Part shown: piece after piece, positions 1 to 64,000 of the stretch | Position numbering within the stretch: the stretch's first letter is position 1 | How the letters are laid out: every line of letters begins with the position of its first letter | Assembly (NCBI GenBank): GCA_016705685.1 | Contig: JADJLB010000010.1 | Coordinates: 402,501-466,500 of the forward strand | Source: Propionivibrio sp. | Lineage (GTDB): Bacteria; Pseudomonadota; Gammaproteobacteria; Burkholderiales; Rhodocyclaceae | Length of the DNA stretch: 64,000 bases | Direction: 5' to 3' | The notes under the pieces: model-generated | Told to the model about the DNA's origin: nothing | The model's database searches: none | The model's input: the letters and a program-made list of their open reading frames with translations, nothing else | Program-made: the position numbers and the translations under genes

Positions 1-2
1 AA

Positions 3-1367
3 GGCGCCTTCTCGCAGGCATTCGTGCCGATTCTCGGTGAATACAAGAACAAACAAGGTGACACCGAAGCCAAACGCCTCGTTGACCATGTTGCCACGCT
101 GCTTATTCTCGTTCTGTTCATCGTCACGTTAATCGGCATGGCGGCGGCGCCACTTCTCGTCTACGTTTCGGCGCCGGGGTTCGCGGCCGATGCCACCAAA
201 TTCGCACTGACCGTAGAGCTGACCCGGATCACCTTCCCGTACATCTTCTTCATGTCGCTGGTAGCCCTCGCCGGCGGCATACTCAACACATGGAGCTGGT
301 TTGCCGTACCCGCCTTTACACCGGTGCTGCTCAATCTTTCTTTCATCGTCATGGCGCTGTTTGTCGCACCGTATTTCCATCCGCCAGTACTGGTCCTCGG
401 CTGGGCGGTCTTCCTCGGTGGCACACTGCAATTCGCTTTCCAGATTCCTTACCTGAAACGCATCAACATGCTGCCGCGCTTTTCGCTGGACTGGAAGGAT
501 ACCGGCGTACGGCGCATCCTGAAGCTGATGGCGCCTGCCGTACTAGGGGTCTCGGTAACGCAGGTCAGCCTGCTGATCAACACCATCTTCGCCTCCTTTC
601 TCGGCACCGGCAGCGTCTCCTGGCTCTATTATGCCGACAGGCTGATGGAGTTTCCCTCCGGCATGCTTGGTGCGGCACTGGGCACCATTCTTCTGCCTTC
701 ACTGGCCAAGTATCACGCGGGCAACAAGTTCGACGACTACTCCCGGCTGCTCGACTGGGGATTGCGCCTGACCTTACTGCTGGCGGCTCCGGCCGCCCTG
801 GCCCTGGCTATCCTTGCGGTCCCGCTGATCGCCACTCTTTTCCATCATGGCGCATTTAGCGCAGACGATGTCTTCAAGACGCGAAACGCGCTGGTCGCCT
901 ATAGCGTGGGTCTGGTCGGGCTGATACTGGTCAAAGTGCTGGCTCCGGGTTTTTATGCGCGGCAGAATGTTCGCACACCGGTCAAGATCGCATTCCTTAC
1001 CCTGTTCGTCACGCAGTTACTCAATCTGGCCCTGATCGGCTGGCTCAAACATGCCGGACTCGCCCTGTCCATAGGGCTGGCCGCGTGCCTGAATGCCGCA
1101 ATGCTCTATCGCGGCCTACGCCGGCATGGGATTTATTCGCCTCAACCCGGCTGGCCGAAGTTCTACGCCAAACTTGCGCTGGCCATTGTGTTCATGGGCG
1201 TCGCCTTATGGTTTTCGAGTGGCGAAACCGCCGATTGGCTGCGCTGGTCCTTGTCGGATCGTCTGTTTCGGCTAACGATCCTCGTCACCTTTGGCGCGGC
1301 CGTATATTTCGCTACACTATGGCTCACAGGGTTCCGTTTGCGCGACTTCACGCGTCGCGAGGCCTGA
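3..1367 (+). CDS. murJ: Lipid II flippase MurJ, 5'-truncated
   Basis: MurJ/MviN moves lipid II across the inner membrane for peptidoglycan synthesis. The reading frame is already open at the first bases of the window and encodes the MurJ signature GAFSQAFVP, which lies near the N-terminus of full-length proteins, so about 60 residues are missing upstream of the window. What remains (about 454 residues) is a run of hydrophobic segments typical of the MOP exporter superfamily, and it ends with the usual arginine-rich tail. The stop is followed 22 bases later by the next gene on the same strand, so the two may share a transcript. The GTG at position 24 is an internal valine and should not be taken as the start. 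Confidence 0.95.
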   Translation, partial: GAFSQAFVPILGEYKNKQGDTEAKRLVDHVATLLILVLFIVTLIGMAAAPLLVYVSAPGFAADATKFALTVELTRITFPYIFFMSLVALAGGILNTWSWFAVPAFTPVLLNLSFIVMALFVAPYFHPPVLVLGWAVFLGGTLQFAFQIPYLKRINMLPRFSLDWKDTGVRRILKLMAPAVLGVSVTQVSLLINTIFASFLGTGSVSWLYYADRLMEFPSGMLGAALGTILLPSLAKYHAGNKFDDYSRLLDWGLRLTLLLAAPAALALAILAVPLIATLFHHGAFSADDVFKTRNALVAYSVGLVGLILVKVLAPGFYARQNVRTPVKIAFLTLFVTQLLNLALIGWLKHAGLALSIGLAACLNAAMLYRGLRRHGIYSPQPGWPKFYAKLALAIVFMGVALWFSSGETADWLRWSLSDRLFRLTILVTFGAAVYFATLWLTGFRLRDFTRREA

Positions 1368-1389
1368 TGACAACGCTTGAGGAGACAAT

Positions 1390-2019
1390 ATGAAACTGAC
1401 CAGCAGCAGCTTCGGCGACTTGCAAACCATTCCAGGCGACTTTGCCTTCTGTCTTCCCGATCCGGCGCACCACGTGTGTCTGGGGCGAAATTTCAACCCG
1501 CAACTGAAGTGGGATGACGTCCCTTCTGCCACGAAATCGCTGGCCATCATTTGTCATGACCCGGATGTGCCGAGCCGAGGTGACGACGTGAATCAGGAGG
1601 GTCGCAGTGTTCCGGCTTCCTTGCCCCGCGTTGATTTCTTTCACTGGATTCTGTTTGATCTGTCGCCAAATCTGCGCGAGATCAAACAGGGAGAGTTCTC
1701 TAAAGAAGTCACTCCGCGCGGAAAGCCTGGCCCCGCGACTCTGCACGGCGCGCGCCACGGACTCAACGACTACACCGGCTGGTTTGCCGGCGATAACGAT
1801 ATGCGTGGCGACTACTTTGGCTACGATGGCCCCTGCCCTCCCTGGAATGACGAAATCATCCACCACTATGTGTTCACTGTCTTCGCCCTGGATCTGGAGC
1901 GCCTGCCGCTTGAGGGAAAGCTCACCGGCCAGCAGGTACGCGAGGCCATGGCCGGCCATATTCTCGATCAGGCCAGCCTGACCGGTTTATATACGCTGAA
2001 TCCTGCGGTCAAAACATGA
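1390..2019 (+). CDS. YbhB/YbcL family (PEBP) Raf-kinase-inhibitor-like protein
   Basis: This 209-residue protein belongs to the phosphatidylethanolamine-binding protein family. It has the ligand-pocket motif HDPDVPS near residue 57 and a second conserved stretch, YDGPCPPW followed by HHYVFTVFALD, near residues 140-165. The physiological role of bacterial members is not settled. It is somewhat longer than the roughly 160-residue enteric homologues because of an insertion after the first motif. A strong GAGGAG ribosome-binding site lies 5 bases before the ATG. It sits 22 bases downstream of murJ, so cotranscription is likely. No signal peptide is visible, which suggests a cytoplasmic protein. 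Confidence 0.88.
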   Translation: MKLTSSSFGDLQTIPGDFAFCLPDPAHHVCLGRNFNPQLKWDDVPSATKSLAIICHDPDVPSRGDDVNQEGRSVPASLPRVDFFHWILFDLSPNLREIKQGEFSKEVTPRGKPGPATLHGARHGLNDYTGWFAGDNDMRGDYFGYDGPCPPWNDEIIHHYVFTVFALDLERLPLEGKLTGQQVREAMAGHILDQASLTGLYTLNPAVKT

Positions 2020-2289
2020 TTTGAAGTCTTCGGCAAAGTGCCGAGGATCCCCAGAAGAATTATTCAGATCCGCCGCTGGACAACGCCGGGAAAGTCATTC
2101 TCTGCAATCCGGACGGGCTCACTGCTCCCTCGGGATTCGTCGCCGCAATCGAAGACGGCGGCTTGCGCTATAATCGTCCGCTTGCACTCGTAAGCTTTGA
2201 CCAGGGCCTCACGGTCGCCGTGGACCAACGATCTGCCCCAAGGCGATCACGCACAGACCATACGGATGACACACATCGGTAATTTTAAA

Positions 2290-3993
2290 ATGCTCGCGAT
2301 AGCGCGTTTTGCCTGGCTGCTGCTCTTATTGTCCGGTTGCGCAACCGTGATACAAGACCCTGATCAATCGTCGACGCCATCGTCCGCAACAGCCACGAAC
2401 AATCAGCGTACTCAGGCAGCCGACGCCGGCTCGACACCGTCGAAACCGCGAGCCAAAGGCAAGTCGAGCGCGCCCCTGCCTGCCGACGGCAGTCTGCCGA
2501 CCATTGAAATCTCCGCGCCGCACCCGGCACCCAAGGCCATCGATCTGACCTCGGAATCCGAAGAACTTTTCCAGCGGATGCGCAACGGCTTCTCCATGCC
2601 CGATATCAACAACGATCTCGTTCTTTACCACCAGCAGTGGTATATGAACCGGCCCGACTACCTGCGTCGGATGGTCGAGCGCAGCACCCTCTATATGCAT
2701 TTCATCGTCGAGGAACTGGAAAAACGCGGCATGCCCATGGAATTGGCTCTGCTGCCGATGGTTGAGAGCGCCTATAACCCGATGGCTTATTCGCGCGCAA
2801 AAGCATCCGGTCTGTGGCAGTTCATTCCCTCGACCGGCAAGCGCTACAAACTCGATCAAAGCTGGTGGAAGGATGAACGGCGCGATATCGTCGCATCGAC
2901 AACTGCCGCGCTTGACTACCTGCAATCGATCTACGAAATGCATGGCGACTGGCATCTGGCGCTGGCTTCTTACAATTGGGGTGAAGGCGCCGTGGGTCGC
3001 GCCATCGAAAAAAATCGCATGCTGGGTTTGCCAACCGATTATCTGAGCCTGACCATGCCGGAGGAAACGAAGAACTACGTGCCCAAACTGCAGGCATTGA
3101 AAAATATTTTCAGCAGCCCACTGCTGGTAGCCGATCTCCATCTACCGAAGATTCCCAACCGTCCGTACTTCGGCACCGTCACCCGCAGCGGAAATATCGA
3201 CGTCAAGCTTGCCGCCAGATTGGCCGAAATGCCGGTCAAGGACTTCGTCGCCCTCAACCCCTCGCATAATCGGCCGGTCATCAAATCCGATACGCCACTG
3301 GTCATTCCGGCGGACAAGATGGACACCTTCGTCAGCAATCTCGAAGCGCAGGAAAGCAGCAACAAGCCGCTTTCCTCGTGGCAAGCCTACACCGTACGAC
3401 CCGGCGACAAGCTGGAAAAAATCGCACCGCGTTTCGGCATGACGGTGGCCAATCTCAAGGAAGCCAATGGCATCAAGGGGCGCATCAAGGTGAACCCGGG
3501 ATTGACCTTGCTCGTTGCCGGCCAGAACGGGGGCGAACCGCTGAGCATGGACGCGCTGCCCGAACAGCCGCGCTTGCCCGAGGCAAGTACAGCGCCCGTC
3601 GCGGCAACGCGAACGCACATCGTGCGCAAAGGCGAAACCCTGTTATCGATCGCCCGGCATTACACGATCAACGCGGCCGAATTGAAACGCATCAACCGCT
3701 TGCGATCCAACAACATAGCGGTCGGCACGCGTCTGGCCTTGACTCCTGAACGCACTGTCGTAGCCAAGAGCGGTGCCAAACCCGGCAAAGAAAAAGGAAC
3801 GAACAGTCCGCAGGCCAGCACTCGAACACCACCCAAAGTGACCCGCTACACAGTTCGTCGCGGCGATACGCTGCACTCGATTGCCAAACACTTCAAGGTC
3901 AGCACCGACGACCTGCAGCGGTGGAATCGCGTTTCTGCCCGTGCGCTAAAGCCCGGTCAAACCTTGACGATCCAGCTTGCCCGGAACCCCTGA
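2290..3993 (+). CDS. mltD: Membrane-bound lytic murein transglycosylase D-like lipoprotein with three LysM domains
   Basis: This enzyme cleaves the MurNAc-GlcNAc bond of peptidoglycan to give 1,6-anhydro products. The ATG at 2290 gives a lipoprotein signal with lipobox LLSGC and Cys at residue 17. A start at 2266 (eight residues longer) is equally compatible, and neither has a good ribosome-binding site. The SLT domain carries the catalytic glutamate in LPMVESAYNP (about residue 159), followed by GLWQFIPSTG and ALASYNWGEG. Three LysM peptidoglycan-binding repeats follow, beginning YTVRPGDKL, HIVRKGETL and YTVRRGDTL, and the last ends at the C-terminus. Length (567 residues) and order match MltD/DniR proteins. 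A TATAAT hexamer at 2169-2174 could be its -10 box, but no convincing -35 accompanies it. Confidence 0.9.
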   Translation: MLAIARFAWLLLLLSGCATVIQDPDQSSTPSSATATNNQRTQAADAGSTPSKPRAKGKSSAPLPADGSLPTIEISAPHPAPKAIDLTSESEELFQRMRNGFSMPDINNDLVLYHQQWYMNRPDYLRRMVERSTLYMHFIVEELEKRGMPMELALLPMVESAYNPMAYSRAKASGLWQFIPSTGKRYKLDQSWWKDERRDIVASTTAALDYLQSIYEMHGDWHLALASYNWGEGAVGRAIEKNRMLGLPTDYLSLTMPEETKNYVPKLQALKNIFSSPLLVADLHLPKIPNRPYFGTVTRSGNIDVKLAARLAEMPVKDFVALNPSHNRPVIKSDTPLVIPADKMDTFVSNLEAQESSNKPLSSWQAYTVRPGDKLEKIAPRFGMTVANLKEANGIKGRIKVNPGLTLLVAGQNGGEPLSMDALPEQPRLPEASTAPVAATRTHIVRKGETLLSIARHYTINAAELKRINRLRSNNIAVGTRLALTPERTVVAKSGAKPGKEKGTNSPQASTRTPPKVTRYTVRRGDTLHSIAKHFKVSTDDLQRWNRVSARALKPGQTLTIQLARNP

Positions 3994-4046
3994 TTGAGGA
4001 CATTGCCGAGGTTCCAGAGTTTGGTGACGATATCGGAGGTGGTCAC
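3991..4046 (-). pseudogene. N-terminal scrap of a type I restriction HsdM methyltransferase gene
   Basis: Reading the minus strand from a GTG at 4046 gives VTTSDIVTKLWNLGNVLNQG. This closely matches the highly conserved first residues of type I HsdM proteins (family consensus TTSDIVxKLWNLCNVL). The similarity stops after about 19 codons, exactly where the sequence runs into the end of mltD. The GTG overlaps the stop codon of the PIN-domain fragment upstream (GTGA), the junction expected of intact operons. This is the clipped start of a lost hsdM gene, not a functional CDS. Confidence 0.72.
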
Positions 4047-4279
4047 GGGTTCAGGGTGTTGATGAATTGTTCGGCGCTAACGATGGGGCAGGTGAAGCGG
4101 CCGGCGAGGCTGAGTAGGTCCCGGTCTCCGGTGATCAGCGCCGTTGCCTTGCCGGCGATGGCCAGTTCGATAAAGGGAATGTCAAAAACATCGCGGCAGG
4201 GCGGTGCTTTTGGCGGCGGCTCGGGGATGCGGACGGGCTTGGTGACTTGGGCGAACCCGGCGGAAAAACTGGGGGGAAA
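4043..4279 (-). pseudogene. C-terminal fragment of a PIN-family toxin
   Basis: An open minus-strand frame without a start codon encodes about 78 residues. It contains CRDVFDIPFIELAIAGKA, then ALITGDRDLLSL, then CPIVSAEQF, which is the C-terminal half of PIN-domain (TIGR00305-like) putative toxins, including the conserved acidic residue of TGDRDLL. The frame is closed upstream by a TGA at 4282-4280, and the N-terminal half with the first catalytic Asp is absent. With the adjoining hsdM scrap it is the remains of a restriction/toxin locus deleted between mltD and the GH13 gene. Confidence 0.72.
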
Positions 4280-4285
4280 TCACGG

Positions 4286-4315
4286 TTGACAATGGGCGGA
4301 AGGTGCAAGGATACT
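4286..4315 (+). promoter_or_regulatory. Sigma-70-type promoter before the GH13 gene
   Basis: A consensus -35 TTGACA at 4286-4291 is followed after 18 bases by GATACT at 4310-4315. This is the best promoter match in the 400-base gap. It points at the GH13 gene and begins just past the edge of the truncated PIN fragment. Confidence 0.5.
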
Positions 4316-4393
4316 TCGCGGAAGGCGGTTGAATTTCCTATCCTTTTAATGCGGCGTTTTCGGTTGCCGATTCATACCCACCCATCGGACCAT

Positions 4394-5680
4394 ATGCCAC
4401 ATCAAAACACGAGCGACGCACCGAGGATTTACAACCTTTTTCCCCTTCTGGCAGGCAGCACCGAGAATTGGGAGTCGCACCTGCCCCGTATCGCCAGCAT
4501 GGGTTTCAACTGGGTCTTCATCAACCCATTCCATTACCCGGGCTTTTCGGGAAGCCTCTACGCCGTCAAGGACTACTATCGCCTGCACCCCCTCTTTCAG
4601 GGTGGTAGCCAGGAAGAAGCGTCTACCCTCCTCGGTCGTTTCATTAGCGCTGCTCACGGCCATGGTCTGCGGGTGATGATGGATTTGGTGATTAACCATA
4701 CGTCAAAGGATTCCTTGCTGGCGGAAGCGCACCCGGAATGGTTCGCGCACGAGCCGGATGGCAGTTTGCGCTCCCCCTTCGCCGTCGATCCCGACGACGT
4801 GGACAACGTCGCAAAGCGTACCGTCTGGGGCGATCTGGCCGATATTGACTTCGAAAACACGCCAGACCGCGAGGGACTGGTCAGTTATTGGCAGGAGCTC
4901 GTTCGTCACTACGTAAAACTAGGCTTCGACGGTTTCCGTGGCGACGCGGCCTATAAAATTCCGGGCGACGTTTGGGCGCCAATCATCGCGGTAGCCCGAG
5001 ACAGCAATCCGGATGCAATGTTCTTCGCGGAAACGCTGGGCTGCCAGCCGAAGGAGGTACTGCAACTCAAGGCAGCCGGCTTTGACTACCTGTTCAATTC
5101 CAGCAAGTGGTGGGATTTCCGTGCCGATTGGCTCATGAAGCAGTACGCTCTATTTCGTGCCATCGCCCCCTCCATCGCCTTCCCCGAAAGCCACGACACC
5201 GAACGCCTGGCCGAGGAGAACGGCGGTGACGAGCGTGTTTCCCGCCTGAGATACCTGTTCGCGGCGGCCTTTTCCAGCGGTTTGATGTTGACCATGGGCT
5301 ACGAATACGGCTTTCGTCGCAAACTCAATGTGGTGACTACTCGCCCGGAGGACTGGGAAACGCCAAGTTTCGACCTGAGCCGGTTCATCGGCGAGGTCAA
5401 TGCCATGAAGGCAACCACCCCAGTGCTCAATGAGGAGGGCCCACAGGAACTCCTGTCCGGTGCGGACGACCCCGTCGCTGCGCTGATCAGACGTGGCGAG
5501 CGCACCGCAAGCGTGCTGACTCTGATCAATCCGGACGCCAATACGGAAAGCCGCTTCAGCACCGCCGATGCGGCCAAAATCCTGGGTTGCTCACCACAGC
5601 AGATGCGGGAACTGCTGCCCGGCCCGACAAACTCCGACTGGATCACCCTGCCACCTTTAGCCATTCGCCTGTTCACGTAG
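4394..5680 (+). CDS. Alpha-amylase-family (GH13) enzyme, single catalytic domain
   Basis: A 428-residue GH13 protein acting on alpha-glucosidic bonds. The barrel motifs are all present: DLVINH (about 97-102), FRGDAA with the nucleophile D184, FFAE with the acid/base E213, and ESHD with the third acid D268. The N-terminal part (IYNLFPLLAG, INPFHYPGFSGSLYAVKDYY) resembles the maltosyltransferase (GlgE-like) branch more than secreted amylases. There is no signal peptide and no extra carbohydrate-binding domain, so it probably acts on cytoplasmic glycogen or a maltodextrin; the precise reaction cannot be told. The start at 4394 is chosen because family similarity begins there; the in-frame upstream stretch from 4247 looks non-coding and overlaps the promoter. 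No other glycogen genes are nearby. Confidence 0.85.
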   Translation: MPHQNTSDAPRIYNLFPLLAGSTENWESHLPRIASMGFNWVFINPFHYPGFSGSLYAVKDYYRLHPLFQGGSQEEASTLLGRFISAAHGHGLRVMMDLVINHTSKDSLLAEAHPEWFAHEPDGSLRSPFAVDPDDVDNVAKRTVWGDLADIDFENTPDREGLVSYWQELVRHYVKLGFDGFRGDAAYKIPGDVWAPIIAVARDSNPDAMFFAETLGCQPKEVLQLKAAGFDYLFNSSKWWDFRADWLMKQYALFRAIAPSIAFPESHDTERLAEENGGDERVSRLRYLFAAAFSSGLMLTMGYEYGFRRKLNVVTTRPEDWETPSFDLSRFIGEVNAMKATTPVLNEEGPQELLSGADDPVAALIRRGERTASVLTLINPDANTESRFSTADAAKILGCSPQQMRELLPGPTNSDWITLPPLAIRLFT

Positions 5681-5904
5681 CGTGCTTTGGACAGCGGTCA
5701 TTCGCGCCGATCCCCAAAATTGCGCAAGCGGCCCTTCGTTATGCCAATAGGAGATTTAGTCTAAATCCCTCGCCCACATTGATACGGGCCCTTCACTACC
5801 CCGGCCATTTGCGGAAGTCGCAAAGGGAGGCCGCAATAGCCGGGAGTGCGCCTAGAGCATTGTGCCGAAAGCTGTCACTGGGGAAATTACAGCCTCGAAC
5901 CGGC

Positions 5905-6216
5905 TTAGGCATGCGCCCGATGAATCGGCTGTACGGCCAGCCGCATTCCCATCGCCTTGAGAATTGCGGAAAGCGTTTTCAATTCAGGGTTTCCTTGTTC
6001 GGATAGCGTGCGATAGAGCGTATGGGCATTCACCTCTGCCTGACGCGCTATCTCCTGAACGCCGCCAAACGCCTTGCTGAGACTGCGTAGCGCCAGCATC
6101 AGATCGGTCTCATCGCCATCGACAAGTACGGAGTTCAGATACTCAGCCGCAAGATCCGGGTCGCGGCGGAACATTTCAACCGTTGCTTCATCGTGAGTCC
6201 GGTGTGCTTTAGCCAT
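5905..6216 (-). CDS. Antitoxin of a HigBA/RelBE-like pair (Xre-type addiction-module antidote)
   Basis: A 103-residue protein of the 'probable addiction module antidote' family (TIGR02684-like). The N-terminal DPDLAAEYLNSVL segment wraps the partner toxin in this family. A helix-turn-helix follows: GGVQEIARQAEV, then NAHTLYRTLSEQGNP, then LKTLSAILKAMGMRLAV. It binds DNA and normally represses its own operon. It overlaps the end of the toxin gene by 8 bases, giving the toxin-first order typical of this subgroup. It appears complete although its partner carries a nonsense codon. Confidence 0.88.
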   Translation of the reverse strand: MAKAHRTHDEATVEMFRRDPDLAAEYLNSVLVDGDETDLMLALRSLSKAFGGVQEIARQAEVNAHTLYRTLSEQGNPELKTLSAILKAMGMRLAVQPIHRAHA

Positions 6217-6532
6217 TTCGCTTCTCCCAATCTTTCAAAAATCCAACGGCTCGGTCAATATCCCTGCTCTGCGACTTCTTGGCGCCGCCACTGGTGAGTA
6301 ATATCACCTGATTGCCAACCTGCGCGTAATAGACGCGATATCCAGCGCCGACATCAATTCGCAACTCGCCGATGCCGTCTCGCAAGAACTTACAATCTCC
6401 GAACAAACCAGCCTCAACGCGAGCGACTCGCTTGATGACAGCGATCTTCGCTATGCGGTCACGCAAGCCGTCAAGCTACTCCTGATAGAGATCGTTTTCG
6501 CTCTCGTCGAGGTAATGGATGATTTCGTACAT
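6209..6532 (-). pseudogene. RelE/HigB-type toxin gene interrupted by an amber codon
   Basis: From an ATG at 6532 the frame reads MYEIIHYLDESENDLYQE, then TAG at 6478-6476, then LDGLRDRIAKIAVIKRV and on to a normal C-terminus (GYRVYYAQVG, LLTSGGAKKSQSRDI, stop at 6209). In this 'addiction module killer protein' family (TIGR02683-like) the interrupted position is normally Trp, in YQEWLDGLRDR, so a single TGG to TAG change explains the stop. Re-initiation at TTG 6466 would give an 85-residue protein lacking the first strand and helix. The rest of the gene is undamaged, so the mutation looks recent. The shorter protein could still be made but probably lacks full activity. Confidence 0.8.
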
Positions 6533-6544
6533 GGCTACATCTTA

Positions 6545-6554
6545 GCTTATAAGC
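6545..6554. promoter_or_regulatory. Palindrome upstream of the toxin-antitoxin genes
   Basis: The perfect 10-base palindrome GCTTATAAGC lies 13 bases before the toxin ATG and includes a TATAAG -10-like hexamer on the minus strand. It is positioned as an autorepression operator would be. No good -35 was found, so its function is inferred from position only. Confidence 0.3.
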
Positions 6555-6681
6555 GAATATTTGCAAGGCCGGCAGTTTGCCTCCCGTTACGGTAGATTTC
6601 CGCAGAATCAGACTCCGTTCAATCGAAAAGTAGTCTGAAATGGAAAACACTCAAACCCGCGAATCGTGGAACAAAGGCAAA

Positions 6682-8718
6682 CTACTTGTTCTGCTCTGCA
6701 CTACCGAACAAATGGCAGCGCACCGCATGCGTGGCCGTCAGGCGACTCGTTTCGGGATAGCTCGCACGGCATAGGGCGCTCGCCTGCGGACAGCGCGGAT
6801 GAAAATGGCACCCCGCCGGCGGATTCGCCGGTGACGGCATTTCTCCTGCCAGACGTATGCATTCCGGCTGGGCGTCAAGCCGCGGGCTGGGAACAGCGGA
6901 GAGCAAAGCCTGTGTATACGGATGCCGCGGCGAACGCAGCACCTCGTCGACCAGGCCGCGCTCGACGATGCGGCCGAGATACATCACGGCCACTTCATGC
7001 GCCAGATAATCGACCACGGCGAAGTTGTGTGTGATGAACAGATAGGCCAGCCCAAGATCGTCCTGCAACGCCTTGAGCAAGTTGAGAATCTGCGCCTGGA
7101 CCGAGACGTCAAGCGCCGAGGTCGGTTCGTCGCAAATGATCAATTCCGGTTGAACGGCCAGTGCGCGGGCAATGGCTATGCGTTGCCGCTGCCCGCCGGA
7201 AAACTCGTGCGGATAACGCCCGGCCGCCGCCGGATCGAGCCCGACCTCCTGCAACAAGGCCACGACGGCGTCATTGCGCCCTGCGCTTTGCGTATTGACG
7301 CCCAGCGCGCTCATCCCCTCACCGATGATCTCGCCCACTGAAAGACGCGGATTGAGCGATGCAAACGGGTCCTGGAAGATCATTTGCATCCGCCGTCGCA
7401 ACGGGCGCAATTCAGCGCGTGAGAGCCCGTTCAGTTCGCGCTCCTCAAGTTCGATACGGCCGGCAGTCGGTTTGACCAGTTGCAGGATCGCCTTGCCGAC
7501 CGTGGTTTTACCGCAGCCCGATTCGCCCACAAGCGCCAGCGTACGGCCACGCACCAGATCGAGCGAAACGCCGTCCACGGCTCTGACCTGGCCGACAGTC
7601 AGCTGCAACACGCCGCGCCGTATCGGGAAGTGGACGGCTAGATCCCTGACCGCGAGGAGTGCGGGTCGTGGATCGACAAGCGGAATCACCAGCGTAACGG
7701 GCCTGGGCACAGGGGCGACCGCCCTGCCCGGCTCGGCCATCAGGTGGCAGCGCACGCGATGGCTTTCTCCTGCCTCATGCCAGCCGGGCGATTCGTCGCG
7801 GCAGCGCTCCCAGGCGTGCGGGCAGCGTTCGGCAAAACGACAGCCCGTCGGCATGGCTGCCAATGACGGTACCTGGCCGGCAATGGTTTCCAGCCGCCCA
7901 CCCCGCCGGGCCAGATCGGGAAGCGCGGCAAAAAGCTTTTGCGAATAGGGATGGCGCGGCGAAGCGAAGAAGGCGTTACGCGGGGCTTCCTCGACAATCT
8001 CGCCGGCATACATGACGCCGACGCGATGCGCCATTTGCGCAACGACACCGAGGTCATGCGTGATCAGCAACATGCCCATGCCGCGCTCGGCCTGCAGGCG
8101 GCGCAGAAGATCGAGGATCTGCGCCTGGATGGTGACATCGAGCGCCGTGGTCGGCTCGTCGGCAATCAGCAGCTTGGGATGCCCCGCCAGCGCGACGGCG
8201 ATCATCACGCGCTGTTTCATGCCGCCGGAAAGCTGGAACGGGAACTCGTCGAGACGGCGCTGTGCGTCGGCAATGCCCACGGCATCAAGCAGCTCAAGCG
8301 CACGCTGGCGCGTCGCCGCGCCAGTCAGATCCAGATGGCGCTCCAGCACCTCGCCGATCTGCCGCCCGACCGTCATCACCGGATTGAGGCTGGTTGCCGG
8401 CTCCTGAAAGATCATCGCCATGCCGCCGCCGCGCACGGTGCGCATTTCGGACTCGGGCAATTGCAGGAGGTCCCGGCCATCAAAGCACACCTCGCCGCCG
8501 AGAATGCGCCCCGCCGCCGGCAACAGGCGTAGCAGCGACAGTGCGGTGGCCGACTTGCCGCAACCCGATTCGCCCAGCAGCGCCAGCGTTTCACCGGCGT
8601 GCACGGCAAAATCGATGCCGTCCACGGCCGCCAGCACCTGTCGGGTATGGGCATAGCCGCTGGCAAAGCCCATGCGCAGGCCGCGCACACTGAGTATCGA
8701 TTGACTGTCCTGGCTCAT
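6682..8718 (-). CDS. Fused dipeptide/oligopeptide ABC transporter ATP-binding protein (two ATPase domains, YejF-like)
   Basis: A 678-residue protein with two complete nucleotide-binding domains. The first has Walker A GESGCGKSATA, signature LSGGMKQR and Walker B LLIADEPTTALD. The second has GESGCGKTTVG, SGGQRQRIAIA and LIICDEPTSALD. Each half ends in the Cys-containing oligopeptide-transporter tail (CRFAERCPHAWERC; CHFHPRCPQASALC). It powers uptake by the permeases encoded just upstream. The ATG at 8718 overlaps the stop codon of the upstream permease gene (ATGA), so translation is coupled. The open frame continues far upstream of this ATG, but only as an out-of-frame shadow of the permease gene. 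Fused DppD-DppF proteins are usual in YejABEF-type systems. Confidence 0.92.
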   Translation of the reverse strand: MSQDSQSILSVRGLRMGFASGYAHTRQVLAAVDGIDFAVHAGETLALLGESGCGKSATALSLLRLLPAAGRILGGEVCFDGRDLLQLPESEMRTVRGGGMAMIFQEPATSLNPVMTVGRQIGEVLERHLDLTGAATRQRALELLDAVGIADAQRRLDEFPFQLSGGMKQRVMIAVALAGHPKLLIADEPTTALDVTIQAQILDLLRRLQAERGMGMLLITHDLGVVAQMAHRVGVMYAGEIVEEAPRNAFFASPRHPYSQKLFAALPDLARRGGRLETIAGQVPSLAAMPTGCRFAERCPHAWERCRDESPGWHEAGESHRVRCHLMAEPGRAVAPVPRPVTLVIPLVDPRPALLAVRDLAVHFPIRRGVLQLTVGQVRAVDGVSLDLVRGRTLALVGESGCGKTTVGKAILQLVKPTAGRIELEERELNGLSRAELRPLRRRMQMIFQDPFASLNPRLSVGEIIGEGMSALGVNTQSAGRNDAVVALLQEVGLDPAAAGRYPHEFSGGQRQRIAIARALAVQPELIICDEPTSALDVSVQAQILNLLKALQDDLGLAYLFITHNFAVVDYLAHEVAVMYLGRIVERGLVDEVLRSPRHPYTQALLSAVPSPRLDAQPECIRLAGEMPSPANPPAGCHFHPRCPQASALCRASYPETSRLTATHAVRCHLFGSAEQNK

Positions 8719-10142
8719 GACGACCCCGCCAGGCGCGGATCGAAGGCGTCGCGCACCGCATCGGCGAGCAGGTTGGCCGCCAGTACCAGAGTGAACATGA
8801 AGACGAAGGCGGCTGCCAGCGACCACCAGACCATCGGTTCGCGCGCCATTTCCATACGGGCGTTGTTGATCATCGTGCCAAAACTGATCATTGTCGGATC
8901 GACGCCAATGCCGACGTAGGACAGCACCGCCTCGGCCAGCACCAAACTGGAAAAATCCATGACCAGTGCGATGATCACGATGTGCATCAGGTTCGGCAGG
9001 ATGTGGCGCAGGATGATGCGCAGGTCGGAAACGCCAAAGGCCTGAGCCGCCTGAATGTATTCCAGTTCGCGCAACTTGAGGGTTTCGCCGCGCAAGAGGC
9101 GGCACAGCCCGGTCCAGCTCGTCACCCCGAGAATGAAGCACAGGGCCAGCAGACGAAGATCGGCGCGCTCGGCAGCGGTGGCGAACCACTGCGGATGGGT
9201 GTCGATGATGACCTGCATCATCAGCACGGCGGCGGCGATCAACAGCACGCCGGGAATCGAACTGAGCGTCGTGTAAAGATACTGGATCAGATCGTCGACC
9301 CAGCCGCGAAAGTAGCCAGCCAATATACCCAGCAGGATCGACAGCGGCAGCATGACCAGCGTCGTCACCAGCCCGATGACCAGGGCCGTGCGCACGCTTT
9401 TCAGGATTTGATAGAGCACATCCTGGCCGACCTTGTCGGTGCCGAAGACGTGGTAATCGACGCTTAGCACCGCCAGCGGCATCAACAGCAGGAGCAGCAG
9501 ACCCAGCGTCGCCAAGACGGCATGCCAGGCAACGCTCAACTCGCCCCGCCAGAGCGCGCTCCAGATCTGGCGCGCCGAGCAGGCATGGCGGCGAGCCAAT
9601 AAATACGAGCCTCCCAGGGCAATGCCTGCCAGGATCGCGCAGGCAAGCGCTTCAGCGGCCAGCACTCGCTTGACGATGTCATCATCGCGCCGCGCTTCGT
9701 CATCCCCCAGGTGCGCGCCGCCGAACTTCAAGCGCGGGAAATCGCGAACCTGCCGCAGACTTCCATCGGCGTCGCGAACATCAAATGCTTCCTTGGTGTA
9801 GGCGCGTGTCGCTAGCGGTTGGGAATAGGTTTTCTCGCTGCGCGTGCGCAGCGGTGTCACCATCGCGTCGAGCAGCGACAACACTTCAACGGAATAGGCA
9901 ACCGGCTGGCCCGCCTCGCGGCTTTCCAGCCGGGGGCGATAGTGAAGCGAATCGAGCAGGCCGACCAGAACAAAGGCCATCAGCACCGTCGCGGCGGCCA
10001 TTCCCGGCCGGCTGCGCCCGACCCGCTGCCACGCCGCGCGCAAGGGTGGATTGCGCGACGACAGCACCCCGAGCACAATCGCCGCCAGCACCAGCAGCCA
10101 GATCAGCACGTCGGACCAGAGAATGACAGGCAGGAAAGTCAT
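8715..10142 (-). CDS. Peptide ABC transporter permease (DppC/YejE-like)
   Basis: A 475-residue inner-membrane protein. The C-terminal 280 residues form a standard DppC-type permease with the EAA loop (LRELEYIQAAQAFGV) and the conserved VLSYVGIGVDP motif. The N-terminal half is an extra region with three or so membrane segments and a long charged loop (about residues 60-170), as seen in larger YejE proteins. The start at 10142 overlaps the previous gene's stop by one base (TGATG). It works with the other permease and the fused ATPase to import peptides or similar substrates. Confidence 0.9.
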   Translation of the reverse strand: MTFLPVILWSDVLIWLLVLAAIVLGVLSSRNPPLRAAWQRVGRSRPGMAAATVLMAFVLVGLLDSLHYRPRLESREAGQPVAYSVEVLSLLDAMVTPLRTRSEKTYSQPLATRAYTKEAFDVRDADGSLRQVRDFPRLKFGGAHLGDDEARRDDDIVKRVLAAEALACAILAGIALGGSYLLARRHACSARQIWSALWRGELSVAWHAVLATLGLLLLLLMPLAVLSVDYHVFGTDKVGQDVLYQILKSVRTALVIGLVTTLVMLPLSILLGILAGYFRGWVDDLIQYLYTTLSSIPGVLLIAAAVLMMQVIIDTHPQWFATAAERADLRLLALCFILGVTSWTGLCRLLRGETLKLRELEYIQAAQAFGVSDLRIILRHILPNLMHIVIIALVMDFSSLVLAEAVLSYVGIGVDPTMISFGTMINNARMEMAREPMVWWSLAAAFVFMFTLVLAANLLADAVRDAFDPRLAGSS

Positions 10143-11119
10143 CACTCGAACCGTATCCGTGGATCGACGAAGGTGTAGGAAATGTCGGTAAGCATCAAAC
10201 CGGCGATGTACAGCACCGAACCGATGAAGACCATGGCGCGAACCACGGCGAAATCCTGCGCGTTGATCGCGTCGATGGTGTAACTGCCGAGTCCCGGAAT
10301 GCCGAAGAAGGACTCGGTGAGCAGCGAGCCCATGAACAACAGCGGAATGACCACCACGACGCCGGTCAGAATGGGAATCATGGCGTTGCGCAGCACATGG
10401 CGAAACAGGACAGCCACCTCGGAAAGCCCTTTGGCGCGCGCCGTCCGCACGTAGTCCCTGCCAATTTCTTCGAGGAAGATCGTGCGATACCAGCGTGCCG
10501 AAGAACCGATGCCGGAAATGACGCCGATGAGTACCGGCAGGATGAGGAACTTCCATGCATCCAGACCACCGCTGTAGCCGGAGATCGGCACCAGCCGCCA
10601 CAATTTGCTGATCAGGAACTGCCCGCCAATGATGTAGAAAAGGCCCGAGATCGACATCAGGGCGACACACAGAACGACACCCCAGATATCGAGGTAACTG
10701 CCACGGAAGAAGGTTAACAACAAGGCAAAACTGACCGTGACGTAGAGGCCGAGAATGAACGTCGGCAGGGCAATGGCCAGCGACGGACCCATGCGCGTGG
10801 TGATTTCCCTGGCGATGTCGCGGCCGTCTTCGGCACGCCCGAAATCGCCGACGAACATGCGTGCCGACTTGGCGAACAGGATGGTATCGGTCAGCACGCC
10901 GACTCCCTCGGCCTGCGCATTGAAGAACAGCGGTTTGTCGTAGCCGCGCTCGACTTTCCATTTGGCAATGGCCTCCGGCGTCACGCGCTTCACGCCGAGT
11001 TGCATGCGCGCCATGTCGTCGGGCGAGTTGACGACAAAGAACAGTGCAAAGGTGATGAGATTGACCCCGATCAGGATCGGTATGGCATAAAGCGATCGGC
11101 GCAGGAGGTAGGCAAGCAT
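10142..11119 (-). CDS. Peptide ABC transporter permease (DppB/YejB-like)
   Basis: A 325-residue permease with the typical start LLRRSLYAIPILIGVNLITF, the EAA motif (IGRDYVRTARAKGLSE) and the end FVDPRIRFE. It is the first permease of the importer. Its first 28 codons are duplicated about 1.1 kb upstream at 12149-12232, on the other side of a zeta-toxin-like module, so the gene has been separated from its binding-protein gene by an insertion. The coding sequence itself is intact, with a GGAA ribosome-binding site 7 bases before the ATG. Confidence 0.92.
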   Translation of the reverse strand: MLAYLLRRSLYAIPILIGVNLITFALFFVVNSPDDMARMQLGVKRVTPEAIAKWKVERGYDKPLFFNAQAEGVGVLTDTILFAKSARMFVGDFGRAEDGRDIAREITTRMGPSLAIALPTFILGLYVTVSFALLLTFFRGSYLDIWGVVLCVALMSISGLFYIIGGQFLISKLWRLVPISGYSGGLDAWKFLILPVLIGVISGIGSSARWYRTIFLEEIGRDYVRTARAKGLSEVAVLFRHVLRNAMIPILTGVVVVIPLLFMGSLLTESFFGIPGLGSYTIDAINAQDFAVVRAMVFIGSVLYIAGLMLTDISYTFVDPRIRFE

Positions 11120-11120
11120 G
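11037..11120. repeat. 84-bp direct repeat, copy A (start of the intact permease gene)
   Basis: Matches 12149-12232 in direct orientation with 4 visible mismatches. It covers the start codon and first 28 codons of the DppB-like gene. The two copies flank the zeta-toxin-like module, so one arose by duplication when the module entered. Confidence 0.9.
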
Positions 11121-11137
11121 ATAATTCCGGGTTCAGA

Positions 11138-11251
11138 TCAACTGAGGCTCGACGGCGAGCGCATTTCGTAGCTGGCCTTCAAGTTGGCTTCCACGCTGTC
11201 GAGCAATTGCCACTCGTGGTCTTCGGGGTGAAGCTGCTCATACCTTGTCAC
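11138..11251 (-). CDS. Possible small protein (37 aa) after the antitoxin-like gene
   Basis: A GTG at 11251 opens a short frame: VTRYEQLHPEDHEWQLLDSV, then EANLKASYEMRSP, stop at 11138. It overlaps the end of the 73-residue gene by 14 bases. The acidic, helix-like composition looks coding, but I recognise no family. It could be the remaining tail of a broken gene carried in with the toxin module, or chance. Confidence 0.3.
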   Translation of the reverse strand: MTRYEQLHPEDHEWQLLDSVEANLKASYEMRSPSSLS

Positions 11252-11459
11252 CTGAGTCGCCACGGGGCTCCTGAACGTGAAACGTTTCGGCAGGTGACGC
11301 TTCCGCTGTCAGATATTCCAGCTTGCCATCACGACTAACCACAATGGCGGTACCGGTCTTCATGGCCAGTTCGCGGGCGCGCAGTGCGGCGCGCAGCAAG
11401 GCCGCTGACGACAGGCGAAGATCGGCATCGAGCGCCTGTTCAATCGGTTGTTTGTTCAT
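11238..11459 (-). CDS. Small antitoxin-like protein paired with the zeta-type kinase
   Basis: A 73-residue protein. Its N-terminal half is helical (ALDADLRLSSAALLRAALRA, then RELAMKTGTAIVV) and it ends in a short polar tail. Proteins with the RARELAxxTxTAIVVxRDGK pattern occur next to zeta-toxin-like AAA proteins, and I infer an antitoxin or partner role. The ATG at 11459 overlaps the stop codon of the zeta-like gene (ATGA). The order toxin then antitoxin is opposite to classical epsilon-zeta operons but common in chromosomal variants. Confidence 0.6.
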   Translation of the reverse strand: MNKQPIEQALDADLRLSSAALLRAALRARELAMKTGTAIVVSRDGKLEYLTAEASPAETFHVQEPRGDSGDKV

Positions 11460-11986
11460 GGTTTCTCGCTCCAGTCCAACAGCAGCGGCCGGGCACCGGC
11501 ATTGTCGTACAGCACCCATCCATCCACTTTGTGCGCATACAAGTGTTCGAAATTCGCGCGGCCCGCGACAAAGCGACGGCGGATCACCGCTTCGGGAACG
11601 TTATGCCCGCCTTGCCTGACACGCAACATCACGCGGGCGATCGCTTCCTCCGGGTTGCTTAGTTGCAAGAAGATCAGCTTGACACGATAGCCTGCCCGTT
11701 GCCACTGCTCGATCAGGCGAAGGTAGCCACGCCCGGACAAGGTCGTTTCAAAGGAAAAATTCTCGCGCGCCGAAAAATGCCGCGCCATTTCCTGCAACAT
11801 CAGCCGTCCGGCCCGAATGGCCGCCGTTTCGGGTGCAAAAGGCGCCAGCCCCGCGGCAATCAGATCGGCATTCACGAAAATCGGGCAGCCCGCTTCATTG
11901 GGCAGGAATTCGCGGGCGAAAGTGGTTTTCCCGGCACCATTGGGTCCAGCGATGATGATGATGCGTGGCTTGGTTTCCATGCTCAT
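11456..11986 (-). CDS. Zeta-toxin-family P-loop kinase
   Basis: A 176-residue P-loop protein with Walker A AGPNGAGKTTF (residues 13-23), the acidic FVNADLIAAGLAPF motif and the substrate-binding FSFETTLSGRGYLR segment. It closes with RRFVAGRANFEHLY and the C-terminal VDGWVLYDNAG typical of this family. Characterised zeta toxins phosphorylate UDP-N-acetylglucosamine and block wall synthesis; whether this short chromosomal version does so is unknown. It begins ATGA on the stop of the preceding chimeric frame and ends ATGA on the antitoxin-like gene, so three frames are translationally coupled. The module interrupts a peptide-transporter operon. Confidence 0.85.
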   Translation of the reverse strand: MSMETKPRIIIIAGPNGAGKTTFAREFLPNEAGCPIFVNADLIAAGLAPFAPETAAIRAGRLMLQEMARHFSARENFSFETTLSGRGYLRLIEQWQRAGYRVKLIFLQLSNPEEAIARVMLRVRQGGHNVPEAVIRRRFVAGRANFEHLYAHKVDGWVLYDNAGARPLLLDWSEKP

Positions 11987-12231
11987 ACCTCCAGCGCATA
12001 CGGGGTCTGCTTGAAGGCGATGCCTTCCAGCACCGCGCGGCCGCCCATGCGTTTGGCGGCGGCGTAGATCACTTTGAGGCCGGCAAATTTCGGCAGCACG
12101 TCGAAGACCGGCCCGGTCAGTACGTTGGCACCCTGCGCTCGCGAATTGAAGAACAGCGCAAAGGTGATGAGATTGACCCCGATCAGGATCGGTATGGCAT
12201 AAAGCAGTCGGCGCAGGAGGTAGGCATGCAT
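11983..12231 (-). pseudogene. Chimeric frame: duplicated DppB start fused to a 54-residue tail of unknown origin
   Basis: The first 28 residues (MHAYLLRRLLYAIPILIGVN, then LITFALFF) copy the start of the DppB-like permease. After the junction at about 12148 the sequence changes to NSRAQGANVLTGPVFDVLPK, then an Ala/Lys-rich stretch, ending TPYALEV with its stop overlapping the zeta gene ATG. The tail matches nothing I recognise. It may be the C-terminus of a gene that belonged to the toxin module, now headed by the permease's translation start. It probably still ensures translational coupling into the zeta gene. Confidence 0.55.
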
Positions 12232-12232
12232 G
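12149..12232. repeat. 84-bp direct repeat, copy B (duplicated permease start)
   Basis: The second copy of 11037-11120. It contains an ATG and 28 permease codons but is cut off at 12149, where unrelated sequence begins. It marks the upstream boundary of the inserted toxin module. Confidence 0.9.
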
Positions 12233-12239
12233 GACGATT

Positions 12240-12345
12240 TACACGCGAAGAAGACGAAAGAGCGCAAAGGCAAAGAGACGCGAAGTATTCACAGCTAAAA
12301 CTCCGCTATTTGTTTTGGATACTCTCTGTATTTCCGTGTTTCTGT
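12240..12345. repeat. Degenerate purine-rich repeat-like DNA upstream of the inserted module
   Basis: The plus strand reads ACGCGAAGAAGACGAAAGAG, then CGCAAAGGCAAAGAGACGCG (12241-12280), and further on CTCTCTGTATTTCCGTGTTT (12321-12340). Similar 'cgcaaag' and 'ctctgtgtctccgtg' tracts recur in many environmental bacterial genomes beside mobile small gene modules. The segment is AT-richer than its neighbours and has no credible gene. Its nature is inferred. Confidence 0.35.
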
Positions 12346-12368
12346 TATTCATACGCTTTCGATTCATA

Positions 12369-14537
12369 TCATGGTCCTCGTGCCGTGCCACGTTCGCGGC
12401 GGCGGTAGCTGATCACGGCCGGCAGAATCACCGCGGCAAGAACGACAAAGATCAGCGCCAGCGGCCACAGCACGGGCTCGTTCCACAGCCGACGACGCGT
12501 TTCCCGCTCGGCTACGTCGATGCGCTGGTACTTGAGGATGTTGTTGCCGACATCCGTCGGCTTGCGGTTGTGCAGCCAGGCGTGGCCCAGCGTGTAGCTC
12601 TTCGGATGGAATCCGAATATCCACGGCGCATCCTGTTGCAGGATGGCGTTCATGCGAACGATCAGCGTCAGCCGGTGCGGGCTGTTTTCCATGTTCTTCA
12701 TCTCGGCGTAGAGGCGATCGAATTCAGCATTGTCATAGTTTGAGGCGTTCTCCCCGCCTTTGGCCACCTTGCTTTCGGCACCGTCCAGCAGGAAGAAGAA
12801 ATTCTCCGGGTCGGGATAGTCGGCATTCCAGCCGAGGTAATAGAGTTGCACCGCTCCCTTGCGCAGCTTTTCCTGAAAGCGGTTGAAATCGGTCGAGCGG
12901 ACGATGAGCTGAATGTCGATCTTGGCGAACTGGCGCGTTAACCAGTCGAGTCGCGACTTGTCGCCCATGCCGCCGCTGGTGGTGTCGAGGTTGAGCACCA
13001 GCGGTTCGCCGGTCCGGGCATCGCGCCCGTTCGGCCAGCCCGCCTCGGCCAGGAGCGCCTTCGCTACGGCAATCGGCTTGCGTCTGGCCTTTCCATCCAC
13101 CCAGTCATAGACGGCCGAGTTCACCCCCGCCCGCCCTTCAAGATAGCCAAATATGCCGGGCGGCAAGGGACTCATCGCCGCGATGCCGCGGCCGTTCATG
13201 AAGATCGAAATGAATTCCTCCTGGTCGATGGCGATCGACAGGGCGCGCCGCAACTTGGCATTGCGCTCGGCTTCCCTGCCTTCTTTGCCACCAACTGCGG
13301 AATCGAGCATGTTGAAGCCCATGTAATACGTGGAGGCGCGCACGCTGGTGAGCAGGCGGATGCCTTTGGCCAACATCTCGTCGGAGAGCTGGACGTCGCC
13401 CCCGACATTGAGTCGCACCGCCTGATCGAAGCTGTCGGATGAAATGCCGGAAGCATCATAGTAGCCTTGCAGGAATTTGTTCCAGTAGGGAATGCTTTCC
13501 TTCTCGCGCGAGAATACGGCCTTGTCGATGAACGGCAGGGGCTTGCCGCAATCGCTCAAGAGACCGCCCCGCGCATCTTCAGGCTCGCCCTCGCAGGGAT
13601 AGGTCTCACCGTGAAAATTGGGGTTGCGCTCAAGCACCATGCGGCGATTCGGGTTGTTCTCGGTCAGCATATAGGGCCCCGTACCGACCGGATACCAGTC
13701 GAGCGTGAGGTTCTTCTCGGCCATTCCCGGTTGCGCATAGAAGCGGTCGACCTCGCGTGGCACCGGGGCAAAAAAGGGCATGGCCAGCCAGTAAAGAAAC
13801 TGCGGGTATTTGCCGCGCAACTTGATGCGCAAGGTATGGCGGTCGACGCGCGTGACGCCGTCCAGGGCAAAGCGGTCAAGGTCGAGCCAGGCGCCGGCGG
13901 GCAGGCGTTTTGCCTCCTGTTGCAGCGTTTCACCGAGTTCTTTCAGGCCGACGATGCGCCCGGCCATCATGCCGAAAATCGGCGAATGCAGGTGGGGATG
14001 GGCGAGTCGCTTGATCTCGTAGATATAGTCGTCGGCGACCAGCTCGCGCGTTCCGCTGCGCGTGAAGTCGGCGATTTTCTCGATGTGGCGCAACTGCTCC
14101 GGGTCGAGTGCGTCGTACGTGGGTTTGCCGCCCGCATCGAGCGCGAACGCGGGATGCGGTTGGTAGCGGATGCCGGGGCGGATATGAAGCTCGTAGACGC
14201 TGTAGGCAATGGCCCGGACGGGTGCATCGGCCGGCAGCGTTTTTCCCCCGGCGTCGTAATAGCGGGGTTCCGGGACGGAGACCAGCGTTGCAGGAATCAG
14301 CGTGTAGGGGCGTTTCAGGTAGTGGTATTGGAGCGGCGGCTCGTAGATCTGCGCCGTGAAGGTGATCTCGTCCTCGGTGTAGGACTGCACCGGATCGAGG
14401 TGCTTGGGGCGCTCGGTGAAAGCCGCATAAAGGATGTTCTTGCCGCGTTCGCCCAGCGGATACGGATCGTTCTGTTCGCTGCCGCAGGCCGCAAGCAGGA
14501 AGCACAAGGATAGGCAGGCAAGGCGAAAAACACGCAT
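12369..14537 (-). CDS. Peptide ABC transporter substrate-binding lipoprotein with a C-terminal membrane segment
   Basis: A 722-residue family-5 solute-binding protein. It has a lipoprotein signal (FLLAAC, Cys at about residue 19) and family landmarks such as WYPVGTGPYMLTENNPN and DYPDPENFFFLLDG. It would deliver peptides or related compounds to the permeases encoded downstream. Unusually, after the normal end it continues with VLWPLALIFVVLAAVILPAV followed by an RRRER stretch: a single membrane helix with a positive cytoplasmic tail. The protein may therefore be anchored at both ends. The transporter genes downstream are separated from it by the inserted toxin module. Confidence 0.9.
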   Translation of the reverse strand: MRVFRLACLSLCFLLAACGSEQNDPYPLGERGKNILYAAFTERPKHLDPVQSYTEDEITFTAQIYEPPLQYHYLKRPYTLIPATLVSVPEPRYYDAGGKTLPADAPVRAIAYSVYELHIRPGIRYQPHPAFALDAGGKPTYDALDPEQLRHIEKIADFTRSGTRELVADDYIYEIKRLAHPHLHSPIFGMMAGRIVGLKELGETLQQEAKRLPAGAWLDLDRFALDGVTRVDRHTLRIKLRGKYPQFLYWLAMPFFAPVPREVDRFYAQPGMAEKNLTLDWYPVGTGPYMLTENNPNRRMVLERNPNFHGETYPCEGEPEDARGGLLSDCGKPLPFIDKAVFSREKESIPYWNKFLQGYYDASGISSDSFDQAVRLNVGGDVQLSDEMLAKGIRLLTSVRASTYYMGFNMLDSAVGGKEGREAERNAKLRRALSIAIDQEEFISIFMNGRGIAAMSPLPPGIFGYLEGRAGVNSAVYDWVDGKARRKPIAVAKALLAEAGWPNGRDARTGEPLVLNLDTTSGGMGDKSRLDWLTRQFAKIDIQLIVRSTDFNRFQEKLRKGAVQLYYLGWNADYPDPENFFFLLDGAESKVAKGGENASNYDNAEFDRLYAEMKNMENSPHRLTLIVRMNAILQQDAPWIFGFHPKSYTLGHAWLHNRKPTDVGNNILKYQRIDVAERETRRRLWNEPVLWPLALIFVVLAAVILPAVISYRRRERGTARGP

Positions 14538-14659
14538 GGTGCGAAGTGTAACCTGTGTGCTGCTTTCAGAGACGCGGTAAAATCCACATCAACGGTAGGG
14601 GCTGCTCGCCGGTCAGCAAACGGTAAGGAAATGGCGGTCGGGATTTGGGCGAAATCACC

Positions 14660-14665
14660 TATAAT
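14660..14665 (+). promoter_or_regulatory. -10 element of the fabI promoter
   Basis: A perfect TATAAT stands 60 bases before the fabI start in the divergent gap. No good -35 hexamer is present at the expected distance, so the promoter assignment rests on the -10 box and its position. Confidence 0.4.
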
Positions 14666-14724
14666 GCCGGCTCAAGCTGGCCGAGGCCCGTCTGAATACA
14701 ACATTTTAAGATACTGGAGAACAC

Positions 14725-15522
14725 ATGGGATTCCTCGCTGGAAAGCGTCTTCTCATCACCGGCCTGCTGTCGAAGCATTCGCTCGCCTATGGCATCGCCA
14801 AAGCCTGCCACCGTGAGGGTGCGCAGCTGGCCTTCACCTATCAGAACGAACGTTTTCTGGACCGGATCAACAAGTTTTCAGCAGAATTCGGCAGCACGCT
14901 GGTTTTCCAGTGCGATGTTTCCGACGATGCACAGATCGATAAAGTCTTTGCCGACCTGGCCACCCACTGGGAAGGTCTCGACGGACTATTGCATTCGATT
15001 GCCTACGCGCCAACCGAATCCATCGAGGGCGACTTTCTTGACGGCATCTCGCGCGAATCGTTCCGCATCGCTCACGATGTCTCATCGTACAGCTACCCGG
15101 CACTGGTCAAGGCCGCGCGGCCATTGCTGCTGAAGGGAAACAAGGCGGCTGTGCTGGCCCTTTCCTACCTCGGCGCCGAGCGCACCATGCCGAACTACAA
15201 CACCATGGGGCTGGCCAAAGCCAGTCTGGAAGCGGCAACACGCTATCTGGCCTTTTGCCTCGGACCACAGGGCATTCGCGCCAACGCCATTTCGGCCGGT
15301 CCGATCAAGACACTGGCGGCGTCGGGTATCGGCAATTTCGGCAAGCTGCTGGCCTACAATTCCCACAACGCCCCGCTGCGCCGCAACGTCACCATCGACG
15401 AAGTAGGCAACGCCGCCGCTTTCATGCTCTCCGATCTGGCCAGCGCCATCACCGGTGAAATCCTGTACGTCGATGGCGGCCTGAATACGACAGCGCTTGG
15501 GAACGCTGACCCGCTTCCCTAA
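14725..15522 (+). CDS. fabI: Enoyl-[acyl-carrier-protein] reductase (NADH) FabI
   Basis: A 265-residue short-chain dehydrogenase-type enzyme that catalyses the last reduction of each fatty-acid elongation cycle. It shows the FabI N-terminus [20 protein letters not shown] with the atypical nucleotide-binding loop. The catalytic Tyr and Lys lie in [19 protein letters not shown], and the substrate-loop motif [15 protein letters not shown] follows. Length and motifs match proteobacterial FabI throughout. A GGAG ribosome-binding site precedes the ATG. A strong terminator follows, so it is probably a single-gene unit. Confidence 0.97.
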
Positions 15523-15550
15523 GGTTTTTCCTGGCGGGGTAGACAGCACA

Positions 15551-15588
15551 AACGCCGATGGAGATCACCTCCTCGGCGTTTTTTGTTT
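15551..15588 (+). terminator. Rho-independent terminator of fabI
   Basis: Inverted arms AACGCCGA (15551-15558) and TCGGCGTT (15573-15580) are followed by TTTTGTTTTG. This is a good intrinsic terminator in the plus direction, located between the convergent fabI and ppiD. Confidence 0.8.
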
Positions 15589-15600
15589 TGTTGACTCGGC

Positions 15601-17505
15601 TTACTGGCGCTCTTTCGGTTCCAGCGCTGCCTTGTTGATATCAATCTTATAGCGCGAACGCAGCCCGACGAGAAAAGCGGACAGGTCCTCCTGCGCGACA
15701 ATCGTTGTGTATTCACGCTGCAGCTGCTGGCGTTTTGCCACTTCAACGCTGTCGGGCTGACTGACCTTGACGATCTTGTAGAGCATGTAGCTGCCCCCGA
15801 CCCAGGCGCCCACATAGCTCGGCAGTTTCTGGACGTCGGCCTTGAAGAGGGTCTGCAAGGCGACGACGGGGATGTCGCTACGTTGTGCGCGTGAAACGCT
15901 TCTGACCAGCGACCAGGCCAGCTTATCCGCATCGCCGTTTTTCAATTCGGCCAGTTTGGCCTCGCCTGAACTCCGGGCCATGGCGGCGGCTTCCTGCGAC
16001 TTCAGAAGCTTTTCAATATCGGCCTTGACGCTTTCGAAGGGTTTCTTGGACGCCGGCACATGATCGAGCACGCGTGCAGCCAGCAATGTGTTTGGTGCAA
16101 TCTCCACCGCTTCGGTATTGCGCTTGTTCTTGACGGCGTCATCGGAAAACAGAGCCTCGACGATCTTGACGTTTGCCAGCTGGCCGAGCGCGGCCATGGC
16201 CTTTGGATCGGGATTCCTGGTCACCCAGCCGGATCGCTGGATTTTCAACTTGAATTTGTCGGCGGCCGGCTGAAGACTGTCGGACTGCTCATAGACCATA
16301 TTGTTGAACGCTTCGGCTGCCTCGGCAAACTTTCTTGTCGCCGCCTGACGTTTCAACTCGCCCTCGATTTCAGGACGCACCGTGTTAAACGGGCGTTGCG
16401 TTCCCGGCTTGATACCCGTCAGTTTGATGATGTGATAACCGAACTCGGACTCAACCAGGCCGGAGATATCTCCTTCCTTCTGCTTGAAAACGGTGTCTTC
16501 GAATGCCTTGACCATCATGCCGCGGCCAAAATAGCCCAGATCGCCACCTTTCTGGGCGGAACCGGGATCCTGCGAATATTTTTTTGCCAGTTCGGCAAAC
16601 TGCGCCGGCGATTTCTGCACTTCCTGCAGCACGCTTTCCGCCTTGGCTTTGGCCTTGGCCTTTTCAGATTCCTTATCCGCAGTAATCAGGATATGGCTTG
16701 CGCGCCGCTCCTCGGGCTGCTGGTAGCGGTCCTTGTGCCCCTCGTACCAGGCCTTGATCTCGCCCTCATCCACCGTGACCTGAGCCAGCATTTCGTCGAG
16801 AGACAAGACGAGGAACTCGGCCCGAACCTGTTCCGGCAACTGGAAAAGGGTCGGATTGTCCTCATAGTATTTTTGTATCGTGGCGGTTTCGACTTTTACC
16901 TTGTCGGCAAACTGTTCAGGTGCAATCCGGAACTCGCTGAACTGGCGTTCTTCGGTTTGCAGCCTCAACAACGATTGAGCTTGCACGTCGGCGACCATCG
17001 CGGTGTCACCAACCGCTCCAATCAGTTGCTGGATCGTTAAATCCTGGCGCACCCTGGCTTCGAACATCGGTTGGGACATTCCCTGAGCACGCAGTGCCGA
17101 TTCATAGCGCGCCATCGAAAACTGCCCATCTTCCTGTAGCGCCGGGATCTTGCTGATGGCCTCGCGCAGCGCATTATCACTGGTCAGCAAGCGGTGCTTT
17201 TCAACCTCGAGCAACAACAGCCGCCGATCGATCAATGCCTCAAGCACGCCCTGTCGCACTTCCGGCGTATTCATCATTTCCAGCTTGAAACTGGCGCCGA
17301 GTCTCTGCCGCAGCTGATCCTGGTGCTCACGCAAGGCCAGTTCGAACTGGGAAATGGTAATTTTCGTGTCGCCAACGCTGGCCAGATCGCTCCCTGCACC
17401 GACGTTGCGAACATAGGAGTCCACCCCGAAAAAGGCGAATGGCAGAGTGATCAGCGCAAGAAAAATTTGAACGATCTTCTTGTTGTTGCGTACGGAGTCG
17501 AACAT
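15601..17505 (-). CDS. ppiD: Periplasmic folding chaperone PpiD (SurA_N / PpiC domains)
   Basis: A 634-residue inner-membrane-anchored periplasmic chaperone that helps newly exported outer-membrane proteins. It starts with a short cytoplasmic stretch and one membrane helix (IVQIFLALITLPFAFFGVD). A SurA-N-like domain follows, then a parvulin-type PpiC domain at about residues 265-365 (RASHILITADKE to EFGYHIIKLTGI), then a long C-terminal region. It is downstream of the two tRNA genes and hupB, the arrangement usual in betaproteobacteria. A terminator lies between tRNA-Asp and ppiD, so ppiD may have its own promoter. Confidence 0.93.
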   Translation of the reverse strand: MFDSVRNNKKIVQIFLALITLPFAFFGVDSYVRNVGAGSDLASVGDTKITISQFELALREHQDQLRQRLGASFKLEMMNTPEVRQGVLEALIDRRLLLLEVEKHRLLTSDNALREAISKIPALQEDGQFSMARYESALRAQGMSQPMFEARVRQDLTIQQLIGAVGDTAMVADVQAQSLLRLQTEERQFSEFRIAPEQFADKVKVETATIQKYYEDNPTLFQLPEQVRAEFLVLSLDEMLAQVTVDEGEIKAWYEGHKDRYQQPEERRASHILITADKESEKAKAKAKAESVLQEVQKSPAQFAELAKKYSQDPGSAQKGGDLGYFGRGMMVKAFEDTVFKQKEGDISGLVESEFGYHIIKLTGIKPGTQRPFNTVRPEIEGELKRQAATRKFAEAAEAFNNMVYEQSDSLQPAADKFKLKIQRSGWVTRNPDPKAMAALGQLANVKIVEALFSDDAVKNKRNTEAVEIAPNTLLAARVLDHVPASKKPFESVKADIEKLLKSQEAAAMARSSGEAKLAELKNGDADKLAWSLVRSVSRAQRSDIPVVALQTLFKADVQKLPSYVGAWVGGSYMLYKIVKVSQPDSVEVAKRQQLQREYTTIVAQEDLSAFLVGLRSRYKIDINKAALEPKERQ

Positions 17506-17542
17506 GGTGGTTGCCCGCTAAATCAAAATTCAAAGCCAAAAC

Positions 17543-17566
17543 AAAAAAGGCGAACTTTCGTTCGCC
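17543..17566 (-). terminator. Rho-independent terminator after tRNA-Asp
   Basis: On the minus strand GGCGAAC-GAAA-GTTCGCC is followed directly by six T residues: a 7-bp stem with a GAAA tetraloop. It closes the hupB/tRNA transcript before ppiD. Confidence 0.88.
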
Positions 17567-17575
17567 TTCCGGTAG

Positions 17576-17652
17576 TGGCGGAGTGGACGGGGTTCGAACC
17601 CGCGACCCCCGGCGTGACAGGCCGGTATTCTAACCAACTGAACTACCACTCC
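17576..17652 (-). tRNA. tRNA-Asp (GTC)
   Basis: The minus strand folds into a full cloverleaf: acceptor GGAGTGG pairs with CCACTCC, the anticodon loop is CTGTCAC with anticodon GTC, the T-arm is GGGTTCGAACCC, and the CCA is encoded. Length is 77 bases. It is in tandem with tRNA-Val upstream and followed by a terminator. Confidence 0.97.
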
Positions 17653-17736
17653 GGTGCAATGCCTACTCAGGTGCAAAAAAAAGCGCAATCCACAGCACAA
17701 TCGAATTCCCGTTACCCTGGAAGTGACGCTTCTTCC

Positions 17737-17812
17737 TGGTGGGTGCTGACGGGCTCGAACCGCCGACATCCAGCTTGTAAGGCTAGCGCTCTACCAACTG
17801 AGCTAAGCACCC
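17737..17812 (-). tRNA. tRNA-Val (TAC)
   Basis: The minus strand gives GGGTGCTTAGCTCAGTTGGT at the 5' end, anticodon loop CTTACAA with anticodon TAC, T-loop GGTTCGAGCC and encoded CCA, 76 bases in all. It begins only 25 bases after the hupB stop, so it is likely read from the hupB promoter and processed. Confidence 0.97.
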
Positions 17813-17837
17813 AACGGCGCGTCCATCGCGAAGGGGC

Positions 17838-18110
17838 TTAGTTTACCGCATCCTTGAGGCCTTTGCCAGCGCGGAACTTCGGCACTTTGGCCGACTTGAT
17901 CTTGATCGACGCGCCGGTGCGTGGATTGCGACCGGTTCGGGCAGCACGCTTGCCAACGTAAAATGTGCCGAATCCAACCAGTGTCACCATGCCCCCCTTC
18001 TTCAGTGAAGTCTTTACTGCAGCAATCGTTGCATCAAGTGCGCGACCAGCCGCCGCTTTGGAAAGATCGGCTGACTTGGCGATTTGATCAATCATTTCAG
18101 ATTTATTCAC
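17838..18110 (-). CDS. hupB: DNA-binding protein HU
   Basis: A 90-residue nucleoid protein that bends and compacts DNA as a dimer. It shows the HU sequence [20 protein letters not shown], the core [20 protein letters not shown] and the end [15 protein letters not shown]. The start is the GTG at 18110, preceded by GAAGGGG; frames upstream of it are non-coding. Its position after lon and before two tRNAs is conserved in related genomes. A near-consensus promoter lies 50 bases upstream, so it is transcribed independently of lon. Confidence 0.96.
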
Positions 18111-18159
18111 GATGACCCCTTCGATTGATAGTGGATGAACAGGAAGTCCTGTACGAGCC

Positions 18160-18188
18160 TTATAACAAGGCTGAAATCCTTGTGTCAA
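18160..18188 (-). promoter_or_regulatory. hupB: Sigma-70 promoter of hupB
   Basis: On the minus strand a consensus -35 TTGACA (18188-18183) is followed after 17 bases by TTATAA (18165-18160). The predicted start lies about 45 bases before the hupB GTG. It would also drive the two tRNAs. Confidence 0.7.
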
Positions 18189-18228
18189 GCGGATTGTCGG
18201 GGTTTTCGTCAAGTCTGGAAAAGGGCAG

Positions 18229-18257
18229 GTATGCCGAAAGATTTGCTTCCGGCATAC
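18229..18257 (-). terminator. Hairpin after lon, possible terminator
   Basis: An 8-bp inverted repeat GTATGCCG/CGGCATAC with a 13-base loop lies just past the lon stop and before the hupB promoter. The T-run (CCCTTTT) begins several bases after the stem, so it is a weak intrinsic terminator at best. Confidence 0.4.
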
Positions 18258-18269
18258 TCTGATTGCGAA

Positions 18270-20684
18270 TCAATGGGTAACAATGGATTTTGCAGATGTG
18301 TTCTCGGTTCCCGCACCAACCGCGGGCGTCTCGACATCTTCCGCCAACGCTTGCGGTTTGCGTTCAAGCGCCAAGTCGAGCACTTGATCAATCCACTTGA
18401 CCGGGATGATTTCCAGCTTGTTCTTGATATTGTCGGGGATCTCGGCCAGGTCCCTGACGTTCTCTTCCGGAATCAGCACCCGATCCAGCCCCCCACGTAC
18501 GGCAGCCAGAAGTTTCTCCTTCAGCCCGCCGATCGGCAGGACTTCGCCACGCAGCGTGATTTCACCCGTCATCGCCACGTCGCAGCATACCGGAATCCCT
18601 GTCAAAACAGAGACCAGCGCGGTGCAGATGCCTATGCCCGCCGATGGGCCATCCTTGGGAATTGCGCCTTCCGGCAGGTGGATATGGATATCGCTCTTCT
18701 GGTAGAAGTCATCGACGATGCCCAATGAACGCGAGCGCTTTCTAACCACCGAAAGGGCGGCCTGAATCGACTCCTGCATCACTTCGCCAAGTTTGCCGGT
18801 AGTAATCGTCTTGCCCTTGCCTGGAATCACCACAGATTCGATGGTCAGCAGTTCGCCGCCCACTTCCGTCCATGCCAAACCGGTAACCTGCCCGACCTGG
18901 TTCTCGCGCTCGGCCATGCCGAAGTTGAAACGACGCACACCGAGAAACTTGTCAAGATTGCGCGCCGTCACGGCAAGACGCTTCTGGCTCTTCTTGAGCA
19001 GCAATGCTTTCACGACTTTGCGGCAGATTTTCGAAATGTCGCGCTCAAGCGAACGTACGCCAGCTTCACGGGTGTAGTAACGCACGATGTCGCGCAATGC
19101 GCTGTCGGCCACGGTCAGCTCGGTCTTCTTGACCCCATTGCTCTTCATCTGCTTGGGCAACAGATAGCGGCGGGCAATGTTGATCTTCTCGTCCTCGGTA
19201 TAGCCCGAAAGGCGAATCACTTCCATGCGATCCAGCAAGGCGGCAGGAATGTTCAGTGTATTGGCGGTGGCCACGAACATGACTTCCGAGAGGTCATATT
19301 CGACTTCGACGTAGTGGTCGACAAACGTTGAATTCTGCTCGGGATCGAGCACCTCAAGCAAGGCTGAACTGGGATCGCCACGGAAGTCCTGGCCCATCTT
19401 GTCGACCTCGTCCAGCAGAAACAAGGGGTTCTTGACCGCGACCTTGGTCATGTTCTGCAAAATCTTGCCGGGCATCGAGCCGATGTAGGTGCGACGATGG
19501 CCACGAATCTCGGCTTCGTCACGCACGCCGCCCAGGCTCATGCGGACAAACTTCCTGCCGGTGGCACTGGCGATCGACTGGCCAAGCGAGGTCTTGCCGA
19601 CACCCGGAGGGCCGACAAGACAAAGGATCGGCGCCTTGAGCCGGTCGACGCGCTGCTGCACGGCCAAGTATTCGATGATGCGTTCCTTGACTTTTTCAAG
19701 ACCCCAGTGATCCCTGTCGAGTATCTTTCCCGCCTCGGCTAGATCCTTGCTGATGCGCGTCTTCTTGCGCCACGGCAGGTTGATCAGCGTCTCGATAAAA
19801 TTCCGGACGACCGAGGCTTCGGCCGACATCGGCGACATCAGTTTCAGTTTCTTCAGCTCCGACTGGGCCTTGGCCATGCCTTCCTTGCTCATGCCGGCGG
19901 CTTTGACCTTCTTCTCCAGTTCTTCGAAATCGGCACCCTCTTCGCCTTCGCCCAATTCCTTCTGGATCGCCTTGACCTGTTCGTTGAGGTAGTACTCGCG
20001 CTGGCTTTTCTCCATCTGCCGCTTGACGCGACCGCGGATGCGCTTTTCAACCTGAAGAATGTCGATTTCGGTTTCAAGCTGTGAAAGAAGACGCTCGATG
20101 CGCGGACGAATCTCGAACATCTCAAGCACTTCCTGCTTCTGCTCGATCTTGAGCGGCAGATGCGCCGCAATGGTATCGGCCAAACGACCCGCTTCCTCAA
20201 TACTGGCAATCGATGTCAGAATTTCCGGAGGGATCTTCTTGTTGAGCTTGACGTACTGGTCAAACTGCGAGATCACGGCGCGTCGCAGTCCTTCGACTTC
20301 ATGATCGACACCATCATCCATGGTCAATGGCAAGGCATTGGCAACGAACATCTCATCGCGCGATTCGATTGATTTAACGTGCGCACGCTGCGTCCCTTCG
20401 ACCAGAACCTTCACGGTGCCGTCGGGCAGTTTCAGCATCTGCAGTATGTTCGCCACACAGCCAATGCTGTAGAGATCCTCGGCTTCGGGCTCATCCTTCA
20501 CGGCCGATTTCTGCGCCACCAGAAGGATGGCTTTGCCGGCCTCCATCGACACTTCAAGCGCCTTGATCGATTTTGGCCGCCCCACGAAGAGCGGAATCAC
20601 CATGTGCGGAAAAACCACCACGTCGCGCAACGGCAACAGCGGCAGTTCAACGGACTCGGCGGACAGGGGGAGTTTCGTAGACAT
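18270..20684 (-). CDS. lon: ATP-dependent protease Lon
   Basis: An 804-residue LonA that degrades misfolded and regulatory proteins in the cytoplasm. The domains are an N-terminal LAN domain (ELPLLPLRDVVVFPHMVIPL), an AAA+ module with Walker A GPPGVGKTSLGQ and Walker B PLFLLDEVDKMG, and a C-terminal protease with the catalytic serine in KDGPSAGIGI and the dyad lysine in GGLKEKLLAA. Length is typical. It follows clpX by 86 bases. The gap contains a small GCCGCA/TGCGGC hairpin at 20748-20762 but no clear sigma-32 promoter. Confidence 0.98.
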   Translation of the reverse strand: MSTKLPLSAESVELPLLPLRDVVVFPHMVIPLFVGRPKSIKALEVSMEAGKAILLVAQKSAVKDEPEAEDLYSIGCVANILQMLKLPDGTVKVLVEGTQRAHVKSIESRDEMFVANALPLTMDDGVDHEVEGLRRAVISQFDQYVKLNKKIPPEILTSIASIEEAGRLADTIAAHLPLKIEQKQEVLEMFEIRPRIERLLSQLETEIDILQVEKRIRGRVKRQMEKSQREYYLNEQVKAIQKELGEGEEGADFEELEKKVKAAGMSKEGMAKAQSELKKLKLMSPMSAEASVVRNFIETLINLPWRKKTRISKDLAEAGKILDRDHWGLEKVKERIIEYLAVQQRVDRLKAPILCLVGPPGVGKTSLGQSIASATGRKFVRMSLGGVRDEAEIRGHRRTYIGSMPGKILQNMTKVAVKNPLFLLDEVDKMGQDFRGDPSSALLEVLDPEQNSTFVDHYVEVEYDLSEVMFVATANTLNIPAALLDRMEVIRLSGYTEDEKINIARRYLLPKQMKSNGVKKTELTVADSALRDIVRYYTREAGVRSLERDISKICRKVVKALLLKKSQKRLAVTARNLDKFLGVRRFNFGMAERENQVGQVTGLAWTEVGGELLTIESVVIPGKGKTITTGKLGEVMQESIQAALSVVRKRSRSLGIVDDFYQKSDIHIHLPEGAIPKDGPSAGIGICTALVSVLTGIPVCCDVAMTGEITLRGEVLPIGGLKEKLLAAVRGGLDRVLIPEENVRDLAEIPDNIKNKLEIIPVKWIDQVLDLALERKPQALAEDVETPAVGAGTENTSAKSIVTH

Positions 20685-20770
20685 CGTTTATTCTCTGGTA
20701 TGGTGCGGGTTCACAGCCCAAGGTGAGGGCGTGAGACCGAATTACAAGCCGCAAGCTGCGGCAATGCACA

Positions 20771-22042
20771 TCAGTTTGAGCCGGAGACCTTTGGCTGATC
20801 CGCGTAGATCAGGATCGGCTTGGCGTCGCTGCTGATCATGTTTTCGTCGATGACAACCTTTGAGACATTCTCCATACCCGGAAGTTCGTACATGGTGTCG
20901 AGCAGAACGGATTCAAGAATCGAGCGCAAACCACGCGCGCCGGTCTTGCGCTCAAGCGCACGCTTGGCGATGGCCGTCATGGCCGGAACACGAATTTCAA
21001 GCTCGACGCTTTCCATCGAAAACAGCTTCTGATACTGCTTGACCAGGGCATTTTTTGGCTCGGTCAGTATCTGCACCAGGGCCTCGATGGATAATTCCTC
21101 AAGTGTGGCAATCACCGGCAAACGGCCGATCAACTCGGGAATCAGGCCGAATTTGATCAGATCTTCGGGTTCGACCGTGCGCAATACCTCACCAATGGCC
21201 TTGCGGTCATCCTTGCTCTTCACCTCGGCACCAAAACCCATGCCGCCGCGCTCGGAGCGATTGCGTATGACCTTCTCAAGGCCGTCAAACGCGCCACCGC
21301 AAATGAACAGAATGTTGGTCGTATCGACCTGCACGAAATCCTGATTCGGATGCTTGCGCCCACCCTGCGGCGGCACCGAAGCCACCGTACCTTCGATCAG
21401 TTTGAGCAAGGCCTGCTGCACGCCTTCACCCGAAACATCGCGGGTAATCGATGGGTTATCCGACTTGCGTGAAATCTTGTCGATTTCGTCGATATACACA
21501 ATCCCCTGCTGCGCCTTTTCAGTATCGTAATCGCACTTCTGCAGCAATTTCTGGATGATGTTCTCGACATCCTCCCCGACGTAGCCGGCTTCGGTCAGCG
21601 TCGTCGCATCGGCCATCACAAAAGGCACATTGAGCATGCGCGCCAGCGTTTGTGCCAGGAGCGTCTTGCCGGAACCGGTCGGGCCGATGAGCAGGATATT
21701 GCTCTTGGCCAGTTCGATGTCATCATTGACCTTGCCGCGGTGACGCAGGCGCTTATAGTGGTTATAGACGGCCACCGACAAGATTCGCTTGGCCGGATCC
21801 TGGCCGATAACATACTGGTCGAGAAGCGCGGAAATTTCTTTCGGCGTCGGCAGATCGCTCTTGGCCGCTTTGCCGCCCAGGTCGGCAGAAATCTCGTCTC
21901 TGACGATGTCGTTGCATAGCTCGATACACTCGTCGCAAATAAAGACAGACGGCCCGGCAATGAGCTTCTTGACCTCGTGCTGGCTTTTGCCACAGAACGA
22001 ACAATAGAGCAATTTATCGCTGCCGCTTTTCTTTTCCGTCAT
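20771..22042 (-). CDS. clpX: ATP-dependent Clp protease ATPase subunit ClpX
   Basis: A 423-residue AAA+ unfoldase that feeds substrates to ClpP. The N-terminal zinc-binding domain has four cysteines (CSFCGK and CDECIELC). Walker A is [12 protein letters not shown], Walker B is [10 protein letters not shown], and the pore loop and [13 protein letters not shown] segment are present. The order clpP-clpX-lon on one strand suggests a proteostasis operon. Confidence 0.98.
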
Positions 22043-22110
22043 CTCGGCCTACCTCATAGCGTCTGGTGATTGACTCACCCCGGCAAGCGGACCCGAAGTC
22101 TCGCTCTCAT

Positions 22111-22749
22111 TCACATCAGTTCGCGGCTGACCAGCACCTTGTCGATCAGACCATATTCTGCCGCTTCCTGAGCAGAAAGGAAATTGTCACGATCGGTATC
22201 GCGCTCGATGCGCTCAATCGGCTGCCCGGTGTGATGCGCCATGATCTCATTGAGCTTGGCGCGCAATGACAGGATTTCCTTGGCGTGAATGGCGATATCC
22301 GAGGCCTGGCCCTGAAACCCGCCCATCGGCTGATGAATCATCACGCGTGAATTGGGCAATGCAAAACGCTTGCCCTTGGCTCCGGCCGCAAGGAGAAACG
22401 AACCCATGGAACAGGCCTGCCCCATGCACAGCGTGGAAACATCCGGCTTGATGAACTGAATGGTATCGTAAACCGACAATCCGGCTGAGACCGATCCGCC
22501 CGGTGAGTTGATGTAAAAGTGGATGTCCTTGTCAGGATTCTCGGCCTCGAGAAAGAGCAATTGCGCCACGACCAGATTGGCTGTGAGGTCATTGACCGGG
22601 CCCACCAGAAAAATCACGCGCTCCTTGAGCAGACGCGAGTAGATATCGTACGCCCGCTCGCCCCGCCCGCTCTGCTCGACCACCATCGGCACCAAGCCCA
22701 GTGCCTGCGGGTCCCAATGACTCCCGGATTCAAAACGATCAAAACTCAT
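22111..22749 (-). CDS. clpP: ATP-dependent Clp protease proteolytic subunit ClpP
   Basis: A 212-residue serine protease subunit that forms a tetradecamer capped by ClpX. The catalytic Ser is in [14 protein letters not shown], the His in [10 protein letters not shown], and the Asp in the [12 protein letters not shown] region. The ATG at 22749 is chosen over the in-frame upstream alternative because GGAG sits 7 bases before it and the protein then starts MSFDRFE, as in homologues. It is 32 bases downstream of tig. Confidence 0.97.
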
Positions 22750-22781
22750 GCCGGCTCCTTCGCAACCCAAGTTGTTACGGT

Positions 22782-24119
22782 TCAAGATTTCTGGCCCATT
22801 AATTGGTCAAAGTCAACGGGTTGATCGACTACCCTGGCATGGGTCAGTGCCCAGGCGACAACATTGTCCTCGATCGCCACGCCTTCGATTTCCGCCAGCC
22901 GCTGTGGCTGGGCGTAGTACCAACGAACCACCTCTTCCGGGTGTTCGTAGCTCTGCGCCGCTTCGTCAACAATTGCCTTGACCTGATCCGACTTGGCATG
23001 CAGTTCGTTAACCTTGACGATCTCGGAAAGAATCAATCCCAGGCTGACCCGGCGCCTGGCCTGATCGACAAACCATTCGGGCTGCAAAGGGAAATCCTTC
23101 ATTTTCCCGCCGGTACGCTGCTCCATATCCTGGCGCGCGGCCTGCATCAGCCGCTGAATTTCCATATCAACCAGCGCATTCGGGACATCGATCGGGTTGG
23201 CCTTGAGCAAGGCATCCATGACCTGATCCTTGATTCTGCCGTGTAGGCGTTTTTTCACTTCGCGCTTCAGATTGGCCTCGATCTCGGCGGTCATCTGGTC
23301 AATATCGCCGTTCTCAACACCCAACGACTTGGCAAAATCGGCATCGATTTCCGGCAGAACCGGCTCGCGAACTTCCTTGACCGTGACGCTGAAAGTCACC
23401 TTCTGGCCCGCCAGATCCTTGGCGGAATAGTCGGCCGGAAAGGTCATTTCGAAGGATTTTTCTTCGCCGGCCCTGAGGCCGGCGACGGCACTCTCAAAAT
23501 CCGCCAGCATGGTTCCCTCGCCAATGACGAAGTGATAGTCGCTGGCTTGCCCCCCCTGGAACGGTTCGCCGTCCTTCTTACCAAGGAAGTCAACGGTAAC
23601 GCGATCCCCGGGTGCGGCAGGACGGTCAACCGGCTCAAAACTGACTCTTTGCTTGCGCAGGGCGGTCAGGGTGCTTTCCATTTCGGCGGCGCCGACGGCC
23701 AGTGCCGGACGCTCAATGTTGACGTCCTTCAAATCGCCCAGCTTGATCTCGGGATAAACCTCGAATACGGCGGAAAACTCGATATGCGTTGAACTTTCAC
23801 TGGTCTTCGGTTCGATGCTTGGGTGGCCGGCAACACGCAATTGCTGCGTGTTTACCGTTTCGCCAAATACGCGTTCGAGCGCGTCGTTCAGTGCCTCGTG
23901 GCGCGCCTGCTCGCCGTATTGCTGCTTGACGATCGTTGCGGGCACCTTGCCTGGGCGGAATCCCGGCATCTTCACGTTCTTGCTGATGCGCCTCAGGCGC
24001 TGTTCAATCTCACGGTCGAGATCGGCGATCGGCACGGCCAGATCCAGACGGCGTTCAAGGGCGTTGGTCCTCTGTGTGGCTTCGGGTTCGGCGTTGGTGA
24101 TTGCGGCGTTCGTTTCCAT
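22782..24119 (-). CDS. tig: Trigger factor
   Basis: A 445-residue ribosome-bound chaperone and peptidyl-prolyl isomerase. It has the ribosome-docking loop GFRPGKVP near residues 53-60, a central FKBP-like domain ([20 protein letters not shown]), and the helical C-terminal arms. The N-terminus carries an extra [19 protein letters not shown] stretch before the usual start. It begins the tig-clpP-clpX chain. Confidence 0.97.
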
Positions 24120-24191
24120 TCAAATTCCTCGAAGTCAGGTCATGTCGTGCGGAAAAAAATAATCGGGCAAAACGAGTGCAAAATGTAGTCG

Positions 24192-24276
24192 TGGTGCGAG
24201 AGAAGGGAGTCGAACCCCCACGCCTTACGGCGCTGGAACCTAAATCCAGTGCGTCTACCAATTCCGCCACTCTCGC
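24192..24276 (-). tRNA. tRNA-Leu (TAG)
   Basis: An 85-base class II tRNA on the minus strand: acceptor GCGAGAG, D-arm TGGCGGAATTGGTAGACGC, anticodon loop ATTTAGG with anticodon TAG, long variable arm, T-loop GGTTCGACTCC and encoded CCA. Confidence 0.97.
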
Positions 24277-24288
24277 GCCGAATCGGCC

Positions 24289-24318
24289 ATTTTACCTGAG
24301 ATGTGCCTATACTGTCAG
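24289..24318 (-). promoter_or_regulatory. Promoter of tRNA-Leu
   Basis: On the minus strand a -35 CTGACA (24318-24313) and a -10 TAAAAT (24294-24289) are separated by 18 bases. The start would fall about 6 bases before the mature tRNA 5' end. Confidence 0.5.
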
Positions 24319-24418
24319 CCGCTGGAGCGCCTGCGCGTCGGCAGGAGGCGAACGAACGCCCGACCTGTTCTGTACGCGTTGAGCAGGCGACGTTGATGCG
24401 ATTTAGTTTATCTTCACG

Positions 24419-25228
24419 ATGCCGGTAGACCATTACGAAAATTTTCCGGTAGCTTCCTTACTGCTGCCCAAACGCCTGCGTCGCCCGATCGAAGCCATTT
24501 ATCGCTTTGCACGCGGCGCGGATGACATTGCCGATGAGGGAAACGCCGGCAACGCGGAGCGCCTGCAGGCACTGGCGGAATATCGCGACGAACTGGAGCG
24601 CATCGCCTGCGGCGCGCGGCCGGCCACCCCGGCGTTCAAGGAACTTGCCGATGTCATCGCGGAATGGCATCTGCCGTTGCAGCTCTTTCACGACCTGTTG
24701 GACGCCTTTGCTCAGGACGTCGTCAAACTGCGCTACGCCGATTATGCTGAATTGCTTGACTACTGTCGTCGTTCGGCCAATCCGGTCGGCCGCTTGTTGG
24801 TGCACCTCGTCGACCGTGCCAGCCCTGAGAATCTGCGCTGCTCGGACTGCATCTGCACGGCCTTGCAACTGATCAATTTCTGGCAGGACATCGCCATCGA
24901 CTGGCAAAAGGGCCGAGTCTACCTTCCGCAAACCGATCTGCTCCATTTCCAGATCGACGAAGCGCAGATCGATGAACAACGCTGGAGTTCCGAGTGGGCC
25001 GGCTTGCTTGATTTGCAGATCGATCGCACGCAAGCGCTGATGCAGGAAGGCATACCGCTGGTACGCCAACTGCCAGGACGTATGGGATGGGAAATCCGCT
25101 TGACGATACAAGGCGGGCTGCGCATTCTTGAAAAAATCCGCGACGTGCGCGGTAACGTTTTCCGGCAACGCCCGGTACTGAGTCGGGCCGACTGGCTGCG
25201 CATGGGCAGCCGGGCGCTGTTTATGTAA
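24419..25228 (+). CDS. hpnC: Squalene synthase HpnC (hydroxysqualene-forming step)
   Basis: A 269-residue trans-prenyltransferase-fold enzyme. In the HpnCDE route HpnD makes presqualene diphosphate from two farnesyl diphosphates, HpnC converts it to hydroxysqualene, and HpnE reduces that to squalene. The first Asp-rich motif is ADDIADE near residue 36 and the second is INFWQDIAIDWQKGRVYLP. The N-terminus HYENFPVASLLLPKRLRRPI is characteristic of HpnC. It is followed after 71 bases by hpnD and then hpnE, in the same direction. Confidence 0.93.
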   Translation: MPVDHYENFPVASLLLPKRLRRPIEAIYRFARGADDIADEGNAGNAERLQALAEYRDELERIACGARPATPAFKELADVIAEWHLPLQLFHDLLDAFAQDVVKLRYADYAELLDYCRRSANPVGRLLVHLVDRASPENLRCSDCICTALQLINFWQDIAIDWQKGRVYLPQTDLLHFQIDEAQIDEQRWSSEWAGLLDLQIDRTQALMQEGIPLVRQLPGRMGWEIRLTIQGGLRILEKIRDVRGNVFRQRPVLSRADWLRMGSRALFM

Positions 25229-25299
25229 GAATCGCCCCATCGGGAACCTGAACAACCCGAACCGCCCCAACAATCCCTTCGCCAATTCTGGAACAGCGA

Positions 25300-26133
25300 A
25301 TGACGCCTGACGAGTACTGCCAGCAAAAGGCCGCCCACAGCGGCTCCAGCTTTTACTACAGCTTCCTGTTCTTACCCGCCAATCGGCGACGCGCGATCAC
25401 CGCGTTATACGCCTTCTGCCGCGAAGTCGACGATGTCGTCGATGAATGCCAGGATCCTCAGATCGCCGCGACAAAGCTGGTCTGGTGGCGTCAGGAGCTT
25501 GACCGTCTCTTTGCTGGCCAACCGGCGCACCCGGTGATGCAGGCACTGATGCCGGTGGTGGAGGAATTCAGCCTGCCTAAAGAACAGTTTCTTGAAATCA
25601 TCGACGGCATGGAGATGGACTTGCAACAAACGCGTTATCTCGACTTCAAGGCGCTATCGCTTTACTGCTACCGGGTGGCCAGTATCGTCGGATTGCTCGC
25701 GGCGGAAATCTTCGGCTACCAGGATCGCAAAACCCAGAAGTACGCGCACGACCTGGGAATGGCCTTCCAGCTCACCAACATCATCCGCGACGTGGGCGAA
25801 GATGCCCGCAGGGGCCGCGTATACCTGCCCATCGATGAACTTCAACGCTTTGAGGTCCCGGTAGCCGACATCCTCAATGCCCGTTACTCGGACAACTTCC
25901 GGCGCCTCATGGAATTCCAGATCGAACGGGCGCAGCACTACTACACACAAGCCATGGCCGCACTACCCGCCTCCGACCGCAAAGCACAATGTTCCGGTCT
26001 GGTCATGGCGGCGATCTACCGCACCCTGCTCGACGAGATCAGACGCGACGGTTGCCAGGTGCTTAGCCAGCGCACCTCGTTGACGCCGGTCCGCAAACTG
26101 TGGATCGCCTGGCGTACCTGGATTAAGAACTAG
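25300..26133 (+). CDS. hpnD: Presqualene diphosphate synthase HpnD
   Basis: A 277-residue enzyme that condenses two farnesyl diphosphates to presqualene diphosphate. It shows SSFYYSFLFLPANRRRAI, the Asp-rich motif EVDDVVDE, and a second site TNIIRDVGEDARRGRVYLP. The arrangement hpnC-hpnD-hpnE is the classical squalene cassette of hopanoid producers. The C-terminus has the TPVRKLWIAWRT motif usual for HpnD. Confidence 0.95.
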   Translation: MTPDEYCQQKAAHSGSSFYYSFLFLPANRRRAITALYAFCREVDDVVDECQDPQIAATKLVWWRQELDRLFAGQPAHPVMQALMPVVEEFSLPKEQFLEIIDGMEMDLQQTRYLDFKALSLYCYRVASIVGLLAAEIFGYQDRKTQKYAHDLGMAFQLTNIIRDVGEDARRGRVYLPIDELQRFEVPVADILNARYSDNFRRLMEFQIERAQHYYTQAMAALPASDRKAQCSGLVMAAIYRTLLDEIRRDGCQVLSQRTSLTPVRKLWIAWRTWIKN

Positions 26134-26187
26134 AGGGCGAGTGACGAGCGTCCGATCATTCCCGTACGGTACAGCCTGCGCGCGACC

Positions 26188-27489
26188 ATGGGACCCAAGC
26201 TCAGCGTCGCGGTGATCGGTGGTGGCTGGGCCGGACTGGCCGCGGCCGTTGAGCTGGCGGCTGCGGGGCATAAGGTCAGCCTATTCGAGGCCGGCAAGCA
26301 GCTCGGCGGGCGCGCGCGCCGCATCGAGAGCAACGGACACGCTCTCGACAATGGCCAGCATATCCTGATCGGCGCCTATCGAGAAACCTTGCGCCTGATG
26401 AGAACGGTTGGCGCCAGCCCCGATCGGCTGCTCAAGCGACTTCCGCTCGAACTGAATTATCCCGGCGCCGGATTTCGATTGAGACTTCCTCGCCTGCCTA
26501 CACCGTTCAACCTTGCTCTCGGCCTGATGGCGGCCAAAGGCTGCACGTTAAACGACAAGATTTGGGCGATCCGCTTCTTGCGATACCTGCAGGCCCGCGA
26601 CTACCAATTGCTCGCCGATAGCACGGTGACCGGGCTGCTCGATGCACACCGCCAACGCGGCAGCCTGCGTCGCTATCTTTGGGAGCCCCTCTGCGTCGCG
26701 GCACTGAACACCACGCCGCAAGACGCCTCGGCACAGATTTTTGCCAACGTGCTGCGTGATAGCCTGGGCGGTAGCCGCGCCGACACCGACTTGCTGCTGC
26801 CCGCCACCGATCTCGATCAGTTGTTCCCCTGCCTGGCTTCGGAATTCATCCTGGCGCACGGGGGAAGCATCCAATGCTCGACCCGCATCGAACGGATCGA
26901 CCCACAGCTGACGATACGAGGCAACACCTACGACCGAATCATTCTCGCCGTCGCGCCACAACACGCGATGCGTTTGCTGGCATCCCACGAAGAAACGGCG
27001 GCCATCGCCAAGATGCTCGACAGCTACACCTACGAACCCATCGGCACGGCCTATGCCGGGTATCCGCCCGATGTGCGTCTGCCTTGCCCGATGCTCGGCC
27101 TGGACGGCGGAATGAACGGAAAACTGGGGCAATGGGTCTTCGATCGCGGAATACTCGTTGGCACGCCCGGCGTCCTGAGCTTCGTACTGAGCGCGCATGG
27201 CCTCTGGGACGAGCGCGCCGACCCGGCACTGGTCGCCAGTCTGCATGGCGAACTGGAAGAGGCGCTGGGAAAGACGCTGCCGCAACCCCTATGGCATCGG
27301 GTCATTCGCGAGCGCCGTGCCACGTTCTCCTGCCGCCCCGATCTGCCACGGCCCGCAGCACAGACCCCGCTCGGTGGCCTGTGGCTGGCCGGCGACTACA
27401 CCTGCGCCGACTACCCGGCGACATTGGAAAGCGCCGTACGTAGCGGAATTGCCGCCGCCAGAGGAGCCTGCGGCGGCCTCATGTCGTGA
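26188..27489 (+). CDS. hpnE: Hydroxysqualene dehydroxylase HpnE
   Basis: A 433-residue FAD-dependent amine-oxidase-fold enzyme that completes squalene synthesis. The N-terminal dinucleotide motif VIGGGWAGLAAAVELAAAG is followed by LFEAGKQLGGRARR. The C-terminal FAD motif is GLWLAGDYTCADYPATLESA. It ends 8 bases before the convergent feoB. No squalene-hopene cyclase gene follows here, so the fate of squalene must be sought elsewhere in the genome. Confidence 0.94.
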   Translation: MGPKLSVAVIGGGWAGLAAAVELAAAGHKVSLFEAGKQLGGRARRIESNGHALDNGQHILIGAYRETLRLMRTVGASPDRLLKRLPLELNYPGAGFRLRLPRLPTPFNLALGLMAAKGCTLNDKIWAIRFLRYLQARDYQLLADSTVTGLLDAHRQRGSLRRYLWEPLCVAALNTTPQDASAQIFANVLRDSLGGSRADTDLLLPATDLDQLFPCLASEFILAHGGSIQCSTRIERIDPQLTIRGNTYDRIILAVAPQHAMRLLASHEETAAIAKMLDSYTYEPIGTAYAGYPPDVRLPCPMLGLDGGMNGKLGQWVFDRGILVGTPGVLSFVLSAHGLWDERADPALVASLHGELEEALGKTLPQPLWHRVIRERRATFSCRPDLPRPAAQTPLGGLWLAGDYTCADYPATLESAVRSGIAAARGACGGLMS

Positions 27490-27497
27490 CGCTTGTT

Positions 27498-29405
27498 CTA
27501 CCCTGCCCCAAAGGCCAGCGCCAAGCGATACGTAATGAACGAGGCGATATAGGCCAACGTAAACATGTAGCCGGCCAGAATGGCGGGCTTTGCCCAGCCG
27601 CCGGTCTCGCGCTTCACGGTGGCCAGCGTGGATAGGCATTGCGGCGCGAACACATACCAGGCGAGCAGGGACAATGCGGTGGCCAGACTCCAGCTTTGCG
27701 CAATCAGCGGCGCCAGGGCTTGTGCGGTATTTTCACCCGTGGCCGAAAGCGCGTAGACGGTACCTAGCGCGCTCACGGCGACTTCCCGCGCCGCCAGTCC
27801 CGGCACCAGGGCAATGCTGATTTCCCAGTTGAAACCGATTGGTTCGAAGACGACCGCCAGCGCCCGACCCAGCATACCGGCCAGACTGTACTCGATTGCT
27901 GCTCCGCTGGCGCCATCCGGTGGCGACGGGAAACTCGCCAAGAGCCACAGCGCTATGGTCAGGACCAAAATGATGCCACCAACCCGCTTCAGGAAAATCA
28001 ATACCCGCTGCCAGATGCCGATGGCAATATTACGAACCGTTGGCAAATGATAACTCGGCAGTTCCATCATCAGCGGGCGCACTTGACGGCCAGCTGCAGT
28101 AAATCGTTTGAGCATCCAGGCGACAAGAAGCGCGCCGACGACACCGGCAAAGTACAGCGCCAGCAAGACCAGCCCTTGCAGTTCCAGCAGGCCCCATACC
28201 TCACGTTGCGGGATAAAGGCGCCAATCAGCAGCGCATAGACAGGCAGCCGCGCCGAACAGGTCATCAAGGGGGCGAGCATGATCGTCACCAGGCGGTCGC
28301 GTGGATTGGCGATGCTACGCGCGGCCATGATGCCGGGGATGGCGCAGGCGAAACTTGACAGCATCGGAATGAACGAACGTCCGCTCAAACCCACGCTGCC
28401 CATCAGACGGTCGAGCAAGAAGGCCGCGCGTGGCAGGTAGCCCGACTCTTCGAGCACCAGGATGAAAAAGTAAAGAATGACGATTTGCGGCAGAAAGACC
28501 AACACCCCGCCCGCGCCGGCAATCACGCCGTCGACGATCAAACTCTTGAGCCATATTTCCGGCATGATGGCCGATACGGCGGCGCCGACGAGCTGCGTCG
28601 CTTCTTTGATCAGGGCCATCGGCAATTCGGCCCAGGCAAATACCGCCTGAAAGACCAGAAACAGAACCAGCGCCAACAATACCGGCCCGATAGCCGGGTG
28701 CAGCACAATACTGTCAATGCGATCGCTCGGCGTATGCGGGATCACCTCGTCAAGTCCGAGGCGCTGCAGGATATGGCGGACCGCAAGGTGATCGGATTCG
28801 TGGGTGGCCTTCACTTCGTCGGCCCCAACGCCGTGCGATGCGTCGTTCTCCCGGGTTACGGATTGCCAAAGCACCGGGTCGTCAAACATGGCAAGCAATG
28901 GCTCGGCGCCAGCGCTCTGAATGGCGATCGTACTGACTACCGGCAGCCCAAGTTCAATCGCCAGATCCTCGGCAACCACCCGGATGCCACGCTTTTCGGC
29001 CAGATCGGCCATGTTCAAGGCGACAACGCAGGGCAAACCGAGCCGTTTGACGGCCAGCGCCAGTCGCAAATTCCGCCGCAGATTGGTGGCGTCGACCACG
29101 CACACCACCAGATCGGGCCGCTTTTCACCGGCCGCGCGGCCAAAGAGTACGTCACAGGTCACGCGTTCATCCGGCGAGCGCGGATACAGGCTGTATGCGC
29201 CCGGCAAGTCCAGAATGCGCAGCGTCCTCCCGGAGGGCGTCGTCAGGCGCCCTTCCTTGCGCTCGACGGTTACGCCCGCGTAGTTCGCGACTTTCTGCCG
29301 ACTGCCGGTCAGCAGGTTGAACAGTGCCGTCTTGCCGCAGTTCGGGTTGCCGACCAGGGCCAGCAGTGGCCCGCTCGGGTGGAAATGGATGACTGCCTGA
29401 TTCAC
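27498..29405 (-). CDS. feoB: Ferrous iron transporter FeoB
   Basis: A 635-residue inner-membrane Fe(II) transporter. The N-terminal G-protein domain has G1 GNPNCGKTALFN, G3 DLPGAYSL and G4 NMAD. A membrane part with the paired gate regions (FIPMLSSFACAIPGIMAARS) follows. It is shorter than the enteric FeoB because the cytoplasmic tail is reduced; no FeoC gene is visible. Its ATG overlaps the feoA stop (ATGA), so the two are coupled. Confidence 0.96.
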   Translation of the reverse strand: MNQAVIHFHPSGPLLALVGNPNCGKTALFNLLTGSRQKVANYAGVTVERKEGRLTTPSGRTLRILDLPGAYSLYPRSPDERVTCDVLFGRAAGEKRPDLVVCVVDATNLRRNLRLALAVKRLGLPCVVALNMADLAEKRGIRVVAEDLAIELGLPVVSTIAIQSAGAEPLLAMFDDPVLWQSVTRENDASHGVGADEVKATHESDHLAVRHILQRLGLDEVIPHTPSDRIDSIVLHPAIGPVLLALVLFLVFQAVFAWAELPMALIKEATQLVGAAVSAIMPEIWLKSLIVDGVIAGAGGVLVFLPQIVILYFFILVLEESGYLPRAAFLLDRLMGSVGLSGRSFIPMLSSFACAIPGIMAARSIANPRDRLVTIMLAPLMTCSARLPVYALLIGAFIPQREVWGLLELQGLVLLALYFAGVVGALLVAWMLKRFTAAGRQVRPLMMELPSYHLPTVRNIAIGIWQRVLIFLKRVGGIILVLTIALWLLASFPSPPDGASGAAIEYSLAGMLGRALAVVFEPIGFNWEISIALVPGLAAREVAVSALGTVYALSATGENTAQALAPLIAQSWSLATALSLLAWYVFAPQCLSTLATVKRETGGWAKPAILAGYMFTLAYIASFITYRLALAFGAG

Positions 29406-29734
29406 GGCTTTCGCTCCTCAACATAGGCTTGATCAACTGACGCCACACGCACACACGCCGCTTCGGCCCGACGCAAGGCAAAGGTTGATTGGCCAATGCG
29501 CACCACCAGCGGGTCGCCGCCGGGCAAGGCACGCGCCATCAACACCACCTGTTCCCCAATAATGAAACCGATTTCTTCCAGCCAGCGCCCCCATTCAGGC
29601 GCGGCTATCGGCGCCCTGACCCCCTGAACGGTCAGCAATTGACCAATCACCGCGTGATCGAGCGTCGCGCTCGAGCTGCCTTGTTCTATGGGGTTCAAGG
29701 CGCGCCGCCGAACCACTTTATCGCGCCGGCTCAT
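29402..29734 (-). CDS. feoA: Ferrous iron transport accessory protein FeoA
   Basis: A 110-residue small SH3-like protein that stimulates FeoB. The FeoA core is seen in IEQGSSSATLDHAVIGQLLT, IGEQVVLMARALPGGDPLVV and RIGQSTFALRRAEAACVRV. An N-terminal extension and a short acidic tail are present. It overlaps both its upstream neighbour and feoB by ATGA, so three genes form one translationally coupled unit. Confidence 0.88.
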   Translation of the reverse strand: MSRRDKVVRRRALNPIEQGSSSATLDHAVIGQLLTVQGVRAPIAAPEWGRWLEEIGFIIGEQVVLMARALPGGDPLVVRIGQSTFALRRAEAACVRVASVDQAYVEERKP

Positions 29735-30528
29735 TGGAATCGCCAGGTGACGCCGGCGTTGGCGGTGTGTGTCGTCGTACGGGGTTGGTCATTGTCGGCG
29801 CTACGGATCAGGCCAAAGGCGAAGTCTAGATCCTTGCCCGGCGAATAGATCGTGCCGAGTTCGATGAACTTTGTGCGAACCCGCGCACCGCCCGCCCGGA
29901 CGGACTCCACCCCCAGATCCAGGGCCAACTTCCATTTCTCGGTGACATCCCATACCGGGGCAATCGAACCCCGTGCGCTGGTCGAGTCGGGGTTCGAAAA
30001 GTGATCGCGATAGCGATTCCGACCCACGCCGGCATTCAGATGCACGGCGCCGAAAGGCGCTTCTTGCGTGACTATCAGCGTCAAGTCACCGGAGCTCTTG
30101 CCGGTGCCCAAACCGTCGCTTTCACGCTCGGCGCTTACCGGGAAGAATAGCTCCGGTTTGAGCGCCAGGCTGGTCCTGCAGGCGTCATTTTCGTAAAACC
30201 GCCATTTGGCGCCAATCGATGGATTGCGACCGCCGCTCGCGTCGCCACCGGGAGTATCTGAGCGAAGCCTGCCGTAACTTAGTCCGGCAAACACATCAAC
30301 CGATTCGGTCAGCCCACGCGTAAAGACGACGGGCAAGGTCTGTGTTCGTACCGTGCTACCGGCCTTTCTTGCGCGATCTTCGCCGAGCGAAAATTCGAGT
30401 TGCTTGCCGGCGGTTCCCTGAGTACCCGTATCGTCGGTAATCAGCGGCTGGAAGGCAAAGGCCGAAAACGGCATTATGGCGAGTGCCAGATAAAGCACTT
30501 CGCCAGCACAGCGTTGGTACGACTTCAT
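29731..30528 (-). CDS. Predicted outer-membrane beta-barrel protein linked to feoAB
   Basis: A 265-residue protein with a signal peptide (VLYLALAIMPFSAFA) and then alternating amphipathic strands ending in VTWRF, the aromatic C-terminal residue typical of outer-membrane barrels. The start FQPLITDDTGTQGTAGKQLE matches a family of transporter-like barrels related to the MetA phenol-degradation group. Its stop overlaps the feoA start (ATGA), so it is very likely cotranscribed with the iron uptake genes and may admit a ligand across the outer membrane. The ATG at 30528 is used; an ATG at 30543 would add five residues. Confidence 0.7.
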   Translation of the reverse strand: MKSYQRCAGEVLYLALAIMPFSAFAFQPLITDDTGTQGTAGKQLEFSLGEDRARKAGSTVRTQTLPVVFTRGLTESVDVFAGLSYGRLRSDTPGGDASGGRNPSIGAKWRFYENDACRTSLALKPELFFPVSAERESDGLGTGKSSGDLTLIVTQEAPFGAVHLNAGVGRNRYRDHFSNPDSTSARGSIAPVWDVTEKWKLALDLGVESVRAGGARVRTKFIELGTIYSPGKDLDFAFGLIRSADNDQPRTTTHTANAGVTWRFQ

Positions 30529-30572
30529 GGGTGAACGGTACATGGAGAAAATCCTCGGCCCAGCGTTTGTAT

Positions 30573-30615
30573 TATTGAGAACTGTTCGCATCTTATATGG
30601 GAACAGTTCTCAATA
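30573..30615. promoter_or_regulatory. Perfect 15-bp inverted repeat, likely operator of the barrel-feoA-feoB operon
   Basis: TATTGAGAACTGTTC (30573-30587) and its exact complement GAACAGTTCTCAATA (30601-30615) flank 13 bases containing a TATAAG-like -10 on the minus strand. Each arm holds a 9-base site GAAC-N-GTTC; their centres are 22 bases apart, two helical turns. The site lies 45 bases before the barrel gene start. It partly resembles a Fur 7-1-7 site (TGAGAACTGTTCgcA) but is not canonical. Confidence 0.65.
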
Positions 30616-30757
30616 CAAGGATTTTCTACATACGCATCAAGCGCGGCCCAGTCGACCCCTTATTGAAGCACACCGATGCGAGTTGCGAGGGGCGTGCGCA
30701 TTGAGCGGCAGCGGCAAAAACCGCGCTCCCGATTGCGCCTATCGTTGCGTGTTAGGC

Positions 30758-32632
30758 TTACAGTGACCAATCTTCTTCTACGGATTCGGAATTCTCCTGC
30801 AAAACGGGCGCTCCCTCGACATGCTTGACCGGCAGCGTGATGCGGAAAGTCGTCCCTTTGCCGACTTCGCTTTTTACCGCCAGGCGTCCGTTATGGTTCT
30901 GGACGATGCCATAGGACAATGACAGGCCGAGGCCGGTCCCCTTGCCGATCGGCTTGGTCGTGAAAAAAGGATCGAAAATCTTCGCCAGGATTTCGGCGGG
31001 AATCCCGCTGCCCGTATCGGCGATCTCGATCCACACGTTGTTCCCGGCGCAACCCGTGCGGATGGTGATCTTGCCGCGTTCGGTATCGCTCATCGCGTGC
31101 GCCGCATTGACGCAGATGTTCATGATCACCTGATTGATCTGTGTCGGCAGACATTCGATCTCGGGCAACTCGCCGTATTCCTTGACCACATCGGCCTTGT
31201 ACTTGATCTCGTTGGCCACAATATTGAGGGTCGAATCGATGCCCTGATGCAGGTTGGCCATCTGGAAAGTATCCGTGGTATCGACGTGCGAGAAATCCTT
31301 CAGATCCTGGACAATTTTCTTGACGCGGGTGATGCCTTCCTTCGACTCCTGCATCAACTGAGGTATGTCCTCACGCAAAAACTCGATGTCCAGCAACTCG
31401 CGCATCGATTTGATCTGCGCTGCCGTTTGCGGGTCGCCGATCGCCGCTTCCGCTGTCTCGTAAGCAACGAGCATCTCAAAAACATCCTCCAGATATTTTT
31501 CCAGCGAGCCGATATTCGAATGAACGTAGCCGATCGGGTTGTTGATCTCGTGCGCCACGCCCGCGGCGAGCTGGCCGATCGACGCCAGTTTTTCCGATTG
31601 CACCAGTTGTTGCTTGGCGTCCGACAGTTGCGTATTCAGCGCAGTCAACTCGGCATTGCGCCGCATCAGTTCCCGTTCGGCGGCTTCGCGCTTGGCGATA
31701 TCCCCCGCCAATTCCTGGTTGATCTTCGAAAGCTGTTGCGTCCGCCGTTCAACGAGTTCTTCGAGCCCGGCTTGCGCGTTGCGCAATTCCTCCTCGGCAA
31801 CCCGGCGTTCCGTCACGTCCTGCAGCGTCTCGATGGCACCAATGATGTGCCCATCGTCGTCGAGTAGCGGCGCGGCGGTAAAAAACAGCCAGCGTCCGGA
31901 TTCGCCAAAATGCGGAAAAAATCCCTCCGCCTCGAACGCGCCGGACGCCACGGCTGAGCGCTTAAAACGGCCTTCATAAAGCGTATCGAAACCGGACTCG
32001 ATTGCACCGTTGGCGACCAGATCGGCCATGATCGGGCGCTCCTCGGCGTAGAACGGACGCCATTGCTCGTTGGTTCCGATCAGCTCTTGCGCAGGAACGC
32101 CGGTAATTTCCGCACAGGCCTTGTTCCAGTGCGTCACTTTGTGTTCAGCGTCGATGACCAGCGTCGGCACGGGATTGCCGTCGATGATCTGGTTGAGCGT
32201 ACGGCGCATCTGGCGTTGCAGGGAATCGGCGCGTTTGCGCTCGGTCAGATCCCTCAACGAAACAACCACCGTCGGCAGACCCTCGAGAACGATTCTGCTG
32301 AGATGTACCTCAACGGCACACACGGCACCCGACTTGGTCTTGATCTGAGATTCATAACGCGAGGACGCCGCGTCTCCCGCGAGATTTTCCCCATGTCCTT
32401 TTCTGACGCGTTCACGTGTCTGATCGGTAGCCAGATCCAGAAAATCCATGGCCAACAGTTCTGCCCTAGTGTAGCCGCTCAATTCCTCCAGCGCACGATT
32501 GACACTCAAGATGCGCCCCCCGCGATGGAGCATCACGGCTGCTCCGATCGCCTCGATCATTTGCAGACAGAGCTGATCAACACCTTCCGGCGGAAAAGCC
32601 GCTACATTCACTTCGACTCGGGCCTGCTCCAT
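30758..32632 (-). CDS. PAS-domain sensor histidine kinase
   Basis: A 624-residue soluble kinase without membrane segments. It has PAS 1 at about residues 20-130 ([20 protein letters not shown]), PAS 2 at about 150-285 ([20 protein letters not shown]), a coiled coil ([18 protein letters not shown]), a HisKA domain with the phospho-acceptor in [18 protein letters not shown], and an HATPase domain with the DTGSGIP and [10 protein letters not shown] boxes. The ATG at 32632 is preferred because AAGGAG lies 6 bases before it; an in-frame ATG six codons upstream lacks one. It is the last gene of a minus-strand signalling cluster whose response-regulator gene lies two genes upstream. Confidence 0.9.
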
Positions 32633-32665
32633 GCTGCTCTCCTTGTTCATCAGCCCTCACGCATT

Positions 32666-33559
32666 TCAGGTCGACAGCATCTGGCAAGCCCCTTCGAACT
32701 GGGTTTCAACCTCGCCGAAAATCGCCTGGAAATCCTTTTCAACCAGCGTCAGGCTGTCCCATACGCCGCCACACAGCAGCGGGACAAGGCTGGGTGCTCC
32801 TCGAGACAATTCAAGCGCATGCGCGATGACATCGGCAACGTGAACGACTCCGGTCAATGGGGAGTGTTCACAGGCATCAAGCGCGTGGTGACAGGCCACC
32901 GATTCACGGATCGAGCTTGGAAATTTCCAATGCGCGGTCAGCGCCTCACCGATCCCCGCATGATCTATGCCGATCACCGCACGCTCGGCGTCCAGCCACA
33001 GGCAATCATGCGTATTGCGGTACGCCATCACCGCCGTCAAGTGGGCGGGAAAACAGGCGACCAGCACAAGCCGGCCGATGTCGTGCAACAATCCGGCGGT
33101 AAAAGCATTCTCCTCGCTTAGTTTCAGGCGACGGGCGAGTGCTCGCGCGCACAAGGCCGTACCCATGCTGTGGCGCCAAAAGCTGCTGAAATCGAACCCC
33201 GGCACGGCGTTGCGACTGGAAAAACTGCCTGTGACCGCGGCGGCCATCGCCAGTGTCCGCACGCTGCGCAAACCCAGCACGACAACCACATCCTGGATCG
33301 ACGTGACCTTGCCCTGCAAGCCGTAAAAGGACGAATTGGCAACGCGCAGCATCTTCGCCACCAATGCCTGATCGCTGCCGATTTTTTTGGCCAATTGATG
33401 GGTATCGATATTTTCGTCGCCCAGGCTCTGGATCAATTCCATGATCACGGCCGGCAGGGAAGGAAGCGTACCGATCTGACCGACCACCTGTGGCAGTTCG
33501 AGCGCCATGGTGGGTGCTGGCGATGGTTCCCGGGGTGTCGTCTCGCTATGCGTATTCAT
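32666..33559 (-). CDS. HDOD-domain signalling protein
   Basis: A 297-residue protein made almost entirely of an HDOD domain (residues about 25-230): LPSLPAVIMELIQSL, VAKMLRVANSSFYG and TAGLLHDIGRLVL. HDOD proteins resemble HD-GYP and HD phosphohydrolases but usually lack full metal sites, and they act in signalling assemblies. It retains the GLLHDIGRL segment. It overlaps the 61-residue gene upstream by 4 bases and is followed by the histidine kinase after 33 bases. Confidence 0.87.
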   Translation of the reverse strand: MNTHSETTPREPSPAPTMALELPQVVGQIGTLPSLPAVIMELIQSLGDENIDTHQLAKKIGSDQALVAKMLRVANSSFYGLQGKVTSIQDVVVVLGLRSVRTLAMAAAVTGSFSSRNAVPGFDFSSFWRHSMGTALCARALARRLKLSEENAFTAGLLHDIGRLVLVACFPAHLTAVMAYRNTHDCLWLDAERAVIGIDHAGIGEALTAHWKFPSSIRESVACHHALDACEHSPLTGVVHVADVIAHALELSRGAPSLVPLLCGGVWDSLTLVEKDFQAIFGEVETQFEGACQMLST

Positions 33560-33741
33560 TCCCGTTGCCCCCAACGATAGTCGAAAACCATCTGCATCAG
33601 TTGCCGTGTCTGCGCGCTGTCCCCGGCGAGACGGAACAGCTCCTTCAACTGCTGTTCGAGCTGCTCTCGCGCCGCAGATTCACTGGCCACATCGTCTGGC
33701 ATGATGCCATCGATCTTTTGCTCGTCGCTAGCACTGTTCAT
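33556..33741 (-). CDS. Small protein of unknown function (61 aa) in the signalling cluster
   Basis: A short acidic, helical protein (AAREQLEQQLKELFRLAG, then TRQLMQMVFDYRWGQRE). A good AAGGA ribosome-binding site lies 7 bases before the ATG at 33741. The gene overlaps the response-regulator gene by 14 bases and the HDOD gene by ATGA, so it is translationally coupled to both. I recognise no family. The predicted coiled-coil or helix pair suggests an interaction partner of one of its neighbours. Confidence 0.6.
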   Translation of the reverse strand: MNSASDEQKIDGIMPDDVASESAAREQLEQQLKELFRLAGDSAQTRQLMQMVFDYRWGQRE

Positions 33742-34591
33742 CGCCGCTTCCTTCAATATATACAAAAAGCATCAACCTTCCATGCGACGGCGAATCCTCG
33801 CCCATCGAACGACATGAAACCTGCCAGTCGCGGCCGCCATCCGACCAGTTCAGCGTAACGTCACCCACTGCCGGCAATAGCGGCTGCAAAGGTGCAGGCA
33901 GACGGTCGGCGGCCAGGCTGCCGACCAACGGTTGGCCCTGACCTATCACCCTGTCGGCAACGATGTTGGCAAAGACGATCATTCCCGAGTCATCAAAACC
34001 GATGACCGGCAAATGCACCTGCTGGAGAATTTCCTGGGCAATGTCGAGCGTGACGCCGTCAATTGCCAATTGCCGCTCGCGCTCCGCCAGCAGGATGCGC
34101 AATTGCTCGTTGGCTGCGGCCAGCTCCTGGTTGGCGATCTTGACCTGCTCGTGCAGATTCTCATTGTCGTCGGCCAGTTCCTTGTAGCGGAAAGCCTCGG
34201 CGATATTGGCGCGCAGCTGCTCGTCTTCCCAAGGTTTGGTCAGGAATTTGTAGATCGCACCTTCGTTGATGGCATCGGTGATCGACTGCAGCTCGGTATA
34301 GCCCGACAGCACCATCCGCACCGTGTCCGGATAGGCTGTTTTAACGCGGCGCAAAAATTCGACTCCGGTCATGTTCGGCATGCGCTGGTCGGAGACGATG
34401 ACATCGACCGGATGTTGCGCAAGAATCTCCAGGCCCTGTTCGCCGCTGTGGCCGATCAGGATGGTATACCCCTCGCGACGCAGCAGGCGGCGCAGCGAAG
34501 TCAGGATGTTTTCCTCGTCGTCTACCAGCAGCAAGGTGCGCTGGCGCGGTGTATCCGGCAATTCGCTTGCCTTGGTCGTAACGTTGTTCAT
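33728..34591 (-). CDS. Response regulator with REC domain, coiled coil and PAS-like domain
   Basis: A 287-residue protein. The REC domain (about 18-135) has acid pair VDDEEN, phospho-acceptor Asp in VDVIVSDQRMPNMTG, Ser in VLSGYTE and Lys in LTKPWED. A long coiled coil (about 145-185) follows, then a degenerate PAS-like segment (LPVIGFDDSGMIVFANIVAD). There is no DNA-binding or other recognised output domain, so it probably acts by protein contact. The start at 34591 has GGGGGA upstream. Its REC is closely similar to the C-terminal REC of the GGDEF-EAL protein nearby, suggesting duplication. Confidence 0.85.
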   Translation of the reverse strand: MNNVTTKASELPDTPRQRTLLLVDDEENILTSLRRLLRREGYTILIGHSGEQGLEILAQHPVDVIVSDQRMPNMTGVEFLRRVKTAYPDTVRMVLSGYTELQSITDAINEGAIYKFLTKPWEDEQLRANIAEAFRYKELADDNENLHEQVKIANQELAAANEQLRILLAERERQLAIDGVTLDIAQEILQQVHLPVIGFDDSGMIVFANIVADRVIGQGQPLVGSLAADRLPAPLQPLLPAVGDVTLNWSDGGRDWQVSCRSMGEDSPSHGRLMLFVYIEGSGDEQC

Positions 34592-34822
34592 CGACTGTCC
34601 CCCTGCCCATCCCGAGGCAAGCCGGCTCGAAAACATACCGTCGAGCTGAAGGCGCTGCTCACCTCGATCCTCGGCATATGATTATGCATCACAAAATGAG
34701 ACATCGACAAACCCGATCCGGTTCCTGCGTTGACCCGCGCCATGGTTCTTATTTGCTGGGCGTTGCGCACACCCCTCCCTCGAAATTCGGCTCGCGCTGT
34801 TCCGGACAGCGTACGGCATGCC

Positions 34823-37042
34823 TCAATCATTTCTTTGCCGCAGGGCACCCGACGTCCGAGCCGCGCGATCCCGGTCATAGTGGGCAAACGCTTTACGGAT
34901 ATGCTCTTGCAATACAGTGTCGTCCCAGGGTTTGGTCAGATACCTGAAAATGGCGCCGCGATTGATCGCACCGGTGACCGACGCCAGGTCGCTGGAACCC
35001 GAAAGCACCAGGCGCACCGTGTCGGGATAGATTTCCTTGACGCGACTGAGGAACTCGATGCCGCTCATCTGCGACAAGCGTTGATCGGCAATGATCACTT
35101 GCACCTCGTTCAATCCCAGCAGTTCGAGTGCCAGTGCACCGGAAGTTGCGGTAAGGATACGGTAGCCACTGCGCCCCAGCAGGCTCCGGAGCGCTTCGAG
35201 CACCTCTTCTTCTTCGTCAACCAGCAGCAGCGTGCGTATTGAAAGATCGGCCGACTTGCGGCGCAGCGGCAGGCAGGCAGAGCTTCTGACAAAGTCGCTG
35301 AAGTCGGTTGCCGATAACGGCCAGGAGAAGTAGAACCCCTGCATCTGGTCGCATTTTTGGTTGCGCAAATAACGCATCTGGCTTTCAGTTTCGACCCCCT
35401 CGGCCACCACATACAAACGAAGGCTGTGCGCCATGGCGATGACTGCGCTGGCGATCAACGCGTCATCGGGTTCGGTAGTGATGTTCTGCACGAAGGATTG
35501 GTCGATCTTCAGGCAGTCGAACGGAAAGCGTTTGAGGTAGCCCAGGCTGGAATAACCGGTGCCGAAGTCATCCATCGCCAGACTGACGCCCAGCGCTTTG
35601 AGCCGACGCAACAGAATCTCGGCTTGATCGGGATTCTGCATGACCATCGATTCGGTCAGTTCAAGTTGCAGCCACTGCGGGTCAAGCTTGGCATCCTGCA
35701 ATGCCTGGGCCACAACCTCGACGATGTTGTGCTGCCGGCACTGGCGCGCAGAAAAATTGACCGCGATCGTCAACCCCGGCATCCCCTCACGTTGCCAGAG
35801 CGAGGCTTGTCGACAGGCCTCGCGCAACACCCATTCGCCAAGCGGCAGGATGATTCCGGATTCCTCGGCCAGCGGGATGAACTGTTCGGGCGGAATCAAG
35901 CCTTTAATCGGGTGCTGCCAGCGAATCAGCGCTTCGGCGCCACAAATTTGACCTGAGTACAGGTCGGCCTTCGGCTGAAAATAAAGCGTCAACTCGTCCT
36001 TCTCCAAGGCTTGACGCAGTCCCGATTCAAGATCGGCCATGGCCTGGGCTCGCACGTTCATATCCTGCGAAAAACAGCTGAAACCGTTTCGTCCGCTGGC
36101 TTTGACCTGATACATGGCCAGATCGGCCAGGCGCAGCAGCGATGACGTATTTTCTCCATCCTGCGGATAGAAACTGATGCCGATACTCGGCGTCACAAAT
36201 ACTTCACGACCATCGAGATCGAACGGCTGCGTCAATGACAAAATAATCTTTCGCGCCAGCATCGAAGCGTCTTCATTGCGCGAAAGATCGGCAAGAACGA
36301 GGACGAATTCATCGCCACCCAGGCGGGCCACGGTATCCCCTTCACGAACGCAATGCTCAAGGCGTATCGCGACGGCTTTCAGCAGGCGGTCCCCCGCGGT
36401 ATGCCCGAGGCTGTCATTGACCTGTTTGAAGCGATCGAGATCGATTAGCATGACGGCGACGATGCTCCCGTCACGCACGCTGCGCATCAGCGCCTGATCC
36501 AGGCGGTCGTCCAGCAGCGTCCGGTTGGCCAGGCCGGTCAATACGTCATGGGTGGACAGATGCACCAGCTGGTTTTCCCGGTACACGCGTTCGCTGACGT
36601 CCTCAAAAATGCTGACATAGTGACCAACCACCCCATGTTCATCGGGAACCGGCGCAACGGACACCTGGTTCCAGAAGGGCGTTTCATCCTTGCGGAAGCA
36701 TTGCACGACGGCCTGCGCCGCCCGACGGCGACGTAGCGCACTGCGAATGACATCAAGCGCCGACTGATCCAGCGCCGAACCGGCCAGAAATCGGGCGTTA
36801 CGATTGACCACGGCGCTGGCGGCAAAGCCGGTAATGCGTTCAAAAGCAGGGTTGACGTAAATGATCGGATGTTTCGGATCGACGGCGTCGGTAATCATGA
36901 CGCCATTGGTCGAGGCCTCGACGGCACGGACAAATAGCTGCAAGGCACGTTGCCCAGCCTTGCTGTTCAACGAATTGAGATTCAAATCGGTATCACTGTC
37001 ATCTACTGGAGCATTGAACGCGTCGTGGACTTGCATTGCCAT
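34823..37042 (-). CDS. PAS-GGDEF-EAL protein with a C-terminal receiver domain (c-di-GMP turnover)
   Basis: A 739-residue protein. In order: PAS (about 40-140, IIYVNPAFERITGF), GGDEF with intact RLGGDEFVLVLADL, EAL with EALIRWQHP and the later DDFGTGYSSLGYLKRFPFD loop, then a REC domain at the C-terminus (about 605-725). Both catalytic motifs look complete, so it could make and degrade c-di-GMP. The REC has VDEEEE instead of an Asp-Asp pair but keeps the acceptor Asp in VIIADQRLSQMSG, Ser and Lys. The start at 37042 is chosen for GGAG 7 bases upstream. A 230-base gap without genes separates it from the next gene of the cluster. Confidence 0.9.
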   Translation of the reverse strand: MAMQVHDAFNAPVDDSDTDLNLNSLNSKAGQRALQLFVRAVEASTNGVMITDAVDPKHPIIYVNPAFERITGFAASAVVNRNARFLAGSALDQSALDVIRSALRRRRAAQAVVQCFRKDETPFWNQVSVAPVPDEHGVVGHYVSIFEDVSERVYRENQLVHLSTHDVLTGLANRTLLDDRLDQALMRSVRDGSIVAVMLIDLDRFKQVNDSLGHTAGDRLLKAVAIRLEHCVREGDTVARLGGDEFVLVLADLSRNEDASMLARKIILSLTQPFDLDGREVFVTPSIGISFYPQDGENTSSLLRLADLAMYQVKASGRNGFSCFSQDMNVRAQAMADLESGLRQALEKDELTLYFQPKADLYSGQICGAEALIRWQHPIKGLIPPEQFIPLAEESGIILPLGEWVLREACRQASLWQREGMPGLTIAVNFSARQCRQHNIVEVVAQALQDAKLDPQWLQLELTESMVMQNPDQAEILLRRLKALGVSLAMDDFGTGYSSLGYLKRFPFDCLKIDQSFVQNITTEPDDALIASAVIAMAHSLRLYVVAEGVETESQMRYLRNQKCDQMQGFYFSWPLSATDFSDFVRSSACLPLRRKSADLSIRTLLLVDEEEEVLEALRSLLGRSGYRILTATSGALALELLGLNEVQVIIADQRLSQMSGIEFLSRVKEIYPDTVRLVLSGSSDLASVTGAINRGAIFRYLTKPWDDTVLQEHIRKAFAHYDRDRAARTSGALRQRND

Positions 37043-37244
37043 TACGACTCCATGTATGGGCCGATCATCACGTTGGAATATTAACACCGACAAAGCCTGC
37101 CTGTCAGGCTCAATACGGGAGTGTCGATTCCGCATTTCAAATGTTTGTGCATTGACCCGCTTCGGCCACCAGCATCGAGTGGAAGAAAGCTATACTTGCG
37201 CACTCGGGCGCTTTTCCTGCAGCCTGCTCAACCCACGCTCGACG

Positions 37245-39569
37245 ATGACAACCCGCAACTCTCCGCCTTCAGACACCCGAAACGCCGCGCTCAATTCATC
37301 GCCGACACCCCTGCCCCCGGCGTGGAAATCACGGCTTGAGGCCGTGCTCGCCGTTAAGGAAGACGTTCTCGCCTGGCTGGAGATCGATCTTGACGCCCAA
37401 CTTTGTTTTTCCCCTGGCTTGGTCGTTCTCACCAACCACCGACTGCTGGCCTGGGCGGCCGGCGAAAGCCCGTGGCAATCCCATGACTTGCGTCATGGGC
37501 TGACATTGTCGCGCCGCGATCATTCCGGGGTGGGCAGCCTCGAGCTTTTCGATACCCGCTCACGGCTGGCCTCCTGGCGCTATACCCTTGGCGGAGACAT
37601 CGCGGCGGGACGATTGATCGAGCAGTTTACGCGTCAGCTGGCTTTCCATCTCACCGGAAATCTTCCGGCGCTCCCGACACAGGCGCTTTGCCCCAAATGC
37701 GAAACGCCACTGCTGGCCGGCCAGGAAGAGTGTCCGCTATGCAGCAAGGAGATTCACGCGCCACCCTCGACATGGACGCTGTTTCGTTTGTGGCGCTTCG
37801 CCTATCCCTACCGCTGGCAGTTGCTGGCCGGCTTCCTTCTGTCTTTGGGGTCGACGGCGGCCACGCTGGTTCCGCCTTACCTGACCATGCCGATGATGGA
37901 CAAGGTGCTGATCCCCTACCAGAACGGTAAGCCCATCGACACGGCACTGGTCATGCTTTATCTCTCGGGCCTGTTCGGCGCGGCGCTGCTGGCCTGGATC
38001 CTGGGTTGGGCGCGCACCTACATTCTGGCGCTGGTGTCCGAGCGCATCGGTGCCGACCTGCGAACAACCACCTACGAACACCTGTTGAAGCTCTCGCAGG
38101 AATACTTCGGCGGCAAACGCACGGGCGATCTGATGGCCCGCATCGGTTCGGAAACCGATCGCATCAACATTTTCATCTCGCTGCATTTCCTCGACTTCGT
38201 CACCGATGTGCTGATGATCGCCATGACAACAAGCATCCTGATTTCGATCAACCCCTGGCTAGCGCTGGTGACGCTGCTGCCGCTGCCGATCATCGCCTGG
38301 TTGATTCATGTCGTACGCGAGAAGCTGCGCACGGGCTTCGAGCGGGTCGACCGCATTTGGGCCGAAGTCACCAATGTGCTGGCGGATACCATCCCAGGCA
38401 TCCGCGTCGTCAAGGCCTTCGCCCAGGAAAACCGCGAGGCGGCGCGATTCAGGGCGGCCAACGCACACAATCTTGAAGTCAATGACAAGGTCAATAAGAT
38501 CTGGTCGCTCTTCTCACCGACCGTCACCCTGCTCACCGAAGTCGGACTGTTGATCGTTTGGGCTTTCGGTATCTGGCAGATTTCGACCAACGAAATCACC
38601 GTCGGTGTGCTTACGGCCTTCCTGGCGTACATCAGCCGTTTCTACCTGCGCCTGGATTCGATGAGTCGAATCGTTTCCGTCACGCAGAAAGCCGCCGCCG
38701 GGGCCAAACGGATCTTCGATATCCTCGACCACGTTTCCAGCGTTCCGGAACCCCTGAAACCGGTGCACCTGGCCAGCGTTACCGGCCGCATCGAGTTGCG
38801 CAATGTGGGCTTTCGTTATGGCACGCGCAGCGTCACGCGCGACATCAGCATGATGATCGAACCCGGCGAAATGATCGGACTGGTCGGCCACAGCGGCTCG
38901 GGCAAGAGCACGATGGTCAACCTGATCTGTCGTTTCTACGACGTCAGCGAGGGCGCCATCCTGATCGACGGCGTCGATATCCGTTCGCTGCCGGTGGCTG
39001 AATACCGCCGACACATCGGCTTGGTGCTGCAAGAGCCTTTCCTGTTTTTCGGCACGATTGCCGAGAATATCGCCTACGGCAAACCGACGGCCACGCGCGA
39101 AGAAATTGTCGCCGCCGCCCGTGCCGCGCATGCGCACGAGTTCATTCTGCGTCTGGCCCATGGCTACGACTCGCTGGTCGGCGAACGCGGCCAGGCGCTC
39201 TCCGGTGGTGAGCGCCAGCGCATCTCCATCGCCAGAGCCCTATTGATCGACCCGAAGATACTGATCCTTGACGAAGCCACCTCGTCGGTCGACACCAGCA
39301 CCGAAAAGGAGATTCAAAAAGCCCTCGACAACCTCGTTCGCGGCCGCACCACCATCGCCATCGCCCACCGCCTGTCCACCCTGCGCGACGCCAACCGGCT
39401 GGTTGTCCTTGATCGCGGCCGTATTGTCGAAGTGGGCAGCCATGATGAACTGATGGCCAGGGAAGGCCACTACTACCGTCTGTACCAGGCGCAGGCCCGC
39501 AACGTCGATGTCGAGGATCAACTGCTCAGGACCGATTTCGCTACCAAGCCGGGAGGAGAACGCGAATGA
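37245..39569 (+). CDS. Cyanophycin-locus ABC exporter with N-terminal domain and zinc ribbon
   Basis: A 774-residue half-transporter of the type annotated as 'cyanophycin metabolism-associated ABC transporter'. Residues 1-145 form an extra cytoplasmic domain, followed by a four-cysteine zinc ribbon (CPKCETPLL to CPLCSKEI, residues 149-166). Then come six membrane helices (about 180-470) and an ATPase domain with Walker A GHSGSGKSTMV, signature LSGGERQRISIA and Walker B ILILDEATSS. The exported substrate is unknown. It overlaps the DUF1854 gene by 4 bases and precedes two cyanophycin synthetases, so a role tied to the polymer or to its Asp/Arg building blocks is inferred. Confidence 0.87.
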   Translation: MTTRNSPPSDTRNAALNSSPTPLPPAWKSRLEAVLAVKEDVLAWLEIDLDAQLCFSPGLVVLTNHRLLAWAAGESPWQSHDLRHGLTLSRRDHSGVGSLELFDTRSRLASWRYTLGGDIAAGRLIEQFTRQLAFHLTGNLPALPTQALCPKCETPLLAGQEECPLCSKEIHAPPSTWTLFRLWRFAYPYRWQLLAGFLLSLGSTAATLVPPYLTMPMMDKVLIPYQNGKPIDTALVMLYLSGLFGAALLAWILGWARTYILALVSERIGADLRTTTYEHLLKLSQEYFGGKRTGDLMARIGSETDRINIFISLHFLDFVTDVLMIAMTTSILISINPWLALVTLLPLPIIAWLIHVVREKLRTGFERVDRIWAEVTNVLADTIPGIRVVKAFAQENREAARFRAANAHNLEVNDKVNKIWSLFSPTVTLLTEVGLLIVWAFGIWQISTNEITVGVLTAFLAYISRFYLRLDSMSRIVSVTQKAAAGAKRIFDILDHVSSVPEPLKPVHLASVTGRIELRNVGFRYGTRSVTRDISMMIEPGEMIGLVGHSGSGKSTMVNLICRFYDVSEGAILIDGVDIRSLPVAEYRRHIGLVLQEPFLFFGTIAENIAYGKPTATREEIVAAARAAHAHEFILRLAHGYDSLVGERGQALSGGERQRISIARALLIDPKILILDEATSSVDTSTEKEIQKALDNLVRGRTTIAIAHRLSTLRDANRLVVLDRGRIVEVGSHDELMAREGHYYRLYQAQARNVDVEDQLLRTDFATKPGGERE

Positions 39570-40039
39570 CCGATTCGTCCGCTTTCCGGTTATCACGCGA
39601 CGCTCACGGGCGTCTGGTTTTCACGGGCGCAGACGGCACCTCCCATGTCGGCGTGGTTCCGGTCCGTGCTTTTCCGATCAGCGCGCCGGATCAGGGTTTT
39701 GCGCTGGTCGATCCCCACGGCCAGGAAATGGCCTGGATAGACCGTCTCGCTGACCTGAGCGACGAGCAGCGGACCTTGATTCAAGAGGAACTCGGCAGCC
39801 GTGAATTCATGCCGATCATTGAACAGATTGTCAGCGTATCGAGCTTTGCCACGCCCAGTACCTGGCGCATCAAGACCGATCATGGCGAGACCGAGCTTGT
39901 TCTCAAGGGCGAAGAGGACATCCGTCGCCTGGTGTCGCCGGCGTTGCTGATCGCCGACAGCCATGGCTTGCATTACCTGATCCGCGACCGCTTTGCGCTT
40001 GATCATCACAGCCGCCGGATTCTGGACCGCTTCCTGTGA
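39566..40039 (+). CDS. DUF1854 family protein of the cyanophycin locus
   Basis: A 157-residue protein of the DUF1854 family, seen with cyanophycin synthetases and the preceding exporter. It has LSRDAHGRLVFTGADGTSHV near the start, LVDPHGQEMAWIDRLADL in the middle and a C-terminal DRFALDHHSRRILDRFL. There are no catalytic motifs I can name. The start ATG overlaps the exporter stop (ATGA), so the two products probably work together. Confidence 0.85.
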   Translation: MTDSSAFRLSRDAHGRLVFTGADGTSHVGVVPVRAFPISAPDQGFALVDPHGQEMAWIDRLADLSDEQRTLIQEELGSREFMPIIEQIVSVSSFATPSTWRIKTDHGETELVLKGEEDIRRLVSPALLIADSHGLHYLIRDRFALDHHSRRILDRFL

Positions 40040-40180
40040 ACAATTCTTCCGAAAATTCCATCCGGGGTAATCGAATACTCGCGCCTCGCGTTATTCGACA
40101 AATCAGTCGCCGTCAAATGCGTTCAGACATTTTCCCTTCTACCCCATCGATTCGCTTTTCCTGATGCCAACATCGAGAAC

Positions 40181-42352
40181 ATGAAAACGAAAGACATCAA
40201 GTTTCTGGAGATTCGCCACCTGCGCGGACCCAACATCTGGACCTACCGCTCGGTCATCGAAGCCATTGTTGATATCGGGGAACTGGAGGATTACCCATCG
40301 AACACCCTGCCCGGATTCGTCGATCGTCTCAACGGGTTTCTGCCCTCGCTGATCGAGCACCGTTGCAGTTACGGCGAACGCGGCGGATTTCTGCGCCGGC
40401 TTGAAGAAGGTACCTGGCCGGGACATATTCTTGAGCACGTTTCGCTCGAACTGCAGAATCTCGCCGGTATGCCCGGTGGTTTCGGCAAAGCGCGCCAGAC
40501 TTCGGTCCGCGGCGTATATAAAGTGGTCATTCGCGCCTGGCATGAGGAGGTGACCCGAGCGTGCCTGGAAGCCGGCCGCGAACTGGTCATGGCGGCGATT
40601 GAGGATACCGCCTTCGATGTCCATGCCACGGTCGAGCGTCTGCATGATCTGGCCGACCGCAAACTGCTCGGACCCAGTACCGGCTGTATCGTCGAGGAAG
40701 CCACCTCCAAGGCAAGGCGCATTCCGGCCATTCGCCTGCTGTCCACAGGCAACCTCGTCCAACTGGGCTACGGTATCCATAGCCGGCGGATCTGGACGGC
40801 CGAAACCGACCGAACCAGCGCCATTGCCGAGACCATCTCGCGCGACAAGAACCTGACGAAATGCCTGCTGCAATCCTGTGGCGTGCCGGTTCCCGAAGGA
40901 CGACTGGTGGTCAGCGCGACGGATGCCTGGGAAGCCGCCGAAGACATCGGCCTGCCGGTCGTCGTCAAACCCCTGGACGGCAATCACGGTCGCGGCGTAT
41001 CGACCAATCTGAGCACCTACAAGGACGTGGAAGCGGCGTTCCAACTGGCATTGGACGAGGCGGGCGAGGTGATTGTCGAACGTTTCATCCGCGGCCATGA
41101 ACATCGCCTGCTGGTTGTCGGTGGCCAATTGGTGGCGGCGGCGCGAGGCGAAGAAGCCTGGGTGACGGGCGATGGCGTGTCGACCATCACGCAACTGATT
41201 GACACGCAACTCAATACGGATCCGCGGCGCGGCACCATGGAAAACTGCCCGCTCAACCTGATCCTGCTCGACGACGACCCGGCCGTCCGGCTGGAACTCG
41301 CGCGCCAGGGTTTCCATGCGGATTCGATTGCTCCGGACGGGCAAGGGGTGCTGATCCAGCGCAACGGCAATGTGGCGCTGGACGTCACCGACCTGGTGCA
41401 TCCGGATGTGGCCGCCGTGGCCTCGCTCGCAGCCCGGATTGTCGGACTCGACATCGCGGGCGTCGATCTGGTCTGCGAAGACATTTCCCGCCCACTCGAC
41501 GAGCAGCGCGGGGCCATCGTCGAAGTCAACGCCGGACCCGGCCTGCTGATGCACCTGAAACACTCCAACGGCGGACCCCGGCCGGTAGGTCGCGCCATCG
41601 TCGAGCATCTATTCCCGAAGGGCGACAATGGTCGAATCCCGGTCATTGGCGTTACCGGCAGCTACGGCAAAACCGTCGTCTGCCGCCTTATCGCCCGACT
41701 GCTGACGCTTGCCGGAAAACAAACCGGGTTGGCGTGTAGCGATGGCCTGTTCCTTGATCGTCGGCGGATCGACTCCAACGATTGTGCGCACTGGGACGCC
41801 GCCACACGCATCCTGATGAATCGCGCCGTCGAAGCCGCCGTCTTTGAAAACGGCAGCGATGCCATCCTCGGCGAAGGTCTGGCCTATGACCGCTGTCAGG
41901 TCGGCGTTGTTACCAATTTCGACGTTGCTCGCCATACCGGCCGCTATTACATCGAAACGGCGGATCAGGTATCCAACGTCCTGCGCACCCAGATCGATCT
42001 GGTGCTGCCCACGGGTGCAGCGCTACTCAACGCCAGGGAACCGATGCTGGTTGATATGGCGCCGCTATGCGATGGAGAAGTCATTTACTTTGCATACGAC
42101 GCGCAACTGCCGACCATCATCGCGCATCGCGAGCTGGGCAAGCGCGCCGTCGTCGTTCGCGATGGCCTGATCCTGCTGGCCAGCGGCCATGATGAAACGG
42201 TGCTGGCCAAACTGAATGACATTCCGCTGACCGAGGGTGCCCAGAACATCCCGCAGATCGAGAATGTGCTGGCGGCAGTCGGAACCGCGTGGGCTCTGGG
42301 CATTTCGTCCGATGTCATGCGTACCGGTATAGAAACATTCTTTATCGAATAA
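40181..42352 (+). CDS. cphA': Cyanophycin synthetase CphA', short form with altered ligase P-loop
   Basis: A 723-residue CphA-type protein. The N-terminal domain and ATP-grasp domain (about 220-480, including VVVKPLDGNHGRGVSTNL and EVNAGPGLLMHLK) are complete. The Mur-ligase-like part has GSYGKTVV where CphA has GTNGKTTT. It stops about 125 residues short of full-length CphA, omitting the last lobe. Betaproteobacteria often carry such a CphA' next to CphA. It may act only as the Asp-adding (ATP-grasp) enzyme, as a partner of CphA, or like CphA2, which uses beta-Asp-Arg dipeptides. Which of these applies cannot be settled from sequence. Confidence 0.88.
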   Translation: MKTKDIKFLEIRHLRGPNIWTYRSVIEAIVDIGELEDYPSNTLPGFVDRLNGFLPSLIEHRCSYGERGGFLRRLEEGTWPGHILEHVSLELQNLAGMPGGFGKARQTSVRGVYKVVIRAWHEEVTRACLEAGRELVMAAIEDTAFDVHATVERLHDLADRKLLGPSTGCIVEEATSKARRIPAIRLLSTGNLVQLGYGIHSRRIWTAETDRTSAIAETISRDKNLTKCLLQSCGVPVPEGRLVVSATDAWEAAEDIGLPVVVKPLDGNHGRGVSTNLSTYKDVEAAFQLALDEAGEVIVERFIRGHEHRLLVVGGQLVAAARGEEAWVTGDGVSTITQLIDTQLNTDPRRGTMENCPLNLILLDDDPAVRLELARQGFHADSIAPDGQGVLIQRNGNVALDVTDLVHPDVAAVASLAARIVGLDIAGVDLVCEDISRPLDEQRGAIVEVNAGPGLLMHLKHSNGGPRPVGRAIVEHLFPKGDNGRIPVIGVTGSYGKTVVCRLIARLLTLAGKQTGLACSDGLFLDRRRIDSNDCAHWDAATRILMNRAVEAAVFENGSDAILGEGLAYDRCQVGVVTNFDVARHTGRYYIETADQVSNVLRTQIDLVLPTGAALLNAREPMLVDMAPLCDGEVIYFAYDAQLPTIIAHRELGKRAVVVRDGLILLASGHDETVLAKLNDIPLTEGAQNIPQIENVLAAVGTAWALGISSDVMRTGIETFFIE

Positions 42353-42433
42353 GCGGATAAGCCGCCCGATGATCAAACTCGAAATGGATGCCTCGGCATC
42401 CCGTTGTGACCGAGATTCAAAAGGAAAACGTTT

Positions 42434-45016
42434 ATGGACGTAACACGCATCAGAGCCTTGCGCGGACCCAATCTGTGGAGCAAGCATACGGCGATTGAGG
42501 CGATCATCTCGTGTAGCGAAATCGAGCGCGTCATCGACAATATTCCGGGCTTTGAGGCACGTTTGCGCGAACGCTTTCCCGAAATTGCCCTGCTTCAACC
42601 GACCGTCAGCGACGATGTCATTTCCATGGCCCACGCCCTTGAATTCGCCGCGCTCGGGCTGCAGGCGCAAGCCGGTTGTCCGGTGACCTTCAGCCGCACG
42701 GCGCAGACCTTGGAGCCCGGCGTTTATCAGGTGGTAGTCGAATACAGCGAAGAAGCCGTAGGCCGGCTGGCCTTCGAGCTGGCACAGGAACTGTGCCAGG
42801 CCGCTACCGACGATCTTCCCTTCGATCTGGGCAACGCCTTGCATCGACTGCGCGAACTCGATGAGGACGTGCGCCTCGGACCGAGCACCGGATCCATCGT
42901 CTATGCGGCCGTGGCGCGCGGCATCCCTTACCGCCGATTGACCGAAGGCAGCATGGTGCAATTCGGCTGGGGCAGCAAACAGCGCCGCATCCAGGCCGCA
43001 GAAACCGACCGCACCAGTGCAGTGGCCGAAGCCATCGCACAGGACAAGGAATTGACCAAGACCTTGCTGCACGCCGCCGGCGTTCCAGTACCGGCGGGTC
43101 GTCCAGCCGAAGATGCGGCTGATGCCTGGGCTGTCGCTTGTGAAATCGGTGTCCCGGTTGTCGTCAAGCCGCAGGACGGCAATCAGGGCAAGGGAGTTGC
43201 CGTCAATCTGTCAACACGCGAGCAAATTGAGGCTGCCTACGCCGTTGCTGCAGAGATCAGCAACGAGGTCTTGGTCGAGCGGTTCATTCCCGGACACGAT
43301 TATCGCGTGCTGGTGGTCGGCAACAAGCTGATCGCTGCCGCACGCCGCGAACCACCGCACGTTACCGGCGATGGTACGCGCAGCGTTCGGGAACTCGTCG
43401 AACTGGTCAACAGCGATCCCAAGCGCGGCGCGGGTCATGCAACCTCGCTGACCCGTATCAGTTTCGACGACATTGCCCTCGCCCGTCTGGCAACCGAGGG
43501 CTTGACCGCTGACTCGGTGCCGGCCAAAGGCGCCCGCGTGGTATTGCGCGACAATGCCAATCTATCCACCGGGGGTACGGCCACCGATGTGACCGACGAT
43601 GTCCACCCCGAATTTGCCGCGCGCGCCGTCGCCGCAGCACAGACCATCGGCCTGGACATTGCCGGCGTCGACATCGTTTGCAACAGCGTGTTGCGGCCGC
43701 TCGAAGAACAGGGTGGCGGGATTGTCGAACTCAATGCCGCACCCGGACTGCGCATGCACCTGCAACCGTCCTACGGAAAGGGGCGTGCCGTCGGCGAAGC
43801 GATTATCGCCAATATGTTTGCCGACGGAGACGATGCGCGTATCCCGGTAGTTGCCGTCGCCGGAACCAACGGCAAAACCACGACGGTGCGCCTGATCGCC
43901 AGCGTTTTTTCCAGCCTCGGCCTGTGTGTCGGCATGACCAGCACCGACGGCGTCTATATTGATGGCCGGCGTATCGACACTGGCGACTGCAGCGGCCCGA
44001 AAAGCGCCAAGAACGTGCTGCTCCACCCCGACGTCGATGCGGCTGTTTTTGAAACCGCGCGTGGCGGCGTCTTGCGCGAGGGTTTGGGTTTCGATTACTG
44101 CGATGTGGCGGTAGTCACCAATATCGGCAAGGGCGACCACCTCGGGCTGTCGTATATCAGCACAGTGGATGAACTGGCCGTTGTCAAGCGCGTGATCGTC
44201 CGCAACGTCAAGCCGGACGTCGGCGTTGCCGTGCTCAATGCCGCCGATCCGATGGTTGTGCGCATGGCCGATGCCTGCCCCGGCAAAGTGACCTTTTTCG
44301 CCCGCGACCGTAACCACCCGGTCATGGCCATGCACCGCGCCCAGGGCAAACGCGTGGTTTACCTGGATGCCGATTCGATCGTCGCCACCGAAGGCGGCTT
44401 CGAGCAGCGCATTCCGCTGGCTGAAATCCCGGTTACCGCCAATGGCGCCATCGGCTTCCAGGTCGAAAACGCGATGGCCGCAGCCGGCGCGGGTTGGGCG
44501 CTGGGCATCGACTGGTCGGTCATTCGTGCCGGCCTGGCCAATTTTGTAAACGACGCACAAAGCGCTCCCGGCCGTTTCAATCTGTTCAATTACCGGGGTG
44601 CCACACTGATCGCCGATTACGGCCACAACCCCGACGCGATCATGGCGCTGGTTGGAGCCATCGACAACATGCCTTGTTCGGCAGGCGCGCGACGTTCAGT
44701 CGTGATCAGCGGCGCTGGCGATCGGCGTGATGAAGACATCCGCCAACAGACCGAAATTCTTGGCGACGCATTCGATCAGGTCGTTCTTTATCAGGATCAG
44801 TGCCAACGCGGACGCGCGGACGGCGAAGTGCTGGCGCTTCTTCAGCTTGGCCTGAAAAATGCCACGCGCACAACCGACATCCGGGAAATTCATGGCGAGT
44901 TTCTGGCCATCGACACGGCGCTCGCCGAGCTGAAGCCCGGAGACCTGTGCCTGATCCTCATAGATCAGATCGAGGAAGCCCTGGCGCACATTGCCAAGCG
45001 GGTGGCAGAAGGTTGA
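42434..45016 (+). CDS. cphA: Cyanophycin synthetase CphA
   Basis: An 860-residue enzyme that makes the storage polymer multi-L-arginyl-poly-L-aspartate. It has an N-terminal domain, an ATP-grasp domain that adds Asp (VVVKPQDGNQGKGVAVNL, LVERFIPGHDYRVLVVG, ELNAAPGLRMHL), and a Mur-ligase-like domain that adds Arg. The latter has P-loop GTNGKTTT (about residues 477-484) and an intact C-terminal lobe (ISGAGDRRDEDIRQQTEILG). AAAAGGAAAA precedes the ATG. It lies 81 bases after cphA'. No cyanophycinase gene is in the window. Confidence 0.96.
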   Translation: MDVTRIRALRGPNLWSKHTAIEAIISCSEIERVIDNIPGFEARLRERFPEIALLQPTVSDDVISMAHALEFAALGLQAQAGCPVTFSRTAQTLEPGVYQVVVEYSEEAVGRLAFELAQELCQAATDDLPFDLGNALHRLRELDEDVRLGPSTGSIVYAAVARGIPYRRLTEGSMVQFGWGSKQRRIQAAETDRTSAVAEAIAQDKELTKTLLHAAGVPVPAGRPAEDAADAWAVACEIGVPVVVKPQDGNQGKGVAVNLSTREQIEAAYAVAAEISNEVLVERFIPGHDYRVLVVGNKLIAAARREPPHVTGDGTRSVRELVELVNSDPKRGAGHATSLTRISFDDIALARLATEGLTADSVPAKGARVVLRDNANLSTGGTATDVTDDVHPEFAARAVAAAQTIGLDIAGVDIVCNSVLRPLEEQGGGIVELNAAPGLRMHLQPSYGKGRAVGEAIIANMFADGDDARIPVVAVAGTNGKTTTVRLIASVFSSLGLCVGMTSTDGVYIDGRRIDTGDCSGPKSAKNVLLHPDVDAAVFETARGGVLREGLGFDYCDVAVVTNIGKGDHLGLSYISTVDELAVVKRVIVRNVKPDVGVAVLNAADPMVVRMADACPGKVTFFARDRNHPVMAMHRAQGKRVVYLDADSIVATEGGFEQRIPLAEIPVTANGAIGFQVENAMAAAGAGWALGIDWSVIRAGLANFVNDAQSAPGRFNLFNYRGATLIADYGHNPDAIMALVGAIDNMPCSAGARRSVVISGAGDRRDEDIRQQTEILGDAFDQVVLYQDQCQRGRADGEVLALLQLGLKNATRTTDIREIHGEFLAIDTALAELKPGDLCLILIDQIEEALAHIAKRVAEG

Positions 45017-45100
45017 GTTGCGTTTCGAGCGCGGACCGACCAAGCGTCTGGCACCCGACAGGGTTCCGCCTTTATTCTGCGGATAAAGACGTTGAAATGA

Positions 45101-46210
45101 CTACCCTTCCTTGGTTGTGAGGGCTGTTTCCACCGGCAACTGCTTCGGCCGCAGGAAAGCCTTGCGCGCCAGATGGTAGGCCAGCAGCAGGAAGGGCATG
45201 CGCATCCAGTGCGAACGGATATAGAGGGCAAACCGGGCTAATCCTGTCCCTGGCGTATTACAACTGTCATGCGTGGGCCTCAGCGCGCGCAGATAACAAA
45301 AATCCACCAGGCTGGCAATGCCAAGAGGTGGTTTGCCAATCTCCGCCGCATTGATCACCGCTTGCGGAACCGGCGTATCGAGCATCGTGGTTGTATATCG
45401 GATCGCATAGTAGAGGGGTCGGGTCAGCCCCAATTCGATGGCCCGCGGGACCAGTGCGGACCAAAACTCCGGATTGTCCCCAAAATGACGCAACAGGCTG
45501 TCAAGATCGAACAGATCACGTAAACCATTATCCAGCGCACCCTCATGAAAAAGGTGTGTTGCGCTATGCAGCAACATATCTTCCGGTTTCAGGACGTAAA
45601 GATTTTCGTAGCCCGGCAGTGCAACCACGGCCTTCAGTAACGCCGGTGTATTGACCTTGATGCGGGCGGTTTCGGGCAGGATGGCATGGTGCACATCGAT
45701 GCTCGTGCCACGCCGGACATGGCGCATGGGAGGAATTTCATGCATCCAGCGTCGGTAATAGCGCTGGTCATAGTCGTCGTGATGCGTCCCCTGCCATCCA
45801 TTCAGCATCAACGCGCTTTCGACCTCGGCCACGTGCTTCTTTGGCACGATGATGTCGATGTCGGAGAACGTTCGTCCGTTGGCAGCCGGTAGTCCTGCCA
45901 TGACGTAGGCCGCGCCTTTGAGCAAGGTAATCTTCACGCCGGCGTTAGCGAGCGCATTCTGGATGCAATCAACTTCCCAACGCATGGCAACATCCTGCCG
46001 CTCAACCATGCGCAGTGCCGAAAAGAGATGCAATCGCGGTGAATTCGGCACCTTCTCGATTTGGCCATTCTGAATCAATAGATGCGCCAGGCGTGCCAAG
46101 AGGTTGGATCGTCTTGCTTGGCGGATCAACAGATCCCAGTCCATTTCGGACAGCGTCGGCAGCAAATCCGGGGCGAGCAAAGCGGTGACGATTTGGTCTC
46201 GTGGAATCAT
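45101..46210 (-). CDS. Nucleotidyltransferase-fold protein of an HprK-related cassette (PF14907-like)
   Basis: A 369-residue protein of the uncharacterised nucleotidyltransferase family. The motif GRTFSDIDIIVPKKHV (D117 and D119) gives two metal-binding acids, preceded by the LLKGAAYVMAGLP loop. The C-terminal part is helical (LRDLFDLDSLLRHFGDNPEF) and ends in a basic hydrophobic tail. Its ATG overlaps the stop of the HprK-related gene (ATGA). Homologues accompany HprK-like kinases in some lasso-peptide clusters and in the 'HPr-rel-A' cassette. The reaction here, transfer of a nucleotide or phosphate to an unknown acceptor, is inferred. Confidence 0.82.
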   Translation of the reverse strand: MIPRDQIVTALLAPDLLPTLSEMDWDLLIRQARRSNLLARLAHLLIQNGQIEKVPNSPRLHLFSALRMVERQDVAMRWEVDCIQNALANAGVKITLLKGAAYVMAGLPAANGRTFSDIDIIVPKKHVAEVESALMLNGWQGTHHDDYDQRYYRRWMHEIPPMRHVRRGTSIDVHHAILPETARIKVNTPALLKAVVALPGYENLYVLKPEDMLLHSATHLFHEGALDNGLRDLFDLDSLLRHFGDNPEFWSALVPRAIELGLTRPLYYAIRYTTTMLDTPVPQAVINAAEIGKPPLGIASLVDFCYLRALRPTHDSCNTPGTGLARFALYIRSHWMRMPFLLLAYHLARKAFLRPKQLPVETALTTKEG

Positions 46211-47124
46211 TCGATACGCCCGGCTAGCAAATCATCAAAAACCCGCTCGGCGTCGTCGAGGCGACTGTAAGTCAGTTGAAAGCACTGGCTTTGGTCGATC
46301 AGCCGGCCAACCGCATCAAAACCACGTGAACCCTGAATATCGTAATTGAACGATTGTTCGGCGATCAGCATGAAGGTGCGCGCCCGACTATGCCGTTCCA
46401 ACTGGGGTGAAGCACCGGCAGTGTACTTCGGTAACACCACCCATGCCGGGCAAGCTGGCTGGTTCATCCGCTGAACACTATCCACCGGCGGGCGCATCAA
46501 CGCAATCGTACCCTTCGTCGTATCGGGCACCGATGCGGTAAACACCGCCGCAGGGGCAAACTGTTTGATAACGTCTACGGACACATTTTTGAGATTTACT
46601 GGGCGACACATCCCGTAAATCAAATCGCTATCCATGTCCAAAAGCGCGAGTTCGTCCGAAAGGAGGCGCCACCCGCGATTGACCAGTCCCGCACAGAGCG
46701 TGCTCTTACCCGAACCAGGGGGAGCGGGCAGAATTGCCGCCTTCCCCTCTCTTTCGATTACAGCGGCATGAATAATCAGATACTGATGACTATGCGCGGC
46801 AACGCACCAGTTGAGCCCCCACTCGAGCATGGCAAACGCCTGGTCAGCGGGCAACGGAATAAACGACGGGCGCCCGTCGAAATAGAAACGAACTTGCGGT
46901 TTCGCCCATCGTCTCAGGCCAGTATCCAGCGCCACCTTGACGTGAAAATCGGCGAAAGTGTTCTCGGGGCTGGTATGGAAATCGGCGTACATCAACGCGA
47001 TATCGCGTGCAATGCTTACGACATCCGAATTCAATCGCGCAACGAAAGGGCCGAGATTAAGCAACAACGCGCCGCAGCGAAGCCGACTTTCAAGCTCCGC
47101 TTCAGTGAATTCAGAAATTTTCAA
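46207..47124 (-). CDS. HprK-related kinase A
   Basis: A 305-residue protein whose C-terminal half resembles HPr kinase: the strand-and-histidine segment LIIHAAVIERE, Walker A PAPPGSGKST (about 133-142) and the acidic LLSDELALLDM segment. The N-terminal half is unlike HprK and is shared with the family named HprK-related kinase A. There is no HPr gene nearby, so the substrate is probably not HPr. The start is a TTG at 47124 overlapping the PqqD-like stop (TTGA); no ATG is suitably placed and no ribosome-binding site is visible, so translation depends on the upstream gene. Confidence 0.85.
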   Translation of the reverse strand: MKISEFTEAELESRLRCGALLLNLGPFVARLNSDVVSIARDIALMYADFHTSPENTFADFHVKVALDTGLRRWAKPQVRFYFDGRPSFIPLPADQAFAMLEWGLNWCVAAHSHQYLIIHAAVIEREGKAAILPAPPGSGKSTLCAGLVNRGWRLLSDELALLDMDSDLIYGMCRPVNLKNVSVDVIKQFAPAAVFTASVPDTTKGTIALMRPPVDSVQRMNQPACPAWVVLPKYTAGASPQLERHSRARTFMLIAEQSFNYDIQGSRGFDAVGRLIDQSQCFQLTYSRLDDAERVFDDLLAGRIE

Positions 47125-47420
47125 TTAGGGGTGTTGTAGACGAGGCCGACACCACGCAACTGTATCAGAGTTGTTTCGATGACCTCAAGAGCAACTTTTT
47201 GATCGTCGTCCTGAAATACATCATGCAGCTCAGTTGCCAGCATCGCGGAAGTACATGGAGCTGACTCGACCATCTCAAGAATCACTGCAGCCAGCGGTTC
47301 CAGAAGGTGCGTATCGCCACTTGATTTGTGGTAAACGACAATCAGGTCGTCGTCGCCCCAATCACGATACTGCGAAACACTCGCCGAAGCCGGATACCAT
47401 CGGCGAGTTGAACTATCCAT
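47121..47420 (-). CDS. PqqD-family peptide chaperone-like protein of the HprK-related cassette
   Basis: A 99-residue PqqD-like winged-helix protein, of the type that binds leader peptides for modifying enzymes. It has WGDDDLIVVYHKSSGDTHLL, EPLAAVILEMVESAP and a C-terminal IETTLIQLRGVGLVY. The ATG at 47420 is taken, although an in-frame GTG or TTG just upstream is possible and no clear ribosome-binding site is seen. It is followed by overlapping kinase and nucleotidyltransferase genes. No radical-SAM enzyme or cyclase is present, so the modification differs from PQQ or lasso-peptide maturation. Confidence 0.8.
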   Translation of the reverse strand: MDSSTRRWYPASASVSQYRDWGDDDLIVVYHKSSGDTHLLEPLAAVILEMVESAPCTSAMLATELHDVFQDDDQKVALEVIETTLIQLRGVGLVYNTPN

Positions 47421-47485
47421 CACCAATCAGGGCTGGGCCGCGAGTACGTTAAGAATCGACTTTGATCGCTGTCACACACCGACAA

Positions 47486-48172
47486 CTACGGTTGGACAAT
47501 CCAGTTATTGAACAGGTAACTGACGATATCCGTTTGGTTCCAAACAAAAGAAACGTTTGGAGGAGAATATGAGCCACTGGCCATCTTCTTCAGCTCGGCG
47601 AGCGTTACACAGCGGTCCAGGTCATACGGTGAAGCAAGCGGGGCCAGAAGTATGTAGTTCAATTGTGCGACGATAATATATTTCTGGAAATCGGTACCCG
47701 AGCTCAAGACCACTTTCACATAGGCCGAATTGCTCAATCCGGACGGCCTGCCCAAACCTGGGACATTCCCGAACAACTTGGCAACCGTAACTTTTGTATA
47801 GTCAAACTGGCCTGAATTGTTCTTGATACCATTGTACTTGGCGTACAACTTCGCCCACGGATTTCCGACCCCAAGCCGGTCGGAGTTGCTGACCCAATTG
47901 GAAATCGTCCAAGTTTCGTCAGCCCACTTTTTGTGACCCTCGTTGGTTGCAAGACTGGTGTGCGGGTTTAACTGCTCCGACCCCCAAGCCGAGGGCGATT
48001 TGCAATGCCAGGCCAACACCGGCCGACTGGCCAGGGTCAACAGGACGGGCGCCGCGGCAACGCCCCGCTTAAGCAACCGGCGCCGGGCAGAGGCACGAGA
48101 GGGCTGCACTGGCGAAATTGCCTCCTTAGCCAAGGTCTCTTCCTGTGAATGTTCGTTTTGCATGTCGCTCAT
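47486..48172 (-). CDS. Putative exported protein with twin-arginine-like signal, candidate substrate of the HprK-related cassette
   Basis: A 228-residue protein of no family I can name. A polar N-terminal stretch of 28 residues precedes ARRRLLKRGVAAAPVLLTLA (29-48) and RPVLA, predicted cleavage after A54; the mature chain starts WHCKSPSAWGSE. The RR-x-L-L-K pattern suggests Tat export, but Sec is possible. The remainder is rich in Asn, Ser and Tyr and has no catalytic motif. The start at 48172 has AGGA 8 bases upstream. It is 65 bases before the PqqD-like gene, on the same strand. Proteins with the APVLLTLASRPVLA-type signal recur next to this cassette and PEP-CTERM loci (recollection, not searched). 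Confidence 0.7.
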   Translation of the reverse strand: MSDMQNEHSQEETLAKEAISPVQPSRASARRRLLKRGVAAAPVLLTLASRPVLAWHCKSPSAWGSEQLNPHTSLATNEGHKKWADETWTISNWVSNSDRLGVGNPWAKLYAKYNGIKNNSGQFDYTKVTVAKLFGNVPGLGRPSGLSNSAYVKVVLSSGTDFQKYIIVAQLNYILLAPLASPYDLDRCVTLAELKKMASGSYSPPNVSFVWNQTDIVSYLFNNWIVQP

Positions 48173-48508
48173 GGTCAATCCTTTAGCTTGCTCTATCCAT
48201 AAACCAGGGCACAACTCTAGCAATCTGCGGCCAACATGGACGTGAACTATTTCACGAACTTCATTCAAAGTGCACCTGGTTTGTTCCTGCAATTACTTAA
48301 GCAAAATACATGCCGAACAAAATATATTCCTATTACCCATTGTTTATTAAAAACTTTGTTAAGGTCAGCCGCAAATTTCACCTTAACCTGAAAATCAAAG
48401 TGTAAATTTCGTCGACACACTAGAACCGCTTAAGCCAAACAAAAGACTAAGCTCAAAAAACTTTCAAAGCGGAGCATAGCCAATTCAATCCGGCAAAGCT
48501 GCCTCGCA
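48173..48508. other. AT-rich intergenic stretch before the exported-protein gene
   Basis: 336 bases with no gene I can support, clearly richer in A and T than the flanking genes. It holds a small palindrome (separate entry) and the likely promoter of the exported protein and cassette. Candidate -10 boxes such as TATATT are present on the minus strand, but no -35 stands out and no sigma-54 site was found. Confidence 0.6.
48241..48256. promoter_or_regulatory. Palindrome CGTGAA-CTAT-TTCACG
   Basis: Perfect 6-base inverted arms around 4 bases, about 70 bases upstream of the exported-protein start, in the AT-rich leader. It could be an operator or a small hairpin in the 5' leader. Confidence 0.35.
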
Positions 48509-49294
48509 TTATTGCAGATCGCCTATCAATTCCTGCAAATACCTTACCGGGATAGCAAAACTGATCCCTGAAGGGTGCGTCAATGCGGACTCCTTGGTAC
48601 CTTTGACAAACACCATATTGATAATCCCGATCACTTCGCCTTTTTCCATTTCGTAGAGCGGGCCCCCGCTGTTCCCCGGATAGGCGGTTCCATCCAACTG
48701 ATAGACTTCAAACGAACCGCTTTTCAATCGTTTGATCACTTTTGAATTCAATTGATGCGCTGTCGCACTGGGTATGGCAACTTGAGTGATGGCCGAAACG
48801 ATACCCCGGTGGGTCACCGGCGACAGGCCAAGCACGTTACCGATCGGGAAACCGGTAAACGCAACGCTTTGCCCTTCGCGTATTGGTCCTCCGGAATGCA
48901 GGACCATCGCCGGCAAGGGCGTTCCTTCAATGCGCAGCAGAGCCAGGTCATGGGCGGGGTCGGTCACTACAATTTTTGCTGCACGTTGCTGTGGTCCTTG
49001 TCGACTCGTGGGCACAATAACCATCAATGTTTCATCAATTTCCGAGTTCAAACTATCAGGTATGACATGGGCGTTTGTTGCAATCAGGTTGCCATTTCCG
49101 ACCACGAATCCGGCGCCCCTGATTGCGTATACCGGGCTGCGCGTCTTGGCGTAAGTGGCGACAACCACTATCGACGGTTTGATCTGTTCGATCAACTCGG
49201 GCAAAGCGGCGCAAGCCAGTCCTGGCAGCGACAGCAGAACCACGAAAAAAAAACCGCTAAAGCCTGCTCTTCGGTTGAATATTTCCGAACGCAT
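48509..49294 (-). CDS. Trypsin-like serine protease (S1C type) of the exopolysaccharide locus
   Basis: A secreted protease. Counting from the GTG at 49321, the triad is H85 in ATNAHV, D125 in DPAHDLALL and S218 in GNSGGPL. There is no PDZ domain, unlike DegP. The ATG at 49294 gives a standard signal peptide (FSGFFFVVLLSLPGLACA) and is used here; the GTG at 49321 overlaps the upstream stop and would add nine residues. It is the last gene of the run that begins with the glycosyltransferase, and probably works in the periplasm on proteins tied to polymer export. Confidence 0.82.
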   Translation of the reverse strand: MRSEIFNRRAGFSGFFFVVLLSLPGLACAALPELIEQIKPSIVVVATYAKTRSPVYAIRGAGFVVGNGNLIATNAHVIPDSLNSEIDETLMVIVPTSRQGPQQRAAKIVVTDPAHDLALLRIEGTPLPAMVLHSGGPIREGQSVAFTGFPIGNVLGLSPVTHRGIVSAITQVAIPSATAHQLNSKVIKRLKSGSFEVYQLDGTAYPGNSGGPLYEMEKGEVIGIINMVFVKGTKESALTHPSGISFAIPVRYLQELIGDLQ

Positions 49295-49320
49295 CGAAGG
49301 TATCACGATGTCTCGAATCA

Positions 49321-50232
49321 CTAAAGCGATTTTGGAGCCCGGATTCGTGATAATTCCGGTGACGGATTCACCACGTTCGGGTCATAGGGATGCTCGTCTT
49401 TCTTGAATACGCTCATGATTCGCTTGACGTAATCACGAGTTTCGGCATAAGGGGGAACTCCCCGGAAGCGATTCACAGCGCCCTCGCCGGCATTGTAGGC
49501 GGCGGCGACGAGTGGAACATTCCCTTCGAAATAGGCCAGCAGCCAGCGAAGATAGGACATCCCGCCACGGATATTCTGTTCGGGATCGAACGGCTTCTTA
49601 ACGTTGAAACGTGCCGAGGTTTCGGGGATAAGCTGCATCAAACCCTGGGCATTCTTAGGCGATACGGCCGTAGGTTCAAAATTCGATTCGGCCCGGATAA
49701 CGGCCATGACCAGCCGCGGGCTGACACCATATTCCGGGGCAAGTTTTCGAACCAAGCCAAACACTTTCTGCTGCGCCGGGCTACTCGACTGCAAGGCTTT
49801 TTGAAACTCGGGGTCGGCGTCTGAGTAGCGCATACATTCGGGCATGGGGGCCACCGTCTCGCCGACGAATCGCAACATCTTCTTTGCTTGCGCATGCCCT
49901 TGATCCGCTGCCAGCTTGAAAAAGTAAGCAGCCATTTCATCGCTGTGTGGGAAGCCACGGCCATTGGCATACATCCAGCCCAGGCTGAACTGAGCCTCGG
50001 CATCCCCGTAGCGCGCACCATCGCAATAGAGACTGGCGGCACGAACGAGATCTTTGGAAACTCCTTCACCATGCTCATAGGACCGGGCTTCGTTCCTGAG
50101 CGTAACCAGATCTTCAGGTGCGGGGTCTTCAAATGCGGCATGTGCGAGCACCGGGGCAATAGCCAATAAAACAGCACAAAGAGCCGTGTATATTGGCTTA
50201 CCGACAAACAGCTTTCTAAAGACGGCAGGCAT
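49321..50232 (-). CDS. Lytic transglycosylase with Sel1-like repeats
   Basis: A 303-residue periplasmic protein: signal peptide (ALCAVLLAIAPVLAHA), two Sel1-type TPR-like repeats at about 45-118 (AASLYCDGARYGDAEAQFSL and YFFKLAADQGHAQAKKML), then an SLT domain with catalytic E182 in AVIRAESNFEP, GLMQLIPETSARF and AAAYNAGEGAV. It opens peptidoglycan, presumably to let an export machine cross the wall. It starts 2 bases after the epimerase stop and overlaps the protease gene's alternative GTG start by one base. Confidence 0.88.
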   Translation of the reverse strand: MPAVFRKLFVGKPIYTALCAVLLAIAPVLAHAAFEDPAPEDLVTLRNEARSYEHGEGVSKDLVRAASLYCDGARYGDAEAQFSLGWMYANGRGFPHSDEMAAYFFKLAADQGHAQAKKMLRFVGETVAPMPECMRYSDADPEFQKALQSSSPAQQKVFGLVRKLAPEYGVSPRLVMAVIRAESNFEPTAVSPKNAQGLMQLIPETSARFNVKKPFDPEQNIRGGMSYLRWLLAYFEGNVPLVAAAYNAGEGAVNRFRGVPPYAETRDYVKRIMSVFKKDEHPYDPNVVNPSPELSRIRAPKSL

Positions 50233-50234
50233 GA

Positions 50235-51296
50235 TCAAACCCCACAAAGCGACGATGCCGTGAGGTGTGAAACGTACCAGGGCATGGCAACACGAATGCC
50301 CTGTTCCAGCCTGTGTGTCGGCGAATAATTCAACAACCGTCTTGCTTTGGCGATATCGGCCTGTGAATGGCGTACGTCGCCAGAACGAAAGTCGCCATAA
50401 AGCGGCTTCAAGTGGCCGATCTCGGGTCTTGTTTCGGCAAGCACATTGCGCAGAAGTTCGAACAGGCGGTTCAGTGAAGTACGGTCATCCAGAGCCACGT
50501 TATAGACCTGATTGACAGCGTCCAAGTTATCCGACGTTGCCGCCAGGAGATTGGCTTGAACCGCGTTGTCGACAAAACAGAAATCCCGGCTGGTCTCTCC
50601 GTCACCGTTGATCAGCACTTCCTCACCGAGCAGCATGGCTCGTGTCCACCGGGGAATCACTGCTGCGTATGCGCCTTCCGGATCCTGCCGGGCTCCAAAT
50701 ACATTGAAATAGCGGAGCCCGATCGACGGGAAACCATAGCAGCGTCCAAACACTTCGGCATAAAGCTCATTGACCAACTTGGTCACGGCATAAGGCGATA
50801 ACGGCCGACCGATGGTTTGTTCCACCTTGGGCAAGTCTGGATGATCTCCATAGGTCGAACTCGATGCAGCATAAACAAACCGTCTGACTCTGGCATCTCG
50901 CGCCGCCACCAGCATGTTGAGAAATCCATCGATGTTTGCCGAATTGGTTGCCAGCGGATCGGCCAACGAACGGGGAACGGACCCCAGTGCCGCTTGATGC
51001 AGAACATAGTCAACGCCGCTACAAGCTTGTCGGCAAGCTTCCAAGTTGCGGATATCTGCTTCGACGAACTGAAATTTCTTCCACTGACTTGGAGAGACCA
51101 GCGTCTCGACTTCAACAAGGTTACGACGATGCCCGGTAGAAAAATTGTCAAGCCCGACGACTGATTGATCGAGCTTGAGCAAGGACTCAACAAGATGCGA
51201 CCCGATGAAGCCGGCACAACCGGTCACCAGCCAACGTGCTGGTGTTGCCCGCAGGCGAATTCCGAGCAATTCAAAGGCCGAGTTCACAGACGCCAC
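50235..51296 (-). CDS. UDP-sugar 4-epimerase (TviC/WbpP-like)
   Basis: A 353-residue extended short-chain dehydrogenase: NAD motif [17 protein letters not shown], catalytic Ser/Tyr/Lys region [10 protein letters not shown] and [10 protein letters not shown], and [20 protein letters not shown]. It matches epimerases acting on UDP-N-acetylhexosamines or their uronic acids, as in Vi antigen synthesis. The GTG start at 51296 lies inside the dehydrogenase gene (12-base overlap). Together with that gene it would make UDP-GalNAcA or a similar charged precursor. Confidence 0.9.
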
Positions 51297-52564
51297 ACCG
51301 TCACTCCATATGATGCCAGTTGAGCCTCGTCAAACATGCTCTTAACATCGGTCAGCACACCGCCTTTCTCCAATTTTTCCACATAATCGGTTACCGGACG
51401 ACTCTTGAACTCTTTATGTGCAACGGCAGCAACGATGGCGGCTGCGGTCGGCAATTCATTCCATGGAGTCAAGGCCACGCCATACTCGTGCCTGGCTTCT
51501 TCGGCATCGGCCACCGGTTCATGGACGATGACATCGGCGCCATAGGATTGAAGTTCGCGAATCACATCGATCACGCGAGAATTGCGTAAGTCTGGACAGT
51601 CTTCCTTGAAAGTCAAACCAAGAACAATGATCGGTGCATTCTTGATCTGCCTTCCATTGCGAATCATGTTCTTAATTGTCTGTTCGGCAATGAATTTCCC
51701 CATGCCGTCATTGATACGGCGACCGGCCAGAATGACTTCGGGGTGGTAGCCCAACATCTCAGCCTTGTGAGTCAGGTAATAGGGATCGACGCCGATACAG
51801 TGTCCGCCGACGAGCCCCGGGCGGAAGGGAAGGAAGTTCCATTTGCTACCGGCCGCCTGCAATACTTCAAGTGTATCTATTCCAATGCGGTCGAAAATGA
51901 TCGCCAGCTCGTTCATCAGCGCAATATTCAGATCGCGCTGGGTGTTTTCGATGACCTTGGCGGCTTCGGCGACCTTGATACAGGACGCCGGATAAACGCC
52001 GGCCGTTATGACGCTGGCGTAAACCTGTTTGACGCGTTCGAGCGTCTCAGGCGTATCGCCAGACACGACTTTGACAATCTTGGTCAGTGTGCGTTCTTTG
52101 TCACCAGGGTTGATGCGCTCTGGCGAATACCCTACAAAGAAATCCTGCTTCCATTTCAGACCAGAATGCTTTTCGATAATCGGAATACAGATTTCTTCGG
52201 TTGCGCCAGGATATACGGTCGATTCATAGACTACCGTAGCACCCCTTTTCAGATTCTTCCCCACAGATTCAGACGAACCGATCAACGGCTTGAAATCGGG
52301 CTGGTGCGCGTCATCGACCGGCGTAGGAACGGCAACAATAATGAAGTCGGCTTCTCGAAGGACCGCTGGATCACAACTCAATTCCAGAAAGGACGCGGAT
52401 TTAAGATCCTCTCCGCTTACCTCACCCGTCGGGTCAATATACTTCTTGTAATTCGCAACTTTGTTCGCCGATAAGTCGAAGCCAATAGTACGGCTTCTTT
52501 TCCCAAACTCGACAGCCAACGGCAAGCCGACATAGCCCAACCCAACCACAGCAACGATAGTCAT
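51284..52564 (-). CDS. UDP-sugar 6-dehydrogenase (TviB/WbpA-like)
   Basis: A 426-residue UDP-glucose/GDP-mannose dehydrogenase-family enzyme that oxidises a UDP-N-acetylhexosamine to the uronate. NAD motif [17 protein letters not shown], catalytic Cys in [18 protein letters not shown], and [16 protein letters not shown] are present, and the length fits the TviB/WbpO branch. GAGGAA precedes the ATG. The gene lies between prsT and the epimerase. Confidence 0.93.
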
Positions 52565-52612
52565 GAATTCCTCGAAGTGTATATAAATTGATTTAGCATC
52601 AGGTAAATGTGT

Positions 52613-55387
52613 TTACAAACCTTGCAACATCTTCGTAACTTCAGCTTGTGCTGGAAAGCCTTCACCAAGCTTGGACAAGGTTTCCAACTCCTTTTTCGCC
52701 TCGTCTTTCTTCCCGGCTTTGACCAGTGCTTTTGCCAGGTTGAGACGAATCGAGGAGTTTTGTGGGGCAAGATTGATCGCCTTCTGCAACAACTCAAGAC
52801 CGCGCGCCGTATCGCCCTTTGCAACCAGCAACCAACCCAGGGTATCCATGATGGCCGGTTGTTCTGGGGCAAGTTTGTATGCTTTTTCAGCATATTCAAT
52901 GGCCGCCGGATCCTTTATTTGAGCCGCTGCCCAAGCCAAATTGTTCAGCATCGCAGGATTGTTCGGCTGCGCTTCCAATAAAAGCCGATACTGTTTGCTA
53001 GATGAAGCATAGTCCTTACGAGCATTCGCGGTCTCGGCAAGATAAAGACGGAAGCGCAAATCCTTGGCATGATCCTTCAGCCAGCTATCGGCAAATTTAT
53101 CTGCTTCGCCAGTACCTCCGCCTGCCTCCAATACAGCATGCAACTTGACAGCCAATACCGTTTCTCCGTTTTTCTTTAATCCATTTCGGTAAGCGGTCGC
53201 CGCTTCGTTCCATGATTTTTTCAAGGCATAGACATCGCCTTCGAGAACATAGCCTACGGCCTCCTTGGGGCGTTGTTTCTGAATCTGCCTGGTCATCGCC
53301 AGGGCCTCCGAGGTGCGCCCGGCGTCAAGATCGAGCATCATGATGCCGCGCTGCGCATCGATCGAATCCGCTTTGAGCGAAAGTGCCTTACGCAGATTCA
53401 GCATCGCGCCTTCCTTGTTTTTTGCTCCCACTTGGATATCGGCCATACGCAAATAAGGCTGAGACGAATTGGGGAGTAAGGTTGCCAGTTTTCCGTAAGT
53501 TGCCAGCGCCTGATTGAAATCCTCCGCCGCCTGCTGGGCGCGACCCGCAGCATCCAGCACCTCCGGATGATCAGGCAAGACCGCGAGCGCGTCCTGAGCC
53601 GCAGCCAGCGCCTTTTTGTTCTCTTTGGCCCCCAGGTAAATGCCAATCAGCACAATTCGCGGGGAGGCTTCAGCTGGATTTGCAGCAATTGCTTTGTTAA
53701 CAAGCTCGGCCACTTCTTCAAGCTTTCCTCCCGTCGTCCCGCGCAGCTCTGCGAGAGACAGTAGGGCTTGGACGTTTTTTGGATCCTTGGCAATGATTCC
53801 TTCAAAGCGCTTCTTAGCATCGTCCGGTTTTTTATCCGCAAGGTCCAGGTTGGCCAGGCTGGCGGCGGCCTGAAAATACGTCGGATTCAAGACCAGAGCC
53901 TGTTCGAAGCTCTTTCGAGCAGCGGCCTTATCACCCTGGCCTAGCAATGCCGTACCACGCAAGCTTTGTACCAATGGGTTTTGCGGCTGCTTCTTTTCAA
54001 GCACGAGAATTGACTTGAGCGCCTGATCAAACTTACGCCCTTTGAGCTGGGCAGCAATTAATGCCAAGTCCGCATTAATGCCTGAATCGACCGACGAAAT
54101 CTGTTCCAACTCACGGTAAGCGGCGTCTGTTTCTCCTTGAGCCAGATGCGAAAGGGCGACTGAAGTGCGTTTACCCGTATTCCCGGGATCAAGCGCAGCC
54201 GCTTTCGTAAAATAGATGCCTGCCTTTTCAGCATCCCCGTTCTGGATGTATACCTCGCCGGCCAAGGCAAGCATGTTCGAATTCTTCTCTATTTTGTCCA
54301 ATACGGGTTGCAGGATGGCAAGGGCCTTGGCCGGCTGATTACTGCGCAAATAGCTGGCTATTAGAATGCGACGTGCCAACCCAAGCTCTGGAGTCTTTGA
54401 CAACACTTTCGTCAAGTACGTCACTGCCATCGAATACGATTTCAATTCGTACTCTATCGCCCCGGCCAGTTGCAGGCCAAGCGTGCTGTCGGGAACGATA
54501 CCGAGATATTTTTGAATCGATTCCTCGGCTGCTTTGAAATTCTTCTGCTGGTAAGAAAGCTGCGCTTGCAAAAGCATCGTTTGTGGATGTTTAGGCGCAA
54601 TTTTCTTCATTGCCTCGAGTTGCTTGCCGGCATCGTCCAGTTTCTCTTCCTCAAGGTAACGAGTAATCAGAGAGGAATGCGCTGGCAGAAAATCAGCTTT
54701 GACGTCCACGGCCTTACGATAAGCTTCAATAGATCCTTGGCGATCGCCTTTCGCATAAAGAATATCTCCTTTAAGTTGCCATGCATCGTAAAGACCAGGT
54801 GACTTTTCAAGCACTGGATCGAGTAGAGCCAAGGCCCCAGCAAAATCCCGCTTCGCTGCCATGATTCTTGCTTGACCGACAAGCGCAGGAGCATAATCCG
54901 GGTAGTCAATTAGTGATGCATCATAGGCGGCCTTGCTCGCCTCGATCTTGCCCAACATCAGATAAGCCTGCCCCATCGAGGCCTGCAAGTCGGCCTTGCT
55001 TTCCGGCAAAGTTAATTGAACTTTGGCAAGTTCATCGGTAACCTTCTTGGGTTGCCCCAGCATGAGTTGTGCCCGAGCCAACAGTGGAATTACCTGATCA
55101 GCTGAATATTGAAGATCTTTTGCCTTGCGCAACTCGACATCCGCAGATGTTGGCTCCCCCCCATCGAGCAGTGCCTTACCCATCAAGAACCGGGCTTCAC
55201 CCAGATTCGGGTTCTTTTGAAGAGCGTTCTTCAATTGAATCAACGCAGCCTTGTTATCGTTCTTTGCCATGAATGCTTTGGCAGAACTCAACATGGATTC
55301 AGGCGTCTCCCCCCCACAACCAGCCAGAATCACGACGGTCAGGAGAGCTGACGAAGCTGCTCTATTAAAGGATTTCCAAGTAGTCAT
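52613..55387 (-). CDS. prsT: XrtA/PEP-CTERM-type TPR lipoprotein PrsT
   Basis: A 924-residue tetratricopeptide protein associated with exosortase XrtA exopolysaccharide systems. After a lipoprotein signal (LLTVVILAGCGGETPES) the whole chain is TPR repeats; GEARFLMGKALLDGG and YKLAPEQPAIMDTLGWLLVA are examples from each end. It is thought to organise polymer assembly or export at the envelope. The start at 55387 has AGGA 7 bases upstream; the upstream in-frame ATG does not. The exosortase gene itself is not in this window. Confidence 0.9.
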   Translation of the reverse strand: MTTWKSFNRAASSALLTVVILAGCGGETPESMLSSAKAFMAKNDNKAALIQLKNALQKNPNLGEARFLMGKALLDGGEPTSADVELRKAKDLQYSADQVIPLLARAQLMLGQPKKVTDELAKVQLTLPESKADLQASMGQAYLMLGKIEASKAAYDASLIDYPDYAPALVGQARIMAAKRDFAGALALLDPVLEKSPGLYDAWQLKGDILYAKGDRQGSIEAYRKAVDVKADFLPAHSSLITRYLEEEKLDDAGKQLEAMKKIAPKHPQTMLLQAQLSYQQKNFKAAEESIQKYLGIVPDSTLGLQLAGAIEYELKSYSMAVTYLTKVLSKTPELGLARRILIASYLRSNQPAKALAILQPVLDKIEKNSNMLALAGEVYIQNGDAEKAGIYFTKAAALDPGNTGKRTSVALSHLAQGETDAAYRELEQISSVDSGINADLALIAAQLKGRKFDQALKSILVLEKKQPQNPLVQSLRGTALLGQGDKAAARKSFEQALVLNPTYFQAAASLANLDLADKKPDDAKKRFEGIIAKDPKNVQALLSLAELRGTTGGKLEEVAELVNKAIAANPAEASPRIVLIGIYLGAKENKKALAAAQDALAVLPDHPEVLDAAGRAQQAAEDFNQALATYGKLATLLPNSSQPYLRMADIQVGAKNKEGAMLNLRKALSLKADSIDAQRGIMMLDLDAGRTSEALAMTRQIQKQRPKEAVGYVLEGDVYALKKSWNEAATAYRNGLKKNGETVLAVKLHAVLEAGGGTGEADKFADSWLKDHAKDLRFRLYLAETANARKDYASSSKQYRLLLEAQPNNPAMLNNLAWAAAQIKDPAAIEYAEKAYKLAPEQPAIMDTLGWLLVAKGDTARGLELLQKAINLAPQNSSIRLNLAKALVKAGKKDEAKKELETLSKLGEGFPAQAEVTKMLQGL

Positions 55388-55427
55388 CGATGTTCCTAAA
55401 ATTTGACGAATGTCAATCAATGTTGAA

Positions 55428-56786
55428 TTACTTCATTCCAAAACGGTGCATCAAATCGTAAAGCGTCGGCCGGCTGACGCCAAGCATTTCAGCCGCTCTA
55501 TGCACGTTTCCGTCGGCCCGCCCTAAAGCAGTTATGACTACGCGTTTTTCTGCCTCTTCACGTACCTGGCGTAAATCCAACCGCAGCTCACCTTCATCCT
55601 GCACCGCATTGAGGCCAATGTCGTCAATGGTAATCTGATTTCCATCGGCCATGATCACTGCACGTTTTATACAATTCTCCAACTCCCGAACATTTCCGGG
55701 CCAGGCATACGATTCAATCGCCCGCAACGCATCCTCGCGAAGCGTCATGGTGCCGCGATTCTGCTCAGTTGCAAACCGGCGAACAAAAGCGTGTGCCAGT
55801 AGTGCCGCATCACCCTGGCGGGCGCGCAAAGGTGGAATGCTCAAAACGATTTCTGCCAACCGGTAATACAGGTCTTCACGGAACCGACTTTCCTTGATCA
55901 AGAATTTGAGGTCCTGATGCGTTGCGCACACAATACGCACATCAATCGGGATCTCCTGCCGACCACCAATGCGCTCAATGACGCGTTCTTGCAAGAATCG
56001 CAACAGTTTCGCCTGCAGGGCATGAGGCAGGTCGCCAATTTCGTCGAGCATCAGCGTGCCGCGGTTAGCCGTTTCGATCTTGCCAGGCGTCGTTTTGGCG
56101 GCGCCAGTAAAAGCACCCTTTTCGTAACCAAAAAGTTCGCTTTCCAGCAAGTTATCCGGGATAGCCGCACAGTTAATGGCGACAAAGCGCTCCCCCCTTC
56201 TGGAAGAGGCGGCGTGAACGCCGCGCGCAATCAATTCCTTGCCCGTACCACTTTCACCCAAAACCAGAACGGTCGCATCGCTGGTAGCCACCTTCTCAAC
56301 CGTGCGGCATAACCGCAAAACCTCGGGATCCCTGGATATAAGCCCTGACAGGACATCCGGCTGCTGCATAAGTTGCAGGCGGCTGTTCTCTTGCTGAAGA
56401 TCGTAGAGCCGGTAAGCGCGTTCTATCGTCAAACCCAACATGTCGATTTCAAAGGGCTTGGCAAAAAAATCATAGGCGCCCAAACCGACCGCTCGCAACG
56501 CGTTGGCACGGTCATTTTGGCCGGTCAGAACGATCACTTTTGTTTCGGGAGCGATCGACTGAATCTGCTCAAGCAATTTGAAGCCCTCAGAAACAGAATC
56601 GGTGTCCGGAGGCAGGCCAAGATCCATGGTCACAACTGGCGGCATGAAGCGGTGCACCTGGACCAAAGCACTCTCGCGATCTTCGGCCGTCAGTGTTTCA
56701 TATTGATCGAAAGCCCAGCGCATTTGTTTCTGCAGTGCAGGATCATCCTCGACGATCAAGAGATGACGCAGTTTTTCAGCGCTCAT
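55428..56786 (-). CDS. prsR: Sigma-54-dependent response regulator PrsR
   Basis: A 452-residue activator. The REC domain has acceptor D55 (VVTMDLGLPPDTD). The AAA+ domain has Walker A GESGTGKE (177-184) and the sigma-54 contact loop GAFTGA (224-229). A Fis-type helix-turn-helix ends the protein (VHRAAEMLGVSRPTLYDLMH). It belongs to the 'PEP-CTERM-box response regulator' family that controls XrtA-linked loci. Its ATG overlaps the prsK stop (ATGA). A sigma-54 promoter lies upstream of the first gene of this run. Confidence 0.93.
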   Translation of the reverse strand: MSAEKLRHLLIVEDDPALQKQMRWAFDQYETLTAEDRESALVQVHRFMPPVVTMDLGLPPDTDSVSEGFKLLEQIQSIAPETKVIVLTGQNDRANALRAVGLGAYDFFAKPFEIDMLGLTIERAYRLYDLQQENSRLQLMQQPDVLSGLISRDPEVLRLCRTVEKVATSDATVLVLGESGTGKELIARGVHAASSRRGERFVAINCAAIPDNLLESELFGYEKGAFTGAAKTTPGKIETANRGTLMLDEIGDLPHALQAKLLRFLQERVIERIGGRQEIPIDVRIVCATHQDLKFLIKESRFREDLYYRLAEIVLSIPPLRARQGDAALLAHAFVRRFATEQNRGTMTLREDALRAIESYAWPGNVRELENCIKRAVIMADGNQITIDDIGLNAVQDEGELRLDLRQVREEAEKRVVITALGRADGNVHRAAEMLGVSRPTLYDLMHRFGMK

Positions 56787-58894
56787 TTGGCTTCCTCGCG
56801 AATTTGAGCACTTTCCGTTCCGACGCCAGAATCGAATAACGGCAGCAGCAAACTCACTTGTGTCCCGACATTGATTGCACTATCCACCGAGATCTTGCCG
56901 CCCAGTTCATGCACATATTGAAAACTCTCGTAAGCACCAATGCCCATTCCCGCTGGCTTGGTTGTTTGAAATGGCTTAAACAAACGTTCGCGCAAAAATT
57001 CGGGCGACATACCATGGCCGGTGTCGCCGACTTCGATCATGGCGTGATCTCCTTGCCGCTCCAGTCTGATCCAAACCCGACCACCATTTTCAGTTGCGTC
57101 CAGAGCATTCTGCACGATGTGTCCAATCACGCGCTCGACCCTGTCTTCGTGTCCCTTGGCAATGGCCTTGTCAATCAGATCAAGCTCAAGGTGGCGTCCC
57201 TGCCCTGCCTTGGCCGTCTGAATACGCCGAATGACGTCACCAAGATCAATGCCCCGAGGACTATCGACCGGGGTGGCTCCTTCGCGTAACTGCATCATCA
57301 ACTGACGCATGCGTTCGACGGAATGCTCCACTGTCATCAGCATGTCCTGCTGAAATTCAGGATTATCCCGATGACGCTCGGCATTCTTTAACATCAGTGA
57401 CAGTTGAGCAACGATGTTCTTCAAGTCATGCACAACGAATGCTGACATTCGGTTGAACGCGTCGAATTTCCTTGCTTCCAGCAACGCTTCGGTAGCCTGC
57501 ATCTGACCCATGAATGCGCCGGCCTGTCGACCCGCCGTCTTCAGCAAATCGTTAACTTCCCAGTTAACATCAATCTTCGTACGTGCCGTGGAAAGTACGA
57601 CGAAGCCGGTCATCTCGCTGCCCGTCGCCAAGGGAACAACCAACCAGGCATTGGGAACCTCGATCAACCAGAGCGGGAGTTCAAGCTGGTCATACCGACG
57701 GGGGAGAGAACGATACTCCTCAAGATTGATTACCCAGCCACTATTGAGCAAGAACTGGCACAACTTGCTATCGGCATCTTCAGTCGCCGACGAAACAGGC
57801 ATATTCCAACACGCCGCTTGTGCATAGAAACGCTCTGTCGGATCTTTCAACCAGAGCGCGCCGGCCGGACTCTCGACCATATCGGCCAGGCCATTGATCA
57901 CGTGTTTTCCCATCTCCGAAAACCCGTCCTGAGATGACAGCGTATTGGTAAACCGCAGCCATTCTTCCCGGTAATCATAGCGATAACTGAAAAAATTCTT
58001 GCCGACCAAGACCCTGAACTTGGCCCGCATCGATCCGGACAAGCTCAAAACACTGAGTAGCAAAAGTGCCGCAAACAACAAGGCCAACTGGAACGCACGT
58101 CCCCAATCGCCGCCAAAATAGCGCACATAGTATCCGGCAGCAGACACAAAAAGGAGGTACACACCGACCGCAATCAGCGTGACTGATTGCAATGTCGCTC
58201 GTTGTGACAGGACGATTCGGGTTTTCCAGTCTTTGCTTCTAACCGCCGAGACCACTACAAGCGGAACCACCAGAGCGTGCACAAAACCACGGATATTGAA
58301 TGCATCCACATCGACTCTGTTGAAGAGCAATGAATCCGAAAACAAGTACAAGTCAAACAGAACAGCGCCGCCAAGCCCGATGCACAGTGGCTTGATGCTC
58401 CATCGCCAGTCTGGGGAAACATTGCGGAATAACTGCTCAATAAGCACCAGCGAAAACACCGCCATCGCTAGCGAGTCCAAAATAACCATCCTTAGAGGTT
58501 GGAAGAAGGTTTTTGTGCCCAGCACAGCCATGATCTGCGCTGACAAGCCGATAAGGACTAAGGCCAGCGCGCTTCCGGCCAGCCAGCGAAGTCGGTTCGG
58601 CAGTCGCTCCTTTCGCGATGCATGCGGTTTTAGCAAAACCAGCAAAAAGACAAACCAGCCACCGTACCGGAAGAGGTCGGCAAGCATGCCGATGGCCAGG
58701 AATATTGTTTGTCCCGTTAATGCGAAAGCGAGTCCAGCCAAGCCCCAGAACGCACACAGTACCGAAACAACGAACAAGGCGCGGCTACGCAAGCCTGATC
58801 GCCATCCGGAAGCCAGGTATATGGCAAATGCCGCGTAAACGAAGGCTGCAAGCCCATAACTCCAGACACTAACTGCTTCCCTGCTGGCATCCAA
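56783..58894 (-). CDS. prsK: XrtA/PEP-CTERM system sensor histidine kinase PrsK
   Basis: A 703-residue membrane kinase. The first 300 residues hold about eight or nine membrane helices, followed by a GAF-like region (about 330-470), a HisKA-like segment with the phospho-acceptor in FVVHDLKNIVAQLSLML, and an HATPase with EVGDTGHGMSPEFLRERLF and GIGAYESFQYVHELGG. It pairs with the overlapping prsR. The start is TTG at 58894 with GGGGAGG 8 bases upstream; no ATG is as well placed. Confidence 0.93.
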   Translation of the reverse strand: MDASREAVSVWSYGLAAFVYAAFAIYLASGWRSGLRSRALFVVSVLCAFWGLAGLAFALTGQTIFLAIGMLADLFRYGGWFVFLLVLLKPHASRKERLPNRLRWLAGSALALVLIGLSAQIMAVLGTKTFFQPLRMVILDSLAMAVFSLVLIEQLFRNVSPDWRWSIKPLCIGLGGAVLFDLYLFSDSLLFNRVDVDAFNIRGFVHALVVPLVVVSAVRSKDWKTRIVLSQRATLQSVTLIAVGVYLLFVSAAGYYVRYFGGDWGRAFQLALLFAALLLLSVLSLSGSMRAKFRVLVGKNFFSYRYDYREEWLRFTNTLSSQDGFSEMGKHVINGLADMVESPAGALWLKDPTERFYAQAACWNMPVSSATEDADSKLCQFLLNSGWVINLEEYRSLPRRYDQLELPLWLIEVPNAWLVVPLATGSEMTGFVVLSTARTKIDVNWEVNDLLKTAGRQAGAFMGQMQATEALLEARKFDAFNRMSAFVVHDLKNIVAQLSLMLKNAERHRDNPEFQQDMLMTVEHSVERMRQLMMQLREGATPVDSPRGIDLGDVIRRIQTAKAGQGRHLELDLIDKAIAKGHEDRVERVIGHIVQNALDATENGGRVWIRLERQGDHAMIEVGDTGHGMSPEFLRERLFKPFQTTKPAGMGIGAYESFQYVHELGGKISVDSAINVGTQVSLLLPLFDSGVGTESAQIREEAK

Positions 58895-58949
58895 GCGAAA
58901 GACCTCCCCATGTCACGTCACGTTATGCGATTCACCTGGGCAGTGTGCC

Positions 58950-60332
58950 CTACTGAGCGCCTTTGCCAGTAAGCACCACAACAACCGTTTCGCACAGGAT
59001 AACAATATCAAGAAACAGGGTGTGGTTCTTCACATAATAGAGATCATACTGGAGCTTCTGGATGGAATCATCAACCGAGGCACCGTAGGGGTAACTTACT
59101 TGCGCCCAACCCGTTACGCCAGGTTTGACGCTATGACGTACGGCGTAAAACGGTATTTCGCGTGTCAGTTGATCGACAAAGTAAGGGCGCTCCGGACGCG
59201 GCCCGACCAAACTCATATCACCGGTCAGTACGCTATATAACTGCGGCAACTCATCGATGCGCAACTTCCGGATGATTCGCCCGACACGCGTCGTCCGATC
59301 ATCGTTTGCTGTCGCCCAACGCGGCTTGCCGTCGCTTTCGGCATCCTTGCGCATGCTGCGAAACTTGACCACATGAAACAAACGGCCATTCAAACCCACA
59401 CGTTCTTGCCGATAAAAAACCGGGAAACCATCCTCCAATACAATCAACAATGCGGTAACGAGCATTAAGGGCAGTGCGAGCAGAAGCAGAATCGATGCCG
59501 CAACGATATCAAACAAACGCTTGACCAGCGTACGCTGCCAACCTTGACGGAACCCCTCGCCAAATATCAACCAGCCGATGCGCAACGAGTCAAGTCTTAT
59601 CTGCCCCAGCGCCCGTTCAAAATAACTGGCCAGATCAAGCACCTTGACGCCAGATAATTTGCAATCAAGAAGCTCTCTCAAGGGCAGTATTCCACCACGT
59701 CTTTCGCGTACGGCGATAATTATTTCATGAACATTCAGGGCGTATGCCGTATCGGACAAGGACTGTGCGCGTGGTAGAACCTGTTGGCCGGGGATGCATA
59801 TTTCAGTATCCGTCGGGCTGGGATAGAAACCGACAATCTGTATGTCGGGATCGGAGCGTTTCAGTACCTTGCTGACAGACTCGGCTTCAGGGCCAGCACC
59901 AAATATCAACACCCGATGTTCCATCATCGTTCCGGTGCGGTTATGCATGGTATACACCCGATGGGCAAGCGTTCCGAACAAAGCCGTCAAACCCGATACA
60001 AGCAACAGTTCGTGATCGGCATCGGCAATCGACAGCAAGGCAAACACGCCGTAAGCCAGCGGAACCGACAGATAAAGTGAAAGCACCGCACGAGCTCGGG
60101 TTTGCATGATGGTCCGACCGTGCGATCGTTGATATAGGCCAAGCGATGCGTTGAAAACAATCATCGCCAACGCAAAAATGACGGCATAGATCACGACACT
60201 TTGAATACTCTCCTGACCTCTATGCCCAATCAGAAAGACGGCCAGCAGAACGCATGTAACCGGAAAGATGAAATCGATAACAATCCGCAAGACTGTCTTC
60301 AAATGTAGCCAATGGCTGAATACCTTAATCAC
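58950..60332 (-). CDS. XrtA/PEP-CTERM-type sugar transferase (polyprenyl-phosphate glycosyl-1-phosphate transferase)
   Basis: A 460-residue membrane enzyme (TIGR03013-like) that starts repeat-unit synthesis by moving a sugar-1-phosphate onto undecaprenyl phosphate. It has four N-terminal helices, a CoA-binding-like fold with LIFGAGPEAESVSKVLKR, one more helix (IVAASILLLLALPLMLVTAL), and the catalytic sugar-transferase domain (YRQERVGLNGRLFHVVKFRS, LRKLRIDELPQLYSVLTGD, GPRPERPYF). The start is the GTG at 60332. It is the first gene of the exopolysaccharide run and is preceded by a sigma-54 promoter. Confidence 0.93.
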   Translation of the reverse strand: MIKVFSHWLHLKTVLRIVIDFIFPVTCVLLAVFLIGHRGQESIQSVVIYAVIFALAMIVFNASLGLYQRSHGRTIMQTRARAVLSLYLSVPLAYGVFALLSIADADHELLLVSGLTALFGTLAHRVYTMHNRTGTMMEHRVLIFGAGPEAESVSKVLKRSDPDIQIVGFYPSPTDTEICIPGQQVLPRAQSLSDTAYALNVHEIIIAVRERRGGILPLRELLDCKLSGVKVLDLASYFERALGQIRLDSLRIGWLIFGEGFRQGWQRTLVKRLFDIVAASILLLLALPLMLVTALLIVLEDGFPVFYRQERVGLNGRLFHVVKFRSMRKDAESDGKPRWATANDDRTTRVGRIIRKLRIDELPQLYSVLTGDMSLVGPRPERPYFVDQLTREIPFYAVRHSVKPGVTGWAQVSYPYGASVDDSIQKLQYDLYYVKNHTLFLDIVILCETVVVVLTGKGAQ

Positions 60333-60558
60333 GATTTGCCCCTAGTCTGATGCATCTAAACAATTCTTCTGTCATCGAGATTCCAAACGGATACGCTGTA
60401 CCTGAAGTGACGCCTGTTTCGAATCTCTTGCAGACCAGATTAACCGCAGTCTGTTTTATCGACTGTGACAAAATGCACAAGAAGAATAGATCCCCGTAAA
60501 TTGAGTGGACCAAACCTTCAGCCAACACGGCTGGAAGGCATAACGGAGGCTATGTCGT

Positions 60559-60574
60559 CGCAAGGAATGGGCCA
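60559..60574 (-). promoter_or_regulatory. Sigma-54 (-24/-12) promoter upstream of the exopolysaccharide run
   Basis: The minus strand reads TGGCCCATTCCTTGCG (60574-60559): GG and GC separated by exactly 10 bases, with TTGC, close to the consensus TGGCAC-N5-TTGC. It lies about 230 bases before the sugar-transferase start. PrsR, encoded in the same run, is a sigma-54 activator. Confidence 0.65.
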
Positions 60575-60637
60575 CGCACCGTAACTACCTGAGATTCCAG
60601 CGATCACGGGCTTGAACGCGTAAAACAGAAAGGGAGA

Positions 60638-60670
60638 GTGTCCGCCACAGCGTACATCCTGTACGGACAC
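60638..60670. promoter_or_regulatory. Nested inverted repeat, possible activator-binding site
   Basis: GTGTCCG (60638-60644) and CGGACAC (60664-60670) enclose a second pair, GTAC (60652-60655) and GTAC (60661-60664). It lies 65-100 bases upstream of the sigma-54 promoter, the distance at which enhancer-binding proteins usually sit. Confidence 0.45.
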
Positions 60671-60707
60671 GCGAACACCCGGCGATGGGTTGGCGTTAGC
60701 GTCTGCC

Positions 60708-62144
60708 TCAGCCGAGACCGAGCAAAGCGATCTTTTCGTAGAGAGAAGTGCGGGAGATGCCCAGTTCCGCCGCCGCGCGCGCTTTGTTCCCTGCGCAGGC
60801 CGCCAAGCAGTTACGGATAGCAGTTCTTTCCGCTTCCGCGATAGCTTCGGCGAGCGACTGGCCAACCGGCTCGGCCGTTGGTTCAGAAGCCTGCGCCGGC
60901 AGCATAGCCGCATTTATCTCGGCAAGGGTAAGGGTTTCACCATCATTCATCATGAGACTTCGCTCGAGCACATTCTGCAACTCGCGGATGTTGCCCGGCC
61001 AGTTGTGCCGGTGCAGCCGCTGGAGCGCCTCCGGGGAGATTTCGCGCAGGGGCAGCCCCAGCTTTTGGCATAGCGCTTCAATCATGTGCTCGCACAGCAA
61101 CGGGAGGTCGGACAGCCGCTCTCGCAGTGGGGGCATCGGCAAGGTCACAACGTTCAATCGGTAGTAGAGATCGGTGCGGAAACGCCCTTCGTTCATCTCT
61201 GCCTGCAGATCGCGACTGGTGGCAGCAACGATGCGTACATCGACCGGTACCAGCTGATTGGAGCCTAGCGCCTCGAACTCCCCCTCCTGAAGTACCCGCA
61301 ATAGCTTGGCTTGCAGAGCGATAGCCATGTCACCAATTTCATCGAGAAAAAGCGTCCCGCCATCCGCAAGTTTGAATTTGCCGTCCCGACCTTTGCGGTC
61401 CGCACCAGTATATGCACCGGGGGTGACTCCGAAGAATTCCGATTCGAGCAAGGTCTCCGGAATTGCCGCAATGTTCACAGCGACAAACGCTTTGTCCGCC
61501 CGCAGACTGGCATTGTGAATGGCTTGTGCCAGAAGCTCTTTGCCCGTACCGGTTTCCCCCTGAATTAGCACCGGCGCCTTTGTGCGCGCCGCGCGCCGCG
61601 CCTGCTGCTTGAGTGCAACACATACGTCGGACGCGGCGATAATGCTGGACAGTGTATGTTTGGCGCGCCGAGCTTCGGCAAGGCAACGCTGGGCGTCGGC
61701 ATAGTCTACTCTGAGGCGATTGAAGCGAGAAACCAGCGGCGCCAGCCCCATTGTATTGTCAAGCAGCATAAGGCCTATGCCACCGATTACAGCGCCCGAT
61801 TTGTCGCGCAGCGGCAGACGCATGACGACGAAGGTCTCTTCGCCAAAGTCCATAAGGTCGAGCATGATCGGTCGCCCTGTTTCGACCACTTCGCGCATCA
61901 AGCTATTAGGCACGATGCTCTCCACCGGTTGACCAATGGCCAAGGCCGGATCGGCCAGGCCAAGCCGCTTGGGGTAGCGGTCGTTCATCCAGACGATGCG
62001 CGCTTGCCTGTCGACGATAATCGCGCCGTCGCAAATATCAGCGAGATGGCCGAGCAGCGACTCGGTCGCGACCTTGACCAGATGTTCGCCTTCGCTGGCA
62101 ACCAGCGGTTTGGTAATGGATATTTCTGGCGAACGCGATGGCAT
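60708..62144 (-). CDS. Sigma-54-dependent transcriptional regulator (PAS-AAA-Fis)
   Basis: A 478-residue activator: a PAS-like sensor at about 30-135 (GAIIVDRQARIVWMNDRYPK), AAA+ with Walker A GETGTGKE, sigma-54 loop GAYTGA (Tyr replacing Phe of GAFTGA) and FLDEIGDM, then a Fis-type HTH (NKARAAAELGISRTSLYEKI). The ATG at 62144 is preferred (AAGGA upstream); the frame stays open for 147 more codons upstream, but that sequence is not protein-like. There is no kinase partner, so it likely senses a ligand or redox state through PAS. Its target is unknown. Confidence 0.85.
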   Translation of the reverse strand: MPSRSPEISITKPLVASEGEHLVKVATESLLGHLADICDGAIIVDRQARIVWMNDRYPKRLGLADPALAIGQPVESIVPNSLMREVVETGRPIMLDLMDFGEETFVVMRLPLRDKSGAVIGGIGLMLLDNTMGLAPLVSRFNRLRVDYADAQRCLAEARRAKHTLSSIIAASDVCVALKQQARRAARTKAPVLIQGETGTGKELLAQAIHNASLRADKAFVAVNIAAIPETLLESEFFGVTPGAYTGADRKGRDGKFKLADGGTLFLDEIGDMAIALQAKLLRVLQEGEFEALGSNQLVPVDVRIVAATSRDLQAEMNEGRFRTDLYYRLNVVTLPMPPLRERLSDLPLLCEHMIEALCQKLGLPLREISPEALQRLHRHNWPGNIRELQNVLERSLMMNDGETLTLAEINAAMLPAQASEPTAEPVGQSLAEAIAEAERTAIRNCLAACAGNKARAAAELGISRTSLYEKIALLGLG

Positions 62145-62605
62145 GGTGCAAAGTTTCCTTTCCTTCTGTCGTATGTCAAGTGGAGTCGCCCACCTTGGCC
62201 TTGTCTGCATGAGGATCCCGCGGCTCTTCGTCGGCCAAAAGCTCCGTTTCATGCTATCAGACCTTCCTGATGCTGCTCTCCAATCCAGTTCTCCAGAAAC
62301 CGAACAGTCGATCTGTAGCCGAGAGTCGAGGCTACCCTTCTTGCTTTCGAATACCTCGATGATTAATCGCGAGTTCCGCACCGGCCGGTCCTCTCGCAGA
62401 ATGCGCGTCTCCATCTGATCGCTCACTGAAGCATCCGGGTTGCGGGCAAGGCATCGGGAACGGTATGCACGAGGAGGAGCGTAGCCGATATTGCGAGGAC
62501 AGACCAAGCCGGCAGGAAATTCACGAACTAGAGGTTCGCGGCTCTCGTGTGAACTGGATGCTCGGTCGATGTGCTGCTCAAACAAACAAGTACGTTGTCA
62601 CAATT
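62145..62605. other. Intergenic stretch without a recognisable gene
   Basis: 461 bases between cimA and the sigma-54 activator gene. Open frames exist in several registers but none shows family similarity or a good ribosome-binding site. A short CGAAC/GTTCG hairpin occurs at 62524-62538. It presumably carries the activator's promoter. Confidence 0.5.
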
Positions 62606-64000
62606 TCACTTCGGACACTTGGCTTCTTCCAGTTTTAACAGCTTGTACTCGATGGAATCCACCAATGCTATCCAACTGGCTTCAATGATATCAGTGGAGA
62701 CGCCGACTGTCGTCCACACGGCATCACCGTCGGTCGACTGCAGCAGAACGCGAACTTTGGCAGCAGTCGCATCCTTGCCGTTGATGACGCGCACCTTGTA
62801 ATCCGTCAGGTGGACGTTTGAAAGTTCCGGGTAGAATTTGTCCAATGCCCTGCGCAAGGCACAATCAAGTGCATGAACCGGACCATCCCCTTCAGCAGCC
62901 GTGATTTCATCCGTGCCATCCACTTTAACCTTGATGATGGCCGAAGAACCATACGCGCCATTGGTCGGCTGTTCGCCAATGATCTTGAAATGTTCGAGCT
63001 CAAAAAACGGTCGGTACTTGCCGAGTTGTTTACGTATGACAAGCTCAAACGTGCTTTCGGCACCCTCGAACTGATACCCCTCGTGTTCCATTTCCTTCAG
63101 GCGTTTGATGATGCTGTCGGTAACCGCATCGTCTTTGGAAATACTTGCATCCACTTCCCAAATCTTTTCGAGAATCATGCGTCGACCAGACACTTCACTC
63201 ATCAGAAATCGGCGCTGCCCACCCACCAGATCCGGGTCGATATGCTCAAAGGAATGGGCTGCCTTATTAACCCCGTCAATATGCATTCCGCCCTTATGGG
63301 CAAAAGCGCAGTTGCCGACAAAAGGGTCGCGTTCGTTCAGCGCAACGTTTGAAATTGCTGCAATGTGACGGGCTACACGGGTAATGTTCCGGTACTGGCC
63401 GTCCGGCAAACATTCGAATTCCCGTTTCACGCCGAGATTGGCGATGATTGTCGAAAGATTGGCATTGCCGCAACGTTCGCCAAACCCGATATATGTCCCC
63501 TGCACATGACGGGCTCCATTTTCAACTGCCATTACGCTGTTGGCCACCGCCATGCCGCAGTCATTGTGTGCGTGGATGCCTAATGGCACGGCGAACGAGG
63601 CCTCTACCGTCCGTACGATCTGAGCCACTTCGGAGGGAAAGGTTCCGCCATTGGTATCGCACAAGACCAGGGCATCGGCACCCCCCGCGACGGCAGCCCG
63701 CAGTGATTCAACGGCATATTCCGGGTTGTTCTTATAGCCATCGAAGAAATGTTCCGCATCGTATACCACTTCCTTGCCCCTGCCCTTGAAGAAGGCTACC
63801 GTGTCACTGATCATGTTCAGGTTTTCCTGCAGCGATGTGCGGATGATTTCAGTCACATGAAAATCCCAGCTTTTTCCGAATATGACGATGACCGGTGTAT
63901 CCGCCTGCAACAGGGACTGGACGTTGTCGTCGCTCTCCGCACTACAGTCGCGACGACGGGTGCTGCCAAAGGCAGCCAGTCTGGCGTGTTTCAGAACGAT
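62606..64000 (-). CDS. cimA: Citramalate synthase CimA, 5' end outside the window
   Basis: The enzyme condenses pyruvate and acetyl-CoA to (R)-citramalate, the first step of the threonine-independent isoleucine route. About 464 residues are present; the frame is still open at the window edge with KHARLAAFGSTRRRDC, a conserved stretch about 70 residues into the family. It continues with IFGKSWDFHVTEIIRTSLQE, metal and substrate residues in HAHNDCGMAVAN, and EFECLPDG. The C-terminal regulatory domain of the LeuA type (DYKVRVINGKDATAAKVRVL) is complete. The TIGR00977-type sequence distinguishes it from LeuA. Confidence 0.93.
   Translation of the reverse strand: MVLKHARLAAFGSTRRRDCSAESDDNVQSLLQADTPVIVIFGKSWDFHVTEIIRTSLQENLNMISDTVAFFKGRGKEVVYDAEHFFDGYKNNPEYAVESLRAAVAGGADALVLCDTNGGTFPSEVAQIVRTVEASFAVPLGIHAHNDCGMAVANSVMAVENGARHVQGTYIGFGERCGNANLSTIIANLGVKREFECLPDGQYRNITRVARHIAAISNVALNERDPFVGNCAFAHKGGMHIDGVNKAAHSFEHIDPDLVGGQRRFLMSEVSGRRMILEKIWEVDASISKDDAVTDSIIKRLKEMEHEGYQFEGAESTFELVIRKQLGKYRPFFELEHFKIIGEQPTNGAYGSSAIIKVKVDGTDEITAAEGDGPVHALDCALRRALDKFYPELSNVHLTDYKVRVINGKDATAAKVRVLLQSTDGDAVWTTVGVSTDIIEASWIALVDSIEYKLLKLEEAKCPK

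Follow-up and report, generated by a model that had tools for sequence, protein, structure and literature searches.

The closest described systems are those in which the kinases PadeK and LppK phosphorylate a serine of the leader peptide and PsmN puts a hexose onto that phosphate (PMC9266682, PMC8498205, PMC13381572). An earlier note on the present DNA had taken paeninodin as the precedent, which is still valid, although the closest relatives are now the LPP peptides, whose systems are described as restricted to the Bacillota and for which the study reports no detectable change upon deletion of lppN (PMC13381572). In this work, a cassette was analysed in a 64,000-nucleotide stretch of a Propionivibrio sp. 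contig, hereafter the window. LPP systems share with it a discrete RRE, an HprK-like kinase, an NTP transferase, the absence of a cyclase and a position in polysaccharide loci, and a further likeness is that the phosphorylated serine of LPP comes soon after the leader, the leader being conserved and the C-terminal part variable (PMC13381572). However, LPP leaders carry YxxP, an SpI-like peptidase cleaves them, and the core gene set includes an MsbA-like exporter (PMC13381572), whereas the proteins considered here are mostly precursors of 120–300 aa with RR leaders from Pseudomonadota, and no such peptidase or pump was recognised in the cassette. Neither was recognised on reading the ORFs at 40–53 kb (at least 60 aa) and 52.6–64 kb (at least 180 aa) of the window or in the family scans, and the [YW]xxP RRE motif of LPP and lasso leaders occurred in 2 of 119 leaders, against 2.46 expected by chance. 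The paeninodin and pseudomycoidin clusters also contain an RRE, a nucleotidyltransferase homologue and an HprK-like kinase, which there acts on a C-terminal serine (PMC9266682, PMC8498205). The catalytic tetrad of the lasso-tailoring kinase is His-Lys-Asp-Asp (PMC9266682), whereas His-Lys-Asp-Glu is invariant in 121 of 121 kinases here, and the lasso macrolactam cyclase and B2 peptidase of those clusters were not recognised in the cassette and its flanks. Both curated cut-offs, TIGR04352 and TIGR04353, are exceeded by adjacent genes, so that the cassette is the same system as HPr-rel-A, as the earlier note had named the trio of PqqD-like protein, kinase and transferase. The names of these models indicate no function, no NCBIfam model for an exported partner was found, and none of the papers searched contains the term "HPr-rel-A".

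The cassette lies on the minus strand and comprises the genes of an RR-signal exported protein (47486..48172), a PqqD-like protein (47121..47426), an HprK-related kinase A (46207..47124) and a PF14907 nucleotidyltransferase-like protein (45101..46210). The exported protein, a class A candidate substrate of 228 aa with a Tat-like leader, whose homologues adjoin the kinase, is read from an ATG at 48172 to a stop ending at 47486, and its frame is open back to a TTG at 48292. The PqqD-like protein (101 aa, with a further ATG at 47420) is a putative leader-binding element (RRE); it reaches 61.9 bits with TIGR04353 (cut-off 35) and, with Pfam PqqD, 21.2 bits, slightly below the cut-off of 23.4. The kinase starts with TTG, has 305 aa and scores 405.5 bits with TIGR04352 (cut-off 200); it contains the P-loop PAPPGSGKST and the residues H119, K140, D157 and E158. 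The transferase (369 aa; 219.7 bits with PF14907, gathering cut-off 31.2) contains SDIDI and the residues K98, R113, D117, D119 and D172, and we take the nucleotidyltransferase homologue of the paeninodin and pseudomycoidin clusters to be of the same PF14907 family. The last three genes overlap by four bases each (TTGA, 47124-47121; ATGA, 46210-46207). All this agrees with the gene set, junctions and motifs given in the earlier note; its statement that no protease is present holds inside the cassette, but a trypsin/HtrA-like gene (48509-49321, minus strand) lies 336 bases upstream. HPr is encoded about 300 kb from the cassette in the same genome. An Rfam scan of the window gave three tRNAs only and no regulatory RNA, and promoters and terminators were predicted less often than in shuffled sequence. 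The arrangement of the cassette recurs across Pseudomonadota, and therefore chance is no explanation for it.

By comparing the occurrence of the kinase and the exported family, a nearly constant association was observed. Among 59 relatives, an alignment search found both in the identical 15 genomes; a 16th kinase match (G040), without the exported family, reads as an ordinary HPr kinase. In a sample of the phylum, whose counts were taken as one draw of 398 genomes because size and handles are identical, 61 genomes exceed the TIGR04352 cut-off, while 199 match the kinase at E ≤ 0.001, the 138 weaker ones being counted as kinase-less. At E ≤ 1e-6, the exported family occurs in 60 of the 61 kinase genomes versus 3 of the 337 others, where the recall is partly by construction because A4 draws 27 of its 37 rows from this sample; this affects neither the low rate in the kinase-less genomes nor the result in the relatives. 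The three kinase-less matches comprise the domain only, without a leader. At E < 0.5, the exported ORF is present in 77 of 80 named loci, a set that may overlap with the 59 relatives, and lies upstream of the kinase in 75 of them; at E < 0.001, these numbers are 74 and 72. One locus (L090) has the trio without a recognisable exported partner. A model from 13 seeds recovered the exported protein in 44 of 56 held-out loci, and reading added five more. The class patterns were written with the seeds and named loci already in view, and the held-out sequences too had been viewed before the count; the 56 are the 61 minus G000 and G049, used earlier, and G135, G245 and G229, at a contig edge or fragmentary. 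The window's exported protein alone as query gave matches in 10 of the 59 relatives. Its match on contig 7 of G039 was rejected on reading, as no exported protein is present there; the exported protein of G039, found by the alignment search, lies downstream of the trio and reads as class B. The claim that an RR exported protein is the constant partner of the trio, and is not absent from most cassettes, is thus upheld by the relatives (15 of 59), the phylum sample and the named loci (75 of 80).

The exported proteins fall into classes A, B and C, which have the RR leader in common and divergent mature parts. RR is present in 116 of 119 leaders, L049, L072, L093, L207 and L176 having been dropped from the count. 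The leader of the window's protein (residues 1-55, 48008..48172, minus strand) has RR at 30-31 and APVLLTLASRPVLA; a cleavage site after A55 is merely guessed, on the strength of an A-x-A-like context. The class A alignment (A2) has 59 rows with 13-43% identity to the window protein, of which 52 were grouped by BLAST of the mature part, independent of the serine, and six were added by eye; it omits 21 of 79 named ORFs, namely L049, L072 and L093, which are truncated or have a wrong start, together with L114, L116 and 16 members of classes B and C. Its only invariant columns are R31 and S65, R30 being kept in 58 of 59 rows. S65 closes the motif C57-K-S-P-S61-A-W-G-S65 (47978..48004, minus strand), in which S61 is kept in 57 and C57 in 55 of 59 rows, and S65 (codon 47980-47978) and S61 (codon 47992-47990) are candidate phosphoacceptors. 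The S65 codon is TCN in 56 rows, with all four TCN codons used, and AGY in 3, compared with 780 and 421 for all serines of the set. In 26 further rows outside this alignment, Ser occupies the column 19 times; three of these rows (L039, L114 and L170) have no such motif and another, L041, belongs to class B, so S65 is not universal. In class C a serine is close to the C-terminus, and its invariance is partly by construction because the rows were brought together on the C-terminal motif, either with a pattern or by eye. Apart from the RR motif, a serine ranks with the best-conserved positions, as expected for a kinase substrate, but it could instead be structural. Pfam and NCBIfam scans gave no family for the exported proteins, and no NCBIfam model specific to such a partner was found in classes A, B or C. 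The leaders have a twin-arginine motif before a hydrophobic stretch, which is the criterion for a Tat substrate; of the 59 class A members, however, the NCBIfam Tat-signal model matches just 1 and formate_TAT 3. The host genome encodes TatC (243.3 bits), and the exported protein presumably uses this route.

The near-perfect pairing and the strongly conserved serine suggest the exported protein as the missing substrate, and as judged from the sequences, its assignment as the substrate of the trio is well supported. We hypothesize that the cassette is, with fair probability, a protein-tailoring system in which the co-encoded exported protein is phosphorylated on a serine before Tat export; its enzymes are best read as relatives of the paeninodin and LPP tailoring enzymes. 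From the sequences we infer the following order of leader binding, phosphorylation, elaboration of the phosphate and export, and the role outside. In the cytoplasm, the PqqD-like protein would bind the RR leader and present the exported protein to the kinase, and therefore the leader is proposed to be both recognition element and Tat signal. The kinase would phosphorylate the conserved serine, S65 and perhaps S61 in class A and, in classes B and C, one close to the C-terminus. The acceptor would thus differ in place between classes, which counts against this reading. The transferase, where present, may elaborate the phosphate, a hexose or a nucleotide being the most likely addition; the hexose is suggested by analogy with one lasso case. 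The marked protein would leave by the Tat channel and act outside, often in bacteria that make exopolysaccharide. The earlier interpretation is partly supported: the exported partner is constant, and the catalytic residues and a serine are conserved. In 20 of the 56 held-out loci, no transferase was found in the 5 kb surrounding the kinase, and 18 of these 20 have more than 1.4 kb of downstream sequence. Therefore, the kinase, the PqqD-like protein and the exported protein look like the core.

It is also conceivable, but unlikely, that the trio leaves no lasting covalent mark on the exported protein, with the PqqD-like protein acting as a proofreading chaperone of the Tat route and the kinase using ATP to drive release or assembly. 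Tat cargos are often served by signal-binding chaperones, and the RR leader is the part common to all classes; against this, the kinase tetrad is invariant, the transferase keeps K98, R113 and its acidic residues D117, D119 and D172 in 80 of 80 sequences, and serines are conserved outside the leader. Still less probable is that the exported protein serves as carrier, receptor or partner and that the enzymes act on another target, either an unannotated peptide or a distant protein. LPP and lasso systems do modify short peptides (PMC13381572), and the mature parts of the exported proteins vary widely, but the family accompanies the kinase in 60 of 61 kinase genomes and 15 of 15 kinase-bearing relatives and matches just once in the genome from which the window comes. 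Action of the kinase on HPr or another PTS protein, with a regulatory link to the exported protein, is very improbable. A PDB sequence search with the kinase gave weak matches to HPr kinases only, the HPr(Ser) kinase/phosphorylase 1jb1 aligning over about 60 residues (E 3e-4) that include Walker A and the next acidic motif (the transferase gave nothing credible), and the genome encodes HPr. However, TIGR00679 scores 16.8 bits (cut-off 240), the HPr gene is remote, no PTS gene was recognised by reading the recurrent neighbour clusters of 80 loci, and the kinase clades follow the exported class, with 3 class changes on a tree of 121 rows versus 42.4 after shuffling, the labels being partly by eye. 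A thioether ring as in lanthipeptides, formed when an intermediate phosphoserine undergoes elimination and the product is trapped by the conserved cysteine that adjoins it in classes A and C, is hardly credible, as the cassette has no lyase, class B lacks these cysteines, and a disulphide fits two conserved cysteines in an exported protein.

The two NCBIfam families named for the HPr-rel-A system, over cut-off in 61 of the 398 sampled genomes, thereby acquire a nearly constant fourth member that is the probable substrate, with a defined candidate residue. If serine phosphorylation of the exported protein is accepted, RRE-guided phosphorylation would not be confined to short peptides but would include proteins exported by Tat, and the occurrence of parallel systems in both Bacillota and Pseudomonadota, often near polysaccharide genes, would hint at a common role at the cell surface. 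A bolder extension, which we offer as a rather doubtful speculation, is that whole folded proteins are modified in a RiPP-like manner: a dual leader would serve kinase recognition and Tat, the PqqD-like protein would be a proofreading chaperone passing only phosphorylated cargo, and a sugar cap added to the phosphate by the PF14907 protein would tether the exported protein to the exopolysaccharide of the neighbouring genes, a phosphodiester-linked protein-polysaccharide bond in Gram-negatives. The HtrA-like protease gene, present in 21 of 80 named loci, was considered as a fifth member; it also occurs in 9 kinase-less relatives and lies on other contigs or far from the kinase in several kinase-bearing ones, and was therefore not retained as a member but assigned to the polysaccharide locus. 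No signal peptidase was recognised among the recurrent neighbours of the 80 loci. Exosortase was found in 32 of 61 kinase genomes versus 50 of 337 others, kinship being ignored, and is not a requirement, as 29 kinase genomes lack it. An ABC ATPase cluster is a recurrent neighbour in 5 of the 80 loci.

In this work, the four minus-strand genes that the earlier note had described were confirmed by ORF positions and family cut-offs: an exported protein with an RR leader (48172-47486), a PqqD-like protein (47426-47121, above the TIGR04353 cut-off), an HprK-related kinase (47124-46207, above the TIGR04352 cut-off) and a nucleotidyltransferase (46210-45101, above the PF14907 cut-off). The last three genes (the trio) overlap one another by 4 bases, and 59 bases separate the exported-protein gene from the PqqD-like gene. 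The exported protein of the window matched no Pfam or NCBIfam family. Its relatives gave scattered weak matches, one member each among 59, 16 or 37 proteins, with the exception of formate_TAT (3 of 59 exported-family members); three of the weakly matching models are Tat-signal models.

The link between the exported protein and the trio, as putative substrate and enzymes, is strong. The proposal that this protein family accompanies the trio across genomes held in 15 of 15 relatives and in 60 of 61 genomes of a phylum sample. Among 59 relative genomes, the kinase was matched in 16, one of which (G040) has an ordinary HPr kinase judged by its neighbours. The other 15 are the same 15 that matched A2, the 59-row class A alignment in which the window protein is itself a row, and the match lay near the kinase in each, in G039 downstream of the trio (by reading). 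The 44 remaining relatives had neither a kinase nor an A2 match, except for the weak kinase match of G040. In the phylum sample, the kinase was above cut-off in 61 of 398 genomes; A2 or A4 (the 37-row alignment of the exported family) matched 60 of these 61 at E<=1e-6 versus 3 of the 337 others, and 60 versus 11 at E<=1e-3. In those three kinase-less genomes (G227, G340, G397) the mature domain alone matches, inside larger leaderless proteins, and the sole kinase genome with no exported match, G245, is fragmentary (57% complete). Larger proteins of kinase-less genomes (L211, L212, L213) also contain the class A mature domain, with T/LGYWK or TPGFWK followed by a helical part; in class A members this domain is covered by no Pfam or NCBIfam model.

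Named loci were retrieved by the kinase alone in a contig search, and the best 80 of at least 146 confirmed were read. Among these 80, an exported ORF lay at most 2.6 kb upstream in 75 and anywhere in the locus in 77 at E<0.5, and in 72 and 74, respectively, at E<0.001. Of the remaining three, L123 has an exported ORF seen by eye, L082 is cut by a contig end and had no matched ORF, and in L090 no exported partner was recognised in the locus. L090, from a Phycisphaeraceae MAG, is a full trio that lies, judging from its record title, beyond Pseudomonadota. In the 56 held-out kinase loci the exported protein was found by model in 44; with four upstream proteins seen by eye (L172, L173, L178, L180) and an upstream model match in L189, the total with an exported protein upstream of the kinase is 49 of 56. 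In L198 it lies beside the kinase on the opposite strand, and L158, L167, L182, L200, L201 and L210 have an exported-family match elsewhere in the genome. In L109 and in L081, two exported leader proteins lie near one trio; a single set of enzymes may thus act on more than one substrate. In G017 (L031) the assembly shows a split exported gene with unknown bases, and the state of this gene is uncertain.

The RR pair is present in 116 of 119 leaders and common to all classes; a hydrophobic stretch, in which P and TL are common, comes next, and the leader ends in an A-x-A-like sequence. The classes are defined by the mature part. Class A, to which the window protein belongs, has S-x3-S directly behind the leader, usually preceded by C, and in many members a T/SPGYW domain. 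Class C has [ST]C-x2-S-[FLIVM] near the C-terminus, and class B has LARSSNL or similar with a serine motif near the C-terminus. The 78 named proteins (from the best 80 of at least 146 loci) comprise 51 A, 9 C, 6 B and 12 of none (shuffled expectation 1.26, 0.19 and 0.11 for A, C and B), the 44 held-out proteins 32 C, 8 A and 4 of none (expectation 0.07 C and 0.96 A), and the 13 seeds 10 A, 1 B and 2 of none. Some of the unclassed proteins are fragments, or class A with different spacing. L039 and L114 have RR exported proteins beside the kinase that fall outside all three classes.

In A2 (identity to the window protein 13-43%), R31 and S65 are the sole invariant columns, followed by R30 (58 of 59), S61 (57), C57 (55) and N172 (54). 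For an outside test, 26 rows that are not part of A2 were added to it: 12 seeds, 11 held-out rows lacking the class C motif, L114, L116 and the initial fragment of L031. R30 and R31 were R in 26 of 26, and the S65 column was Ser in 19 of 26. Of the non-Ser rows, L037 and L038 have S-x3-S placed differently by the alignment, L036 spaces the two serines one residue further apart, L041 belongs to class B, and the motif is missing from L039, L114 and L170. The 37 rows of class C show no variation at RR, two C and S156, partly by construction, as the motif defined the class. Codons also bear on the serines: TCN is used at 56 of 59 S65 and 56 of 57 S61 positions versus 780 of 1201 for all serines in the set, with all four TCN codons in use. 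Switching between TCN and AGY as a rule requires an intermediate residue, so losses of S65 and S61 were rare within this set; the binomial estimates for the codon excess take no account of kinship.

All 121 kinases carry H119, K140, D157 and E158, and all 80 transferases carry K98, G99, R113, D117, D119, D172, H174, H215, D235 and H346. The transferase is not universal in the cassette. It stands beside the kinase in 77 of the best 80 of at least 146 named loci (single-sequence search) and in 36 of 56 held-out loci, a count limited to the locus; in the other 20 (of L155-L210) it was not found near the kinase, 18 of them having more than 1.4 kb downstream. On the kinase tree (FastTree; 68 A, 6 B and 47 C rows), class changes 3 times, where the minimum is 2 and the shuffled mean 42.4 (as low in 0 of 200 shuffles), and class A kinases form one side of a branch with support 94. 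Part of this separation could come from vertical descent, but Rubrivivax records include both A and C (L056, L057, L089 versus L117).

We hypothesize that the HprK-like kinase would mark a serine of the leader-bearing protein in the cytoplasm, ahead of Tat-like export. Tat transports folded proteins, which is in keeping with cytoplasmic modification. The phosphorylation chemistry is an unproven proposal, drawn by analogy. The HprK-like kinases of paeninodin and linear polyphosphorylated peptide (LPP) clusters act on a single serine of a precursor that carries a leader, which they phosphorylate or even polyphosphorylate; this serine is C-terminal in paeninodin and third in the core in LPP, and PsmN attaches hexoses to the phosphate (PMC9266682, PMC8498205, PMC13381572). 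The serine placements of the present classes mirror both. What is new relative to these systems is a leader that resembles a Tat signal, on a cargo that is mostly a protein of 120-300 aa (92 aa in L114). The [YW]xxP of lasso and LPP leaders is absent beyond chance level (2 of 119 leaders, 2.46 expected), so, judging from the leader sequences, the putative binding target of the PqqD-like protein must differ. LPP and paeninodins are described as Bacillota-restricted in PMC13381572, whose main text has no mention of Proteobacteria, Pseudomonadota, twin-arginine or Gram-negative. In a literature search that covered few subscription papers, there was no mention of 'HPr-rel-A' or 'HprK-related kinase A', and no match for exosortase, HprK and PqqD in pairs or for twin-arginine with RiPP recognition element and kinase.

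The minus strand upstream of the cassette encodes an HtrA-like protease, a lytic transglycosylase, sugar-nucleotide enzymes and the XrtA/PEP-CTERM protein PrsT (TIGR02917, 894.3 bits); beyond PrsT follow three genes named by reading, for a sigma-54 regulator, a histidine kinase and a sugar transferase. The window's own genome encodes exosortase, TatC and HPr. With neighbour clusters named by reading representatives, at least one polysaccharide-type neighbour was present in 43, at least two in 22 and a Prs-type neighbour in 24 of the best 80 of at least 146 named loci. Converging on the cassette from the plus strand (39566-45016) are a CphA-associated DUF1854 protein and two cyanophycin-synthetase-like genes, of 723 aa (named by reading) and 860 aa (PRK14016). 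The HtrA/trypsin-like protease (48509-49321, minus strand) adjoins the cassette; such a protease occurs in 21 of the same 80 named loci, 18 of them with polysaccharide neighbours, and is found too in relatives without the kinase.
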